From Halieaceae bacterium (GTDB lineage Bacteria > Pseudomonadota > Gammaproteobacteria > Pseudomonadales > Halieaceae), in the NCBI GenBank assembly GCA_902623175.1, contig CACNSR010000012.1:1-64000 (forward strand): DNA of 64,000 nt. The letters are read 5' to 3'. The notes under the pieces are model-generated. The model was given only the letters and a program-made list of their open reading frames with translations. It was not told the DNA's origin and ran no database searches. Numbering within the stretch: the first letter of the stretch is position 1; each line of letters starts with the position of its first letter. This document shows, one piece after another, positions 1-64,000 of this stretch. The translations under genes were made by a program, and so were the position numbers.

Positions 1-2340
1 CAGGAAAAGCTGGCGAGCTTTATCGAAAATCATCAGGGGCCCGTGTTGCTCTGTGCTGAGAGTCAGGGGCGCCGGGAGCTGCTGCTAGAAAATCTGGCCA
101 AGGCGGTGTTGCACCCCAAGGCCTGTGACAACTGGCCGGCCTTCTTAGACAGCCAGATCAATTTTGGGATCACCGTCGCGCCGGTGGATCGTGGGCTGTA
201 TGCCGGCCCCGGCCAGCCTACCGTGATTTGCGAGGCGCAGCTATTCGGGCAACGCGTGGCCCAGAGGCGCCGCCGCACGAGGCAGGAAGAGACCGATACC
301 GATGCCATCATTCGCGACCTCACGGAACTCAGGCAGGGGCTGCCCGTTGTGCACATCGAGCACGGCGTGGGCCGTTATCTCGGGCTACAGATACTGGAGA
401 TTGACGGAGACCCCGCCGAGTTTCTGTTACTCGAATACGCCGAGGGTAATAAGTTGTACGTGCCCGTAGGCTCGCTCCACCTGATCAGCCGCTACACCGC
501 AGGTGACCCGGGTACCGCGCCGCTCCACCGGCTGGGTAGCGAGCAGTGGGAAAAAGCGCGCCGCAAGGCACGGGAACGCGCCGCGGACGTAGCGGCGCAG
601 CTACTGGATGTTTACGCCAGGCGCGAGGCCCGGGTGGGGCACGCCCACGAACTGGACGAGGCCAAGTGGCTACAGTTCTGCGAGGGCTTCCCCTTCGAGG
701 AGACGCCTGATCAGGCCGCCGCCATCGCCGCTGTCAAAGACGACATGTGTGCACCCAAGGTAATGGATCGTCTTGTTTGCGGCGACGTGGGCTTTGGCAA
801 AACCGAGGTCGCCATGCGCGCGGCCTTCATCGCCGCACAGAATGGTCGCCAAAGTGCGATTCTGGTGCCCACTACCCTGCTGGCCAACCAGCACCACGCT
901 AACTTTCGGGACCGGTTTGCCGATTGGCCCTACACCGTGGAGGTAGTCTCGCGCTTTCAGTCTGCCAAGGACCTTGAGGGCATCATTGCTCGAGTGCAAA
1001 GTGGTGAAATCGATATTCTGGTCGGCACCCACAAGCTGCTGCAGAGCGATTTCGGCTTTCGCGATCTCGGCCTTCTGATCATTGACGAGGAGCATCGCTT
1101 TGGCGTGAAGCAGAAGGAGGCGATCAAGGCACTGCGCGCAGAGGTCGACATCCTCACCATGACAGCGACGCCCATTCCCCGCACCCTCAATATGGCACTC
1201 GGTGGTTTGCGCGATCTCTCCATCATTGCGACGCCGCCCGCGCGCAGACTCTCGATCAAGACCTTTATCCGCGAACACAGTATTGCTCTGATCAAAGAGG
1301 CGGTTTTACGCGAGACTTTGCGTGGGGGTCAGGTGTTCTATCTGCACAACGAGGTCAAAACTATCGAGGAGAGAGCGCGCAAACTCGGCGAGTTACTACC
1401 CGAACTGTCTATCGGTGTAGCCCATGGGCAGTTGCGTGAGCAGGCGCTGGAGAGAGTCATGTCAGACTTCTACCACCAGCATCACCATATTCTGGTCTGC
1501 TCCACGATTATCGAGACCGGCATCGATATTCCCAACGCAAACACTATCATCATTGAGCGGGCCGATAAATTTGGCCTGGCGCAATTGCACCAACTGCGCG
1601 GCCGGGTCGGTCGTTCGCACCACCAAGCCTACGCCTACCTGCTCAGCCCGCCGCGTTCCGTGATCACCTCCGATGCTCAGAAGCGCCTTGAGGCTATCGA
1701 GGCTGCGGGCGATCTAGGCGCTGGCTATCAATTGGCCTCCCATGACATGGAGATTCGCGGTGCAGGCGAGCTGCTGGGCGCTGAACAATCGGGGCAGATC
1801 CATCAGGTCGGGTTTTCTCTCTACCTCAACATGCTGGAAAGTGCCGTTGCGGCACTCCGCCGGGGTGACCTCCCAGATATCGATCAACCACTGGACACCG
1901 GCACCGAGGTGAAGCTCCATGTGCCGGCGCTGATTCCCGAGGACTACCTCCCCGACATCACGACCCGACTCGTGCTTTACAAGCGTATTGCCCAAGCGAG
2001 CAACGGAGATCAACTGCGCGAGATTCAGGTGGAGATGATCGACCGGTTCGGCTCGCTACCCGAACCCGTGAAAAACCTCTTCACCGGCGCATTAATCAAG
2101 GTGCGCGCCCAGCAGCTGGGCATCAGCGAAATCGATATGACAGATGAGGGTGGTAGTATCGAATTCACCGCCGCGACTGTTGTGGAACCCGCCGCTATCG
2201 TGAATCTGATCCAATCTGATCCGCTTTGCTACAGCCTCTCCGGAAGCGGCAAGCTCAGAGTGAAAAAATCCCTGCCCACCCTCTCCTCAAGGGCCGAGTT
2301 CGTCGACGCCCTAATAACACCATGGCTGGAAGCGGCATGA
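1..2340 (+). CDS. mfd: Transcription-repair coupling factor Mfd (C-terminal part)
   Basis: ATP-dependent translocase that removes RNA polymerase stalled at DNA lesions and recruits UvrA. The frame is open from base 1, so the gene starts outside the window; about 779 residues remain of a family length near 1150. Visible in order: the end of the UvrB-like module, the CarD-like RNAP-interaction domain (VVHIEHGVGRYLG), the SF2 motor with Walker A (GDVGFGKTEVAMRA) and DEEH box (IIDEEHRFG), helicase motifs V-VI (QLRGRVGRS), and the C-terminal TRCF domain. The stop overlaps the next start as ATGA, so csiV is probably translationally coupled. Confidence 0.97.
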   Translation, partial: QEKLASFIENHQGPVLLCAESQGRRELLLENLAKAVLHPKACDNWPAFLDSQINFGITVAPVDRGLYAGPGQPTVICEAQLFGQRVAQRRRRTRQEETDTDAIIRDLTELRQGLPVVHIEHGVGRYLGLQILEIDGDPAEFLLLEYAEGNKLYVPVGSLHLISRYTAGDPGTAPLHRLGSEQWEKARRKARERAADVAAQLLDVYARREARVGHAHELDEAKWLQFCEGFPFEETPDQAAAIAAVKDDMCAPKVMDRLVCGDVGFGKTEVAMRAAFIAAQNGRQSAILVPTTLLANQHHANFRDRFADWPYTVEVVSRFQSAKDLEGIIARVQSGEIDILVGTHKLLQSDFGFRDLGLLIIDEEHRFGVKQKEAIKALRAEVDILTMTATPIPRTLNMALGGLRDLSIIATPPARRLSIKTFIREHSIALIKEAVLRETLRGGQVFYLHNEVKTIEERARKLGELLPELSIGVAHGQLREQALERVMSDFYHQHHHILVCSTIIETGIDIPNANTIIIERADKFGLAQLHQLRGRVGRSHHQAYAYLLSPPRSVITSDAQKRLEAIEAAGDLGAGYQLASHDMEIRGAGELLGAEQSGQIHQVGFSLYLNMLESAVAALRRGDLPDIDQPLDTGTEVKLHVPALIPEDYLPDITTRLVLYKRIAQASNGDQLREIQVEMIDRFGSLPEPVKNLFTGALIKVRAQQLGISEIDMTDEGGSIEFTAATVVEPAAIVNLIQSDPLCYSLSGSGKLRVKKSLPTLSSRAEFVDALITPWLEAA

Positions 2341-3701
2341 CGATGAGCATTAAGCCTCTGCGCGACAGTCTGGCGGCAGTCCTGACGCTGACCAGCCTCG
2401 CGCCACTCGCCGCGCCTCTGCCCGGTGGCTTTCAGCACTCGGGTTGGTATCAGTTTGAAGTTGTGGTGATGGTCGACACACGAGCAGAAACGCTGGAGAG
2501 CGAGACCTGGCCGCTTTTACCAACGGTCGGCTACCCCGCGCGTTGGCGCTGGCTTCAGGACACCGCCACGCAACGTGCGCTCGAGGCAGAATATCCCGAT
2601 GCAGTGGTCACCAGCAGTCCGGCGGGACATCTGACCGTGCGCCTTCCAGCGCCTCAGATCCCCCCATGGGAGCCGGACACAGAGATGCTCACCGAAGGCG
2701 ATATGAGCGTCATCAACGACTTGGTTGTGATCAGTCAAGACTCGAACACCTTCGCACTGCTAGCCGAAAAAACCAGGGAAGGGGAGATTGGCGAGGCCGA
2801 ATCAGAGGCGCCGCGCCCACTGTTACCGTTTGAACAAAGCGCGCCCGCAGAGGAGGAGAACTCGCCACTGCTCTCCTTGGAATCTCTGGGTGTGGCCATG
2901 CCAAATGAGGTTGGCGCGGACGCCCCGATCAATATTCCTTTTGCGCCCGAGATGGATGCCATATCTCTGAACCCCATCTCAGTGGCGGCACAAGCGATAC
3001 CGACACCCGCACCCTTTCTGCAACGCCCTCTCGATCAACTGGCGCCGGGCCTCGCGCGCTACCGACGCAACAGCGAAGATGACGTGATCGCCGCGGTTTC
3101 GTGGCTACAGGGCCCCGATAGCAACACGCTGCCGATTCTGCTCGAAATGGATAGCGACAGCGGCTACCCGATAATGCAGGGCTTCATTCAGTTGGTGCCG
3201 CGGGGCAACACCTGGCGCCTCGGTCTCAACTTCTGGGCTAACACGCACGGACATTACTTGCCGGAGATTTTTGAGATGCCCAGACCACCGGCTTCACCGC
3301 ATCGGATTGCCGTGTTGGCGACTGCCGCCAGGCCAAACCTGGAGGCCAGCCGCGGGATTGATATCAGGGGCATTGAGCAGCAACATACGGCGGGCGGCTT
3401 TTCACGGGCGGGCGCCGGCGAAGCTGACGCCACCTCAGAAACCAACGATGCATCAATGGCTGTAGAAGTCGAGGTGCCCCTCATCCCGGAGTGGCCGTGG
3501 CGGCATCTCGTGCATGTTGCCGACACCATCCCGCTGACAGAGAACCGGCTTCGCTACTTCGATCACCCAGTGATCAAGGTGCTGGCTATCTGGCGGGAGC
3601 TGAGTTGGTATGAGCTGTTCATTGAGGGTCAGGCACTAATGACTGCCCAGGATGATGTCAGCAACCCAAGCGCCACGAAGCTCTACGCTGCTGAAAATTA
3701 A
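2337..3701 (+). CDS. csiV: CsiV-like peptidoglycan-binding periplasmic protein
   Basis: Predicted exported protein of about 454 residues. The ORF-track start at 2226 lies inside mfd; the ATG at 2337 overlaps the mfd stop and opens an N-terminus with a hydrophobic signal (LAAVLTLTSLAPLAAP). The mature part begins with WYQFEVVVMVDTRAE, typical of the CsiV family, which in Vibrio binds peptidoglycan and supports the LpoA-PBP1A synthase (family knowledge). The middle is low-complexity and acidic or proline-rich; the C-terminal block (LRYFDHPVIKVLAIW) is the conserved end. Adjacency to mfd matches pseudomonads. Function is by family and synteny only. Confidence 0.75.
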   Translation: MTMSIKPLRDSLAAVLTLTSLAPLAAPLPGGFQHSGWYQFEVVVMVDTRAETLESETWPLLPTVGYPARWRWLQDTATQRALEAEYPDAVVTSSPAGHLTVRLPAPQIPPWEPDTEMLTEGDMSVINDLVVISQDSNTFALLAEKTREGEIGEAESEAPRPLLPFEQSAPAEEENSPLLSLESLGVAMPNEVGADAPINIPFAPEMDAISLNPISVAAQAIPTPAPFLQRPLDQLAPGLARYRRNSEDDVIAAVSWLQGPDSNTLPILLEMDSDSGYPIMQGFIQLVPRGNTWRLGLNFWANTHGHYLPEIFEMPRPPASPHRIAVLATAARPNLEASRGIDIRGIEQQHTAGGFSRAGAGEADATSETNDASMAVEVEVPLIPEWPWRHLVHVADTIPLTENRLRYFDHPVIKVLAIWRELSWYELFIEGQALMTAQDDVSNPSATKLYAAEN

Positions 3702-3717
3702 CGCGCAATCCAGCAGA

Positions 3718-4815
3718 CTAGCTGGCGGGCGCCTCGGCTTCTGGCGGACTGAGTAACACCGTTTGCGTCGGGAATGCCACCTCGGCACCATGCCCTTCGA
3801 TGATCTTCAGTATCTTGATCAAAACGTCCTGCTTGACCCCGTGATAAGTCGCCCAGTCGGTAGTTTGCGTAAAGCAATAAATGAAGAAGTCCAACGAAGA
3901 GGCGCCGAAGGCGACAAAGTTGACCATCAGCGTCTTGCCCTCGTCGATATCGTCGTGCGCAAGCAGCATCTCTTTGACCTCGGCCACCACTGGCTCCATT
4001 GCGCCGGCATCGTCGTAACGGATGCCAATGGTCTCGTAGATGCGTCGGTTCAGCATCCGCGACGGGTTCTCCAGCGCTACGGTTGAGAACACCGAGTTCG
4101 GCACATAAAGGGGTCGCTGGTCAAAGGTGCGGATGCGGGTCACCCGCCAGCCAACATCCTCCACGGTGCCCTCGATCTCCCGATCGGGAGATCGAATCCA
4201 GTCACCGACCGCGAAGGGGCGATCCAGGAAAATACTGAGACCACCCAAAAAGTTGGCCAAGAGGTCTTGCGCCGCAAAACCGACCGCGATGCCCCCAACA
4301 CCGCCAAAGGCGAGCAGGCCCGACACAGACACGCCGAGGGATTGTAGAATCATGATTCCGGCAACCACCCACAACACTATGCGACTCAACCGCGCGACCG
4401 CGCTGATCGTTGCGCGGTCACTCGAGGTCATCGCACCGCGGTGCTCGGCGAGTAACTCTTCCTCGACACCGCGGCTCAGACGATGCACAAGCCACCCAAA
4501 CAGCATCAACAGAGCCGTGTCAGACAATCGAAGCAGCGCTTCGCGAATGCCATCAAGCGCAGAAAAAAGGCTGAGTGACAGTAAGCCGAGCACCGCCCAC
4601 ATCACCCATTGAATGGGCGGGAAGATCGCGTACAGGACCACATCGTCCCACTGCGTCTCGGTGCGATCGGCGGCCGTAGTCAGCTTGCGGACAATGTGAT
4701 AGATCGCGTAATGCCCGACGACCCCCATGATCATAAGCGATGCAAATACGACCACACCAACAGGGAGGTGTAACGACGTTGCCAGAGGCGTGAGCAGCTC
4801 TTCCAAAAAGACCAT
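3718..4815 (-). CDS. MscS-family small-conductance mechanosensitive channel
   Basis: Inner-membrane channel that opens on membrane tension, releasing solutes on hypo-osmotic shock. The 365-residue product has about four to five N-terminal hydrophobic segments, then the glycine/alanine-rich pore helix ([27 protein letters not shown]) and the cytoplasmic beta domain ([30 protein letters not shown]). Length fits the short YbdG/YnaI-like members. It is transcribed away from lexA; the tandem LexA boxes lie 67 bp upstream of its start, so some SOS influence is possible but unproven. Confidence 0.93.
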
Positions 4816-4881
4816 CGTAAAGATTTCCGCCGGGATACAGGTTCTATCCTAACGCAAACTTTAAACCGCCCTGTCTCAAAG

Positions 4882-4914
4882 CTGTACAAATACACAGTCT
4901 GTATATATCATCAG
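4882..4914 (+). promoter_or_regulatory. Tandem LexA (SOS) boxes upstream of lexA
   Basis: Box 1, CTGTACAAATACACAG (4882-4897), fits CTGT-N8-ACAG exactly. Box 2, CTGTATATATCATCAG (4899-4914), has one change in the right half (TCAG). They are separated by a single base and end 25 bp before the lexA start, resembling the double operator of E. coli lexA. This indicates autorepression by LexA; the divergent MscS gene shares the region. Confidence 0.88.
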
Positions 4915-4938
4915 CAAAACTCACACGGAGACTCACAC

Positions 4939-5535
4939 TTGAAGCTCACCGCGCGACAGGAGCAAGTGCTCGACGTGATCAGGCAGCACGTTGCCGACAC
5001 AGGCTACCCACCGACCCGGGCGGATATCGCCCGCGAACTTGGCTTTAAGTCGGCAAACGCTGCCGAGGAACACCTGCGGGCATTGACCCGGAAAGGCGCC
5101 ATAGAGATGATTGCGGGCGCTTCACGAGGCATTCGGCTGACTGAAAGATCGGGCCTGCCCATTGTGGGGCGGGTTGCAGCGGGCTCCCCGGTCCTCGCCA
5201 CAGAGCACATTGAGGATTACTGCGAATTGTCTCCGGGCTTCTTCTCGCCGCAGGCAGATTACCTGCTGAGGGTGACCGGTGACAGCATGAAAGACGTGGG
5301 CATCCTCGATGGAGACCTGCTGGCAGTGCACAGCACCCCGACGGCGCGAGATGGCCAGATTGTGGTCGCGCGAATTGAGGATGAAGTGACCGTTAAACGA
5401 CTCAAGCGGTCCGGGCAACACACCCTGAAGTTACTGCCAGAAAATGAGGACTTCGAGCCGATCGTGGTGGATCTGCGCAGCATCGAGTGCGCCATCGAGG
5501 GCATCAGTGTCGGCATTATTCGCCAGCAACGTTAA
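4939..5535 (+). CDS. lexA: LexA repressor
   Basis: SOS-response repressor, 198 residues. The N-terminal winged helix ([24 protein letters not shown]) binds SOS boxes; the C-terminal S24 peptidase-like domain self-cleaves when RecA is activated. Visible are the Ala-Gly cleavage site in GRVAAGSP, the catalytic serine in [14 protein letters not shown] and the lysine in VTVKRLKR. The start is TTG, with CGGAG eight bases upstream; no ATG lies in a better place. In pseudomonads sulA follows lexA; here no sulA is seen. Confidence 0.98.
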
Positions 5536-5639
5536 CTTCCCACCCTTCTTTATCTCGAGTGCGGAGCTAAGCAGTCAACGCAATTTGTGAGAGAGGGAGA
5601 GCTATCCGAGGCGTCCTCAGTGGGCCCCTGACGTGGGAG

Positions 5640-5658
5640 GCGGGGCCGATTGCCCCGC
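5640..5658. terminator. GC-rich hairpin between convergent lexA and small gene
   Basis: GCGGGGC-CGATT-GCCCCGC forms a perfect 7-bp stem with a 5-base loop; an outer CTGAC/GTCAG pair may extend it. No T-run follows on either strand, so a terminator role is inferred from the convergent position only. Confidence 0.35.
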
Positions 5659-5678
5659 TGTGTCAGCGCGCTACGAAA

Positions 5679-5930
5679 TTAGTGCAGCGTGTAAGTTTCT
5701 GACATTTCCGCGGTCTCGACTTCCAGATTGTTGACCTCAGCCAACTGAGCCGCCGCTTCAATGCCAGCCTGAATCATGACCTTAGCAATTTCCAGATTGT
5801 TGCCCATGAGGTACGCATTGGCCTCATCGGAAAACTGGATGCTCACCAGCGGTTCGGAGTCACCCTCGGCGCGCTGAAGCACCACTTCACCATCACCCAG
5901 ATCAACGATTTCAAGTAAGGATGTAGACAC
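5679..5930 (-). CDS. Small conserved protein between lexA and topA
   Basis: An 83-residue acidic cytoplasmic protein, without membrane segment or signal peptide. It starts MSTSLLEIVDLGDGEVVLQ and has a helical stretch (ANAYLMGNNLEIAKVMIQAGIEAA). Its position matches the small hypothetical gene that lies between lexA/sulA and the DUF6586 gene in pseudomonads. No enzymatic motif is seen and the function is unknown. Confidence 0.8.
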   Translation of the reverse strand: MSTSLLEIVDLGDGEVVLQRAEGDSEPLVSIQFSDEANAYLMGNNLEIAKVMIQAGIEAAAQLAEVNNLEVETAEMSETYTLH

Positions 5931-6036
5931 TAAATACCCTCTCTCTTAGGAAGAGCCACCGGCTACCACAACCAGTGATACTCCACGTTAACACTCTGAG
6001 CGGGCATCTGCCACTCGCGCACCGAGAGGTCGACAA

Positions 6037-6474
6037 TCAGGACCCATCAATGGCGTCGGGCAGCTCCTTTGCCCAGGCTTCGCATTGCGCCACATTAAAC
6101 TCCGTCTCCACCCCGAGACTATCCGAGCGCCGCACCACAGGTCGATCCGAGATGGGCGCCTTCAGCGCCGCAACCCAGGGACTTTGCTCCGACTGCGCGA
6201 AGGCCTCTACCTTAACGGGGCGCACCATTCCGGTCGGCAACGGTGGCAAATCACTCACCGAGCGCGGCGGACTGTCAGGGAGCTGTCGAATACGACAGGC
6301 GGCGAACAGCAACCAACCGCAACCATCGAGCAGCTTGGCCTACACCGGACTGGCGTAGGCTTGACTCACCCGATTTTGCGGAACGTTGCCTAGCTGCAGC
6401 TCGGAGCGCCAGCCCGACAACAGAATATTGGCGTGGCAGAGGCTTTGATTGGCGTAAGCGAGCGGGTGGCTCAA
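6037..6474 (-). pseudogene. DUF6586-family gene interrupted by in-frame TAG
   Basis: Not in the ORF track as a whole. Reading from a TTG at 6474, eight bases after the topA stop, gives MSHPLAYANQSLCHANILLSGW..., then an amber codon at 6342-6340 (codon 45), then the same frame continues AKLLDGCGWLLFAACRI to a stop at 6037. The pattern (N-Q-x-L...W near the start, L-x-x-A...I about 30 residues later, a C-terminal W-x-x-x-L) and the location between topA and the lexA-side small gene fit the DUF6586 family of pseudomonads. Total length, 145 codons, is close to the family norm. A CAG-to-TAG change would explain it. It may be a pseudogene, a readthrough gene, or a base-call error. Confidence 0.65.
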
Positions 6475-6482
6475 TCCGCGGC

Positions 6483-9230
6483 CTAATCTGCGGGCTTGGC
6501 TTTCGCTTTTGCCTTGGCTTTCGCTTTTGCCTTGGCTTTCGCTTTTGCCTTGGCTTTCACTTTTGCCTTGGCTTTGGCCTTTGTTTTGGCTCTGGGCTTT
6601 TTCGCTGTGCCCTCTTCAACCCATTTGCCATTATTAAACATCGCACGCCAGCCACTGGGCTTGCCGTCACGCTCCGACATCACATACTGCTCTTTCGTCT
6701 TCCGGCTATAGCGAATCTGACTGCGGTTACCCTGGTCATCGACATGCGGCGCGTCAAATAAAAAGTGATACTTGGGATCGATCTCGGCCTGATGCGGCAG
6801 CAACTCGTCAACAAAGGGTGGTCGGGTTTCGCGGTGCTTAGGAAACTGACTCGCTGCGAGAAAGATGCCCGAGGCACCGTCTCGAAGTACGTAGTAGTCT
6901 TCCACCTTCGCACACTGCAGTTCCGGCATGGGCACCGGATCCATTTTGGGCGGCGCAGCCTCGCCATTCCTCAATAGCTTGCGGGTATTGGTGCATTCCG
7001 AGTTGGTGCAACCGAAATACTTCCCGAAGCGTCCGGTTTTGAGCTGCATATCCGCGCCGCACTTGTCGCATTCAATGAGTGGCCCGTCGTAGCCTTTAAT
7101 ACGGAACTGGCCCTGTTCTACCTCATAGCCGTCGCAATCTGGATTGTTGCCACAGACATGGAGTTTTCGGGACTCATCGATCAGGTAGCTGTCCATCGCA
7201 GTGTTGCATTTGCCGCAGCGTCGCTTGGTCAGCAATAACCGGGACTCAGCCTCGTCGTCCGCATCGATGCTGATTGCCTCGTCTCCCGGGATCAAATTCA
7301 CAGTGCTCTTACAACGCTCTTTAGGCGGCAGGCTGTAACCCGAGCATCCCATAAACACACCTGTGCTCGCGGTGCGGATCTGCATCGGTCGCCCACAGCT
7401 GTCACAGGGAATACCGGTCGGCGTAGGATCGTTCGGTTGCATCCCATCGGGCCCATCATTAGCCGCTTGCGATAGCTTGCCGCTAAACTCAGCGTAGAAT
7501 TCGTTGAGTAGATCGGTCCAGGGCAGCAAGCCCTCAGCCACTTCATCAAGCCGCTCTTCCATTGTCGCGGTGAACCCGTAGTCCAGCAAATCACTAAAGC
7601 TGCCCTGCAGACGCTCGGTCACGATGTCGCCCATTTTCTCGGCGTAGAACCGCCGGTTCTCGAGTTTAACGTAGCCCCGATCCTGGATGGTGGAGATGAT
7701 GGCGGCGTAGGTAGAAGGACGACCAATACCGCGCTTTTCCAGTTCGCGCACCAAGCTCGCCTCGCCGTAACGCGCCGGTGGCTTGGTGAAATGCTGTTTA
7801 GGATCAAACTCCGTCACGGCCAAACCATCACCCACCGCTAGCGGCGGCAGCATGGCGTCATCCCCCTTGCGGGCGGCGGGCGGCTGCACCCTAGTGAAGC
7901 CATCAAACTCAATTACCCTGCCCTTGGCAGTGAGCCGGCAGTCAGCTGCCGTGACTACCAAGGTGGTCGAAAGATAGCGGGCAGGGGTCATCTGGCAGGC
8001 CACGAACTGACGCCAGATCAGGTCGTACAGACGCTCTGCATCGGGCTCCATGCCCGACAGCAAGCTGCTGCGCAATGTAACGTCCGACGGGCGGATTGCT
8101 TCGTGGGCTTCCTGAGCACCCTCACGCGAGCCGTAGCGAATGGGGTCGGCGGGCAAATACTCCGCCGAGAAATCTTTTTTAATCAAATTGCGACACGCAC
8201 TGACTGCCTCATCGCTGAGATTGGTGGAGTCAGTCCGCATGTAAGTAATGTAGCCCGCCTCGTAGAGACGCTGCGCGAGCGTCATGGTCTTCTTAACGCT
8301 GAATCCCATGCGCGTGCTCGCCGCCTGTTGGAGCGTTGAAGTGATAAACGGCGCCGGGGGCTTGGAGCTCGTTTTGCGGGACTCAAGATCCGTGACGCTA
8401 AAGCTCGCATCGCGCATGGCATCCACCGCGGCCTCGGCTGCTGCCTGGTTTTTTGGCTCAAATTTCTCGCCACCCCGGTGAGTCACCATGAATCTGACTG
8501 GCTCAATATCACCCGCGGCCAGTAGCGCGTGGACCTCCCAATATTCCTCGGGTACAAACGCGCGGATCTCCCGCTCTCGCTCCACAATCAGACGCACCGC
8601 GACCGATTGAACCCGGCCTGCAGACAGCCCGCGTGCGACCTTAGCCCAAAGCAGTGGACTCACTTCGAAGCCGACTACCCGGTCAAGAAAGCGCCGCGCC
8701 TGCTGGGCGTGCACGCGCGCCACATCCACTACTCCCGGCTCCTTGAAGGCGTCTTGAATGGCCTTTTCGGTAATCTCATTGAAGACCACCCGGTGGTAAC
8801 GGCTGGTGTCTCCACCGATCGCTTCCTGCAAATGCCAGGCTATCGCCTCACCCTCTCTGTCGAGGTCAGTCGCGAGGTAGATGGCGTCGCTGTCCTTGGC
8901 GAGCTTTTTCAGCTCAGTCACCACTTTCTCTTTACCGGGCAAAATCTCGTAGCGGGCTTGCCAGCCGTTATCCGGGTCAATGCCCATCCGTCGGACCAAC
9001 TGCTCGCGCTTTTTTCGAGCCTGGTAGCGCGCCTTCTCGTCAGGCGCCATTTTGCGGGTGATGGCTGCCTGAGCAGCGCGCTCCTTCGGGTCAGTGGGCT
9101 TGGCACTTCCCGAGGTGGGCAGATCGCGAATATGGCCTACACTGGATTTCACAATGAAATCCTTGCCCAGATATCTGTTAATGGTTTTCGCCTTGGCGGG
9201 CGACTCCACTATGACCAGTGCTTTACCCAT
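6483..9230 (-). CDS. topA: DNA topoisomerase I
   Basis: Type IA topoisomerase that relaxes negative supercoils, 915 residues from the ATG at 9230 ([17 protein letters not shown]); the track start at 9323 adds an unsupported leader. The Toprim domain comes first ([16 protein letters not shown]), the catalytic tyrosine lies in [12 protein letters not shown], and three to four C-terminal Cys4 zinc ribbons follow (CDSCGRPM...[19 protein letters not shown]). The extreme C-terminus is a long alternating Lys-Ala tail encoded by a tandem repeat. Confidence 0.98.
6498..6569. repeat. Four 18-bp tandem repeats in the topA 3' end
   Basis: Unit GGCTTTCGCTTTTGCCTT occurs at 6498, 6516 and 6534 exactly and at 6552 with one change. 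On the coding strand it specifies (AK)3 per unit, making most of the TopA Lys-Ala tail. Basic tails are common in gammaproteobacterial TopA and probably aid DNA binding; copy number could vary by slippage without breaking the frame. Confidence 0.9.
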
Positions 9231-9374
9231 AAATTGCGCTTGCCTGCATTGATTGAAGCGCCCGGACAGAGTAGCGGCCGCTGAAAGGTGGGCATCTATA
9301 AGGGCGATTGCGCTCGGGGTCAAGGCCCCACTGGAATCTTGCCATGTTCAAGCCGGCCCCCTGAAAGTACCGTC

Positions 9375-9830
9375 TTACTCAGCAGAATCAATGGCTTGCG
9401 AGAGCATATTTAAGCCCTCAACCCCCTCTTTCTCGTTCCAGAAAATACTCACGGTCTGCTCCGATAACTCGACAAAGGCGGCGCCTGAAGGCAAAGCCGA
9501 CAACCATTTAGGGGCCGTTGATACGCCCGTCGTCGGGGACCACTCACCGCCGACCGACACGAAGCGCGCATCCTGCCCAGCCACGTGAAGACTCGCCGGT
9601 AATCGTTTTTCATAGCAGGCAAACTCATCGTCGGACTCGAAGCGAAACCGGGGTGGTATGGGTGGCAGCGGGCGCAGGGAAACCCGCAAGTTAAAGGCTC
9701 GAGCCTGATCTCGCAGCGCCGCTCTCGCGCGCTGAGACTTGTTGGGCATCGCCGACATCAGCGGCGCGATGACCACTGCCAAACCCAATACAATCAGCAC
9801 ATAAACCACATCGATACTCCGGAGAGACAA
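9375..9830 (-). CDS. Conserved single-pass membrane protein upstream of topA
   Basis: A 151-residue protein with one N-terminal transmembrane helix (VVYVLIVLGLAVVIAPLM) and a soluble remainder rich in aromatic and proline residues (LPPIPPRFRFESDDEFACYEKRL). Its position beside topA matches an uncharacterised membrane gene in pseudomonads. The 144 bp between it and topA shows nothing notable. Function unknown. Confidence 0.8.
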   Translation of the reverse strand: MSLRSIDVVYVLIVLGLAVVIAPLMSAMPNKSQRARAALRDQARAFNLRVSLRPLPPIPPRFRFESDDEFACYEKRLPASLHVAGQDARFVSVGGEWSPTTGVSTAPKWLSALPSGAAFVELSEQTVSIFWNEKEGVEGLNMLSQAIDSAE

Positions 9831-9898
9831 GCCCGTTGTTTTTGACTACATTTGACGTCACCAGTTTGACGCGACAACAAGGGAGCGTCGGAGAGAGT

Positions 9899-10336
9899 AT
9901 GCCCTACCAAAACATTCTCGTGGCAGTTGACCTCGGCGCCACCACCGAAACCGTCATTCAGCGGGCGGCGTCACTGACCAACCAAAATAACGCGCAGCTG
10001 CATGTGCTGCACGTGATAGAACCGCTGGCCATCACATATGGCGGCGATATCCCCATGGATTTCTCTGCCATTCAGGAGGAGATTCAGGGGCAAGCCAAAG
10101 ACCAGCTGGACAAGCTCTGCGCCACGCTGTCAGTGCCCGAGAGCAACCGCCATCTGGTGACGGGGCGCCCTGAATCAGAGATTCCCACTCAGGCCAAAGC
10201 CGTTGCCTGCGACCTGATTGTGGTGGGCTCCCATGCGAGGTGGGGTTTGGCGCTACTGTTGGGGTCAACCACCGACGGTGTCATGCACGGCGCCGAGTGT
10301 GATGTGCTCGCCGTAAAAGTCGACGCGGCGCTCTAA
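9899..10336 (+). CDS. Universal stress protein (UspA family)
   Basis: A single Usp domain of 145 residues from the ATG at 9899 (MPYQNILVAVDLG), with GGAG about eight bases upstream; the track start at 9836 adds an implausible leader. The ATP-binding-type loop appears as IVVGSHARWGLALLLGSTTDGVMHGAECDVLAV, close to the G-2x-G-9x-G(S/T) signature with the first spacing altered. Related proteins accumulate in stress or stasis. It is a single-gene unit divergent from the membrane protein at 9375. Confidence 0.93.
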   Translation: MPYQNILVAVDLGATTETVIQRAASLTNQNNAQLHVLHVIEPLAITYGGDIPMDFSAIQEEIQGQAKDQLDKLCATLSVPESNRHLVTGRPESEIPTQAKAVACDLIVVGSHARWGLALLLGSTTDGVMHGAECDVLAVKVDAAL

Positions 10337-10516
10337 CGCACAGGTCGCACTGACAAAGGACCGTGGCCGAATCGGCGCCATCAGCCCACAGCTGTACCGA
10401 CGCTGGCAGACGGAGCTTGGGCGACTAGCGCGAGACCATGGCGATGAAAAGTCCGCTTTATTCGCTTACCCACCGATGAAGCAACGCTTAAATTGAGTGC
10501 CTAAGCCGATAGGTTA
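10337..10516 (+). other. Intergenic stretch with a possible gene-end remnant
   Basis: In one plus-strand frame, running to a stop at 10494-10496, the translation reads like the C-terminus of a protein (SPQLYRRWQTELGRLARD...FAYPPMKQRLN) but has no usable start codon or ribosome site, and its 5' part overlaps usp. I do not recognise the family. It may be a remnant of a deleted gene or chance. Confidence 0.25.
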
Positions 10517-11693
10517 TTAATCGACTGACCGCAGGGTCACGGATTGCTCCGACATGTACTTTTCCCACCAATAATGAAAGTTGCGGATCCGCCTTTCATG
10601 ATGAGAAATCCAGAGCCCCGTCATCCCGCGTGAGTGCAGACCTCTCTGCACGCCAGCAAGACACGACGCATCCTGATCCAACAAGAGCCCTGAGGACTGC
10701 TCGCCATAACGATAGAAATTATGGTCAGGGCGCTCATCAACACTGCCATCACCCAACTCGACGAACAAGTTGACTGCGCCGGCTTTAGCTCCAGCTGTAA
10801 CCTCCCCTTTGGGAACACGATTAAAAATCATGCGATGGAAATACATCTTGTCAGGGTCAGTCGGATGCGGACGATGTCGGAACATCCACATCTGCTCGCC
10901 AAAAAGATTAAACGTGATATTCGGAAAAACGTTGTAGTGGTAGTCCGCCGTTAGCTGATCGTCGGTAAGCTTTGAAAAATCAAGGCTGTTTTCATTAGTC
11001 ATTGAGCGTTTGTGCGCCGCCACTGCACCGCGCAGGTTGGTCACGTCACCCTCGAAAGACTCGACCGGAAAACCCTCTGATTTCAGATATTCCACCATCG
11101 TCTGGTTGAGCGCTTTATCCTCGCCAATTTTTCGGGGGCTGGGAATATACATGGGCGCAAGATGCTCAGGGACAATACCGAGATATTCGAACAAAGGTTC
11201 GATATCTGGGTCCATCGATATCCAGATAAACCCTCCCCATGCTTCACATCTGACCTCTTTAAGGCTCAGCTCATCTGCGGGCACACCTTGAGGAAAGTCA
11301 TGCGCCTCGGGTATCTCTTTGATGCTGCCATCCAAATAGTATTGCCAGCCATGAAAGCCACAGCTTAGGTAAGGGGAATTTCCACACTCCGATGCCTTCA
11401 GTTGATTTCCCCGGTGCTGACAAACGTTGTAGAACGCGCGAACAACACCATCCTCTGCATGGGTTACGAGAACTGACTCTCGAAGGTTTTCGAAAACAAA
11501 AAAATCGCCGGGCTCGGCAACATCGCGAGCCGCACCGGCCAGCAACCAGGTCTTCGACCAAATGCAGTCATCTTCCAGCTTTAGAAATACCGGATCTGTA
11601 TAGCGATCAACGGGAATACGCTCAAACCCAAGCTCAGGCTCCGGTGCTTTGGCTGTAGGCGTAAATACGAAGTCAGCGGGCTTGTCTATTCAT
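10517..11693 (-). pseudogene. Rieske ring-hydroxylating oxygenase alpha subunit, damaged
   Basis: Rieske 2Fe-2S domain is intact (VCQHRGNQ...CGFHGW), and the C-terminal half matches the SRPBCC-type catalytic domain (LTADYHYNVFPN, GLWISHHERRIRNFH). Two defects are visible. First, the catalytic-iron segment normally found between 'HLAP' and 'SPR' (NWK...E-x-YH-x4-HP, about 60 residues) is absent, so both iron-ligand histidines are missing. Second, conserved N-terminal sequence (FERIPVDRYTDPVF) is in frame upstream of the track start at 11545, yet no standard start lies in that frame; a good SD (GGAG) and ATG sit at 11693 one frame off, joined if one C of the CCC run near 11680-11678 is surplus. 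Likely inactive as an oxygenase. Confidence 0.75.
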
Positions 11694-11790
11694 TATGCTC
11701 CGTGTCTGCTTCTCGACAGCGCGGATCAGGTTATCAATCAGTCACAGCAGTAAGCAATGCGTCCCTCCGGGCACAGATGCTGGCAGGGTG

Positions 11791-12018
11791 CTATTCGCCC
11801 ATCACGAACGCCCTGAGCTGCGCCCCGTCGAAGGGCCACCCCAACTCGCGGCCCGATGCATCCTTCACGACCGGGATTCTGAAGCCGTACTGCTCCATCA
11901 AACCCAAGTCGTCAGCGATATCTACCGCCCGAAAAACATGCCTCCCCTGCTCGAGTATCTCTTCGGCATGCTCGCAGAGATGGCAGCCGGATGTGGTGTA
12001 GAGTGTAAGCGGCAGCAT
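11791..12018 (-). CDS. Glutaredoxin-like DUF836 protein
   Basis: A 75-residue thioredoxin-fold protein from the ATG at 12018 (MLPLTLYTTSGCHLC). It keeps a redox-type C-x-x-C (CHLC) in the first helix and the cis-proline region (RIPVVKD). The longer track ORF is antisense to the methyltransferase gene and is not used. It is divergent from the SpoU-family gene, with 24 bp between the starts. Substrate is unknown. Confidence 0.85.
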   Translation of the reverse strand: MLPLTLYTTSGCHLCEHAEEILEQGRHVFRAVDIADDLGLMEQYGFRIPVVKDASGRELGWPFDGAQLRAFVMGE

Positions 12019-12042
12019 GATGAATTCTCCGTTGGGGTGAAC

Positions 12043-12810
12043 ATGCCTGAACAGTCCGATGCAGCATGGCATCCCGGCAAGGGCCTGACACTCTATGGCC
12101 GAAAGCCCGCGCTGGAGGCGCTGGAAGACGCGTCGCTGACCATTCACTGCCTGCATCTGGCCAACAGCAACCGGCCGACCGGCATTATCGCCCAAATCAT
12201 CTCAGAAGCAGAGAACCGGGGTATCGCCATTCGCTACCACGACCGGCAGGCACTCTCGCGGATATCGAGAAACGGCCGGCAGGATCAGGGGGTTGCGCTC
12301 GACGTCGTGTGCCCCAACTTAATGATGCTCGAGGCCTTCATGGATCTCCCGGAAAAGCCGAGAACCGTCCTAGCGCTTGATGGCGTGACGAATCCACAGA
12401 ATGTCGGGATGATTATTCGCTCGGCGGTCGCTGCCGGGGTGGACGGAGTGCTGTATCCCAAACGCGGCATCGCCTCATTGGGACCCCTCGTCATCAAAGC
12501 GTCAGCGGGAAATGTCTTCCGGGCGCCCATCATACGCTGCGACTCGACGGCGGCCGCGCTGACCACCCTCAAGGTCTATGGCTACCAGATCGCTATTTTG
12601 GAAGCCAAGGCGACAACGTCGCTGTTTGAGTTCAAAGCCGCCGACAACCTGGTCTGCGTGCTTGGGGATGAGAGCGAGGGTATAGGGCGAGAGGTCGCGG
12701 AGTTGGCTGACACCCGCCTCACTATCCCGATGGCAAATGGTGTGGAATCACTAAACGTCGCGGTGACCGCGGCGCTCGTTTCCTTTCATCTCGGGCAGAC
12801 CCCAGACTGA
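12043..12810 (+). CDS. SpoU/TrmH-family RNA 2'-O-methyltransferase
   Basis: SAM-dependent RNA methyltransferase of the SPOUT class, 255 residues from the ATG at 12043; the track start at 11695 runs through the antisense glutaredoxin gene. It has an N-terminal substrate-binding domain (LYGRKPALEALED) and the trefoil-knot catalytic domain with motif 1 (DGVTNPQNVGMIIRSA), motif 2 (VLGDESEGIG) and motif 3 (IPMANGVESLNVAVTAAL). Overall plan is RlmB/TrmH-like; which tRNA or rRNA site it modifies cannot be read from sequence. Confidence 0.9.
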   Translation: MPEQSDAAWHPGKGLTLYGRKPALEALEDASLTIHCLHLANSNRPTGIIAQIISEAENRGIAIRYHDRQALSRISRNGRQDQGVALDVVCPNLMMLEAFMDLPEKPRTVLALDGVTNPQNVGMIIRSAVAAGVDGVLYPKRGIASLGPLVIKASAGNVFRAPIIRCDSTAAALTTLKVYGYQIAILEAKATTSLFEFKAADNLVCVLGDESEGIGREVAELADTRLTIPMANGVESLNVAVTAALVSFHLGQTPD

Positions 12811-12831
12811 GGTCCACCGTCGGGCAGTGGT

Positions 12832-15015
12832 TCAGTAGCCCCCGGGGGCCGATGCGTTGCCGTTGCCTACCGCCAGCCAAGCTTGCTGTATCACGTAGGC
12901 GCGAATGGCGTCAGTATCTTCCTTGGTGAGGTGCCCGGAAAAGGCGACCATGCCCTGCTTCTCCAGTGCGCCCTCGCGCACAACCTGATCCCAGGCCTGC
13001 TCACTTGCTGAGATCGCCGACCAGCGAAGATCGGGGATGACGCCGCCGCTGACCGCAAACGCTCCGTGGCAGAAGTGACAGTTCTCTGCAAAGCGCTGCA
13101 TGCCCAGCTGATGCTGTTCGGGCTCGCCATACATCGGGGACTTGGGTGTCGCCACCACCTGATCTGCCAGCGGCGCGGGCATCATCTCGTTGCCACCCAA
13201 CTTGAAGGTAATGACTCGTGCGGGTTCTTTACCCGCTGCCTGACCATAAGTAAATCCGGCAATTAGATTGGAGACGCTGCCCCAGCCGGAGAGCACGCTT
13301 AGATATTGCTCTCCATCGATTTCGTAGGTCATGGGTGCCGCCGCCGCGTTTCCTACCAACTGCTCGGCCCAGAGACGCTCACCGGTCTCGGCGTCGTAGG
13401 CGACCAAATCGCCAAACTTGTTGCCCTGAAATACCAGACCGGCGTCTGTACTCAGCACGCCACCGTTCAACGGCAGCGCAAAGGGAACCGCCCAGCGCGG
13501 CTCAGCCTTGACCGGATCCCAGGCCAGCAGCGAGCCACCATCCATATCAGCCACGGCATCGAGCGTGCCCGCCGGATACTCCACCGGCCATCCCGCGGCC
13601 GCGTCGTAGCCGATATTCCAGAATGACTTACTGTCCTCGACGTTGCGGGTTTTGTCATAAAAAAAAGGAATCTCGTTGACCGGAATGTAAACAAGGCCAG
13701 TGTCGGGATTAAACGCCATCGGGTGCCAGTTATGCGCTCCCGTCGGACCAGGTATCACGACAGTCAGCGCCATATCAACCGCGTCCTGTATCAGAACAGG
13801 TCGACCGTTCTCATCAAACTCCCCGGTAGTCCAGTTCTGCTGCGTAAAGGGTGTGGCAGAAATCAGCTCGCCGTCCGCGGCATCCAGTACATAAAAGAAA
13901 CCATTCTTCGGCGCCTGCATCACGACACGCCGGTCTGCACCACCCTCACCCAGCGGCAGATCTGCAAGCATGATTTGCTGGGTCGCGGTGTAGTCCCAGC
14001 GATCCCGGGGTGTCGTCTGGTAGTGCCAGCGGTATTCGCCGGTATCGGCGTCGACCGCTAGAATCGACGACAGGAACAGATTGTCGCCATCGCTATTCGG
14101 ATCGCGGATATCGGGATTCCAGGGCGACCCGTTACCCACGCCAATCAGGATCTGATCATTGACCGTGTCATAGACAATGGAATCCCATGCGGTACCGCCA
14201 CCACCATCGGTCACCCAGGCACCGTCGTCACCCCAAGTTTCGTTGGCCAGCTTGGCGAGGATGGCATCAGAAACAGCACCATCAGGCTTTTTCTCGGGGT
14301 TGGGCACGGTATAAAAGCGCCATACCAACTCACCGGTTGCAACGTCGTAGGCCGTCACATAGCCCCGGACACCCAGCTCTCCCCCTGCGTTACCAATTAT
14401 CACTTTGTCTTTGAAAACACGCGGCGCTCCAGTGATAGTGTAAGGCTTGGTTTGATCCACGGTGACCTCACTCCAGATCACCTCGCCGGATGCCGCATCC
14501 AACGCCTCAAGACGGCCGTCAAATACACCAATAAAAACCTTGCCGTTATGCACAGCCACGCCGCGGTTGACGACATCGCAGCACCCTTTGACAGCGTCCT
14601 CGCCCGAGACCTCGGGGTCATAGACCCATAGCTCCTCACCGGTCTTGGCGTCCAGTGCATACACCACTGACCACGCGCTGGACACATACATAACCCCGTC
14701 CACAACAAGCGGGGTCGCCTCGGCACCGCGCGGCTTAGCGGTCTCGTACACCCAGCCCACACCCAACTCAGGGAGCGTGTCGCGGTTAATCTGTCCCAGC
14801 GCCGAGTGACGCTGCTCGTCGTAGGTGCCACCGTAGGTCAGCCACATCTCGGGCTCTTCCGCTGCCGCGGCAATGCGATCCGTATCAACCTGCGCAACGG
14901 GCTTTACCCCCGACACGGCCCCGGAGGGCGCTGTCGTGTCGTCGGACTGTCCACCACATGCGCACAGCGTGGTGGCCAAACCGACGATAAAAGCGAAACG
15001 TGCGATACCGAACAT
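12832..15015 (-). CDS. PQQ-dependent quinohaemoprotein alcohol dehydrogenase
   Basis: Periplasmic alcohol dehydrogenase of the methanol/ethanol dehydrogenase family, 727 residues. It begins with a lipoprotein-like signal (IVGLATTLCAC), then an eight-bladed propeller with repeated tryptophan-docking motifs (DAKTGEELW, DAASGEVIW). The vicinal disulfide is at residues 145-146 (KGCCDVVNRG), the catalytic aspartate in PRDRWDYTATQ, and a C-terminal cytochrome c domain carries CHFCH at residue 646. The fused haem makes it a type II quinohaemoprotein. No PQQ synthesis genes are in the window. It lies downstream of MoxR and VWA genes on the same strand. Confidence 0.95.
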   Translation of the reverse strand: MFGIARFAFIVGLATTLCACGGQSDDTTAPSGAVSGVKPVAQVDTDRIAAAAEEPEMWLTYGGTYDEQRHSALGQINRDTLPELGVGWVYETAKPRGAEATPLVVDGVMYVSSAWSVVYALDAKTGEELWVYDPEVSGEDAVKGCCDVVNRGVAVHNGKVFIGVFDGRLEALDAASGEVIWSEVTVDQTKPYTITGAPRVFKDKVIIGNAGGELGVRGYVTAYDVATGELVWRFYTVPNPEKKPDGAVSDAILAKLANETWGDDGAWVTDGGGGTAWDSIVYDTVNDQILIGVGNGSPWNPDIRDPNSDGDNLFLSSILAVDADTGEYRWHYQTTPRDRWDYTATQQIMLADLPLGEGGADRRVVMQAPKNGFFYVLDAADGELISATPFTQQNWTTGEFDENGRPVLIQDAVDMALTVVIPGPTGAHNWHPMAFNPDTGLVYIPVNEIPFFYDKTRNVEDSKSFWNIGYDAAAGWPVEYPAGTLDAVADMDGGSLLAWDPVKAEPRWAVPFALPLNGGVLSTDAGLVFQGNKFGDLVAYDAETGERLWAEQLVGNAAAAPMTYEIDGEQYLSVLSGWGSVSNLIAGFTYGQAAGKEPARVITFKLGGNEMMPAPLADQVVATPKSPMYGEPEQHQLGMQRFAENCHFCHGAFAVSGGVIPDLRWSAISASEQAWDQVVREGALEKQGMVAFSGHLTKEDTDAIRAYVIQQAWLAVGNGNASAPGGY

Positions 15016-15199
15016 GGCGCTCTCCCAAACTATTTTTCTTGTGCCATCGTGACGTTAGTGTAGCCAAATCAGGGCTGTTTGGGGTGGATTGAACGCGCGC
15101 ACCGGACGGCGGAGGAGATCACACGACGAGGACTTCACGACGCGGTTTTTGTCGAGCTCAGGGGGGATCTGACGGGGCCCTGCCATGAAGCAGAGCACA

Positions 15200-16375
15200 T
15201 TACTTGGACAGGAAAGACATCCCATCTTCCAGACCGCGCAACGTCAATGGGTACATCTTGCCGTCCATCAGCTGCCGGGTGATGGCAATCGACTGGGTGT
15301 ACTCCCATTCATCCTCGGGGACCGGATTAATCCAAATGCACTTCTCATAGGTTTCCCGAAGCCTGCGCATCCAGAGCTCCCCCGACTCTTCATTCCAATG
15401 CTCTACCGAGCCGCCGGGCTGCATGATTTCGTAAGGTGACATCGAGGCGTCGCCCACAAACACCACCTTATAGTCGTGCGCGTATTTGTGCATCAGATCC
15501 AGCGTGGCCTTGCGCTCATTGAAGCGACGAATATTATTTTTCCACACGCTCTCGTAGACAAAGTTGTGGAAGTAAAAGTATTCAAGGTGCTTGAACTCGG
15601 TCCGTGCCGCAGAAAACAGCTCCTCGCAGACTTTGACATGGGGGTCCATTGACCCGCCAACATCGAGGAACAGCAGCACCTTCACCGCATTGTGGCGCTC
15701 GGGCACCATTTTGATATCGAGCAAACCCGCGTTCCTAGCGGTGCACTTGATGGTGTCGTCCAGATCCAGCTCTTCAGTCGCCCCGGTGCGCGCAAATTTA
15801 CGGAGCCGACGCATCGCGATTTTGATATTGCGGGTACCTAACTCAACGCCATCGTCGAGGTTCTTGAAGTCGCGGCGATCCCATACCTTCACCGCGCGTT
15901 TGTTTTTGCTCTCACCGCCGACGCGAATACCTTCGGGGTGGTAGCCGTCATTACCAAACGGCGATGTGCCCTCGGTGCCAATCCATTTGTTACCGCCCGA
16001 GTGACGTTTTTTCTGCTCTTCCAGGCGCTCTTTGAACTGCTCAATCAGCTCTTCCAGGCCACCCAGACTTTCGATCTTGGCTTTGTCCTCTTCAGAGAGC
16101 TGCTTAATGAACTCCGAGCGCAACCAGTCGTCCGGAATCATCGCCTCAATAACATCGTCGAGGGCCTCCAGGTCCTGAAAATGCAGCCCAAAAGCGCGAT
16201 CAAAGCGGTCGTAGTATTTTTCATCCTTGACCAAAATCGCACGGGATAGCGAGTAGAAGTCATCCATGTCGCCGAAAGCGAGCCGCTGCTCCATCGCCTC
16301 CAGCAGATCGAGCAACTCCCGGGGCGTTACAGGCACCCCGGTGTCTTTCAACACATGGAAGAAATTAACCAGCAC
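15200..16375 (-). CDS. VWA-domain protein of the CoxE type, partner of MoxR
   Basis: About 391 residues from a GTG at 16375, five bases after the MoxR stop; the track start at 16432 lies inside the MoxR gene. The C-terminal half is a von Willebrand A-like domain with a MIDAS-like DVGGS (KVLLFLDVGGSMDPHV; normally DxSxS, here a glycine replaces the first serine), and the N-terminal half is helical and charged. Such proteins work with MoxR AAA+ ATPases as chaperone or metal-insertion pairs (family knowledge). Confidence 0.9.
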   Translation of the reverse strand: MLVNFFHVLKDTGVPVTPRELLDLLEAMEQRLAFGDMDDFYSLSRAILVKDEKYYDRFDRAFGLHFQDLEALDDVIEAMIPDDWLRSEFIKQLSEEDKAKIESLGGLEELIEQFKERLEEQKKRHSGGNKWIGTEGTSPFGNDGYHPEGIRVGGESKNKRAVKVWDRRDFKNLDDGVELGTRNIKIAMRRLRKFARTGATEELDLDDTIKCTARNAGLLDIKMVPERHNAVKVLLFLDVGGSMDPHVKVCEELFSAARTEFKHLEYFYFHNFVYESVWKNNIRRFNERKATLDLMHKYAHDYKVVFVGDASMSPYEIMQPGGSVEHWNEESGELWMRRLRETYEKCIWINPVPEDEWEYTQSIAITRQLMDGKMYPLTLRGLEDGMSFLSK

Positions 16376-16379
16376 TGAA

Positions 16380-17225
16380 CTAGCGGGCCTCGCGCCGATG
16401 CATGAAGGCCAGTCGCTCCAGCAACTGCACATCCTGCTCGTTTTTCAACAGCGCTCCGTACAGAGGCGGTATTGCTTTGGTCTGATCACGGTTTTTGAGG
16501 ATCTCATCGGGAATGTCATCCGCCATTAGGAGCTTCAACCAGTCAATCAGCTCTGACGTCGAGGGCTTTTTCTTCAGCCCAGGAATCTCACGCAATTCGA
16601 AAAAGACCTCCAGCGCTTCCTGCACCAGGCTCTTTTTGATCTTTGGGTAATGGACCGCAATGATCTCCTTCATCGTGTTCTTGTCGGGGAAATTGATGAA
16701 GTGGAAGAAGCAACGGCGCAGGAACGCGTCGGGCAGCTCCTTCTCATTGTTGGAGGTGATAATGATGATCGGCCGGTGTTTTGCCTTGATCGTCTCACCG
16801 GTTTCGTAGACGAAGAACTCCATGCGGTCCAGCTCGACCAGAAGATCATTGGGGAACTCGATGTCGGCCTTGTCAACCTCGTCGATCAGCAACACCACCT
16901 GCTCATCCGCGGTAAACGCTTCCCAGAGCTTGCCGCGCTTGATGTACTGGCCGATGTCCTCAACCTTGCCATCCCCCAGCTGTGAGTCTCTTAGCCGCGA
17001 CACCGCGTCGTACTCATACAAGCCCTGCTGCGCCTTGGTGGTGGACTTGATGTGCCACTGGATCAGCTCTTTACCCAGACCTATGGCCACCTCTTCTGCC
17101 AGCATGGTTTTTCCCGTGCCGGGTTCACCCTTGATCAGCAGGGGCCGCTGGAGCGATACCGAGGCGTCAACCGCCATCCGCAGATCGTCGGTCGCGACGT
17201 ACCGCTCTGTACCTTGAAACTTCAT
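16380..17225 (-). CDS. MoxR-family AAA+ ATPase
   Basis: A 281-residue AAA+ ATPase with Walker A (GEPGTGKTMLAEE), Walker B (VVLLIDEVDKAD) and sensor 1 (IIITSNNEKELPDAFLRRC). It is followed immediately by the VWA gene, the classical MoxR-VWA pair, and 185 bp further by the PQQ dehydrogenase. MoxR was first named for maturation of methanol dehydrogenase, so a role in maturing the PQQ enzyme is a reasonable inference. Confidence 0.95.
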   Translation of the reverse strand: MKFQGTERYVATDDLRMAVDASVSLQRPLLIKGEPGTGKTMLAEEVAIGLGKELIQWHIKSTTKAQQGLYEYDAVSRLRDSQLGDGKVEDIGQYIKRGKLWEAFTADEQVVLLIDEVDKADIEFPNDLLVELDRMEFFVYETGETIKAKHRPIIIITSNNEKELPDAFLRRCFFHFINFPDKNTMKEIIAVHYPKIKKSLVQEALEVFFELREIPGLKKKPSTSELIDWLKLLMADDIPDEILKNRDQTKAIPPLYGALLKNEQDVQLLERLAFMHRREAR

Positions 17226-17291
17226 AACTCACCGCTCTTGTACGAATTAATGAAGCCGAGCAGACTAACCGAAGTCCGCCTGACAAACCAC

Positions 17292-17633
17292 TCACGGGCT
17301 GGTGCGGCCCGCCTGTCTCCGCGCCCAGAAAAAGCCACCGACTGCACCTAACAGCGCACCGCCCAGCAGCCACAGCGCAGGGACGAGGGCGGACTCGAAG
17401 CCCTCGCCAAATAGCGTATTGAACACGACGATAATCAGCGCGGGCGCCATCGACTGAACCTCAGGGGCCGGAAACGCGGGGACCAACAAAACGCCCCCTA
17501 TTGCCCCGAGTGTCGCGCCGCTTAAGAGGGTAAGCGGCGTGGCGAACCACAGTCTGCGCATCAGTACGACACCGATCACCGCCACCACCCAGTAGATCAG
17601 TATAGCGGTGAGGTAAGACTGGATAGTCAGCAT
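17292..17633 (-). CDS. Small multi-pass membrane protein
   Basis: A 113-residue protein with three to four hydrophobic helices (LTAILIYWVVAVIGVVLM, LTLLSGATLGAIGGVLLV, LVPALWLLGGALLGAVGGFFW). The start is the ATG at 17633, overlapping the ycgL end by seven bases; the longer track ORF runs antisense-like through ycgL and is dropped. It is the last gene of the dnaX-recR-rnd-ycgL run. Function unknown. Confidence 0.75.
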   Translation of the reverse strand: MLTIQSYLTAILIYWVVAVIGVVLMRRLWFATPLTLLSGATLGAIGGVLLVPAFPAPEVQSMAPALIIVVFNTLFGEGFESALVPALWLLGGALLGAVGGFFWARRQAGRTSP

Positions 17634-17914
17634 GGCGTCGGCTCCGGGGTATCGGAAGACGGAGAGAGCTGGGGCGGTAGCTGCAAAAAATAACCTTTGG
17701 CGACGATCTCTTCCATCACGCGCGTCGCGCCATGCGCGGCGAGCGGCTGCTCGGCCGTCAGCGTCAGCGATAGCACCTTTTCGGCCGGCATAAAGACCTC
17801 CTTCAGACCATCGGGCCACTCACCGGGAGGCAGGCCTTCAGGGAGAAACAGAAACGTGTCCGGCCGTCGCGCGGTCTTAAAAACTTCTACCTCCATGGCA
17901 GCGGGTAACGTCAT
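17627..17914 (-). CDS. ycgL: YcgL-domain protein
   Basis: About 95 residues. The ATG at 17914 overlaps the rnd stop (ATGA), though MEVEVFKTARRPDTFLFL six codons on is where the conserved domain begins. It ends with the family signature (GYFLQLPPQL). YcgL is a small fold found beside rnd in many Gammaproteobacteria; its role is not established. Confidence 0.88.
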   Translation of the reverse strand: MTLPAAMEVEVFKTARRPDTFLFLPEGLPPGEWPDGLKEVFMPAEKVLSLTLTAEQPLAAHGATRVMEEIVAKGYFLQLPPQLSPSSDTPEPTPC

Positions 17915-19017
17915 GACGCCGCCGTCTCCTTCAAGCGCTGACGTAAAGGCGCCACCACGGTTTCTGCTCGCCAGCCAGACCAATTCTCAGGTGCCGTTAA
18001 GGAGGGGTTCATCTGCTCACGAACCAGGTGCTCCAAATCCGCTTTGGGCATGAGCACCTCGGCTGGAATATCCATGCTCTCGGCAATTTCCTTCAGGCTC
18101 TCGGACAGCATAGACACCGATCTGCGTTGCTCACTGGCTAGCGGCTTCAGGATCACGGCGGGTGGTTGATCTGTGTCGGTCTCCGCTGCGCCGACAATAC
18201 GCGCCACCAGCTCATCCCCGGCCCGTCGCACCAGTCCCTGTGGCATGTCTTCTACCGCAGCCAGTTCGCGGACCGACCGCGGGACAGCCCGCGCTACGCC
18301 CATGACGATCTTGTCGTTCAGTATCCAGCTACGGGGGCGGTCTCGGTAACGCGCTTCACTCTCGCGCCACTCGACGACCTCCGCCAACACCCTCTGTTGT
18401 TCCAATGGCAGACGATAGGCCGTTTTGAATTTGGCGATGGGCGGCTTACCGCCCGGGCGTAGGCGGGCCCCCTCTTCAAATACCCAGTCCAGACAATTGC
18501 GCTCCATGGCCTGATTTTGCAGCTGCACACCCATAGGGTGCAGATACGTCACATCCTGCGCCGCATAGAGCGCCTGCGCATCCGTAAGTGGTCGCTGCAA
18601 CCAGTCGGATTGGGTTTCATCTTTGGGGAGTTCGATATCAAAAAAGTGTGCGACCAACGCGCGGTAGCTTTGCCCTGCACCCAGCCCTACCAAAGCAGCT
18701 GCCCGCTGCGTATCGAATAGCGGAGCCGGCAGCACGCCGAGCCAATGGGAAAACACCTCCAGATCCTCACTCGCGCTGTGAATCAACTTGGTCTGGGAAG
18801 GGTCAGTCAAAAACACCCGCAACCCGCTTAGGTCATCAAGTTTTAGCGGATCAATCAGATAGGGCTCATTCCCCCAGCACAACTGCAGCAGGGCGACCTG
18901 AGGGAAAAACGTATCGCGACGCCGAAATTCGGTGTCAACCGCCACCATGGCGTGATGCCGATTGTCGGACAGTAGCGAGTCCAGTGCCTCGCTTCTTTCA
19001 ATTAGCGACCAGCTCAC
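17911..19017 (-). CDS. rnd: Ribonuclease D
   Basis: A 3'-5' exoribonuclease for tRNA and small-RNA 3'-end maturation, 368 residues. DEDDy-type exonuclease residues are visible: D-x-E in VAVDTEFRRRD, the second aspartate in IHSASEDLEVF, and Y-x3-D in LYAAQDVTYLHP. An HRDC domain follows (VEWRESEARYRDRPR). The start overlaps the recR end by four bases, so the two are coupled. Confidence 0.95.
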   Translation of the reverse strand: MSWSLIERSEALDSLLSDNRHHAMVAVDTEFRRRDTFFPQVALLQLCWGNEPYLIDPLKLDDLSGLRVFLTDPSQTKLIHSASEDLEVFSHWLGVLPAPLFDTQRAAALVGLGAGQSYRALVAHFFDIELPKDETQSDWLQRPLTDAQALYAAQDVTYLHPMGVQLQNQAMERNCLDWVFEEGARLRPGGKPPIAKFKTAYRLPLEQQRVLAEVVEWRESEARYRDRPRSWILNDKIVMGVARAVPRSVRELAAVEDMPQGLVRRAGDELVARIVGAAETDTDQPPAVILKPLASEQRRSVSMLSESLKEIAESMDIPAEVLMPKADLEHLVREQMNPSLTAPENWSGWRAETVVAPLRQRLKETAAS

Positions 19018-19616
19018 TCGCGCACCACCGTTCTGCCGCTGAGTGCGTGTGCCAGCGTATTGACATCGGTGTACTCCAACTCGCCCCCGAGCGGCACACC
19101 ATGAGCAATCCGTGAGACCGTGATGGCGGCGGCGCGGGCCCGCTCACTGATGTAATACGCTGTGGCTTCGCCCTCTACAGTGGGATTGGTCGCCAAAATC
19201 ACCTCTTTGATCTCGCCACCTGCAAACCGCTGACACAGCGCCTTGAGGCCCAATTGCTCTGGTCCAATACCATCGATAGGCGACAGATGCCCCATTAGCA
19301 CATAGTAATGCCCCCGGAAGCTGCCGCTCTGCTCAATCGCCATGACGTCGGCGGGCGCCTCCACCACACAGAGCGTGGTCGGGTCTCGCTTGTGGTCGGA
19401 GCAGATCTCGCAGATTTCCAGCTCGGTAAAATTGCGGCAGCGACTGCAGTTCTTCACCGTAGACAGCGCCACTTCGATAGCCTCCGCGATCTGCTGGGCT
19501 CCCTCACGATCTCTCTCCAGCAGATGCAGGGTCATGCGCTGAGCTGACTTAGGCCCTACGCCGGGCAGGTGCCGCAAGCCTTCAATCAATGCTTCAATAG
19601 ACGGGCTTAATTTCAT
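19014..19616 (-). CDS. recR: Recombination mediator RecR
   Basis: RecFOR-pathway protein that helps RecA load on gapped DNA, 200 residues from the ATG at 19616 (MKLSPSIEALIEGL). It has the helix-hairpin-helix (LPGVGPKSAQRM), a Cys4 zinc finger (CSRCRNFTELEICEIC) and a Toprim domain (LCVVEAPADVMAIE). It follows dnaX after only 58 bp; the ybaB gene normally between them is absent. Confidence 0.97.
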   Translation of the reverse strand: MKLSPSIEALIEGLRHLPGVGPKSAQRMTLHLLERDREGAQQIAEAIEVALSTVKNCSRCRNFTELEICEICSDHKRDPTTLCVVEAPADVMAIEQSGSFRGHYYVLMGHLSPIDGIGPEQLGLKALCQRFAGGEIKEVILATNPTVEGEATAYYISERARAAAITVSRIAHGVPLGGELEYTDVNTLAHALSGRTVVRE

Positions 19617-19674
19617 ATCAATCAGTCTGTTATCGACCAAAGGTCGTGCGGAAGCCGACTGATGGCACAGTCAC

Positions 19675-21687
19675 TCATGCGCGACTCTCGGCATCGGCGC
19701 CATGGCCCTCGGGCTCACCGTCGGCCAGGTTCGGCCGGATGCTGCCGGGAATGATCTGGCCATCGAAGGCCTTCATGAGGGTGTGCAACGCATCATCGCT
19801 GGAGATGGCCTGCTCGGCTGCGGCAAGGCGGGCGGCTGCTAATGCCGCCCTGTGATTGGCTGGCGTCCGACCACCATGGTCAGCCACTGAAATCTTGGCG
19901 CCGACAGCGTGGCCCAAGTGACGCGAGAGCGCCTGCGCCAGCTGAGCCGGGTGACGTTCGTTGAGCAAGGTTGCGTCTAGTTCGGCCAGACAGAAGCTCA
20001 GGCTCTCCCCCGCCACCTGACTTAATTCTAAGTTCAGGGCGATGTTTTGCAGGATACCGCTGAACTCGAACGCCTCGAACAGCTCGGGCCAGGTGTCTGT
20101 CGTGAGCTCCGCCAGCCTCACACGCCGAGAGGGTGTCTCGTCGGTCTCTCCCTCCTGCGTGATCTGCAGAGGCGCCCCCGAGACGCCCGGCTGGGACACA
20201 ACGGCCGAGCCATTCGCCGTGCCATTTATCGAGGGTGCTTGCCGCGACTCAGTAACTGCCGGCTCGCAAAAAAGATCTTTGGGCGAAGCACCCTCCTCTT
20301 GGGACACTGCCTCCTTGGCGGGCACACCCACACTCACCGCTTTACTCTGGGCGGCCTGGGTCGCAGCGTTATCAGATTCAGCGGGCTCTGGGCGATCTTT
20401 CGACGTCTCTGGTGCGTGTGTTGGCACCTGCCCGTTAAGTGAGGATGTGGCAGAGGGCTCTGCTGACGATGCTGTCTGCGCGGTGTGCTGAGTATCGGGA
20501 TTATGGTTTGCTTCCGGCGTCACATCGAGAGCCACCGGCGATACCGGTGGTTCAAGCTTTTTTGCCGTGGAGTCCCCCGCCGAGGGTTGCGGCTGAAAAA
20601 CCGCTGCGGGCCGGAAGGCGATCATCCGCAGCAGAATCATCTCAAGCCCAGCCCGGGCGGATGAGGCGAGATGCACCTCCCTTCGCCCACCGACGGCCAT
20701 CTGCCAGAACAGCTGGGTGTCATCAATAGTGGCCCGTGCAGCAAGCTCAACGATGCGAGCTTGATCCGGCCAACTGGTGTCCAGGGCATCGGGGACCGTC
20801 TGGGCAATCGTCATTTGATGCAGGATGTCACTGAGCTCATCCAGCGTTGAGACGAAGTCGGGCGCGTGCTCAGCGATTTGCGACACCAATGAAAGCACCG
20901 CAGCGGGATCTTCGTCCAATATGGCGGCCACTACATCCAGTACCCTGCCGCGGTCAACGGTGCCCAGCATTTCGGCCACATCAGCGCCGACCAGCTTGCC
21001 TTCACCATAGGCGATGGCCTGATCGGTCAGACTCAGCGCGTCGCGCATGGATCCTTCTGCAGCGCGAGCTATCAACGCAAGCGCTTCAGCATCTGCACTT
21101 ACCGACTCGGCCCCCAGAATATGCTCGAGGTGCGCGACGATCTGCTCAGGCTGCATGTTCTTCAAGTTGAACTGCAGGCACCTGGAGAGGACAGTCGCAG
21201 GCAGTTTCCGCGGGTCAGTAGTAGCCAGCAGGAACATCGCGTGGGGTGGCGGCTCCTCGAGGGTTTTCAACAAGGCGTTGAAGCTGTGGTTGGACAGCAT
21301 ATGCACCTCGTCGATCAGATAGATTTTATAGCGCGCATGGGTCGGCGTGTATTGCACGTTTTCTAGAAGTTCACGCGTGTCCTCGACCTTGGTCTTGGAC
21401 GCCGCATCGACTTCAATCAAATCAACCGATCGGCCCTCGGCAATTTCAGCGCAGGCACCACACTCCCCGCAGGGCATCGCGGTGACCCCGGTGTCACAGT
21501 TGAGGCATTTGGCGAGAATACGCGCAACGGTGGTCTTGCCCACACCCCGCGTACCGGTAAAAAGGTAGGCGTGATGGAGTCGACCTGATTCCAGCGCGTT
21601 CACCAGCGCTTGCAGCACATGCTGCTGCCCGACCATCTCGGTGAAGTTTCCGGGTCGCCACTTCCGGGCGAGAACCTGATGAGACAT
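19675..21687 (-). CDS. dnaX: DNA polymerase III tau subunit (and gamma by frameshifting)
   Basis: Clamp-loader ATPase, 670 residues from the ATG at 21687 (MSHQVLARKWRP). Domain I has Walker A (GTRGVGKTTVARI), a zinc module (CLNC...CGECGAC) and the DEVHML box; domains II-III follow to about residue 370. A long acidic, Ser/Thr-rich linker then leads to the tau C-terminal domains that bind DnaB and the polymerase. At codons 375-377 the message reads GCA AAA AAG before a hairpin; a -1 slip gives Ala then TGA, a 378-residue gamma-like product. Confidence 0.97.
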   Translation of the reverse strand: MSHQVLARKWRPGNFTEMVGQQHVLQALVNALESGRLHHAYLFTGTRGVGKTTVARILAKCLNCDTGVTAMPCGECGACAEIAEGRSVDLIEVDAASKTKVEDTRELLENVQYTPTHARYKIYLIDEVHMLSNHSFNALLKTLEEPPPHAMFLLATTDPRKLPATVLSRCLQFNLKNMQPEQIVAHLEHILGAESVSADAEALALIARAAEGSMRDALSLTDQAIAYGEGKLVGADVAEMLGTVDRGRVLDVVAAILDEDPAAVLSLVSQIAEHAPDFVSTLDELSDILHQMTIAQTVPDALDTSWPDQARIVELAARATIDDTQLFWQMAVGGRREVHLASSARAGLEMILLRMIAFRPAAVFQPQPSAGDSTAKKLEPPVSPVALDVTPEANHNPDTQHTAQTASSAEPSATSSLNGQVPTHAPETSKDRPEPAESDNAATQAAQSKAVSVGVPAKEAVSQEEGASPKDLFCEPAVTESRQAPSINGTANGSAVVSQPGVSGAPLQITQEGETDETPSRRVRLAELTTDTWPELFEAFEFSGILQNIALNLELSQVAGESLSFCLAELDATLLNERHPAQLAQALSRHLGHAVGAKISVADHGGRTPANHRAALAAARLAAAEQAISSDDALHTLMKAFDGQIIPGSIRPNLADGEPEGHGADAESRA
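20532..20563 (-). promoter_or_regulatory. dnaX -1 programmed ribosomal frameshift signal
   Basis: On the coding strand a slippery A-AAA-AAG (20563-20557) in phase with the reading frame is followed after six bases by a perfect 7-bp hairpin, CCACCGG-TATCG-CCGGTGG (20550-20532). Ten bases upstream is a GGGGG(A) stretch that could act as the SD-like stimulator. In the -1 frame the next codons are GCT TGA. This is the same layout as the E. coli dnaX site (slippery heptamer, stem, immediate -1 stop, upstream SD). Confidence 0.88.
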
Positions 21688-21714
21688 GCCAGACCATCCG
21701 CGATTAAAGGAGGC

Positions 21715-21818
21715 GACTCGGACAGCCACACCTCGGCACCCGAATCAGTAACTACCGTTGCTCCCTTCCGGGCCTGGCGGGGTTCATCACTTATCGCTGC
21801 GAGGGGACCATCCGAGTC
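21715..21818 (-). ncRNA. ffs: Small bacterial signal recognition particle RNA (4.5S)
   Basis: The minus strand holds the conserved SRP domain IV core GCCAGGCCCGGAAGGGAGCA, with the GGAA tetraloop and the asymmetric internal loop. The ends pair (GACTCGGA with TCCGAGTC) and inner helices also pair (CCTCGCAGCGATAAGT with the ACTGATTC...GAGG side). Size is about 104 nt. It lies just upstream of dnaX, a common location. Ends are set by pairing and may be off by a few bases. Confidence 0.9.
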
Positions 21819-21910
21819 ACCACTGAGCCCGCCTAGAGACGAGACCCGGTAGTGTCGCGAAAACCCTGCAGACACGCAAGCTGGAAGGCCAAAACCCGCT
21901 CTCTTCACAA

Positions 21911-21953
21911 AATGTTAATCGTATTTACATTTAATGTGAATCCGATTAACATT
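21911..21953. promoter_or_regulatory. 43-bp concentric palindrome, probable operator of the efflux operon
   Basis: AATGTTAATCG (21911-21921) is repeated perfectly inverted as CGATTAACATT (21943-21953). Around the same centre (21932) lies a second inverted repeat, TTTACATT / AATGTGAA. Overall 19 of 21 base pairs are symmetric. It ends 44 bp before the adaptor gene and lies upstream of ffs on the other strand. An A/T-rich symmetric site before an efflux operon that ends with its own tetR suggests a TetR-type operator. Confidence 0.75.
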
Positions 21954-21997
21954 CGATTCCGTACCAACCCTCTTTTCGACCATTCGAGACTGAAGCT

Positions 21998-23140
21998 TTG
22001 AACCCGAATCTGATTAAATCCCTGTGGGCCGTGGCTTTGGCCATTGGCCTCAGCCTCGGCGGCACCGCGCTGATCAAAGCCAACAAGGTGACCACCACCT
22101 CAGTCGAGCGCACACCGATGCCAGTGGCGGCAACGCTTTACAGCCAGCAGGCCACTTTTACTCGGGATGCGCGATATCTTGGCGTGATTCGCGCAGGCTC
22201 AGACAGCGTAGTCGGTTTCGAGGTCTCGGGGGTGCTCACCAGCCTGACCGCGACCGAGGGTATGCGGGTGTCACCAGGTGATGTGCTCGCACAATTAGGC
22301 ACGGATCGCAGACAGGCACGTCTGGACGCTGCTGCTGCCGCCTTCGAGCGGGTCGTGGCAGAGCGGGCGCAATCTGAGGCGCGCGCTGAGCGGATTGCAC
22401 GACTGGTAGAGGCTGGATCAGCCTCAGAGCAAGACTACGACGATGCCAGATTCGCGGTACAAGCCCTCTCGGCCGCCGAGAACACCGCGGCCGCCCAGCG
22501 GCAGTCGGCGCAACTTGAGCTCGAAAAAAGCACGCTGCGCGCGCCCTATGAGGCCGTGGTGGCAGAGCGACTCGCCCAGACAGGCGCCGTCGTCGCGCCC
22601 GGTACACCAGTACTCCGACTAGTGACCGCTGCAGGCCGCGAGGCTCACGTGGGTGTGCCTGCTGATGTCGCGCGGCGACTTGTATCAGGACACACCTACT
22701 CGCTCTTGCTCCAGGGCGAGCAGGTCACGGCAGAGCTCCGCTCTATCCGTGACGATTTGGACCCCAACACCCTCACCGTAGGTACGGTTTTTGATCTGCC
22801 GGTCGATGCCCGTGTTGCGGTGGGAGAATCGGCGCTACTGCAGATTGCCGAAACGGTTAACTCCGCCGGCGGCTGGCTGCCTATCTCGGCACTGCTGGAG
22901 GCCCCCCGGGGTCTCTGGGACGTCCTCACGATCACACCGGATGCTGAGGGCAAGCAGCGAGCACAGCGAGAGAGTGTCGAAATTCTCTACACCCGAGGCA
23001 ACGAGGTGTTTGTGCGCGGCACCCTCGCAAACGAGGTGGCCGTGGTGGCCTCGGGCTTACAACGCATCAGCCCCGGGGATCTGGTCGAACCCGTTTTCGA
23101 TAGCGCCATGCCCAATACGGCAGCGGCGCCAGGCTCATGA
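21998..23140 (+). CDS. RND efflux periplasmic adaptor (membrane fusion protein)
   Basis: HlyD/AcrA-type adaptor linking the inner-membrane pump to an outer-membrane channel, 380 residues. The start is TTG at 21998. It has an N-terminal membrane anchor or signal (LWAVALAIGLSLGGTALI), a split lipoyl domain (SGVLTSLTATEGMRVSPGDVL and TLRAPYEAVVAERLAQTGAVV), an alpha-helical hairpin between, and a beta-barrel. It overlaps the pump gene by four bases. No outer-membrane factor gene is in the operon, so it must share a TolC-like channel encoded elsewhere. Confidence 0.93.
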   Translation: MNPNLIKSLWAVALAIGLSLGGTALIKANKVTTTSVERTPMPVAATLYSQQATFTRDARYLGVIRAGSDSVVGFEVSGVLTSLTATEGMRVSPGDVLAQLGTDRRQARLDAAAAAFERVVAERAQSEARAERIARLVEAGSASEQDYDDARFAVQALSAAENTAAAQRQSAQLELEKSTLRAPYEAVVAERLAQTGAVVAPGTPVLRLVTAAGREAHVGVPADVARRLVSGHTYSLLLQGEQVTAELRSIRDDLDPNTLTVGTVFDLPVDARVAVGESALLQIAETVNSAGGWLPISALLEAPRGLWDVLTITPDAEGKQRAQRESVEILYTRGNEVFVRGTLANEVAVVASGLQRISPGDLVEPVFDSAMPNTAAAPGS

Positions 23141-26100
23141 TCGCGAAACTGCTACACGCCAACACGCGCTATCTGGCGCTGGTAATTCTTGCCATTCTAG
23201 TGGTGGGCTATACCAGCCTGAGCGGCATGGCGCGCAAAGAAGACCCGGCCGTTACGCCGTGGTTCGCCTCAGTCCAGGTTTTCTTCCCGGGCGCGAGCCC
23301 CGCAAGAGTTGAGGCGCTGATTACCAAACCGATGGTCGATGCCCTCCGGGAAGAGTCCGATGTCATGGAGGTTGATGGCACGTCCGCGTCCGGTGTGTCA
23401 CTGATTTTCGTAGAGGTCGACTACAAAGCACCCCCGGCCCGACTGAAACAGATTATGGCTGAACTCCGCGACGTCGTTGACCGCGTGGCGATGACGTTTC
23501 CCGCCGGCACTTCGCCGCCTGACTTCGATGACGAAATCTGGACTGAATTCGTCAAGATTATTGCTATCAGCGGTGCTGACGGGCGCGAATTGTCGCCCGC
23601 GCAACTGCGAAGACAATCACTGCTGTTCGCTGATGCCGCACGCAGCGTGCCCATGACGCGCCGAGTCAAGCTATACGGGCTGCCCCATGAAGAGGTGCGC
23701 GTCGAACTCGACGAGACAAGGTTGTCGATGCTGGGCATTTCGATTGGCGAGATCTCCGCGGCGCTCGCTGAGGCCGATGCCAGGGCCCCTGCCGGCCAGC
23801 TAACCGGTGCAGGCGCCGCCTTGACAGTAGAACTGACCGGAGAGTTCACTGACCTCGAATCCGTGCGTAACGTGATCGTGCGCGGCCTGCCCGACGGACG
23901 CGCCATACGAATTTCTGATCTAGCTACGGTGCGTAAGACCGAGGTCACGCCATTTGAGAGCCTGTCACTTTCTAATGGCCAGCGCTCAGTGCTGATCGCC
24001 GCTGAGATGCAGCCGGGTTACCAAGTGGACCGCTACGGTGCGACATTCGATGCCTTCCTTGAGTCCTATCGTGCCGCCGCTCCCAATGGCGTGAGCATTG
24101 AGACCAGCTTCGATCAGGTGGGCTATAGCGTCGAGCGTCTGCTGAGCGTGGGTAAAAATTTATTGTTAGGCGTTATGCTGGTGATCGCGGTGCTACTGGC
24201 CACTCTAGGATGGCGAGCGGCACTAGTGGTCGCTGTAATCCTGCCGCTGTGCACGCTGATGTCAATGATCGCCCTCTTCTACCTGAAAATTCCGATTCAA
24301 CAAATGTCGGTGACGGGACTCGTAGTGGCACTGGGCTTGTTGGTTGATGGTTCCATCGTGATGACCGACGAGATTCGCAAGCGCCTGCTCGCCGGTCTAC
24401 CCCCGACCGAAGCGATGCGCCACGCCGTATCGCGCATGCGGATCCCGCTGCTGTCCTCCACTCTGACCACAGTGCTAGCTTTCATTCCAATGATCCTACT
24501 TCCCGGCGCCGGGGGGGACTTTTTAGGCTCGATCGCCGTAGCGGTCGTGGCGATGCTAGTGTCCTCTTTTGTGCTGGCAGTCGCCGTGACGCCAGTTCTG
24601 GCTTCCCGCTGGCTGCCCTCAGGCCTCGCGCTAGAGCGGCGGTGGTGGCGCGCAGGGGCCGACAACCAAAAATTGACGGATGCATTCCGACGCTCACTCG
24701 ATTGGTCTATTCGCAACCCTCTAGGCGCCTTCGCCCTCGCCCTGACGCTACCGCTGACCGGTTTCCTGAGCTTCAGTACCCTGACCCTGCAATTTTTCCC
24801 CGGCACCGACCGCGATCAAATGTATCTGGACGTCAAATTGCCCGAGGGAGCGTCGATTAACGATTCGCTGGCACTGGTCGAACAGCTCGATCAAAAGCTT
24901 CGCGCAGAGCCACTGATTCGCCGGGTCGACTGGTCGATTGGCGAGACTCCGCCGGAGTTCTATTACAACCTGCGTGCGAATACAAAAGGCGTACCGAGTT
25001 GGTCCCGGGCGCTGGTGTTAACCACCGATGAGAACCAAACCGACGCACTGATCCGAAGGCTGCAAAAAGAAATTGACTGGGAGTATCCCCAGGCGCAGAT
25101 TCTGGTTCGTGGCATCAACCAGGGGCCGCCGGTCGACGCGCCATTAGAGATCCGACTTTTCGGGCCCAGCACAGAAGTGCTGAAGACACTAGGAGAACAA
25201 TTCCGCCAGCGCATGTCCGCTCTGCCCGATATCACCCATACCAGAGTGTCCATGGCGCCGGCGCCGCCCAAGGTGGTCTTTGATCTCGACGAATCCGCTT
25301 TGAAGCGCGCCGGGCTCAGTAAGGCGGAGGTAGCGCAGGGCATCGAGAGCGCGCTGAAGGGTCGTGTCGGCGGCGAGTTACTCGAGGGGACCGAGCGGCT
25401 GCCGGTCCGGGCGATTTTGAAGCGCGAGGAATGGGATAGCACCGATGACCTCGCCAATATCCGGATTCCCGTGCAGCGCCGAGGCAGCAATACGCTGGTT
25501 CCCGCTGTGCCGCTTAGCGCACTGGGCAGTGTGTCGCTTATTCCCGATGAAAGCCCTATTGCGCGGCAAGATGGCGATCGATTGAATAACGTGCAGGGAT
25601 TTCTCAAGCGCGGCGTCCTTCCCGAGGAGGCTCTGAAAATGCTGGCGGCAGACTTACAGGCCAATCCGATCGCCCTCCCCAGCGGTTACTTTTTGGAGTT
25701 CGGTGGCGACAGTCAGGAACGCGGCGAGCTGATGCAGGACCTGATGGCGCCCATCGGTACAATCCTCGCCGCCATGCTGGCGACTATCCTGCTGACCTTT
25801 AACTCCTGGCGACTGACCGGCATTGCCTTTGGCGTCACCGGCTGCTCCTTTGGCCTCAGCCTTTTAGCGCTGGCAGTCTTCCAGTACCCGTTGGGTATTC
25901 AGGCACTGATTGGCGTCATTGGCTCAGTAGGTGTCTCGATTAATGCTGCAATTATCATTCTCAGCGGTCTCAAATTGAATGAACAGGCAAGCCTTGGCGA
26001 CCCCGATGCGATCGTCGATGTCGTCATGGACGCGAGTCGACACATCGTCTCAACCACTGCGACCACATTTGGCGGCTTCTTACCTCTGATTCTGGAGGGC

Positions 26101-26283
26101 AGCCAGTTTTGGCCGCCTTTCGCGATGGCCATTGCTGGCGGAGTGCTACTGTCGACCATCGTTTCTTTCTATCTCGTACCACCGCTCTACACCCTACTTA
26201 TGCATCCCGGAAGACACTTCCTCAAACCCAAAGTAGCGGTTGACGTTTCCGAAGCACCAATCGCTATGCATGAGGCAGCATGA
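23137..26283 (+). CDS. RND multidrug efflux permease (AcrB/MexF type)
   Basis: Inner-membrane proton-driven exporter, 1048 residues with the expected twelve-helix, two-porter-domain layout. TM4 carries the proton-relay acidic residue (VALGLLVDGSIVMTDEI), and the paired repeat is seen in the second half (IGVIGSVGVSINAAIIIL). The N-terminus (RYLALVILAILVVGYTSLSG) is TM1. Sequence is nearer to the short-loop, broad RND group than to AcrB itself; substrates cannot be deduced. Confidence 0.95.
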   Translation: MIAKLLHANTRYLALVILAILVVGYTSLSGMARKEDPAVTPWFASVQVFFPGASPARVEALITKPMVDALREESDVMEVDGTSASGVSLIFVEVDYKAPPARLKQIMAELRDVVDRVAMTFPAGTSPPDFDDEIWTEFVKIIAISGADGRELSPAQLRRQSLLFADAARSVPMTRRVKLYGLPHEEVRVELDETRLSMLGISIGEISAALAEADARAPAGQLTGAGAALTVELTGEFTDLESVRNVIVRGLPDGRAIRISDLATVRKTEVTPFESLSLSNGQRSVLIAAEMQPGYQVDRYGATFDAFLESYRAAAPNGVSIETSFDQVGYSVERLLSVGKNLLLGVMLVIAVLLATLGWRAALVVAVILPLCTLMSMIALFYLKIPIQQMSVTGLVVALGLLVDGSIVMTDEIRKRLLAGLPPTEAMRHAVSRMRIPLLSSTLTTVLAFIPMILLPGAGGDFLGSIAVAVVAMLVSSFVLAVAVTPVLASRWLPSGLALERRWWRAGADNQKLTDAFRRSLDWSIRNPLGAFALALTLPLTGFLSFSTLTLQFFPGTDRDQMYLDVKLPEGASINDSLALVEQLDQKLRAEPLIRRVDWSIGETPPEFYYNLRANTKGVPSWSRALVLTTDENQTDALIRRLQKEIDWEYPQAQILVRGINQGPPVDAPLEIRLFGPSTEVLKTLGEQFRQRMSALPDITHTRVSMAPAPPKVVFDLDESALKRAGLSKAEVAQGIESALKGRVGGELLEGTERLPVRAILKREEWDSTDDLANIRIPVQRRGSNTLVPAVPLSALGSVSLIPDESPIARQDGDRLNNVQGFLKRGVLPEEALKMLAADLQANPIALPSGYFLEFGGDSQERGELMQDLMAPIGTILAAMLATILLTFNSWRLTGIAFGVTGCSFGLSLLALAVFQYPLGIQALIGVIGSVGVSINAAIIILSGLKLNEQASLGDPDAIVDVVMDASRHIVSTTATTFGGFLPLILEGSQFWPPFAMAIAGGVLLSTIVSFYLVPPLYTLLMHPGRHFLKPKVAVDVSEAPIAMHEAA

Positions 26284-26900
26284 ACCAGACGCGCTGCAAC
26301 TATCACCATGGCGACCTGCGCAATGCGCTCATCATTGCCGCGGCCGAACTCATTGAGCGCGACGGCACCCTGGATTTCTCGATGGCTGAAGCGGCAGCCA
26401 GCGCGGGTGTCAGCGCTGCTGCGCCCTATCGACACTTCGCGGATAAAGAGGAGCTACTGCGTGCAGTGCGAGAGTTGGCGTTTCTTGGGTTGGGCTATGC
26501 CGCTGATGACATAGTTTCTGAATACCCTAGGGGCTCGGCGGAAGGCATTCTTGCGATGGGCCACATGTACCTCGCCTATGCTCGGGAAAAGCGCGCTTTC
26601 TTCTCGCTCATGTGGGAAGACCGTGGGGACATTGCCGAGCGGCGAGATAATGTGAGCGAGGAGCACGGCGGCTTTATGGTGCTGGTTGATCTGGTGAGCA
26701 CTTTTTGCGAGGCCAACGGACACGCATCAGTGAACAGCCTTCACCTAGCAACCCAAATCTGGTCAATGGGCCACGGCATTGCCACCCTGGAGGCCAACCA
26801 GTTGCTCGACCTGTTCGACCGCTCGATTCAACCCGAAACGCTTTTAGATGAAAGTGTGCGCACCATGTTGGCTGGCGTAGTAAGCGCACCCGCTGCCTGA
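26280..26900 (+). CDS. TetR/AcrR-family repressor of the efflux operon
   Basis: A 206-residue regulator. It has an N-terminal HTH (FSMAEAAASAGVSAAAPYRHFADKEEL) introduced by YHHGDLRNAL, typical of the WHG-domain TetR subgroup, and a helical ligand-binding C-terminus. It overlaps the pump stop by four bases and is co-transcribed, so it would be autoregulated through the palindrome upstream of the operon. The inducer is unknown. Confidence 0.93.
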   Translation: MNQTRCNYHHGDLRNALIIAAAELIERDGTLDFSMAEAAASAGVSAAAPYRHFADKEELLRAVRELAFLGLGYAADDIVSEYPRGSAEGILAMGHMYLAYAREKRAFFSLMWEDRGDIAERRDNVSEEHGGFMVLVDLVSTFCEANGHASVNSLHLATQIWSMGHGIATLEANQLLDLFDRSIQPETLLDESVRTMLAGVVSAPAA

Positions 26901-26960
26901 TCGCTCCCCTGCACCATTTTACTTGGCCCCACTCTGCTGGGGTGGGATACTTCGCCCGCG

Positions 26961-27037
26961 CCGCCCGTAGCACAACTGGATAGTGCAACGGCCTTCTAAG
27001 CCGTAGGTTGCAGGTTCGAGTCCTGCCGGGCGGGCCA
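26961..27037 (+). tRNA. tRNA-Arg(UCU)
   Basis: Full cloverleaf: acceptor CCGCCCG/CGGGCGG, D-arm with GCAC...GTGC, anticodon stem ACGGC/GCCGT around loop CTTCTAA (anticodon TCT), T-arm GCAGG-TTCGAGT-CCTGC, discriminator G and encoded CCA. 77 bases. It stands between tetR and the ASCH-DAO-Rieske group. Confidence 0.97.
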
Positions 27038-27134
27038 TCCATTCGAATAGCGATTCCCATCCTGCGGGGACTAGGCACTGAGCATGAATTCCGGCAGGAT
27101 TTCGCTCAGACATTCCTCTGCACGCGGAAGCATA

Positions 27135-27635
27135 ATGCCCCGTCACATATTGATCGCCGATGGCCCAGCGCAACCTGATGCAACAGCGATCGATACGTTT
27201 TGGGCGGAGGCCCAGAGAAGCTTCCCCGGGCTCGGCGAGGACTATCAGGTCCGCTCCCTCGGCATTGACGCCGAGACAACCGCACAAATTCTCGAGTACA
27301 TCAAAACCCGCGACAAAGTGGCGACCTTTAGCTTGCCCTGGGTGATCGAGGCGAACGGCTTCCCCTACTCTGAACCCGGTACGCCCATCGTGCTCTGTGA
27401 CTACGTGGGCACACCGCATCTCATCGTGCGACTCACCGATGTGCGCGAAACCACCTTCGGGGAGATCGGTTACGCGGAGTCTTCTCTCGATGGCCCGCCC
27501 GTGCAGGACCCGGAGGTGTGGATACCGCTCCATCGCAAATACTGGAATAGCCTGCTGGCCGCTTATGGGCGCGAGTGCACTGACGACATGCCGGTGCTGA
27601 TCGAGCCTCTGGATTACATTGGCGAGATCATCTGA
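27135..27635 (+). CDS. ASCH-domain protein
   Basis: A 166-residue protein from the ATG at 27135 (MPRHILIADGP) with GGAAG upstream; the track start at 27084 adds a leader. The centre has the ASCH beta-barrel pattern (KVATFSLPWVIEANG, HLIVRLTDVRETTFGEI). ASCH folds are PUA-like and bind nucleic acids or modified nucleosides; some hydrolyse N4-acetylcytidine. Its stop overlaps the start of the flavoenzyme (TGATG), so the two are made together. Confidence 0.8.
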   Translation: MPRHILIADGPAQPDATAIDTFWAEAQRSFPGLGEDYQVRSLGIDAETTAQILEYIKTRDKVATFSLPWVIEANGFPYSEPGTPIVLCDYVGTPHLIVRLTDVRETTFGEIGYAESSLDGPPVQDPEVWIPLHRKYWNSLLAAYGRECTDDMPVLIEPLDYIGEII

Positions 27636-28978
27636 TGGCCATCCCAACACACAGCCTCTACATCATCATTGGTGCTGGGATTCACGGGATCAGCACCGCC
27701 TACCACCTGGCGCTGCAACTCAAAGCGACCGGTAAGGGTGACGGGCGCGACATCATCATTCTCGACAAATCGGTTATCTGCTCTGGCGCGACGGGTATTG
27801 CCTGCGGGGTGATTCGCAATAACTACTTTCAGCCCGCCATGCGCGAACTCATGGCCCACTCGGTGAACATCTGGGAGAGCGACCCAGAGACCTACAGCTA
27901 CCACCCTGTGGGGTACATGCAGATCAGCTGTGAATCTATGCGTGAAGATGTGGCGGCAATCCACGCACAGCAACAGGCGATTGGATATGAGTCGGTTCTC
28001 ATCGAGGGCGCCGTAGGGAGTGAGCGCTATATGAAGGGTCTGTTCTCGGACTGGCGCGCACAGGGTATCACGTCTGTACTTCATGAGATGCCCGGCGGTT
28101 ACGCCAATAACTCCCGCGCCATGTACGGCCTCGCAGCGAAAGCCGAGGCGCTGGGTGTGCGCATCATCAGCGGCATTACCGTCAAAACGCTCGAGAGCGA
28201 CAACACTCATGCTATTACCGCAGTCGATACTGACCGAGGCCGCATTGAGTGCAATTACGCCGTGGTCGCGGCGGGCCCCTGGGTAAGGAGTTTCTGGGAA
28301 ATGCTGGAGCTCCCCATGGAGATCGGCATCCGCAACCCGGCAACCAGCGAGGTGACCGAGGGGATTCCCATGTGGGTCTACTGGTCACTGCAGGAAGGCA
28401 CGCTGGGCGTCGATCCCACACTTCAGGTGACCAATGACGGCGCCATGCCACCCGTTATTCATGTGGATACCGATGCGCCGCTCCATTCCAATGAAGATGG
28501 CCGGCTGATTACCGATCAACTTTGGGGTATCTACTACAAGCCCGACTTCCATTTTGGTGGCGTGCAGGGCGGGGCCGCACCCTTTATCGTCGACAAGCCC
28601 GCGGCAGACATTTCAGTGGACCCCTACGGGCCGGCCTCACCGGAGTTTGTGGTGGGTGCAGAATTCGCGGAGATGTGGGTGTCGGCACTGGCGCACTGCC
28701 AAGAACGATTTTCGGGCACCCTGCCCCGATTCAAAAAAGAACCCTCGGGTGGCATCGGCGCGTTCACCCCGGACAGCTTTCCGGTGTTCGACACCATGCG
28801 GGAGAACTGCTTTGTCATCGCCGACTCCAACCACGGCTACAAGATGATCGGCGTGGGCGAGTTGGTCGCCCAAACTATCTGTGGTGACAAGCCCGGACTC
28901 CTCGACCCGTTTCGCTTCTCACGCTACGCAGAGGGTGACCTTCACCCTGTCTCCAAAAGCCCTTTCCCATGGAGCTAA
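27635..28978 (+). CDS. FAD-dependent amine oxidoreductase (DAO family)
   Basis: A 447-residue flavoenzyme with an N-terminal Rossmann dinucleotide site (YIIIGAGIHGISTAYHLA) and the DAO-fold C-terminus (SNHGYKMIGVGELVAQ). It resembles sarcosine or dimethylglycine oxidases that oxidatively N-demethylate secondary and tertiary amines. The region GATGIACGVIRNNYF resembles the flavin-contact loop. With a Rieske oxygenase next door the pair suggests stepwise N-demethylation of a quaternary amine; the substrate is inferred, not shown. Confidence 0.88.
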   Translation: MAIPTHSLYIIIGAGIHGISTAYHLALQLKATGKGDGRDIIILDKSVICSGATGIACGVIRNNYFQPAMRELMAHSVNIWESDPETYSYHPVGYMQISCESMREDVAAIHAQQQAIGYESVLIEGAVGSERYMKGLFSDWRAQGITSVLHEMPGGYANNSRAMYGLAAKAEALGVRIISGITVKTLESDNTHAITAVDTDRGRIECNYAVVAAGPWVRSFWEMLELPMEIGIRNPATSEVTEGIPMWVYWSLQEGTLGVDPTLQVTNDGAMPPVIHVDTDAPLHSNEDGRLITDQLWGIYYKPDFHFGGVQGGAAPFIVDKPAADISVDPYGPASPEFVVGAEFAEMWVSALAHCQERFSGTLPRFKKEPSGGIGAFTPDSFPVFDTMRENCFVIADSNHGYKMIGVGELVAQTICGDKPGLLDPFRFSRYAEGDLHPVSKSPFPWS

Positions 28979-29108
28979 GCAGCTGTTTAAAAGCACTTTA
29001 TTTTAAACGTTCAACCTCAAGCCCGAGTCAGCTCGGGCAAAGAAAAAAGGGATTTTCCCGGCCTTTAAGCAGGCGTAAACTGCCGCCCATTAACCTCACC
29101 GCGCCGAT

Positions 29109-30314
29109 ATGAAGCCCACTGATCCCATCGCCTCCACCGCTGATATCAGCCCTCACGGCACGGCTGATCCGGCCATTTCTGAGAGTAACGCAATACCCAA
29201 CCGGGCTTACACCAGTTACGACGAATGGCTGAAAGAGCGGGATACGGTCATCGCTCAAACCTGGGCGGGACTGGGGTTGAGCAGTGACATTGCCCAACCC
29301 GGTAGCGTCTACCCTGTCATGTTTATGGGGCTGCCGCTGGTGATGGTGCGTGACCAACGTGGGCGCGCTCGAGTGTTTCACAATGTGTGCCGCCATCGCG
29401 GCATGCAACTGGTCGTCGAGGCCGGTGACGCAGGCTTGGTCATCCGGTGTCCGTATCACAAGTGGGGCTATGATCTCAGCGGACAGCTGAAAACCACCCC
29501 CAATATCGGCGGCATGGGCGTACACGAAGTGGCTGGCTTTGATTGCGCTGATCACGCTTTGACCGGGGTTCGCTGCGATGAGTCCATGGGCGTGGTCTTT
29601 ATTAACATATCCGGTGATGCACCCGCATTGTCAGAGCATTTGGAGCCGCTACTATCGCGCTGGCACGACCTCGCGGGGCCGGCATTCGACCAGCAACTCA
29701 TCGCCGACACCAGTGATCATGGCTCGATGGAACTGCTGCTCAACAGCAACTACAAACTGGCGGTGGAGAACTATTGTGAATCCTACCACCTGCCCTTCGT
29801 CCACCCCGACCTAAATACCTACTCACCACTCGATGCGCACTACAACCTGACCGTTGATCCGCTCGCCTCAGGGCAAGGCACCCGGGTATATGATTTGACA
29901 CGGGGAGACAGCGAACCGCTGCCGCAGTTTTCAGAGTGGGATAGTAAGCGCCTCAAAACCGCGGAGTACATGTCGCTCTACCCCAACGTTTTGCTGGGCA
30001 TTCAAGCCGACCACTTTTTCGTCATTCTGCTGATGTCAGAAGCCGTAAATCAGACCCGGGAGCGGCTACAGTTTTTGTATGCCGATGCCGCCGCCATTGA
30101 TGAGATTTACAGGGCGCGGCGTGAGAACCTGCACACCGCCTGGAGCATTGTGTTTGCTGAGGACATTTCGGTGGTAGAGGGCATGCAAAGAGGCCGCGCC
30201 TCCCCTGCTTTTGATGGCGGACTGTTTACACCACTCATGGATGTGCCCACGCACCATTTTCACCAGTGGTTTCTCTCGCGTCTGGAGCAGAACACCACTC
30301 GCGTGGTGAGCTGA
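29109..30314 (+). CDS. Rieske oxygenase alpha subunit, betaine/choline-monooxygenase-like
   Basis: A 401-residue mononuclear-iron oxygenase. The Rieske centre uses C94-x-H96 (NVCRHRGMQ) and C114-x2-H117 (RCPYHKWGY). The catalytic-iron segment is complete (NYKLAVENYCESYHLPFVHP) with both histidines, in contrast to the gene at 10517. Overall plan is like GbcA and choline monooxygenase. No reductase gene is adjacent. It lies 130 bp after the flavoenzyme; the spacer holds an imperfect GCCCGA/TCGGGC hairpin without a T-run. Confidence 0.92.
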   Translation: MKPTDPIASTADISPHGTADPAISESNAIPNRAYTSYDEWLKERDTVIAQTWAGLGLSSDIAQPGSVYPVMFMGLPLVMVRDQRGRARVFHNVCRHRGMQLVVEAGDAGLVIRCPYHKWGYDLSGQLKTTPNIGGMGVHEVAGFDCADHALTGVRCDESMGVVFINISGDAPALSEHLEPLLSRWHDLAGPAFDQQLIADTSDHGSMELLLNSNYKLAVENYCESYHLPFVHPDLNTYSPLDAHYNLTVDPLASGQGTRVYDLTRGDSEPLPQFSEWDSKRLKTAEYMSLYPNVLLGIQADHFFVILLMSEAVNQTRERLQFLYADAAAIDEIYRARRENLHTAWSIVFAEDISVVEGMQRGRASPAFDGGLFTPLMDVPTHHFHQWFLSRLEQNTTRVVS

Positions 30315-30317
30315 CAT

Positions 30318-30343
30318 AAAAAACCCCGCAACAAGGCGGGGTT
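30318..30343 (-). terminator. Rho-independent terminator
   Basis: AACCCCGC-AACAAG-GCGGGGTT, an 8-bp stem, followed on the minus strand by further T residues. It lies between the convergent Rieske and lipoprotein genes and ends the minus-strand transcript best; it may also stop the plus strand. Confidence 0.8.
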
Positions 30344-30410
30344 CCCCATACAACGACTTCGACTCTCCGACCGGCGTCACTAAGACGCCGATGCAGTGCG
30401 AGTCTCGCCA

Positions 30411-31184
30411 TTAGCGGCGAATCGCAGTTGCGGCAAATGCGAAGCTCTCGCAGGTGCCCATCGCATTCCACTTGGCTTCCAACTCGGATCCGGTCCAGCT
30501 CTCGGTACCGGCCGTCATGGCAGCTTCGTCGCTAAAGAGGTCAAGCCAGACAAAATCCGCATCGTCCTGCTCGAACTGTGGCTCCATGGTGTAGTACCCA
30601 TAGCCTGCTGCATCACCCTCTTCGAGCCATGCGTCGTACTCGGCACGGAAGGTCGCAAAGGTGGCCTCATCAGCGCCTTCGTTCATCTTGCAAAAACTAA
30701 AGTTGGGCATGAAGGAACCGCCTGCAGGCACCGGCTCAAGATTCTTGTCCCAGCCACCGACAGGCTTGAAGGTGAACACATTCTCGGCCTTGTAAGAGAG
30801 CGCACCGTCGAGCTCAGCGGCCCATGCCTCTTCCTGATTGGCGTTCCAATGCTTCCACCCCGCCTCCCGCGCCTCACTCGAAGGCCACAGGAGCACCCAG
30901 ATCACATCGAAGTCTTCTGTCTCAAACTGAGGGGTGAGCACGTTGGCACCCATCATGTCGTAGCCACCCGCGTCGATGCGGCCGTTCCACCGCGCCACGA
31001 TGTCCGCGAACTGCTCCTCTGTGACATCCGGTCCGACGTCGTTCCAGATGTAATCGACAATCACATCATTAGCTGGCGCACTGGCTTCGGCAGGCGCCTC
31101 CGGCGCCTCACTGACTGGCTCCTGGCTCTGACCGCATCCCACTAACAGCGCCAAAGACGCCAAGACTGCAAATAGCATTTTCAT
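30411..31184 (-). CDS. Lipoprotein with an internal domain duplication
   Basis: A 257-residue predicted lipoprotein: signal MKMLFAVLASLALLVGC with the lipid-acceptor cysteine at 17, an AGGAGG ribosome site upstream, then a Pro/Ala/Glu linker. The rest contains two similar halves: GGYDMMGANVLTPQFETED and AAGYGYYTMEPQFEQDD, each followed by a V-W-L block and a G-x3-W motif. This looks like tandem ferredoxin-like (NIPSNAP/EthD-type) domains. I do not recognise a named family and no function is assigned. Confidence 0.82.
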   Translation of the reverse strand: MKMLFAVLASLALLVGCGQSQEPVSEAPEAPAEASAPANDVIVDYIWNDVGPDVTEEQFADIVARWNGRIDAGGYDMMGANVLTPQFETEDFDVIWVLLWPSSEAREAGWKHWNANQEEAWAAELDGALSYKAENVFTFKPVGGWDKNLEPVPAGGSFMPNFSFCKMNEGADEATFATFRAEYDAWLEEGDAAGYGYYTMEPQFEQDDADFVWLDLFSDEAAMTAGTESWTGSELEAKWNAMGTCESFAFAATAIRR

Positions 31185-31334
31185 AAAGACCTCCTGTTTT
31201 TTGTTTGACGCGACACGCGCTTAGTTCGAGTACAACAGCATCACGCCTCGGTCTCAAGTTTGGGAATGCACCAATTTAGTGCCCGCTTGATTCATTTGCG
31301 AAGCAGCGAATTTCATGAAGTAATGCACAGCGGC

Positions 31335-31355
31335 GGTCTCAATAAGGCTGAGACC
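31335..31355. repeat. Inverted repeat downstream of the SDR gene
   Basis: GGTCTCA-ATAAGGC-TGAGACC, a perfect 7-bp stem with a 7-base loop, 25 bp after the SDR stop. No T-run follows, so it is only a possible terminator or mRNA-end stabiliser. Confidence 0.35.
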
Positions 31356-31379
31356 CAGCCATTAATTGAGTCTGGAGCG

Positions 31380-32147
31380 TCACATTTTGGGGTGCTGACT
31401 GACGGTGCCCCCTTCGACCGCGTACTGCCCACCGGTGCAGAAACTCGCCTCGTCAGAGGCCAGAAAGACCGCCATGGCGGCGACCTCCTCTACGGTGCCC
31501 ATACGATTGAGGGGCGACATCTTGTTACAGGCTTCTTCTACTTCAGGCGCCTGCTCGATGGCAGTCTTAAGAATATTGGTCAACGTTGCGCCGGGGTGGA
31601 TCGAGTTACACCGGATGTTGAACCCCTCATTGGCGCAATGCACCGCGACAGACTTGGTCAGACCTACTACGCCCGCCTTGGACGTCGTATAGGCGACATC
31701 AGGTATTGCCAGATAAGAAGTAGACGACGCTGTATTAATAATGGACCCGCCCGAACCACCGGGATTGTCGCGCATCAGCGATATGGCCATCTGGCAGCCC
31801 AGCATCATACCCAAAAGGTTGATGCTCATTAGCTGCTGCCAAGCATCAACCGTGACGGCGGTGATATCTTGACCAGTCACTACACCAGCGTTATTCACAA
31901 GAATATCGAGCCGTCCCCCGTCATCCCGAATCTTTTTCTCAAGCAACTGCCAGCTATCGGCCGAACTGACATCCAGCAGCGCGAAATCAGCGCCGCACTC
32001 AGCCGCTATACGGGATCCATTGGCCTCATCGACATCAGCAAGGATGACTTGGGCAGCCTCAGCACAGAAACGCCTGACCATCCCCTCGCCGATACCTGAG
32101 GCACCTCCTGTGACCACTACGACCTTGTTTTGTAATCGATCAGACAT
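31380..32147 (-). CDS. Short-chain dehydrogenase/reductase
   Basis: A 255-residue classical SDR from the ATG at 32147 (MSDRLQNKVVVVTGGASGIG); the 79 extra residues in the track are upstream read-through. NAD(P) site GGASGIG, structural NNAG (ILVNNAG), catalytic serine in NTASSTSY and Y-x3-K in YTTSKAG are all present, with the usual C-terminal block. The acidic residue after strand 2 (ADVDEA) favours NAD. Substrate unknown. Confidence 0.92.
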   Translation of the reverse strand: MSDRLQNKVVVVTGGASGIGEGMVRRFCAEAAQVILADVDEANGSRIAAECGADFALLDVSSADSWQLLEKKIRDDGGRLDILVNNAGVVTGQDITAVTVDAWQQLMSINLLGMMLGCQMAISLMRDNPGGSGGSIINTASSTSYLAIPDVAYTTSKAGVVGLTKSVAVHCANEGFNIRCNSIHPGATLTNILKTAIEQAPEVEEACNKMSPLNRMGTVEEVAAMAVFLASDEASFCTGGQYAVEGGTVSQHPKM

Positions 32148-32361
32148 CCTGCATTCCGCGTTAAAGGACTGCATTGGAGAGTAACACTCGCGGTTGGACG
32201 GTTCTGCCCCGATAAAGCCGCTACCTTGAACGAAGTGAATACCGACAGAGCGCGACTCAATGTGCCGATGGCGAAGCGTAGCGGCGGTTAGAGGTCCGGC
32301 TTTTACTTCCGCAAAGCCATCCTGCAGTACACTGCTCGCAAGTCCTCGCGTGAGAGCCACT

Positions 32362-33198
32362 ATGAGCACTGCCTCAGTCGCCACTATTTATCGCTACCCC
32401 GTGAAGTCCATGATGGGAGAGACGCTGAGCGAAGCAGATATCGGAGAGGCCGGCATACCGGGTGATCGCGGCTGGGCGGTGCGAGATGAGAAACGTGGCG
32501 GCATCCGAGGCGGGAAAAAGATCCCACAATTGATGACCCTGGCAGCACAATCTGGGCCCGCAGCGCCGCTCATCACTGCCCCGGATGGAGACTCAGCCTC
32601 TGCAAGCTCTGAGGTCATTAATGAATGGCTCAGCGACAAGCTGGGTCACCCGGTGACTTTGTGGCCACTGCTCCCTGCCGACCAGCTGCACCATTATCGT
32701 CGCGGCGCACCCGATACCGAAGATTTTGAGCAGGAGCTGAGGGCAGTATTCGGGCGATTACCGGATGAGCCGCTCCCTGATCTCGCGGGATTCGAAGAAC
32801 TACTGGAGTTTGAGTCGCCGCCAGGCACCTATTTTGATGCGTTTCCAATATCTATCATGAGCCAGCAGTCGCTGAACACCATGAATCAGCTAGGGGGTGA
32901 GTCGCAATTTGACGTCCGACGCTTCCGACCGAACCTGCTAGTCGACATCCCCGACACCGATCACCCCTTTCCCGAGCAAGCTTGGGTAGGCAAGACCTTG
33001 TCGGTCGGCAGCGTGACGCTGAACATCGACATGACGTGTCCGCGTTGCGCTATGACCACACACGGCTTCTGCGACCTGCCGCAAGATACGCAAATCATGC
33101 GCAACTTGGTGGCCAATAGTGAAGGCAATCTGGGAATTTATGCGTCGGTAGTGCAGGCGGGCAAGGTGACCGCAGGGGATTCAGTCAGCGTGATGTGA
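32362..33198 (+). CDS. MOSC-domain molybdenum-cofactor sulfurtransferase-like protein
   Basis: A 278-residue protein from the ATG at 32362 (MSTASVATIYRYPVKSMMGE). The N-terminal MOSC_N barrel is followed by the MOSC core (DVRRFRPNLLVD) with the conserved cysteine in CPRCAMTTHG. Relatives carry sulfur to molybdenum cofactor or act as N-hydroxylated-compound reductases (YcbX, mARC). It fits with the moaEDC genes a few kilobases on. Confidence 0.9.
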   Translation: MSTASVATIYRYPVKSMMGETLSEADIGEAGIPGDRGWAVRDEKRGGIRGGKKIPQLMTLAAQSGPAAPLITAPDGDSASASSEVINEWLSDKLGHPVTLWPLLPADQLHHYRRGAPDTEDFEQELRAVFGRLPDEPLPDLAGFEELLEFESPPGTYFDAFPISIMSQQSLNTMNQLGGESQFDVRRFRPNLLVDIPDTDHPFPEQAWVGKTLSVGSVTLNIDMTCPRCAMTTHGFCDLPQDTQIMRNLVANSEGNLGIYASVVQAGKVTAGDSVSVM

Positions 33199-33202
33199 CG
33201 CC

Positions 33203-33460
33203 TTATCGGCGTCCGTGGTCATCCCAGCGGAGCACCGTTAAGTTCGAGACGCCCAGCAAACGAGCCGCTTCATTAAGCGTATAGCCTTGCTCGATGTAAG
33301 ACTGGAGTGCTCTCAGGCGACGTTGATGCGCTAGATCATAGACCTGCGCGGGGGTTTTGCTCGCCGGTGAGCTCTCCTCATCTCGATCGGTGTTACCACC
33401 GTTGACGCGCTTAATGGGCGCACGGTTGCCTAGTGGGAAATGACTGAATCCGAAGATCAT
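33203..33460 (-). CDS. Small helix-turn-helix protein
   Basis: An 85-residue protein whose C-terminal half reads as an HTH (QGYTLNEAARLLGVSNLTVLRW); the N-terminal half is polar and probably disordered. It converges with the MOSC gene, four bases between the stops. Size and HTH suggest a DNA-binding accessory protein or a transposase-like N-domain; no partner is visible. Start codon uncertain. Confidence 0.55.
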   Translation of the reverse strand: MIFGFSHFPLGNRAPIKRVNGGNTDRDEESSPASKTPAQVYDLAHQRRLRALQSYIEQGYTLNEAARLLGVSNLTVLRWDDHGRR

Positions 33461-33578
33461 GAGCGATGCCTGAGGGCGGTTTCGCAGGTTGTACCCACCC
33501 CAACGCCGATTGGATCAAACAAAATCTGGACAAAGGGGCTTTGTGCTCGAGCTCAGGGCGCGAAAGGATGCTTTTAAG

Positions 33579-33683
33579 CTAGCTCACAGGCTTATCAGGC
33601 GCACCTGAATCAGCAGATACTCAGCTGGAAACCGACATCGCCCCTATAAACACTGCTGATAAAAAGAGATTGAGCTTGTTCAT
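33579..33683 (-). pseudogene. Signal-peptide leader interrupted by stops
   Basis: In the 383-bp gap before tRNA-Gly the minus strand has GGGAG, six bases, then an ATG at 33683 opening MNKLNLFLSAVFIGAMSVSS, a typical signal peptide. A TGA follows as codon 21 (33623-33621); the frame then continues VSADSGAPDKPVS to a TAG at 33579, with A-D-S fitting a signal-peptidase site after the stop. It looks like a decayed exported protein (TGG to TGA), though a free 20-residue membrane peptide is possible. The rest of the gap shows nothing. Confidence 0.45.
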
Positions 33684-33843
33684 TTTTTCTCCCTGCCAAC
33701 ACGGTTGATCGCTTCTAAGGTTGCTGACATCCAGATACAGTGCTCTCTCGCGCGACGATGGATTCCGACTTGGCATAACCTGCTAATCCGCGCCCGGCAT
33801 CGATGACGAAAAAAGTGACAATCTTCGAGACAGCTTTTATGTC

Positions 33844-33917
33844 TGGAGCGGGTGATGGGAATCGAACCCACGTTTAAAGCTTGGGAAGCTCTCGTTCTAC
33901 CATTGAACTACACCCGC
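33844..33917 (-). tRNA. tRNA-Gly(CCC)
   Basis: Minus strand: acceptor GCGGGTG/CACCCGC, anticodon stem AGAGC/GCTTT (one G-T pair) around loop TTCCCAA (anticodon CCC), T-arm with GTTCGATTC, discriminator T and encoded CCA. 74 bases. ORFs across it are shadows. Confidence 0.96.
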
Positions 33918-33964
33918 CGAGCAGCAGGAGCTTACCCTCGTGTTGCCTGGTCGGCAAAATGGGC

Positions 33965-34444
33965 TCAGCCGAGATCCAACGCTTTGAGTGCGGCCAGCAG
34001 CTCGGTGTGGTGGTCTTTGGTTTTGAACTTATCCATGACCGCCTTCAGTTTGCCGTCCTTACCAACGATGAAGGTCGTGCGCAAAATGCCGTCGAACTCG
34101 CGGCCCATGAACTTTTTAGGGCCCCAGGCGCCGTACTTGTCCGCGGTGGCGTGGTCTTCGTCACTAAGCAGCTGGAAGTTGAGCTCGTCGCGCTCAACGA
34201 ATTTGGCGAGCTTATTGACAGGATCCGGGCTGATACCCAGCACCAGCGTGTTTAGGCCCTTCAATGCCTTGGCCGAGTCTCTGAGGCCCTGCGCCTGCAC
34301 CGTGCAACCGGGCGTCATCGCCTTGGGGTAAAAGTATACCACCACCGCCGACTTGCCCTTGAAGTCAGTGAGGGAGACTGTGTTGCCTTTATGATCTGAG
34401 AGTGAAAACTTGGGCGCCAGATTGCCCACCTTGGGAAATGCCAT
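33965..34444 (-). CDS. bcp: Thioredoxin-dependent peroxiredoxin (Bcp/PrxQ)
   Basis: A 159-residue peroxiredoxin that reduces peroxides with thioredoxin. It has the AhpC/TSA fold (PKFSLSDHKGNTVSLTDFKGK) and the peroxidatic cysteine in MTPGCTVQAQGLRD. The usual resolving cysteine five residues on (C-x4-C) is a glutamine-alanine stretch here, so it would be 1-Cys-like or resolve elsewhere. Single gene between tRNA-Gly and the Nudix gene. Confidence 0.93.
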   Translation of the reverse strand: MAFPKVGNLAPKFSLSDHKGNTVSLTDFKGKSAVVVYFYPKAMTPGCTVQAQGLRDSAKALKGLNTLVLGISPDPVNKLAKFVERDELNFQLLSDEDHATADKYGAWGPKKFMGREFDGILRTTFIVGKDGKLKAVMDKFKTKDHHTELLAALKALDLG

Positions 34445-34532
34445 ATCGGCCTCCGAATAAAGTCACTGTGAGTGGTCCTGTTACGTTGGCTCATCCGGCA
34501 GGGATCAGCAAACCGTCGACGTACTCGATTCT

Positions 34533-35072
34533 CTAGCGCCGCGGATATTCGATAACAGTGTTGCGGATCGGGTACTGCCCTATTTTTCGATCTTCGAGAA
34601 ACTCTCTGAGCAGTTCCCTGACAGTGGGAAACGCCAGCTCCTCCCAGGGGATCTCCTGCTCGGTAAAGAGCGCGCTCTCCAGCGACTCGGGGCCGACACC
34701 AAAGTCATCGTTTTCAATGCTGCAGCGATAAAACAGATAAACCTGGCTGATGTGAGGCACATCAAAGATGCGATAGAGCTCTAGATCAATGGCCTTGGCC
34801 GCTGCCTCCTCCCACGTTTCGCGAGCCGCGCCCTCGGCAGAGGTTTCGCCGTTTTCCATAAAGCCGGCGGGTAGCGTCCATTTTCCAAAGCGCGGTTCGA
34901 TAGCCCGCTTGCAAAGCAAAATACGGTCGCCCACCGTAGGCAAACAGCCCACGATCACCTTCGGATTGATGTAATGAATGTGGCCACAGCTTTGGCAGAC
35001 ATGCCGTTCGCGGTTATCGTCCTCGGGGATCTGCAGGGCAACCGGCCCACCACAAAAGTTACAAAACTTCAC
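34533..35072 (-). CDS. Nudix hydrolase with N-terminal zinc ribbon
   Basis: A 179-residue Nudix enzyme. The N-terminus is a Cys4 ribbon (CNFCGG...CQSCGH), then the Nudix box GFMENGETSAEGAARETWEEAAAK; the RE-x2-EE core is intact, while the usual final glycine is alanine. The layout resembles NudC/NADH-pyrophosphatase-like and ADP-ribose hydrolases without their full N-domain. It overlaps moaE by four bases and so is part of the moa operon. Confidence 0.92.
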   Translation of the reverse strand: MKFCNFCGGPVALQIPEDDNRERHVCQSCGHIHYINPKVIVGCLPTVGDRILLCKRAIEPRFGKWTLPAGFMENGETSAEGAARETWEEAAAKAIDLELYRIFDVPHISQVYLFYRCSIENDDFGVGPESLESALFTEQEIPWEELAFPTVRELLREFLEDRKIGQYPIRNTVIEYPRR

Positions 35073-35530
35073 TGGGCTTCCCCCGACTGCCAGCGCGCCC
35101 GGCGCGCAATATCACTATCGCGACTCGCCACCCACTGCTCTCCCGCGGGCCCTTGTTCACGCTTCCAGAAGGGCGCATCGGTTTTCAAGGTATCCATTAT
35201 CAATTCGCAGGCACTGATCGCCTCACCCCGATGGTCCGCAACCGCACCGACCCACACAATCGTCTCCGACACTGCCAACAGACCGAAGCGATGCACAATC
35301 CGCCAATTGCGTAGCCCGAAACGCTCGGCCGCCAATTGGCCGAGGTCCGACAGCACTTTTCGTGCCATTTCCGGGTAATGCTCCAGCTCCAACTCGGTCA
35401 CCGCATGCTGGTCGGAATGATCGCGAACGTATCCTGTAAACGTGACGACTGCGGCACCCGGACGGTCCCCAACAAGCTGAGTGTATTCGGCCGCGACGTC
35501 AATCGCCTCGCTTTGGAGCGCTACCGACAC
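35069..35530 (-). CDS. moaE: Molybdopterin synthase catalytic subunit MoaE
   Basis: Large subunit of molybdopterin synthase, which adds the dithiolene sulfurs to cyclic pyranopterin; 153 residues. Characteristic blocks are VVTFTGYVRDHSD, LELEHYPEMARKVL, VHRFGLLAVSETIVWV and the C-terminal FWKREQG. It is directly downstream of moaD, one base between the genes. Confidence 0.96.
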   Translation of the reverse strand: MSVALQSEAIDVAAEYTQLVGDRPGAAVVTFTGYVRDHSDQHAVTELELEHYPEMARKVLSDLGQLAAERFGLRNWRIVHRFGLLAVSETIVWVGAVADHRGEAISACELIMDTLKTDAPFWKREQGPAGEQWVASRDSDIARRARWQSGEAQ

Positions 35531-35531
35531 G

Positions 35532-35816
35532 TTAACCCCCGGTCATCGGCGGGAAGAACGCGAGCTCGTCCCCCTCAGAAACTACCGCGTCAGTGAAGAC
35601 CACCTTGTGATTGAGCGCGTGCACCAAATTCGGCTGGTTCAGGGCCTCTTTCCATGCCGCACCGCGCTGGGACAACAGCGCTTTAATCGCCGCCACATCT
35701 AATTGAGCAGACGCCTGGGAGATATCGGAAATAGCCAGCTCAAACTCGCTTTCGCCCAGTGCCTCACGCAGCGCTGAAAACAATTTAATCGTTATGCTCA
35801 CGCTGCCACTCGCCAC
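35532..35816 (-). CDS. moaD: Molybdopterin synthase sulfur carrier MoaD
   Basis: Ubiquitin-like sulfur carrier, up to 94 residues, ending with the required Gly-Gly (FFPPMTGG), whose thiocarboxylate donates sulfur in MoaE. Starting at 35816 overlaps moaC by 32 bases; a GTG five codons later ([16 protein letters not shown]) would also suit. The family is normally about 81-85 residues, favouring the later start. Confidence 0.94.
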
Positions 35817-36282
35817 TCACGCCACCTGACTTACGAGTCAGCTGCGTGTTCTCAATGGTCATACCGCGATCCATCGCTTTGCACATGTCATATAACGTCA
35901 ATGCTGCAATAGACGCTGCAGTCAGCGACTCCATCTCCACACCTGTTTGGCCCATCACTTTGCAGGTCGCCTCGATCTGCACGCCAGGAAGATCCTCATC
36001 AGGCAGCAAATCGATCTTGACGGAGGACAAGGGCAGAGGATGACACAGCGGAATCAACTCCGAGCACTTTTTGGCCGCCTGAATGCCGGCAATGCGCGCC
36101 ACCGCCAACACATCCCCTTTGGGTGTGTTACCGCCGACTATGGCTTCCAGTGTCGTCGCCTGCATGCGCACACAGGCTCTCGCGGTGGCCTCGCGCGCGG
36201 TCACCGCTTTTTTGCTCACGTCGACAATGTGCGCCCGACCCGCATCGTCAAGATGCGTCAGGCGATCTGAGTTCTCAGGCAT
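35785..36282 (-). CDS. moaC: Cyclic pyranopterin monophosphate synthase MoaC
   Basis: Second enzyme of molybdenum-cofactor synthesis, converting the MoaA product to cPMP; 165 residues. It starts with [23 protein letters not shown] and has the catalytic block [16 protein letters not shown] and [23 protein letters not shown]. First gene of moaC-moaD-moaE-nudix. moaA is not in the window, and no moco riboswitch is visible in the short leader. Confidence 0.97.
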
Positions 36283-36365
36283 GGTCCAATGCTACCACTC
36301 CGGTGCGATAAACGGCATAAGCTGGCATGATGCCCCACTTCACAGGGTTACCCCCCGGACACCGC

Positions 36366-37661
36366 ATGATCGCCGATCAGACCCCAGCACCTTGCATCTG
36401 TTACCGCTGGACGGTGCTCGTGATGCTGACGCTGGTTTACACCTTCAATTTTATTGATCGTCAGATCCTCGTCATCCTGCAGGAGCCGATCAAAGCCGAT
36501 TTAGGGCTAAGTGATGCGCAGCTGGGCTTACTGACCGGCTTCAGCTTCGCGCTGGTCTATGTCACCGCGGGCATTCCTATCGCCTGGGCGGCCGATAGAA
36601 GCAATCGACGCAACATCGTCGTCGCCTCGCTCGCCTTTTGGTCATTTATGACTGCCATCTCCGGCCTGGTACAGAACTTTGGCCAGTTACTGGCGGCGCG
36701 ATTGGGCGTAGGCGTGGGAGAAGCCGGCGGCTCTCCGCCCTCACACTCCATGATCAGCGACTATTTCCCGCCAAGCAGCCGCGGTACGGCATTGTCGTTT
36801 TACAGCATGGGTATCTACATAGGTGTTCTGTTCGGTTTTGCCGCAGGCGGCTGGATCGCCGAAAACTTTGGCTGGCGCAATGCTTTTTTCGTAATCGGTG
36901 TCCCAGGCATTCTTTACGCGCTAGCAGTGCTCTGGGTCGTCAAGGAACCGAAGCGCGGCCAGTTCGACGTGGGTGGCACCCCCCCTAAATCCAGCCTGAG
37001 CGAGACTATGAACTGCCTGCGCGGCCGGCCGACCTTCTGGTGGATCTCAATAGGCTGCGCCTTCACCGCCTTTGTTTCCTACGGCAACGGCAATTTCATG
37101 CCCTCTTTCCTGATGCGCAACCACGGCCTGTCTCTGGCCGAGGTGGGCGCCACTCTTGGCTTGATATCTGGCCTGTCAGGGGCCATCGGCACCTTTCTCG
37201 GCGGCTTTCTGTCTGATCGCCTCGGGGTGAGAGATATTCGCTGGTATGTGTGGCTACCCATACTCGGGGGACTCACGGCCATGATTCCGGCGTACTTCAC
37301 CCTGCTAGGCGAGAACACCACACTCATTATCGCCGCGATGATCCCCTCTCAGATTCTGGGGGCGCTGTATCTCGGGCCATGCATCGCCACCTGCCACAAC
37401 CTGGTGTCACCCGGCATGCGCGCCATGGCCTCCGCTATCTTGTACTTTGTGCTGAACATCATTGGCCTTGGGTTGGGTCCCTTAACCGTCGGTATATTGA
37501 GCGATGCCTTTTCAAGCACTTATGGGGACAACAATTTGCGCTACGCCATGGCCACCACCCTCACCATTAGCCTGGTGGGTGTCTTCTTTTTATCAATGGG
37601 CGTTCGCAGCCTGAAGCGGGATTTGGAAATCAACCGAGAGGCACTGGCGCACGCAGAGTGA
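36366..37661 (+). CDS. MFS transporter (spinster-like)
   Basis: A 12-helix major-facilitator carrier, about 431 residues from the ATG at 36366; an upstream ATG at 36327 is possible. TM1 contains YTFNFIDRQIL, and the cytoplasmic loop 2-3 has the MFS A-motif variant (GIPIAWAADRSNRRNI), repeated in the second half (GGFLSDRLGVRD). The GVGVGEAGGSPPSHSMISDYFP block is typical of the spinster-type group common in sphingomonads and OM60-type bacteria. Substrate unknown. Confidence 0.9.
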   Translation: MIADQTPAPCICYRWTVLVMLTLVYTFNFIDRQILVILQEPIKADLGLSDAQLGLLTGFSFALVYVTAGIPIAWAADRSNRRNIVVASLAFWSFMTAISGLVQNFGQLLAARLGVGVGEAGGSPPSHSMISDYFPPSSRGTALSFYSMGIYIGVLFGFAAGGWIAENFGWRNAFFVIGVPGILYALAVLWVVKEPKRGQFDVGGTPPKSSLSETMNCLRGRPTFWWISIGCAFTAFVSYGNGNFMPSFLMRNHGLSLAEVGATLGLISGLSGAIGTFLGGFLSDRLGVRDIRWYVWLPILGGLTAMIPAYFTLLGENTTLIIAAMIPSQILGALYLGPCIATCHNLVSPGMRAMASAILYFVLNIIGLGLGPLTVGILSDAFSSTYGDNNLRYAMATTLTISLVGVFFLSMGVRSLKRDLEINREALAHAE

Positions 37662-37792
37662 CCCGACAGAGTACGTTATGCAATCACCGGACCAGCCATT
37701 CAACCAAAACACGTGACAGACGACAGTAATATTTGACTTTAAACTACGGAGTGAGCCCTTATGAGACCCGCATAAAAAGGAGCATAATCATA

Positions 37793-38683
37793 ATGAAAGC
37801 TCTCGCACTCACAATCGCCACCGTTGCACTGATATGTAGCACACCTGCCGCGCAGGCGGAAAAAGCCGTCAGCTTTGAGCGCAGCTATGTGACCCACGAA
37901 TGGGGTCAGATCCACGTTCTGACCTCGCAACCCGAGGTGCCCGTCAACCCGACTCCGCTGGTCTGTTTCGCGCCCAATCCGTACTCTGGGAACTACTACC
38001 GATTGTTCATGAAAGCCTTAGGCAGCGATCGGACCATGCTGGCTCTGGATTATCCGGGGATTGGACAGTCGGATACCTATCCGGGCGAGCTGGATATGGG
38101 CACGCTAGCCGAAATTATGGCCGACAGCCTGACATCACTGGGTTGGGGACCTGAGGGCGCCGGTCCAGTCGACCTATGCGGCTATCACACCGGCACTATG
38201 CTCGCGACCGAGCTGGCGATCACGCATCCAGAGCTGGTGCGCCGCATCATCTTGATGGGCATCCCCTATTACGACGCAGCAGGCAGGCAAGAACGACTCG
38301 ATCGGCTTGCTCGGGTCAAGCCCTGGCCCGATTCCTTCGCCGCCGTGGCCCAGGACTGGATATTCGCCGTAGAGATGCGCAACGAAAAAGTGTCGCTGGA
38401 GCGCGCCTTCGGTAACTATCTGGAGTCTGCTGGGGCGTGGCAGGGTAAGGCCAGAATCTATGGCGCAGTATTCCAGTACCTCGCAGAAGAACGCGCGCCA
38501 TTGCTGACCCATCCTGTACTAGTACTCAACCCTCACGGTAACCTGAAAGAACCCTCCCGAACCTACGCTGAGCTGATAGAGGACGCGACGCTGATCGAAT
38601 TACCCGACCTCAAATACGGGATTTTCGACGCCGCACCAAATGTACTGGCCTCCCATGCGCGACCGTTTTTGAATCAGCGTTGA
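37793..38683 (+). CDS. Exported alpha/beta-hydrolase-fold protein with altered triad
   Basis: A 296-residue protein from the ATG at 37793, with AAGGAG upstream and a clear signal peptide (LALTIATVALICSTPAAQA). The fold pattern fits alpha/beta hydrolases (LALDYPGIGQSDTYPG), but the nucleophile elbow reads CGYHTGTM, where G-x-S-x-G is usual, and the position of the catalytic histidine appears as LKYGIFD. Thus the nucleophile serine and the general base are both replaced in this reading. It may be a non-hydrolytic member or use other chemistry. Confidence 0.85.
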   Translation: MKALALTIATVALICSTPAAQAEKAVSFERSYVTHEWGQIHVLTSQPEVPVNPTPLVCFAPNPYSGNYYRLFMKALGSDRTMLALDYPGIGQSDTYPGELDMGTLAEIMADSLTSLGWGPEGAGPVDLCGYHTGTMLATELAITHPELVRRIILMGIPYYDAAGRQERLDRLARVKPWPDSFAAVAQDWIFAVEMRNEKVSLERAFGNYLESAGAWQGKARIYGAVFQYLAEERAPLLTHPVLVLNPHGNLKEPSRTYAELIEDATLIELPDLKYGIFDAAPNVLASHARPFLNQR

Positions 38684-38698
38684 CCTGAGCTAACGACT

Positions 38699-38731
38699 TC
38701 CACCCTTCAATCCAGCCGGTTCGAGGGTGGA
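38699..38731. repeat. Inverted repeat after the hydrolase gene
   Basis: TCCACCCT and AGGGTGGA form a perfect 8-bp stem around a 17-base loop, 16 bp past the hydrolase stop. No T-run. Possibly a terminator-like mRNA end. Confidence 0.35.
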
Positions 38732-38799
38732 TGCTTGGATTCAAAACGCATATTGATGTAACTTTATATCAAATAAAAATTCTTGCGGAGAATGCGTTA

Positions 38800-39399
38800 A
38801 TGAAACTCAAGTTAACTGGTCTGCTACTCACACTGTTGATTCCCCTCGGCTTGTCCTCACCGGCTTTGGCGGGGCACCACGAAAAGGAAGAGGCCGGCGA
38901 TCCCATCGCCGCGGCCGCAGAGTACCCGCTGTTGCTGCGCCGCACCACGCTGATCGTGCGTGATATCGAAGCGTCTCTGAAGCTCTACCGCGATGGATTG
39001 GGCATGGAGGTCATCTATGATCAGGAGATCAACCGCCCACACTCCAGTGAAGATCGCGAGCAGCGCCTCAGGCTCATTTTCCTCAAGGCCTCACATGACT
39101 ATGTAGGCGTCATCGGGCTAATCGACTACGAGTACGGCTACCCTGATCACCCCGCTCACACAAAACCCGTGCGGCGAGAGGGCTTCACGCCCGGCAACGC
39201 CGTTTTAATCTTCAACACCGACGGGCTAGAGAAAAGGTGGCCAAACATTGAAAACGCGCCAGGCGTAGAGATCATCAGTAAACCCAAACTAACGTCATAT
39301 CCCGGCTACGGGGGCAAGGACGAGATCCGCGTACTAGTATCCAAATTTTATGACGCAGACGGCTACATTTTGGAGGTCAACCAAATTCTCTCTGACTGA
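38800..39399 (+). CDS. Exported VOC (glyoxalase/bleomycin-resistance) superfamily protein
   Basis: A 199-residue protein from the ATG at 38800, with GCGGAG upstream, and a signal peptide (LLLTLLIPLGLSSPALAG). A His/Glu-rich stretch (GHHEKEE) precedes a VOC domain (RRTTLIVRDIEASLKLYRDGLGM...EVNQI), with metal-site-like glutamate in GYILEVNQ. Periplasmic VOC proteins are unusual; function unknown. It is co-directional with the hydrolase and may be in one unit with it. Confidence 0.85.
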   Translation: MKLKLTGLLLTLLIPLGLSSPALAGHHEKEEAGDPIAAAAEYPLLLRRTTLIVRDIEASLKLYRDGLGMEVIYDQEINRPHSSEDREQRLRLIFLKASHDYVGVIGLIDYEYGYPDHPAHTKPVRREGFTPGNAVLIFNTDGLEKRWPNIENAPGVEIISKPKLTSYPGYGGKDEIRVLVSKFYDADGYILEVNQILSD

Positions 39400-39523
39400 C
39401 TTGCGCCGCGACACAGGGCGCCAGTGAATGGGGCGCCCGGTATATCCCTTGCAAGTTGAAGATGAGGGGAGTACTTTACTCTTGCGCCGTGGCGCTATAA
39501 ATAAAAAAACCTGGGGGAAAAAG

Positions 39524-39937
39524 ATGTCTGAACTCGACTTATTCGGTTTCATCGGCATGAACCGGTCGGTATTTGCTACATTTTTCTTGTGTGGCGTATT
39601 GATGCCACTGGCCGTCGTAGTCATCGCCTATCTCTTCAGAAACTTTCCGACTGTCGTTCGTAGCGGAGCTATGGTGTCCACCTTGATTGGGGTTGTCATG
39701 CTGACCTTCTTCTCGATGAGTTCGCAGAATGCCCTGTTCATGATGCTTACCATGCTCAGCGAAATGGCAGGAAACGGATCCGAAGTGGCAACGGGCTTCC
39801 TGACCTCGGCCGGAATGCCGATTGGGGAGACTATCAATCCACCTGGTTGGATGATGGCGCTGTCGTTGGTGCAGGTAGTGATCAACCTTGTCCTGACCGT
39901 TTATGTATTCCTGTTAGCCAAATGGGATAACAGCTGA
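39524..39937 (+). CDS. Small multi-pass membrane protein
   Basis: A 137-residue protein from the ATG at 39524 with GGGGGAAAAAG upstream; the longer track start is not supported. Three hydrophobic segments are clear (VFATFFLCGVLMPLAVVVIAYLF, GAMVSTLIGVVMLTFF, ALSLVQVVINLVLTVYVFLLA). No recognised domain. It ends just before a strong terminator. Confidence 0.75.
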   Translation: MSELDLFGFIGMNRSVFATFFLCGVLMPLAVVVIAYLFRNFPTVVRSGAMVSTLIGVVMLTFFSMSSQNALFMMLTMLSEMAGNGSEVATGFLTSAGMPIGETINPPGWMMALSLVQVVINLVLTVYVFLLAKWDNS

Positions 39938-39964
39938 CATTCAGACTTCTGTGCAATGTCTTCC

Positions 39965-39989
39965 AAGGGGGCTAATGCCCCCTTTTTTT
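39965..39989 (+). terminator. Rho-independent terminator
   Basis: AAGGGGGC-TAAT-GCCCCCTT stem of eight pairs followed by a run of seven T. It ends the membrane-protein gene at 39937; there is no T-run on the other strand for the convergent gene at 39996. Confidence 0.92.
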
Positions 39990-39995
39990 AGCCGC

Positions 39996-40424
39996 TTATT
40001 TGAGTTGCGACACCCTGAAATTCATAGTCTTGGCCACAAAGTCTGCCTCGCCCGAGACAATGTTGATCACGCCATCCGACACCATGTCTAGTGAGTACAT
40101 CTTGAATATGCTGCCCTCTCGGCGATACACGCCTTGCAGTGTGGCGGTGGCGAACTGCTCACCATTTTGCGTCCACGCAAAGCCCGTAAATTCCCCCGAG
40201 TCACCCAAACCGAGCTTGTCAGTGAATTCATAAGACAGCCAAACTCGACCATAAGGACCCGCCTCACCGGTGGCTGAAATCTTATAATTGGTGCCATCGG
40301 TCGTGTGCGCAGAATCAATATCAAAGTTGGCGGTGAACTCGTCTTCGCCGTAATCCAAATCCTGAGCGACGGCAAACGGCATCAACACCGCCGCGGTCAA
40401 AATCAAAACGATCTTTTTCAACAT
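39996..40424 (-). CDS. Exported protein of unknown function
   Basis: A 142-residue protein with a signal peptide (MLKKIVLILTAAVLMPFAVA) and a mature beta-rich part (YGRVWLSYEFTDKLG, GVINIVSGEADFVAKTMNF). This pattern is reminiscent of small beta-barrel (DUF3224 or allene-oxide-cyclase-like) proteins, but I cannot place it with confidence. Confidence 0.75.
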   Translation of the reverse strand: MLKKIVLILTAAVLMPFAVAQDLDYGEDEFTANFDIDSAHTTDGTNYKISATGEAGPYGRVWLSYEFTDKLGLGDSGEFTGFAWTQNGEQFATATLQGVYRREGSIFKMYSLDMVSDGVINIVSGEADFVAKTMNFRVSQLK

Positions 40425-40761
40425 CTTGCTTCCCCTTGGTGTGAGTTATCAATTGCGTGTTGTTTCGTGCGTTATGGCAGACCAGAGCGAATCGCGGCCT
40501 GACGGCCCGAAAATCTCATGAATGCACTCCAGAGAACAAGCAGTCGCCTCGTTTAGCACTGGTTTGAAACGGGGCTCAACGTGTCACCAGTTGCTCAGCA
40601 TGAGAAAGCTTTGTGCATCACGCTCATCGTCTAGGCATTCATTATTTAACCAATCGACTTTTCGCTAAAAACGCCAAACCTTCTAAAACCAACTGCGGCC
40701 CGGTCTTTACGATGTATTAAAACACTTGCAAAGTTGCCCTCTCACCTGCGGTAGTGGCTAA
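40425..40761. other. Gene-free stretch
   Basis: I see no convincing frame, RNA or terminator here. It should carry the promoter of the exported gene at 40424, whose position cannot be fixed by eye. Confidence 0.5.
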
Positions 40762-41011
40762 TGTCGCCTGCTCGGTGCCTGCGCCGACAAACCCGGAAGC
40801 AAAGGCTGGTTCGAGGACATGAGCGCAAAAAGCAAAGGGGAATGGAGGTGAGGGGGCCAAGACTTGCTTCGCGCACTGCTTGCCGGAGAGCACTACGATT
40901 GGCAGCGAGGTCTGGTGCGAAAGCCTGAAAGAGACGCCCAAAGGCGAATAGACGACCCAGGAAGTGAAGGAATATGCCAAGTACTGCGCGGTAGACCAAG
41001 TCAGTCAGTAA
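40762..41011 (+). pseudogene. Degenerate tandem DUF3012-like lipoprotein
   Basis: Two copies of a DUF3012-type motif are readable but broken. Copy 1 in one frame reads LLGAC (lipobox-like) then ADKPGSKGWFEDMSAKSKGEW, and a TGA follows; its end appears one frame over as EGAKTCFAHCL. Copy 2 continues in that second frame as GSEVWCESLKETPKGE, then a TAG (40949-40951) exactly where the family has Trp, then [15 protein letters not shown] to TAA at 41009. A TAA also stands just before copy 1. DUF3012 proteins are short gammaproteobacterial lipoproteins of unknown role. The frameshift plus nonsense codons indicate a decayed gene. Confidence 0.55.
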
Positions 41012-41084
41012 AAATGCCCCCAAGGCGGCGTTCACGGCGCTTCTACTCCTTTTCTTGTGCCGCGGCGCAGGTCACAATTCGGCA

Positions 41085-43655
41085 ATGAGCGACGCCACAC
41101 CCGCCACCCACACGCCCATGATGCAGCAGTACCTCGCGATCAAAAGCGAGCATCCGCACGCACTGCTTTTCTACCGAATGGGCGATTTCTACGAGCTGTT
41201 TTACGACGATGCGGAAGCCGCATCGAAGCTGCTCGACATCACCCTAACCAGTCGAGGCAAATCGGCCGGTGACGCCATCCCAATGGCCGGCGTGCCCTAC
41301 CATGCAGCCGAGAGCTATCTCGCGAGACTGGTGAAAGCGGGACGCTCAGTGGCCATCGCCGAACAAATTAGTGATCCAGCAACCAGCAGAGGGCTGGTCG
41401 AGCGGGAGGTGGTGCGCATTGTGACGCCAGGCACACTGACCGATGAGTCTCTGTTGGAGGCACGCCAGGATGCGCTGATTCTAGCCATCGGGGTGAACAA
41501 AATAGGCTACGGACTGGCCTGGCTGGATGTCAGTAGCGGCCGCTTTCTAGTCTCAGAGGTCGCGGGCGACATGGCGCTCGAAGCCGAAGTAGCGCGGCTG
41601 GCCCCTGCGGAGATTCTGGTACCCGAGTCGAGTCATCTCGCAGACGAGTCATGGCATGGCGCCCTGCGTCGGCAACCTGACTGGCGCTTCGATGAGACCG
41701 GGGCCCGGGAAGATCTGCAGCGGCAATTCCGAACCCAAGACCTCGACGGTTTTGGTTGCGGCAGACTCACGGTCGCCATCGCAGCCGCAGGCGCATTGCT
41801 CAACTATGTCAAAGACACACAGCGTAGCGACCTGCCACACATTCGCGCCATCCACCTCGAGTCACAAAGTGGCGCCGTGATTCTCGATGCGGCGACACGC
41901 CGCAATCTGGAGATCGACCTGACACTGAGCGGCGGCGAGGAGCATACGCTCTACGAGGTCTATGACAGTACGGTCACCGCCATGGGTGCCCGGCATCTCC
42001 GCCGCTGGCTGCATCGGCCGATTAATGACCGCGGTGACATCGAGCGGCGACTGGATGCAGTGGAATCCATGATTCAAGCGTATCGCTTTGAGTCACTCCG
42101 CGAGGCACTCAAGGACATCGCTGATCTGGAGCGGATTCTTTCGCGGGTCGCGTTGGGCTCAGCGCGCCCCCGGGATCTGAGTCGACTTGGGAGCAGCTTG
42201 GCACAAATACCGTTGATACGGAGCCGCCTTCCCGCCGAATCCAACTTACTCAAGGAATTGGCCACCGCTCTGCCCGATTACGTGACGCTAACTGAACTCC
42301 TCGAGCGCGCCATCATCGAGAACCCGCCTGTGTTAATCCGCGACGGCGGCGTGATTGCCGCAGGCTACGATGAGCAGCTCGACGAGCTGCGCGGCATCAG
42401 CGACAACGCAGGCGCCTATCTGCTAGAGCTTGAGCAGAGTGAGCGTGATGCAACCGGCCTATCGACACTCAAGGTCGGTTACAACCGGGTACACGGCTAC
42501 TACATTGAGATCAGCCGCACTCAGTCAGGACAGGCGCCCGAAACCTATCAGCGCCGCCAAACGCTGAAAAATGTCGAGCGGTTCATTACGCCCGAGCTGA
42601 AAACGTTCGAGGACACGGCGCTGTCCAGCAAAAGCCGCGCACTCGCGCGGGAAAAGCACCTATACGGGGCGTTGGTGGCAAAGGTAGCGGAATCCCTCGC
42701 CCCACTGCAGACGACCGCCACCGCGCTGTGTGATCTTGATGTGCTCGCGTGTTTTGCAGAGCGTGCGACCGTGCTCGATCTGTGCCGGCCCCGCTTTACC
42801 GATCACAGCTTGCTGCAGATTGAGGGAGGTCGTCACCCCGTGGTGGAAGCGGCACGGGACGTCCCGTTTATCGCCAACGATACACAGCTCGATCACAACC
42901 GACGGATGTTGCTGATCACGGGCCCTAACATGGGCGGTAAGTCCACCTACATGCGGCAAAACGCGCTGATCGCACTGCTCGCCCATGTCGGTGCGTTTGT
43001 ACCCGCGCAGGCGGTTTCATTGTCGTGCCTGGATCGTATCTTTACGCGGATCGGCTCTTCCGACGATCTCGCGAGCGGCCGTTCGACGTTTATGGTCGAG
43101 ATGACCGAAACCGCCAATATTCTGCACAATGCCACCGAGCGCAGTCTGGTACTCATGGATGAAGTCGGTCGCGGCACCAGCACCTTTGACGGGCTGAGCA
43201 TTGCCTGGGCTACGGCGCTGTCACTGGCCAATCAGGTGCAGGCCCTCACGTTTTTTGCCACCCACTATTTCGAGCTCACTGCGTTGCCCGAACAACATCC
43301 TGCAATGGCGAACGTCCACCTCGATGCTACCGAACACGAAGATCATGTCGTGTTTCTCTATCAAATTCAGGAAGGCCCTGCCAACCGCAGCTTCGGACTA
43401 CAGGTGGCCAAACTCGCTGGCGTTCCAAAGGAGGTTCTCGAGTCAGCTCAAGACAAACTCCACGAACTCGAGAGCGGCATAACCGCGGGGCCTCCTCCCG
43501 TCCAAGCGGAGCTGTTCTTGGCAGCGCTACCAGCATCCGCCCAGCCCTCACCCACGCTTGAGGCACTGCGGTCACTGGATCCTGATAACCTCAGTGCCAA
43601 AGCGGCACTGGACTCGATCTATCAACTGAAACAGAAACTTGACGATGAAACCTGA
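41085..43655 (+). CDS. mutS: DNA mismatch repair protein MutS
   Basis: Mismatch-recognition ATPase, 856 residues from the ATG at 41085 ([13 protein letters not shown]). The mismatch-probing F-x-E motif lies in [15 protein letters not shown]; the ATPase has Walker A ([14 protein letters not shown]), Walker B ([17 protein letters not shown]) and the helix-turn-helix dimer region. The C-terminal tail is near normal. Unlike many relatives, neither recA nor cinA lies upstream. fdxA follows after 60 bp. Confidence 0.98.
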
Positions 43656-43715
43656 CCAGTTTTCAAAACAGTTCACAGCCAGTATCCTTCGCCGTGGGAT
43701 GAGTGAGGTATTGGT

Positions 43716-44039
43716 ATGGCTTTCGTTGTTGGCGAGGATTGCATCAAGTGCAAGCACACTGATTGCGTTGAGGTCTGCCCGGTAGATTGTTTTTACGAGG
43801 GGCCTAATTTTCTGGTCATTAACCCCGACGAGTGCATCGACTGCGCGTTGTGTGAACCGGAATGCCCGGTCGATGCGATCTACTCAGAGGATGAGCTCCC
43901 CAGCGATCAGGAATCGTTCCAGCAATTGAACGCGGAGCTGGCTGAGATCTGGCCAAATATCACGGAACGGAAAGATCCCCCGCCCGATCACGCGGACTGG
44001 GCAGGCAAACCCGGCAAGCTCGAGTTACTAGAGCGCTGA
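43716..44039 (+). CDS. fdxA: Seven-iron ferredoxin FdxA
   Basis: A 107-residue 3Fe-4S/4Fe-4S ferredoxin with cysteines in [18 protein letters not shown] and [17 protein letters not shown], and the long C-terminal extension ([19 protein letters not shown]). It is next to mutS, as in pseudomonads. An electron-transfer role is known for the family; the partner is not defined here. Confidence 0.97.
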
Positions 44040-44130
44040 GCACAGTGCGCCCCGTGACCGAGGGCACCAACTTTAAGTTAACCCACCATAACAGTCACGG
44101 TCGTAGTGTAGTGATGTGAGTATGACTTTG

Positions 44131-45012
44131 TCAGCGTTGAGGTAACAGTAAGGTGGGATTCACAGGCAGGCCGTTGCGCCGGATCTCGAAGTGCAACTTC
44201 ACCGAGTCACTGCTGGTGCTACCCATGCGAGCAATCACCTGACCAGCATCAACATGTTGACCCTCCGCTGCCAGCAGGGCATCGTTGTGGCCATACGCGC
44301 TTAGGTAGGTGTTATTGTGCTTAACGATAAGCAGCGCGCCATAGCCGGTGACACCTGTGCCCGCATACACCACCTCACCTGCTGCCGTTGCCATCACAGG
44401 CGAGCCGCGTTCGCCAACCAAATCAATGCCTTTGTGCCGCTCGGCTGAGTAAGCGCGACTCACTGTTCCCTCAGCAGGCCAGAACCAAAGGTCCACCGGC
44501 GCATTGGGCATAGGGGTCTGCGCAGGAGACGACGTGTACGCGGCCGGACCTGTTTCTGACTGTGTGGTGGCTGACTTGGCAGTAGCTGTGGCATTGCCCG
44601 CTGCATTCTCCGGAGTAGTCTTGCCAACGCGAGGCATCGCACTAGCATCAGACGGGTTTGCCTCGGATGCCGCCGGGGCGCCTCCGAGCGCGGCATCCGG
44701 TGCGGTTCTTAGGCTTTGTCCCACCCTAATCACATAGGGCGGATCGATGTTATTCAGACTCGCGAGCGTTCGATAGTCCATCCCCAGACGAAAGGCAACC
44801 GCGTAAAGCGTATCTCCCGGCTCCACCACGTAGTCCGGGCCAGCGGCCAAATCGCGTTCATAATCCGGAAGATTGGTGTTTGCCTGGCGCACTTCGGGTG
44901 GGACATCCACCGCCGCTACTGACTTGTTTTCAATGATCGCGGGCGGATTGTCAGCGCAGCCAACAAGGAGCAACAGGCTCGCCACCAGGCTCTGGCAGCA
45001 ACGCACTGTCAT
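44131..45012 (-). CDS. nlpD: NlpD-type LysM/M23 lipoprotein (amidase activator)
   Basis: Outer-membrane lipoprotein of 293 residues from the ATG at 45012. It has a signal with lipobox (ASLLLLVGC), a LysM domain (YVVEPGDTLYAVAFRLGMDYRTLASLNNI), an Ala/Thr/Pro linker, and a C-terminal LytM domain (GIDLVGERGSPVMATAAGEVVYAG, LHFEIRRNGLPVNPTLLLP). The HKGID and LHFEI pieces are retained, but NlpD proteins usually activate AmiC rather than cut peptidoglycan. rpoS normally follows nlpD; here fdxA is next, in opposite orientation. Confidence 0.95.
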   Translation of the reverse strand: MTVRCCQSLVASLLLLVGCADNPPAIIENKSVAAVDVPPEVRQANTNLPDYERDLAAGPDYVVEPGDTLYAVAFRLGMDYRTLASLNNIDPPYVIRVGQSLRTAPDAALGGAPAASEANPSDASAMPRVGKTTPENAAGNATATAKSATTQSETGPAAYTSSPAQTPMPNAPVDLWFWPAEGTVSRAYSAERHKGIDLVGERGSPVMATAAGEVVYAGTGVTGYGALLIVKHNNTYLSAYGHNDALLAAEGQHVDAGQVIARMGSTSSDSVKLHFEIRRNGLPVNPTLLLPQR

Positions 45013-45013
45013 A

Positions 45014-45919
45014 TTACAGACCTCGACGCGAAGCCAATGCCTGCGTACCCCAGACAAAAAAACATCCAATTAGGCAGGCACCTAAACAGGCTGACAACTG
45101 TGCATCGGTGACCGTGGACGGTAACACGGGCCGCGAGGCTGAAATCGCTCCCGCAGCAGTATTCAGTAGCACTTCTTGTCGCCATGGCCATACCGCCACC
45201 AATGAACCCATCAGCACACCGCTCAGGAATGCCATAGCCAGTGCCCGATAGCGCTGCAGACAGCGCTGAAGCAGCCGCGCGAATAGCAGCAACCCCGTCA
45301 CACAACCCGCGGCGAGCACCAAAAGTTCAGTGACCTGCAGCGTCTTGACCGCTGACAACACTTGCTCATACATGCCCATCAGCACCAGCAAAAAGCTTCC
45401 CGATATCCCAGGCAAAATCATGGCGCAAATCGCGATCGCGCCGGCAAAAAACAAGCCAGGAAGGCCGGCGAGAAACGACACGGGAGGCATCAAGACGGCA
45501 CCCACGGCGATGCAGACTCCGAAAGTGAACCCCGCGAGACAGTCGATGCTATCAAACGTCACCTCGTCCCGAATCAGCAGCACCGAACTGATCAGAATCA
45601 GTCCTGAAAAGAACGACCATAGCGGCTGTGGATAGTGGGTGAGCAACCAATGAATGACCGAGGCCATAGAGAAAATCGCGATCAGAATACCCAGCAGCAG
45701 GATCGACAGAAATCCGCCGTCAATTCGATGCCACAGCTCATTCCAACGACCACTCACCGCCATAGAGAGTGCATCGCCGTCGGCCGACACAATGGCTTTC
45801 AGCAACTGCTCGTAGATGCCGGTAATCAATGCGATCGTGCCACCAGAGACACCCGGCACGATATCCGCCGCGCCCATCGCCAGACCGCGGGCAAACACCC
45901 CTGCCGGCGAGCGCTTCAC
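45014..45919 (-). CDS. DUF368 membrane protein, polyprenyl-phosphate translocase-like
   Basis: A 301-residue polytopic protein with about eight helices and the family signature repeats GAADIVPGVSGGTIALITGIYE and ICAMILPGISGSFLLVLMGMYE, inverted halves around the membrane. DUF368 proteins (PopT) have been linked to returning undecaprenyl phosphate to the cytoplasmic face (established for other bacteria). It overlaps pcm by four bases and is one base from nlpD, so it is in an envelope-related operon. Confidence 0.95.
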   Translation of the reverse strand: MKRSPAGVFARGLAMGAADIVPGVSGGTIALITGIYEQLLKAIVSADGDALSMAVSGRWNELWHRIDGGFLSILLLGILIAIFSMASVIHWLLTHYPQPLWSFFSGLILISSVLLIRDEVTFDSIDCLAGFTFGVCIAVGAVLMPPVSFLAGLPGLFFAGAIAICAMILPGISGSFLLVLMGMYEQVLSAVKTLQVTELLVLAAGCVTGLLLFARLLQRCLQRYRALAMAFLSGVLMGSLVAVWPWRQEVLLNTAAGAISASRPVLPSTVTDAQLSACLGACLIGCFFVWGTQALASRRGL

Positions 45920-46569
45920 CGGCTCACACCTCGCACCATGGGAACAAAATTGACTTCTTCAATCACCTCTTCGACGTAACCCTCAGCAGTTGCGGTCACC
46001 ATGATGAGCTGCTGCCGTTCGCCACCTACAGGCAGGATCAGCCTGCCTGTAGGTGCAAGCTGTTTCAGCAACTGGGTAGGCAGATGCTCAGGCGCGGCAG
46101 CGCCCAGAATTAAATCAAAAGGTGCCTCGCTGGCCCATCCGTCCAGACCATCTCCGTGCCTTAGCCGCACGTTGCGCACTCGCAGCGCGCGCAGCTGCTT
46201 CCGCGCCCGCTCCAATAGCGGCTTGATGCGCTCAATCGCGCAAATCTCATCCACAAGACTGGCCAATATCGCTGTTTGGTAGCCCGAGCCGCTACCCAGC
46301 TCCAGCACTTTTTTCGGACGCCCCCGGGCCAGAGCGAGCTCACTCATCCTGGCGACCACATAGGGTTGCGAGAGCGTCTGGCCGTAGCCAATCGGCAGCG
46401 CCGTATCCTCGTAGGACCGATGCGCGAGCGCCTCATCCACAAATAAATGACGAGGCACGCTGCGAATTGCCTCCAACACCTCAAACTGCGTGATGCCCTG
46501 ATCCATCAGCCGCTGTATAAGTCGCTCCCGCGTTCGCTGGGAGGTCATACCGATACCCTGCTGGCTCAC
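45916..46569 (-). CDS. pcm: Protein-L-isoaspartate O-methyltransferase
   Basis: Repairs isoaspartyl residues using SAM; 217 residues. It has the PCMT start ([38 protein letters not shown]), the SAM site [16 protein letters not shown] and the post-I acidic region. The start overlaps ispF by four bases (ATGA); a second ATG seven codons on is equally possible. surE, usually upstream, is absent. Confidence 0.96.
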
Positions 46570-47054
46570 GCGGAGGCGCTCTCATTCGTCAGCAGCGCCA
46601 CCGCATGGCTGGCAATACCTTCCTCGCGCCCCACAAAGCCCAGTTTTTCAGTGGTGGTTGCCTTGACGTTGACACTGCCCACTAACACTCTGAGGTCGGC
46701 TGCGATGCGCTCACGCATTCCATCAATGTGCTCGCTCAGTCGCGGGGTTTGGGCGATCACGGTAAGATCAACATTAACTACTGTCCAACCGGCTTCATCC
46801 AACAGCGCGACCACTGCGCGCAAGAGCGTTCGACTGTCAGCATCACTAAAGGCCGGATCGGTATCGGGAAAATGCCGGCCGATATCACCGAGGCCCGCCG
46901 CACCCAACAGCGCATCACAGAGCGCGTGCAACACCACATCCCCGTCGGAGTGCGCTATCAGTCCGCGCTCCCAGGAGATCTGGACACCGCCTAATACGAC
47001 GGCATCGCCTTCGCCGAAGGCATGTACATCGTAACCGTGGCCAATGCGCATCAT
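46566..47054 (-). CDS. ispF: 2-C-methyl-D-erythritol 2,4-cyclodiphosphate synthase
   Basis: Fifth enzyme of the MEP isoprenoid pathway; up to 162 residues (start at 47054 or the adjacent ATG at 47051). Metal ligands are in [14 protein letters not shown], the second block is [21 protein letters not shown] with [12 protein letters not shown], and the substrate loop [20 protein letters not shown] is present. It lies next to ispD, as in most Gammaproteobacteria. Confidence 0.98.
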
Positions 47055-47058
47055 GTCA

Positions 47059-47754
47059 CTACCCTCTTCTCTTTCTCAGCACCAGATCCGCAAACGCCAG
47101 GTCTGCTTCAACGGTGACCTTAATGTTGCTCGAGGGCCCCTCTACCACGTGAACAGGCTCACCCGCCCGCTCCATCGCCATGGCTTCATCGGTGACCGAG
47201 CGGCCTTCCTCCAGACACCGACCCAATGCCGCATGCAAAGCGAACAGGGGAAATAATTGGGGCGTCTGTGCCCGCCAAAGCGACTGGCGATCGACTGTAC
47301 CTGAGACCTGCCCGCCCTCATCGACCTGCTTAAGGGTGTCTGCGACCGGCTCGGCGAGGATCACGCCCTCTCCCGACTGCCGAGCCTGTTGAATTAACGC
47401 CGTCAGGGATTCAAGCAGCAAACACGGACGCGCGGCATCGTGAACCAGCACCCAGTCTTCTTCTGAACTCTCAGTGGCCAATAGCTCCAGCCCCGCCATG
47501 ACAGAATCCGCGCGCTCGTCGCCACCGGGTGTGGTTTGCACGCGCACGTCCGCCAGGCTGTCAATCGCATCGGCGCGCCGATCAGAGGGATCGAGCGCCA
47601 CCACAATGCCGCGAATATCCGGACTGGCCAATAATGCGCGCAGGGTGTGCTCCATCAGCGGCGCACCGGCGATTTCGCGATATTGCTTGGGAACCTCGCC
47701 ACCAAGGCGACGCCCCGACCCAGCCGCCGGCACCACTGCCCAGATGCTGTTCAC
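47059..47754 (-). CDS. ispD: 2-C-methyl-D-erythritol 4-phosphate cytidylyltransferase
   Basis: MEP-pathway nucleotidyltransferase making CDP-ME, 231 residues. The P-loop-like [20 protein letters not shown], the VHDAARPC motif and the C-terminal [16 protein letters not shown] are all family marks. It overlaps ftsB by four bases. Confidence 0.97.
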
Positions 47755-48034
47755 GGCGCCTCGTGCTCCTCTACGAATTGATAATAGACCTCACCTTCTT
47801 TGATCAGACCAAGGTTCTCGCGCGCGTTTCTCTCAACAGCCTCTGTGCCACCCTGCAAGGCGATGACCTCCTGCGTAAGTGCCTCATTACGCGCCGTCAG
47901 CTCGGCTTTTTCTGCCTCGGCTTCCTCGAGCTGCACCTGCAGCCTGTTAGCTTCAGCAAGACCGCCCTCTGCAAACCACAGCCGGTACTGCAGCAGCAAA
48001 AAAAGACCCAATAGCCCGCCTATTAGCCAGCGCA

Positions 48035-48035
<1 letters not shown>
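47751..48035 (-). CDS. ftsB: Cell division protein FtsB
   Basis: A 94-residue bitopic divisome protein: one N-terminal helix (LIGGLLGLFLLLQYRLWF), then a coiled coil (ANRLQVQLEEAEAEKAELTARNEAL) and the conserved end (ARENLGLIKEGEVYYQFV). It would bridge FtsL and FtsQ. Its start overlaps the eno stop by one base; the eno-ftsB-ispD order is conserved in this class. Confidence 0.96.
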
Positions 48036-51951
<3,916 letters not shown>

Positions 51952-53257
51952 TCAAAGTGACGAAGAAAGGCGCCAAATGGGTCGCAAACCGGGGTCCGCT
52001 AAGGTGCCTTCGAGCGCTGTCGCCCCCGACAAAGGACCAGCAGGCAGCACCCATACAGGCCCTGTTTCTGACTTCAAAACAAGTAGATGGCGACGCCACC
52101 ACGGGGGAATTCTCATCTCTTGCAGCCACTTATTAGTTGATTTTTGAGGTCGGTTAAGCGGCGTTACCGACTCTGTGCGCCCACTGACGCTACCGGATAA
52201 TCGCGCGCCCGGAGCTAGCCCCGGACCGTCATCAGCTGGCTCCCAGTCAAGTCGCCCCCAGTCGCCCTCGGCTGACTCTCCTACCACAACCTTTTCGGGG
52301 AAGAGGCAATCCTCGACAGGCTCGCTGACGCTAACGATCCAGCCGCTCCAGGCGCGCAAGCAACCATCTCCCCAACGCAACTCGGGCAGACGATCCGATG
52401 CCGCGTCGAGTGCCTGCCTCGCCAGCTCGAGTAGCCGGCGTCGATCGGGCGAGTCGATATCAGACTCGCCTAACCACTGGTGGATCTGAGCCGCCAACTC
52501 CGCCACATCGACGGTCGGATCGATGACCAATGCTGCCTCGCCCATCGCGGTCTCGGTCCGTGGAAGCGGCAGTTGACTCAAACGTTGCTGCGCCATAGCC
52601 TGCAGTCCGGCTGCTCGCTGGATAGTCTCCCGGTATCCCGGCCAACGCTCTGCTATCGAAGGCAAGATAGTCTGTCGCAGATAATTGCGATCCTGTTCGG
52701 TCTGAAGATTGGAGGGGTCGGTCACGTACTCAAGTCCCGCAGCCTCAACCGCACCGCGCAGAGCGTCTGAAGGCGTATTAAGCAACGGCCGGAAAATCCG
52801 TCCCGCGCCGCAGGCCCGCTCTCTGGGAATACCGGACAAACCCCGCGGACCGGCGCCGCGCAGCAGACGCAAAAGTACCGTCTCCACCATGTCATCGGCG
52901 TGATGCGCGGTGAAGAGAATATCGCCCTCGGCCAATACACCCTCAAAGGCCAGGTATCTCTCGCGGCGTGCATCGGCTTCCACCCCGCGACCGCTGGGCT
53001 CGATGTTGCACACATTGATGTGCAACGGCACGTCTAGGCTGTCGGCGTGTCGCTGACAGAGGTCGCTCCAATCCCCCGCAGCAGCATTCAAACCATGGTT
53101 AACGTGAATGGCGAGCAGGGGGGGGGCCTGATAACGCATCGCGATAAGCCGCCAGCGCATAAAGTAACGCGACACTGTCTGCGCCGCCAGAGAGTGCCAC
53201 CCACCAGTGGGGCGCTTCTAACAGTGCATCAGGAAAGGGGTTCAGGATCTCGCGCAC
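51952..53257 (-). CDS. tilS: tRNA(Ile)-lysidine synthase TilS, split by a +1 frameshift
   Basis: Makes lysidine at the wobble base of tRNA-Ile(CAU), normally essential. The track ORF begins only after the catalytic P-loop. Reading upstream in the neighbouring frame from a GTG at 53257 gives VREILNPFPDALLEAP and then the PP-loop ALSGGADSVALLYALA. The two frames meet at a run of nine C (minus strand; 53126-53118); with eight C the protein would be continuous (...LSGPPLLAIHVNHGLN). The downstream frame has HHADDMVETVLLRLLRG and a C-terminal TilS domain. The break is likely a homopolymer call error, or a slippage-prone tract. Confidence 0.9.
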
Positions 53258-53274
53258 GTCGCGTGAACCGACAC

Positions 53275-54222
53275 TCAGTTACCGTAGGACATCAGCCTTC
53301 GGTAACGTGCCTCAAGCAGGGTATCGGTATCCATTGCAGACAGCCGATCCACCTGATCCAATAAGTGCCCCCTCAATCGCCTCGCCATCTCAATTGGGTC
53401 GCGGTGCGCACCACCGAGCGGCTCCGGGATCGTCGCGTCGACAATGCCCAATTCCTCGAGCTTTGAGGACGTCACGCCCATGGCCGCCGCGGCATCCGGG
53501 GCAAACTCGGAGCTCTTCCAGATGATGTTGGCGCAGCCCTCAGGAGAGATCACAAAGTAAGTGGCGTACTGCAGCATGGCAAGATGGTCGCCCACCCCGA
53601 TGCCAAGCGCACCGCCCGATGAACCCTCACCAATCACGATACAAATCAAAGGGGTTTTCAGACGCGACATCACCGCCAGGTTTTGGGCAATCGCCTCACT
53701 GATGCCACGCTCCTCTGAATCTATGCCAGGGTAGGCCCCAGGTGTGTCGATCAAGGTGACCACCGGCATTTTGAAGCGCTCTGCCATCTCCATTAGGCGC
53801 ATCGCTTTGCGGTAGCCCTCGGGCTTGGGCATACCGAAATTACGGTAGACCTTATCTTTGACCGCACGGCCTTTTTCCTGACCGATCACCATGACCGGGC
53901 GCCCGTCGAGGCGGGCAATACCCCCCACAATCGCCTTGTCATCGGCAAAGTGGCGATCGCCATGTAATTCATCAAATTCGGTGAAGATTTCAGGGATGTA
54001 GTCGAGGGAGTACGGCCGTTGAGGGTGCCGGGCCACGCGCACAATGTCCCAGGCGCTTAGATCCGTATAAATCTTCTCGGTCAGCGCGGTCGATTTCTCC
54101 CGCAGGCGGTCAATCTCGTCGCCCAGATTCAGATCGGCACCGTCGCCCACGCCCTGCAGTTCCTCAATCTTCATTTCGAGTTCTGCAATCGGTTGCTCAA
54201 AGTCAAGATAGTTTGGATTCAT
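53275..54222 (-). CDS. accA: Acetyl-CoA carboxylase carboxyltransferase subunit alpha
   Basis: Forms the biotin carboxyltransferase with AccD in malonyl-CoA synthesis; 315 residues from the ATG at 54222 ([16 protein letters not shown]). Conserved blocks include [42 protein letters not shown] and [11 protein letters not shown]. It precedes tilS, an order known from Gammaproteobacteria. Confidence 0.98.
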
Positions 54223-54340
54223 AGTGTTACCCCATACCAACGCGGGTGGTAGGTTGAATCGAGCGACGGAGTCTACAAAGGGAGCGGGCCTGCGTCACGC
54301 CCACTGTTAAAAAGTCAGGTATCTGGTTACCCTGCCGGCC

Positions 54341-55342
54341 ATGATCGACCTCGGCCATAGTCCACATCGCCCGCCACCGCGCCTGATTCTCGCCCCCATG
54401 GAGGGGGTCGTTGACGCGGTCATGCGTGAGCAGCTCACCGCCATTGGCGGTTACGAGCGCTGCGTGACCGAATTCGTGCGAGTGTCTCAGACTGTCCTCC
54501 CGAAGCGGGTTTTTTTTCGTTATGCCCCTGAACTGCGACAAGGCGGACTCACTTCTTCAGGCACCCCTGTCTACCTTCAACTCTTGGGCTCGAACCCCGA
54601 GCTGATGGCCGCTAACGCGGCGCGTGCAGCCTCGCTTGGCGCACCAGGTATTGATCTGAATTTCGGCTGCCCTGCAAAAACCGTCAATCGATCGCAGGGC
54701 GGTGCTGTGTTGTTACGCTCCCCCCAACTCATCAGATCGATCTGCGAACAGGTGCGCGACAGGGTGCCCGAAAGCACACCGGTTACGGCAAAGATCCGTC
54801 TGGGCTATGACAGCGACGAACGCTTTGAGGAGATCCTAAACGTGCTGTCGGGCGTTGCCCTCTCAGAGATCACCATCCATGCCCGCACTAAACGACAGGG
54901 CTATCGTCCCCCCGCGCACTGGCATCAGCTTAGACAAGCCCACCTGACGCTCCCCTACCCCGTCATCGCCAATGGCGAGCTCTGGACGCCCGCCGATGTG
55001 GCACGTTGCGCCGAAATCAGCGGCTGCGATGCTTTCATGCTCGCCCGAGGCGCGCTTTGCCGCCCGGATTTCGGGGCCGCGATCGTGGCGGCTCATCGAG
55101 GCGAGGTGGGCCCGGCATTCAGCTGGCCTGAGGCACAGCAGCTACTAGTGACGTTTTTGGCCCGTAACCGTGCGCTTTACGACCCACGCTACGCGGTCAA
55201 TCCGGTGAAGCAGTGGCTCGTCTACCTGAAGGTTTACTACCCACAGGCGGCCGCCTTGTTCAGCGAGGTCAAAAGGATCACCGACCCCGACGATATGGCA
55301 CTGGCCCTGCAAGGCCGATCAGCACTTTCGCGGGCCGCCTGA
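54341..55342 (+). CDS. dusC: tRNA-dihydrouridine synthase (DusC-like)
   Basis: Flavoenzyme reducing uridine in tRNA; 333 residues. FMN-barrel start LILAPMEGVVDAVMRE, the catalytic cysteine in DLNFGCPAKTVNRSQGGA, and FMN phosphate-binding ANGELWTP are visible. Length and the MEGV start suit DusC (tRNA U16) better than DusA or DusB; this subtype is inference. Confidence 0.92.
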   Translation: MIDLGHSPHRPPPRLILAPMEGVVDAVMREQLTAIGGYERCVTEFVRVSQTVLPKRVFFRYAPELRQGGLTSSGTPVYLQLLGSNPELMAANAARAASLGAPGIDLNFGCPAKTVNRSQGGAVLLRSPQLIRSICEQVRDRVPESTPVTAKIRLGYDSDERFEEILNVLSGVALSEITIHARTKRQGYRPPAHWHQLRQAHLTLPYPVIANGELWTPADVARCAEISGCDAFMLARGALCRPDFGAAIVAAHRGEVGPAFSWPEAQQLLVTFLARNRALYDPRYAVNPVKQWLVYLKVYYPQAAALFSEVKRITDPDDMALALQGRSALSRAA

Positions 55343-55393
55343 TCACTATCGACAAACACGCGCTGCGAAGATATGCCCTGAGGACACGAAACG

Positions 55394-56935
55394 ATGACCA
55401 CCCTGGCTGAAGAAAACCAAACCGACCTGTGGGGCCACCCCCGCGGGTTATACATCTGCTTCGCCACGGAACTGTGGGAGCGTTTCTCCTTCTACGGCAT
55501 GAAGTATCTGTTGCTCCTATATCTCACCAAGTACCACCTGTTCTCCGACGCGGCAGGTTTAGGTGTATTGGGCAGCTACGCCTCCCTCGTTTATGCTATG
55601 CCCGTGCTGGGCGGCCTCATTGCCGACCGGTTTATAGGTATGCGCAAAGCGGTCACGTTTGGCGGCTTGCTGCTTGTCGCCGGGCACCTCGGCATGGCGT
55701 TTGAGGGCGAGGCAGCCCGTCAAACGGCGGCCGGTATCGTCCGCGACGATCAGGCGCTGTCGCTCTTCTATCTCTCACTGGCGTTGATCGTGGTCGGGGT
55801 CGGATTTCTCAAACCCAATATTTCGACGGTGGTCGGCAAGCTCTACCCCGAGGGTGACCCCCGCCGCGACGCGGGCTTCACGATTTTCTACATGGGCATC
55901 AACATAGGTGCCTTCAGCGCGACGTTGCTCTGCGGTTGGCTGGGTGAAGTTTATGGCTGGTCCTGGGGCTTTGGCGCGGCGGGTGTTGGCATGTTGCTCG
56001 GCCTCATCGTTTTCCAGTGGGGGCAAAGCACCCTCATGGGCCACGGCGAGCCCGAACACCCGGAGCGGCTCACGCAAGGCGCTGGTATCCCCGGGTTGAA
56101 TATCGAGCAGGCCATTTACGCGGGCAGTTTCCTCATGGTGGCCGTGGTCTGGCAGCTGGTGCAACTGGCCGACATAGTGGGAACGCTGCTGGACGTACTG
56201 TCGCTGACGGTGTTCGCGGGTCTGGGGTGGTTTTTGCTGTTTCGCTGCACAAAGGTTGAACGCGACCGAATGTTTGTCCTGATTCTGCTGACCCTCTCAA
56301 CGGTGATTTTCTGGGCGCTGTTCGAGCAAGGTGCTGGCTCCATGACACTTTACGCAGACCGCGTCACGGACAAGACGCTGTTTGGCACGACCTTCACCGC
56401 CGCGCAATTCGGCGCCGCCAATGCCTTCTTCATTTTCTCTCTGGCACCGCTCTTTGCCATGCTCTGGATCCGCCTCGGGCGGCGAGGCTGGGAACCCGGC
56501 ACGCCGGTGAAGTTTTCCCTCGGCATCGCTCAGGCGGGTCTGGGTTTTGGCGCGCTGGTCTATGGTGCACAGTTCCCCGATCAGACAGGCGTGGTCTCGG
56601 CCTGGTGGCTCATCTTGGCTTACCTGCTTCATACCACGGGTGAGCTGTGCCTGAGCCCGGTAGGCCTGTCGGCGGTCACCAAACTCGCGGTCCCGTCGGT
56701 GGTCGGTGTAATGATGGGCACCTGGTTTTTGGCGTCAGCCTACTCCTCCTACGTCGCCGCGCAAATCGCCACCATCGCTGCCCGCCCCGCCGACGAGGCA
56801 AGTCTCGACCTCACCGATGCACTATCGGGCTACACCGAATTGTTTAGTCAGTTGCTCACGATCGGTGTAGCTGGCGGCGCGGTGTTACTGGTGCTGTCGC
56901 CGGTGCTGAAGCGCATGATGCACGGCGTGCGATAA
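55394..56935 (+). CDS. POT-family proton-dependent oligopeptide transporter
   Basis: A 513-residue carrier of di- and tripeptides, with about 14 helices. The proton-coupling motif ExxER-F-YG is seen as ELWERFSFYGM, and PTR2 signatures are GFLKPNISTVVGKLY and FYMGINIGAF. C-terminal block GELCLSPVGLSAVTKLA is also typical. It starts 51 bp after the Dus gene and could share its transcript. Confidence 0.96.
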   Translation: MTTLAEENQTDLWGHPRGLYICFATELWERFSFYGMKYLLLLYLTKYHLFSDAAGLGVLGSYASLVYAMPVLGGLIADRFIGMRKAVTFGGLLLVAGHLGMAFEGEAARQTAAGIVRDDQALSLFYLSLALIVVGVGFLKPNISTVVGKLYPEGDPRRDAGFTIFYMGINIGAFSATLLCGWLGEVYGWSWGFGAAGVGMLLGLIVFQWGQSTLMGHGEPEHPERLTQGAGIPGLNIEQAIYAGSFLMVAVVWQLVQLADIVGTLLDVLSLTVFAGLGWFLLFRCTKVERDRMFVLILLTLSTVIFWALFEQGAGSMTLYADRVTDKTLFGTTFTAAQFGAANAFFIFSLAPLFAMLWIRLGRRGWEPGTPVKFSLGIAQAGLGFGALVYGAQFPDQTGVVSAWWLILAYLLHTTGELCLSPVGLSAVTKLAVPSVVGVMMGTWFLASAYSSYVAAQIATIAARPADEASLDLTDALSGYTELFSQLLTIGVAGGAVLLVLSPVLKRMMHGVR

Positions 56936-57070
56936 ATCAAATCTAGGCAGGCCGCTGTTCATGGACACACCGATGGACGCACCGATCTGCAAAGAAGTAC
57001 CAGCCTCTGCCTGCCGGAAAGCCCTGCAGACTTGCTACTCTTCGCGGGTCATTAAACGCGGAAAAATCAG

Positions 57071-58264
57071 ATGTCAGATCGGCGATTTGAGATTGTGCTG
57101 TACGGCGCGACCGGTTTTACCGGCAAACTGGTGGCAGAGTATCTAGCTGAGGCGCACCCAGATCTCAAGTGGGCTATTGCAGGACGCAGCCAGCAAAAAC
57201 TAGACGAAGTTCGGCAAGTGGTAAATCTGCCGGAGTTGCCCATGATCACGGCTGACAGCGCCGATCCTGCCTCACTGACTGCCATGGCCGAGCAAGCCAC
57301 TGCGCTAATTAGCACAGTGGGACCCTATGCGAAGTACGGCACACCCGTCCTCGAAGCTTGCGCGACCGAGGGCACTCACTATTGCGACCTCACTGGCGAA
57401 GCACAGTGGATGGCGGAAGTGTATGAGCAGATCGACCCGATCGCTAAGGACAGTGGTGCGCGGCTTGTGCACTGCTGCGGGTTCGATTCGATCCCCTCAG
57501 ACCTATCCGTGTTCTTCCTGCAGAACCATTTCAAGGAACGCTTCGGCAGATACGCCACCCATGTAACCGGCCGCATGGGCCGAGCCTCGGGGGGCGTCAG
57601 CGGTGGCACAGTCGCAAGCCTGATGTATGTTGCGGAGCAGGCTTCCAAAGACCCGGTAATCAAGGAGCGGGTCATGGATCCCTACGCGCTCTATCCTGCC
57701 GGCCTGGATAAGGGATTGGATGGCCCAGATCAGGCGGGTATCTCCTGGGACGACAACTTCGAGTCCTGGACAGGCCCATTTGTCATGGCGGCCATCAATA
57801 CTAAAGTGGTTAGACGCTCCCACGCCCTCGCGGGCCTGCCCTACGGCGAAGACTTCCGCTACGACGAGTCCCAGCTGTGCTCGAGCCGCGCCAAGGCGTT
57901 GTTGAGCGCGGGAGGCTTGGGCGCGGTGATGGCGGGAACCTTTTTCTCTCCGACCCGGGCGCTCCTGAAAAAAGTGCTGCCCGAACCCGGTGAGGGACCT
58001 AACGAGACCACCCGCAACAATGGTTTTTTTGAGTTTTGGGCGCATGGCACCGACAACGATAATCAACTGCGCGTCAAAGTAGCGGGGCAGCGCGACCCGG
58101 GCTATGGAGCTACCTCGCGCATGCTGGCGCAAGCGGGCCTTTGCCTCGCGCGGGATGAGCTTTCTGTAGGCGGCGGCATTTGGACCACTGCCAGCGCTAT
58201 GGGAGACCCGCTTCTGGCGCGCCTAGCTCAGGTTGATATCCACTTCTCAGTGGTTGAGGACTGA
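57071..58264 (+). CDS. Saccharopine-dehydrogenase-like oxidoreductase
   Basis: A 397-residue protein with an N-terminal NAD(P) Rossmann site (IVLYGATGFTGKLVAEYL) and the trans-acting enoyl-reductase/saccharopine-dehydrogenase NAD-binding layout (HYCDLTGEAQWM, HCCGFDSIPSDLSVF). Relatives in mycobacteria reduce lipid intermediates; eukaryotic SCCPDH is also related. Here the substrate is unknown. Single gene. Confidence 0.9.
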   Translation: MSDRRFEIVLYGATGFTGKLVAEYLAEAHPDLKWAIAGRSQQKLDEVRQVVNLPELPMITADSADPASLTAMAEQATALISTVGPYAKYGTPVLEACATEGTHYCDLTGEAQWMAEVYEQIDPIAKDSGARLVHCCGFDSIPSDLSVFFLQNHFKERFGRYATHVTGRMGRASGGVSGGTVASLMYVAEQASKDPVIKERVMDPYALYPAGLDKGLDGPDQAGISWDDNFESWTGPFVMAAINTKVVRRSHALAGLPYGEDFRYDESQLCSSRAKALLSAGGLGAVMAGTFFSPTRALLKKVLPEPGEGPNETTRNNGFFEFWAHGTDNDNQLRVKVAGQRDPGYGATSRMLAQAGLCLARDELSVGGGIWTTASAMGDPLLARLAQVDIHFSVVED

Positions 58265-58475
58265 TCCGAATCACTTGAGGGTGGGATCGCATCGCAAAAA
58301 AGTAGCCGGAGGGCGGCTCGTATTTAAACTTCTCTCCGCCTAGCTTGGCTTCCTTCACCAAACCACACTTAGCTATGGTAAATGTCGCCATGCCGCTAAG
58401 GGTATTGTATTGCTCATCGCCCGCGTTGACTTTAAGGAATCTTGATCCACGTATATCACCCTTGATCCACGAATA
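58265..58475 (-). other. Spacer with a possible gene remnant
   Basis: On the minus strand, a frame from a TGA near 58476 reads GDIRGSRFLKVNAGDEQYN, then through an ATG at 58391 to FTIAKCGLVKEAKLGGEKF and on into the antisense of the upstream gene. It is protein-like but has no ribosome site and its end overlaps the 3' end of the saccharopine-type gene. A remnant or a diverged small gene; unrecognised. Confidence 0.3.
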
Positions 58476-58480
58476 TCACC
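58441..58480. repeat. 20-bp tandem duplication
   Basis: CTTGATCCACGTATATCACC is followed directly by CTTGATCCACGAATATCACC, one base different. The second copy runs into the stop of the SDR gene at 58476. It appears to be a recent small duplication. Confidence 0.9.
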
Positions 58481-59207
58481 AGGGGATGCTCTCACCCCGC
58501 CAGTCGAGATACGAGAGCTCACCATCCGCCTCAAGGCTAGCAAGCACTGTGTCGAGCGCCTTAGCTGCCCGCGCAGGTGAGAACAGTTTTTCCGGTGCGA
58601 CGTTGGCCTGAAAAGGCTGGGACAACGGGGTATCTACCGTACCGGGGTGGTAGGCCATGATCTTGGCGGCAGGGTTGACTCGCCGCATCTCCAGCGCCGC
58701 ACAGCGCAGCATCATATTTAGCGCCGCCTTGCTGCCGCGATAGCTGTACCACCCGCCGAGACCGTTATCGCCGATGCTACCCACTCGAGCTGACAGCACC
58801 GCAATACGCGGCGCTGCGCTGCGCTTGAGAACGGGTGCCAGCGAAGCCAACACCCGCATCGGCAGAAACGTATTGATCTCGAATACCTGCTCCATCGCAC
58901 TCGTTTTCAGCTGATTGAGTGCCCGCTCCGGCCGATAGCCCTCCCCCTGCAAGACTCCGTTACAGATGACCAGTCGGCTGATATCCGCTGACTGTTCCTG
59001 CAATTGAATAGCAAGCGCCGCCAGCGCGGCCTCACTGTAGTCACACTGGTGAGTCTGCACGCCGAGCTGCTCAACCACCGCGAGTGAGTCCGCTGATCGC
59101 GCGACCGCAAGAATCCGCTGCGCGCCCTCGCCAGACCATATCTCGATCAGTGCGCGCCCGATCGCGCTTCCGGCGCCGATCACTATATCCAGACTGATGC
59201 TGCTCAT
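58476..59207 (-). CDS. Short-chain dehydrogenase (C-factor-like)
   Basis: A 243-residue SDR from the ATG at 59207 (MSSISLDIVIGAGSAIGRAL). It has a compact cofactor loop (GAGSAIG), catalytic serine in VLSARVGSIGDN and Y-x3-K in YRGSKAALNMM. The pattern SARVGSI...YSYRGSKAALN is that of the CsgA/C-factor group. Its substrate is unknown. Confidence 0.88.
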   Translation of the reverse strand: MSSISLDIVIGAGSAIGRALIEIWSGEGAQRILAVARSADSLAVVEQLGVQTHQCDYSEAALAALAIQLQEQSADISRLVICNGVLQGEGYRPERALNQLKTSAMEQVFEINTFLPMRVLASLAPVLKRSAAPRIAVLSARVGSIGDNGLGGWYSYRGSKAALNMMLRCAALEMRRVNPAAKIMAYHPGTVDTPLSQPFQANVAPEKLFSPARAAKALDTVLASLEADGELSYLDWRGESIPW

Positions 59208-59283
59208 TGCCCTTACCTCATCCGACACCCAACCTAATTAGGTTAGGCTGTTCTCTTCTTCTTACGACAGGACGGGCCGCCAG

Positions 59284-60174
59284 ATGACTTCACCGCACCG
59301 CATCGCTTTCATTGGATTAGGTGCCATGGGCTACCCCATGGCCGGTCACCTGGCGCGCGCAGGGCATGAGGTAACCGTCTTCAACCGCACCATCGGCCGC
59401 GCCGAGGCGTGGCAACGCGACTACGGCGGCCACGTTGCGCCAACACCGGCAGCCGCGGCAAAGGACCAAGACGCCGTGATGTTGTGCGTGGGCAACGACG
59501 ATGATGTGCGCGAAGTCGTCATCGGTGAGCACGGCGCGATCTCATCAATGCGCGAAGGCGCGCTCCTTGTTGACCACACCACCACCTCAGAGGCTCTTGC
59601 TAAGTCAATGGCAACCTCGGCCAATCAGTCGGGTGTGGCATTCCTCGATGCGCCCGTTTCAGGAGGACAAATCGGCGCGGAAAATGGCGCATTGACGGTC
59701 ATGGTAGGCGCTCAAGAGCATGCCTTCATTGAGGCTGTGCCGCTGATTGAGTGCTACGCCAAAAGCGTTCGGCGTATGGGGCCGGTCGGCGCCGGGCAGC
59801 TAACCAAAATGGTCAACCAAATCTGCATAGCGGGGCTACTACAAGGATTATCTGAAGGCATTCACTTTGCCGAGCGCGCCGGGCTTGATGTCCCGGCCGC
59901 CATAGAGGTCATTGCGCAGGGGGCGGCACAGTCATGGCAGATGAATAACCGCGCCGAGACCATGATCAGGGGTGAGTTCGACTTTGGCTTCGCGGTTGAC
60001 TGGATGCGCAAGGACTTGGGCATCGCAATTGAGACCGCTCGGTCGGTAGGGGCCGAGGTGCCTGTCACCCAATTGGTCGATACCTTTTATGCGGACGTAC
60101 AAGGGCTCGGAGGACATCGGTGGGACACCTCGAGCCTGATTCAGCGGCTGCGCGCTAGTGAGGCCAATCGCTAA
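59284..60174 (+). CDS. 3-hydroxyisobutyrate-dehydrogenase-family oxidoreductase
   Basis: A 296-residue beta-hydroxyacid dehydrogenase: NAD site FIGLGAMGYPMAGHLARAG, substrate loop DAPVSGGQIGAENGALTVMVG, and catalytic lysine in GQLTKMVNQICIA. It could act on 3-hydroxyisobutyrate, tartronate semialdehyde or succinic semialdehyde; the sequence does not decide. It is divergent from the SDR at 58476. Confidence 0.93.
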   Translation: MTSPHRIAFIGLGAMGYPMAGHLARAGHEVTVFNRTIGRAEAWQRDYGGHVAPTPAAAAKDQDAVMLCVGNDDDVREVVIGEHGAISSMREGALLVDHTTTSEALAKSMATSANQSGVAFLDAPVSGGQIGAENGALTVMVGAQEHAFIEAVPLIECYAKSVRRMGPVGAGQLTKMVNQICIAGLLQGLSEGIHFAERAGLDVPAAIEVIAQGAAQSWQMNNRAETMIRGEFDFGFAVDWMRKDLGIAIETARSVGAEVPVTQLVDTFYADVQGLGGHRWDTSSLIQRLRASEANR

Positions 60175-60252
60175 GACTCCGCGGCGACTTCTTGTATTGT
60201 GGGTTAAACTGCAGCCAACGCCACCTCGTCGACTAAAACCCCCAGCGCAACC

Positions 60253-61032
60253 TTACATCGCGCCGGGAAACGCGCCGCCATCGAGCAGGATGTTCTGGCC
60301 AATCACAAAGCCTGCCTTCTCCGAGCACAGCCAGGCGCAGGCAGCGCCAAATTCGTCAGCGGTGCCAAAACGGCCGGCAGGTACGGTGGCGGTGCGCGCC
60401 TCGCGTGCCTCAGCCTCGGACGTGCCCCGTGCCGACGCGTCGACCTGATCAAGCATCGCGAGCCGGTCGGTGTCATGTAACCCGGGTAAGAGGTTGTTGA
60501 TCGTGACGCCACTGCCCGCGACCTGCCGTGACACTCCCGCCACGTAGCCCGTAAGACCGGAACGTGCGGTATTGGAGAGTCCAAGCACGGGTATCGGCGC
60601 CTTCACGGCTACGCTGGTGATATTAACGATCCGGCCCCAGCCGCGCTCCATCATGCTGGGCAGCAGCGCCTTGATCAGTGCGATAGGCGTTAACAAATTC
60701 GCATCAAAGGCAGCAATAAAATCATCGCGATCCCAGTCGGTCCACATGCCAGGCGGCGGGCCGCCCGCATTGGTTACCAGAATATCGACGTCACCTGCCA
60801 CTGCGAGCACCGCCGACTGACCCGCCTCACTCGTGATATCTGCGGCGATCGTCTTCACCGCAACGCCGTGGGCGTCCTGTATTGAGGCTGCGGTCGCCTC
60901 CAGTGCCTCACTGCCCCGCGCATTCAAAACAAGATCGACGCCCTCTGCGGCAAGCGCTTCTGCGCACCCTTTTCCTAAACCCTTTGAGGAAGCGCATACC
61001 AGTGCAGTGCGTCCTTTAATACCGAGATCCAT
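60253..61032 (-). CDS. SDR-family protein with atypical active site
   Basis: A 259-residue SDR-fold protein, FabG-like, with cofactor loop CASSKGLGKG and NAGG motif (ILVTNAGGPPPG). Where Y-x3-K is expected it reads LGLSNTARSGLTG, so the catalytic Tyr and Lys are Ser/Asn and Arg. A group of 3-oxoacyl-ACP-reductase-like proteins shares this S-N-x2-R form. Catalysis by the usual mechanism is therefore doubtful. Confidence 0.88.
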   Translation of the reverse strand: MDLGIKGRTALVCASSKGLGKGCAEALAAEGVDLVLNARGSEALEATAASIQDAHGVAVKTIAADITSEAGQSAVLAVAGDVDILVTNAGGPPPGMWTDWDRDDFIAAFDANLLTPIALIKALLPSMMERGWGRIVNITSVAVKAPIPVLGLSNTARSGLTGYVAGVSRQVAGSGVTINNLLPGLHDTDRLAMLDQVDASARGTSEAEAREARTATVPAGRFGTADEFGAACAWLCSEKAGFVIGQNILLDGGAFPGAM

Positions 61033-61136
61033 AAGCGGCGACTCCTGTAAACTCAGGCCGATTATCCGCTATCCGGCGGTCACTGTGCGAGTCGAAAAGC
61101 CAACCCACGTGATCCGAGTATCACCGGGAGACCAAT

Positions 61137-61583
61137 ATGTCCGCTAATCCTTTTTGGGAAGCCAAGTCGCTCGGCGCTATGACCGACGCAGAGTGGGAGT
61201 CACTGTGCGATGGCTGCGGGCAGTGCTGTCTTCACAAGCTGGTCAATGAGGACACCGCCGACGTGTTCTACACCCGGGTGGCCTGCCAACTGCTAGATGA
61301 CGAGACGGGTCGATGCACACGTTATACGACACGCCTTGTGGAAGTTGAAGACTGCCTCGACGTGCGTCGTATGAGTGCTGCTGAGCTGGCGTGGATGCCA
61401 CGAACCTGCGCCTACCGACGCCTGGCGGAGGGGGAGTCGCTCCCATGGTGGCACCCTCTGATAACAGGGGACCCGCAGTCGACCTCCAATGCCTGCATGG
61501 CCCTCTCGGGCAGAACGATCAGCGAGACCGCGGCCGATCTCGATCAACTGGAGGCCGAGATCATTGAGTGGGTCGATATCTGA
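61137..61583 (+). CDS. ycgN: YcgN/UPF0260 cysteine-cluster protein
   Basis: A 148-residue protein that begins FWEAKSLGAMTDAEWESLCDGCGQCCLHKL, with a second cysteine set (VACQLLDDETGRCTRY, CLDV, CAYR). The family is a putative metal- or Fe-S-binding cluster protein without known function. In several relatives it is near rnd and ycgL; here it is far from them. Confidence 0.94.
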   Translation: MSANPFWEAKSLGAMTDAEWESLCDGCGQCCLHKLVNEDTADVFYTRVACQLLDDETGRCTRYTTRLVEVEDCLDVRRMSAAELAWMPRTCAYRRLAEGESLPWWHPLITGDPQSTSNACMALSGRTISETAADLDQLEAEIIEWVDI

Positions 61584-61592
61584 GGGCGAGAA

Positions 61593-62048
61593 TTAGCCTA
61601 ACTTGAGCGCCCGACTTAACAATCGATCCAATTGATCAGCGAAGGCCTTGCGATCGGTCTGATTGAGCGGCGGCGGGCCACCAGTATGCTCGCCAGAGGC
61701 GCGCATAGTTTCCATGAAGTCGCGCATTTGTAAGCGTTGGCGAATGTTGTTTTCCGTGTAGCGCTCCCCCCTAGGCGTGATCACCAGAGCGCCCTGCTCG
61801 AGCACCTCGCTGGCGAGTGGGATATCGGCAGTGATCACTAGGTCACCCTCCTCTACTCGGGCGACGATTTCATGATCTGCCATGTCGGGGCCCTTGGCAA
61901 CCTGATACAAGCTAATCAGGGGGGAGGCAGGAATCTGGAAGGACTGGTTAGCGAAAAGCGTGAGCTTAACGCTGCGCTTTTGTGCGGCGCGATACAGAAT
62001 GTCACGGATCACCACGGGGCAAGCATCGGCATCGACCAGAATGTTCAT
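61593..62048 (-). CDS. YaiI/YqxD family protein (DUF188, PIN-like)
   Basis: A 151-residue member of UPF0178. The N-terminus has the acidic PIN-like start (MNILVDADACPVVIRDIL), ALVITPRGERYTENNI and the C-terminal GGPPPLNQTDRKAFADQLDRLL are family marks. Nuclease activity is suspected from fold only. Convergent with ycgN, nine bases between the stops. Confidence 0.95.
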   Translation of the reverse strand: MNILVDADACPVVIRDILYRAAQKRSVKLTLFANQSFQIPASPLISLYQVAKGPDMADHEIVARVEEGDLVITADIPLASEVLEQGALVITPRGERYTENNIRQRLQMRDFMETMRASGEHTGGPPPLNQTDRKAFADQLDRLLSRALKLG

Positions 62049-62208
62049 TGTACTTGGTTGACCTCGTCACCTATGCAGCCGCCGGCTACCTATTGCATAG
62101 CTTCACTGTCTGTATGGGGAGCCGCAATGGCCCCCCTCCAGCGCTGGCGAGGCCTTGCCAACTGTGTATACTACGCGCCCCGGCAAGGTGCTGCCCTGTT
62201 GGCTTTGC

Positions 62209-62285
62209 GCGGAATTAGCTCAGCTGGATAGAGCGTCGGTCTACGAAACCGAAGGTCGCAGGTTCGACTCCTGCATTCCGCGCCA
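62209..62285 (+). tRNA. tRNA-Arg(ACG)
   Basis: Acceptor GCGGAAT/ATTCCGC, D-arm GCTC...GAGC, anticodon stem TCGGT/ACCGA around loop CTACGAA (anticodon ACG, read as ICG), T-arm GCAGG-TTCGACT-CCTGC, discriminator G and encoded CCA. 77 bases. Confidence 0.98.
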
Positions 62286-62308
62286 TCTCCGCTCTGGCCA
62301 CTCTGGTC

Positions 62309-62605
62309 TCAGCGCGTCACGGCTTCCAAGATTTCGATTTCCGGTCCGCCGGCTACCAGACCAGCCAACTGTTTACTGGCCTCGCGAAACTAATCGCTCT
62401 TGCCATGCGCTTCGAGGGCCTCTGGGCTATCGTACTGCGCCATCACCTTATACACCTGCAGATCGCTGCCACTTTTATGCAGCGCGGAAAATACATTGCC
62501 GGGCTCGTTAGCCCTCACCTTTTCAGTAATATCCAAAAACGTTTGCTCGAACTCATCGTTCTTGCCTTACACAACAGTAATCGTCGCCAACAAGCCAATA
62601 GCCAT
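62309..62605 (-). pseudogene. ABM-domain (antibiotic biosynthesis monooxygenase-like) gene with two nonsense codons
   Basis: Absent from the ORF track because it is broken. From the ATG at 62605 the frame reads MAIGLLATITVV, TAA (62569-62567, codon 13), GKNDEFEQTFLDITEKVRANEPG, then LQVYKVMAQYDSPEALEAHGKSD, TAG (62392-62390, codon 72), then FREASKQLAGLVAGGPEIEILEAV and a final TGA at 62309. All 98 codons stay in one frame, and length and motifs (N-x-x-EPG, YDS-x-EALEAH) are exactly those of the dimeric ABM fold. Two separate single-base changes (e.g. GAA to TAA, TAT to TAG) explain it. Confidence 0.8.
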
Positions 62606-62840
62606 AACGTGCCTCTAAGTTGAGTGTAAATGATGGGTCATGCTGCGCAGTGTATCCGAGGACAATGCAACACTCAGTGGCCTCGCGCGAATAACCGTCA
62701 TACGTCTCCTCCACTGGCTGGATCCACTTCGGCTTTCGAAGCACGGAACAAGACACCACCCTATGCTTTAGACAGGTCACTGCGGTCATGTCCGGATACA
62801 CTCGCCAATCACTACACCAACCCGATCAGAGGAGTAACAC

Positions 62841-63275
62841 ATGAGGGCGAGCGCCGAACTGGTGCCAATGGGCACCATCACCGCACAGCTGGGGCAGCGT
62901 ATTGAGGTAGGCGACGGGCCTAAGGGCGCTCGGTTGCTGGTGGATGTCACCAGCGTTGAGGTCGAAAGCGATCGACTGCGCGCTAGTCTGGCGGCGACCG
63001 ACGCAGCAGACTGGCTGACGGTCGGCAGTGACGGCACCGTTGGCTGTGTCGACGTGCGACTAACCCTGAAAACTGATGACGGCGCCTACATCTACGTCGA
63101 GTATGGCGGGCGGGCCGATATGGCCAATGGCCTGATCGTCACCGCGCCCACTTTTCAGACCGGCGATGATCGCTACGCCTGGCTCAACCGGATTCAAGCG
63201 GTCGGCGCCGGATCTCTAGGTGAGGATGGGGTCCTGACCTACTCTCTCTATGAGGTTGTCCTCAGTCGGAGCTGA
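62841..63275 (+). CDS. DUF3237-family protein
   Basis: A 144-residue beta-barrel-like protein starting MRASAELVPMGTITAQLG, with AGAGGAG five or six bases upstream. Family marks are YIYVEYGGRADMANG and the F-x-T-GDDRYAWLN-x-IQAVG stretch. DUF3237 proteins have no settled function, but often occur near aromatic- or steroid-type catabolism genes. Single gene. Confidence 0.9.
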   Translation: MRASAELVPMGTITAQLGQRIEVGDGPKGARLLVDVTSVEVESDRLRASLAATDAADWLTVGSDGTVGCVDVRLTLKTDDGAYIYVEYGGRADMANGLIVTAPTFQTGDDRYAWLNRIQAVGAGSLGEDGVLTYSLYEVVLSRS

Positions 63276-63310
63276 GTTTCCCTGCGCGGCTGTTTCGCTA
63301 CAGTGACGTC

Positions 63311-63499
63311 ATGCCACGTCGAACGTATGAATCAGACGGACACCGCGTCGAGGTCGTAGAAGATCTCGACGCACTGGTATCTGACAAGCGCGAAGGCTGG
63401 CGTGCGACACCGGCTAAGGCGCGGAGACGGCAGCGTCGCTATGGTAAACGCTTGACCAAAACAATTCTTCGTGCGGATGTGGATCGTGACGGGAGCTAG
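63311..63499 (+). CDS. Small basic hypothetical protein
   Basis: A 62-residue, Arg/Lys-rich protein (TPAKARRRQRRYGKRLTK) with a negatively charged first half. It starts 35 bp after the DUF3237 stop on the same strand. Charge and size suggest nucleic-acid or ribosome contact, but there is no recognised domain. Confidence 0.5.
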   Translation: MPRRTYESDGHRVEVVEDLDALVSDKREGWRATPAKARRRQRRYGKRLTKTILRADVDRDGS

Positions 63500-63589
63500 C
63501 CACACCCTCCACTAAAATTGCATAAATAAAGCCCGCACAGGCCCGAGCATCAGGCTGAGTGAGTCCGCAAAGAACAAAAATAAGAGCAC

Positions 63590-63634
63590 AAAAAAAGCCC
63601 CATCAAAGCCGCCGGTGAGGCGCTTTTCTGGGGC
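63590..63634 (-). terminator. Strong minus-strand rho-independent terminator
   Basis: Minus strand: GCCCCA ... TGGGGC outer stem enclosing AAAGCGCC/GGCGGCTTT (one bulge), followed by seven T. No convincing minus-strand protein gene feeds it; the 106-residue track ORF runs through it and is not credible. The 63500-63862 gap therefore may hold a minus-strand small RNA between about 63830 and this terminator. Confidence 0.75.
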
Positions 63635-63862
63635 CGTTTCAGACTTTTGGTCCGACCCTGTGTACGCCCTCCGCCATGAGCGGATCACTACCATCCCCCC
63701 CATACAGATATCCCAGCCGCCCCCGCGCGCCTCACACCTCTCATTTAGAGGCGCTGCAGTAACTGCGGCTTGCTTCATGACAATGCAACAGAATGTCGTT
63801 AACGTAGAGTGAGTCGGTGCACTTGCCACCAATCAACAAAAACGCAATAAGGGGAAAAAGCA

Positions 63863-64000
63863 GTGAAATACTGGGTCAATACATTGTTTAGCCTGCTCAT
63901 CGTGATGGCGATGAGTCCGGCGCAAGCACAGCAGGACATGCCGCAGCTAGGTGCCATCGAGAGCTGGGGCTGCCAAATGAACGAAGGCAAATCCATGTCG
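63863..64000 (+). CDS. Exported protein, N-terminal fragment at window end
   Basis: GTG start at 63863 with AAGGGGAAAAAG upstream; the frame is open to the end of the window. The N-terminus is a signal peptide (WVNTLFSLLIVMAMSPAQAQ) followed by GAIESWGCQMNEGKSMS. The W-x-C...N-E-G-K motif resembles secreted proteins of unknown function frequent in OM60/SAR92-type bacteria; that link is a recollection, not shown here. Confidence 0.75.
   Translation, partial: MKYWVNTLFSLLIVMAMSPAQAQQDMPQLGAIESWGCQMNEGKSMS

Follow-up and report, generated by a model that had tools for sequence, protein, structure and literature searches.

The window examined here is a stretch of 64,000 nucleotides from the draft genome (65 contigs, 2.4 Mb, 85% completeness) of a marine bacterium of the Luminiphilus type, and it includes the remnant of a gene for the alpha subunit of a Rieske oxygenase. 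This remnant was compared with 21 close full-length homologs (L013 to L033) found in a public collection in which each species is represented by a single genome, among them the intact Luminiphilus/Halieaceae genes L013 (accession number JAHEJH010000311.1) and L018 (accession number CABYND010000037.1). The genomes carrying the 21 homologs are nearly all metagenome-assembled or single-cell drafts, several of them from Luminiphilus, Halieaceae or Pseudomonadales. The features of the locus are as follows, with the basis for each in brackets.

9899 to 10336 (+): gene for a universal-stress-type protein, conserved left neighbour (locus comparison)
10517 to 11689 (-): remnant of the gene for the Rieske oxygenase alpha subunit, with 390 of about 453 codons remaining, stop codon TAA (21 homologs)
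10670 to 10678 (-): D-Q-D of the LLLDQD segment, kept (alignment; putative ligand role taken from the family)
11153 to 11160 (-): deletion junction, at which one copy of TTGCGCCC is left; relatives have two Ala-Pro sites here, separated by 189 bp (DNA alignment)
11351 to 11422 (-): intact Rieske [2Fe-2S] motif, C-x-H-x17-C-x2-H (sequence, Pfam)
11673 to 11693 (-): decoy ATG, followed out of frame by a 6-codon reading (MNRQAR) and a stop (frame, alignment with L013)
11687 to 11689 (-): former start codon, now ATA, which is ATG in intact relatives (DNA alignment)
11791 to 12018 (-): glutaredoxin-like gene, conserved right neighbour (locus comparison)
12043 to 12810 (+): RlmB-like RNA methyltransferase gene, conserved right neighbour and control for rates (locus comparison)

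The frame from 11689 to 10517 on the reverse strand is open throughout and encodes 390 residues, with TAA at 10519 to 10517. The pattern C-x-H-x15-17-C-x2-H was found at C90, H92, C110 and H113 (coordinates 11422 to 11351), and Pfam matches were obtained to PF00355 (6.5e-16) and to PF00848 (5.9e-15), the latter only from position 71 of the 208-position profile. The Rieske centre is intact, as a preliminary description of this sequence had stated, and the remaining part of the C-terminal domain is kept. No second copy of the gene was found in the 65 contigs of the source genome, which is 85% complete and in which the best paralog is 41% identical. About 13 further Rieske oxygenase genes, mostly 30–41% identical in the Rieske part, are present in this genome, which looks a large set for 2.4 Mb, and one of them is located inside the window (about 29190 to 29642, forward strand).

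The locus in related genomes

The gene order around L013 (rlmB, glutaredoxin-like gene, oxygenase, stress-protein gene) is the same as that in the window. The contig of L018 breaks off 20 bp upstream of the start of the oxygenase gene, and its agreement with the window is on the stress-protein/topA side; thus, the stress-protein side is common to both, and the glutaredoxin/rlmB side is shown for L013. The part of the protein that is kept has 91–93% amino acid (aa) identity to L018 and L013. The remnant is the ortholog of the intact Rieske oxygenase (453 aa in L018) found at the matching locus in L013 and L018.

In all 27 other genomes of the genus in which the locus was read, including the close relative G022, the glutaredoxin gene lies directly next to the stress-protein gene and the oxygenase is missing from the site. 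The oxygenase is an accessory single gene that is missing at this site in most of the genus. One of the 27 genomes with an empty locus, G025, carries the oxygenase (L019) elsewhere in the genome. As the locus is empty in these genomes and a copy is found elsewhere in G025, the oxygenase has the behaviour of a lone accessory gene whose position can shift. Its presence as an insertion between the glutaredoxin and stress-protein genes was seen in only a few genomes (comparison of 9899 to 12810 in the window with L038 to L066). The branching order of the window sequence, L013, L018 and G022 received support of only 47–49, and G022 may have lost the oxygenase or may never have had it.

The genes next to eight of the homologs vary (thiolase, amidohydrolase, luciferase-like, dienelactone hydrolase, MFS, SOUL and aldo-keto reductase), and therefore imply no substrate or reductase. 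Conserved gene partners were for this reason rejected as a clue to function. The close homologs L024, L026, L028, L032 and L033 are in drafts labelled Gemmatimonadetes, Alphaproteobacteria or Klebsiella pneumoniae, and it is likely that at least some of these labels reflect mis-binning or mislabelling.

Loss of the iron-site segment and of the start codon

Alignment with the 21 homologs revealed that exactly 63 residues (189 bp) are absent from the remnant in this assembly, between HLAP and MYIPS. The preliminary description had recorded about 60 residues including the iron site as cleanly missing in frame, and this was confirmed, but the junction lies a few residues before the position given there (between HLAPM and PSPRK). 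The segment is present in all 21 homologs and the deletion form was found in none of them; the possibility, raised at that stage, that relatives might all lack the segment does not hold. The lost stretch includes N198, the bridging Glu (E208) and both iron-ligand His residues (H211 and H216; L018 numbering), which belong to the sequence N-W-K-T-S-V-D-I-F-S-E-T-Y-H-V-R-G-V-H in L018. Across 15 of the homologs, counted by hand, 44 of the 63 lost positions are invariant, so that conservation in this protein is highest in the very block that is missing. A 2-His-1-carboxylate iron site with a bridging Asp/Glu was not found in the remnant, where only LLLDQD is left; by analogy with the family, the Asp of this segment is likely to be the third iron ligand, of which the two partner His residues are missing. 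In the DNA alignment with L018, no further insertions or deletions were present from the start codon to the end of the conserved part.

The window DNA at 11164 to 11144 is CATCTTGCGCCCATGTATATT. The left Ala-Pro site is CATCTTGCGCCCTACGAA in L013 and the right Ala-Pro site is TTTATTGCGCCCATG in L018, and the distance between the two sites is 189 bp in both. Within one genome, the in-register run common to both sites is GCGCCC in L013, L018, L019 and L023, and TTGCGCC in L016, giving a repeat at the breakpoints of 6 bp in the nearest relatives and of up to 8 bp, TTGCGCCC, in the inferred ancestor. Slippage between the short (TT)GCGCCC copies, or recA-independent recombination involving them, is the probable cause of the loss of the 189 bp. 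Such a deletion accounts for the exact ends of the gap, and its length is in frame because both copies encode Ala-Pro in the same frame.

Alternatively, the 189 bp may be present in the cell and have been lost from the consensus through a chimera formed at the short repeat during amplification or assembly, in which case the gene would carry the start-codon change only, or would be intact and use ATA weakly. Short repeats favour chimeras in amplified single-cell DNA, the genome is an 85% complete draft, and the remainder of the gene reads well. However, a repeat of 6–8 bp is far below the usual word length of assemblers, and the start codon, at a separate site, is damaged too, which speaks against a wholly artefactual picture. 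An artefact of this kind is considered unlikely.

The homologous start codon has changed from ATG to ATA by substitution, with no insertion or deletion, in the DNA alignment, where ATGAACAAG in L018 and ATGAACAAA in L013 correspond to ATAGACAAG in the window (coordinates 11689 to 11681). The wider context is ...AATAAATGAACAAGCC in L018, ...ATATGAATGAACAAACCC in L013 and ...TAATGAATAGACAAGCCC in the window. A frameshift at the start, previously proposed as a one-base shift from the ATG at 11693, was consequently rejected; that ATG is an out-of-frame decoy, and the intact L013 also has an ATG at the matching position, likewise out of frame. The first in-frame ATG, GTG or TTG is the TTG at 11545, which corresponds to residue 49 and falls, after 48 residues, inside the conserved N-terminal part. 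An AUA start is at best very weak.

With the start codon, the bridging Glu and the two His ligands all missing, no active enzyme would be expected to be made from the remnant. Retained activity, through an iron site assembled from different residues, could be argued for from what remains of the catalytic domain, including the LLLDQD segment. This is scarcely credible, given that the best-conserved stretch of that domain has gone together with the bridging Glu and both His ligands and that there is no usual start codon.

Selection on the remnant and its interpretation

A codon model written for this analysis was used to compare omega on the branch leading to the window sequence with omega elsewhere. 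For the oxygenase, omega was 0.178 on the window branch and 0.069 elsewhere (2dlnL 7.3), and omega = 1 was rejected (2dlnL 21.8). With six taxa, three topologies agreed (2dlnL 5.1–5.6, and 15.5–22.3 against omega = 1). The preliminary description had proposed a test for purifying selection on the remainder; the values obtained apply to the branch as a whole, on which the intact rlmB gene shows the same mild rise (omega 0.169 versus 0.080, 2dlnL 4.6). In view of this control, the raised omega, which had at first looked like partial relaxation, was dropped as proof of decay. The rise in rlmB was also observed in its own right, and the whole window lineage may be evolving under weaker selection.

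Neutral decay was not detected, the deletion being in frame with no stop after it, and omega on the branch being about 0.18 with omega = 1 rejected. The rate test indicates no more than that evolution along the branch was mostly constrained, and therefore that the lesions are recent. Of 171 sites that are otherwise invariant, four are altered in the window sequence (G101E, G235S, D285H and D307N), compared with none in L013, one in L018 and two in L019, which may be weakly suggestive of decay.

The remnant is very probably a pseudogene of recent origin, derived from the gene for an accessory Rieske non-haem iron oxygenase, as it has two separate disabling changes relative to intact orthologs at the same place and its form is found in no relative. 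Loss of 63 residues and of the start codon, relative to the intact L013 and L018, amounts to disabling lesions of the kind that mark bacterial pseudogenes. The two lesions are the absence of 189 bp, probably through the short repeats, and the ATG-to-ATA substitution at the start, and a recent loss would explain why the rest of the sequence is well preserved. The earlier suggestion of a recent loss is the better supported of the two offered.

The other, a repurposed Rieske electron carrier, would require a truncated protein that lacks the catalytic iron, acts as an electron carrier or partner binder, and starts at ATA or at the TTG at 11545. The open frame of 390 codons, the intact Rieske motif and an omega below 1 are in its favour. 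However, the form is present in none of the 21 relatives, no ATG, GTG or TTG is in frame before residue 49 for the full remainder to be made, and a low omega is also expected for a recent loss, where most of the branch predates the loss. This repurposing is accordingly regarded as very unlikely, and a loss of the iron centre in one step, with survival as an electron carrier or as a mixed-trimer partner of the other Rieske oxygenases of the genome, as more improbable still. Structures predicted for the intact L018 protein and for the remnant were both of low confidence (mean pLDDT 45 for each), probably because the alignment was shallow, and folding of the remnant therefore cannot be judged from them.

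On this reading, the pseudogene is a case of ordinary gene decay. It provides a clean snapshot of the loss of an accessory oxygenase within one species, by repeat-mediated deletion and loss of the start codon, and it calls for caution when oxygenases are counted in draft genomes, as a gene can be dead although its frame is open and its Rieske domain intact.

Comparison with known systems

The closest systems are the intact orthologs L013 and L018, which represent the same gene and differ from the remnant in having the 63-residue iron-site segment and an ATG start. Rieske oxygenase alpha subunits of the glycine betaine and carnitine monooxygenase type, namely GbcA (NF058607) and CntA (PDB 6y8j), resemble the family in the order of the Rieske and catalytic domains, whereas the window copy differs from both in lacking the iron site. 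The family scores far below the cut-off for the GbcA equivalog, as NF058607 gave 123 bits with the intact L018 and 87 bits with the window sequence against a cut-off of 670. In the intact family the bridging position is occupied by Glu (E-T-Y-H), as it is in CntA (E205). Mutating this Glu is by itself enough to abolish activity in CntA, a related enzyme (PMC7948474), and the remnant has lost the bridging Glu plus both His ligands. A literature search found nothing useful on Rieske proteins with a lost iron site, nor on this gene in Luminiphilus.

Deletions between short direct repeats are known to give rise to pseudogenes, for example in Streptococcus agalactiae, where 70% of indels over 4 nt are flanked by repeats whose median length is 8 nt (PMC3637634). 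The window case is similar in the repeat of 6–8 bp at both breakpoints and in the small size of the deletion, but involves a single gene in a draft genome and a deletion that happens to be in frame. Repeat-mediated events of this sort are a common source of small deletions in bacterial genes undergoing decay.
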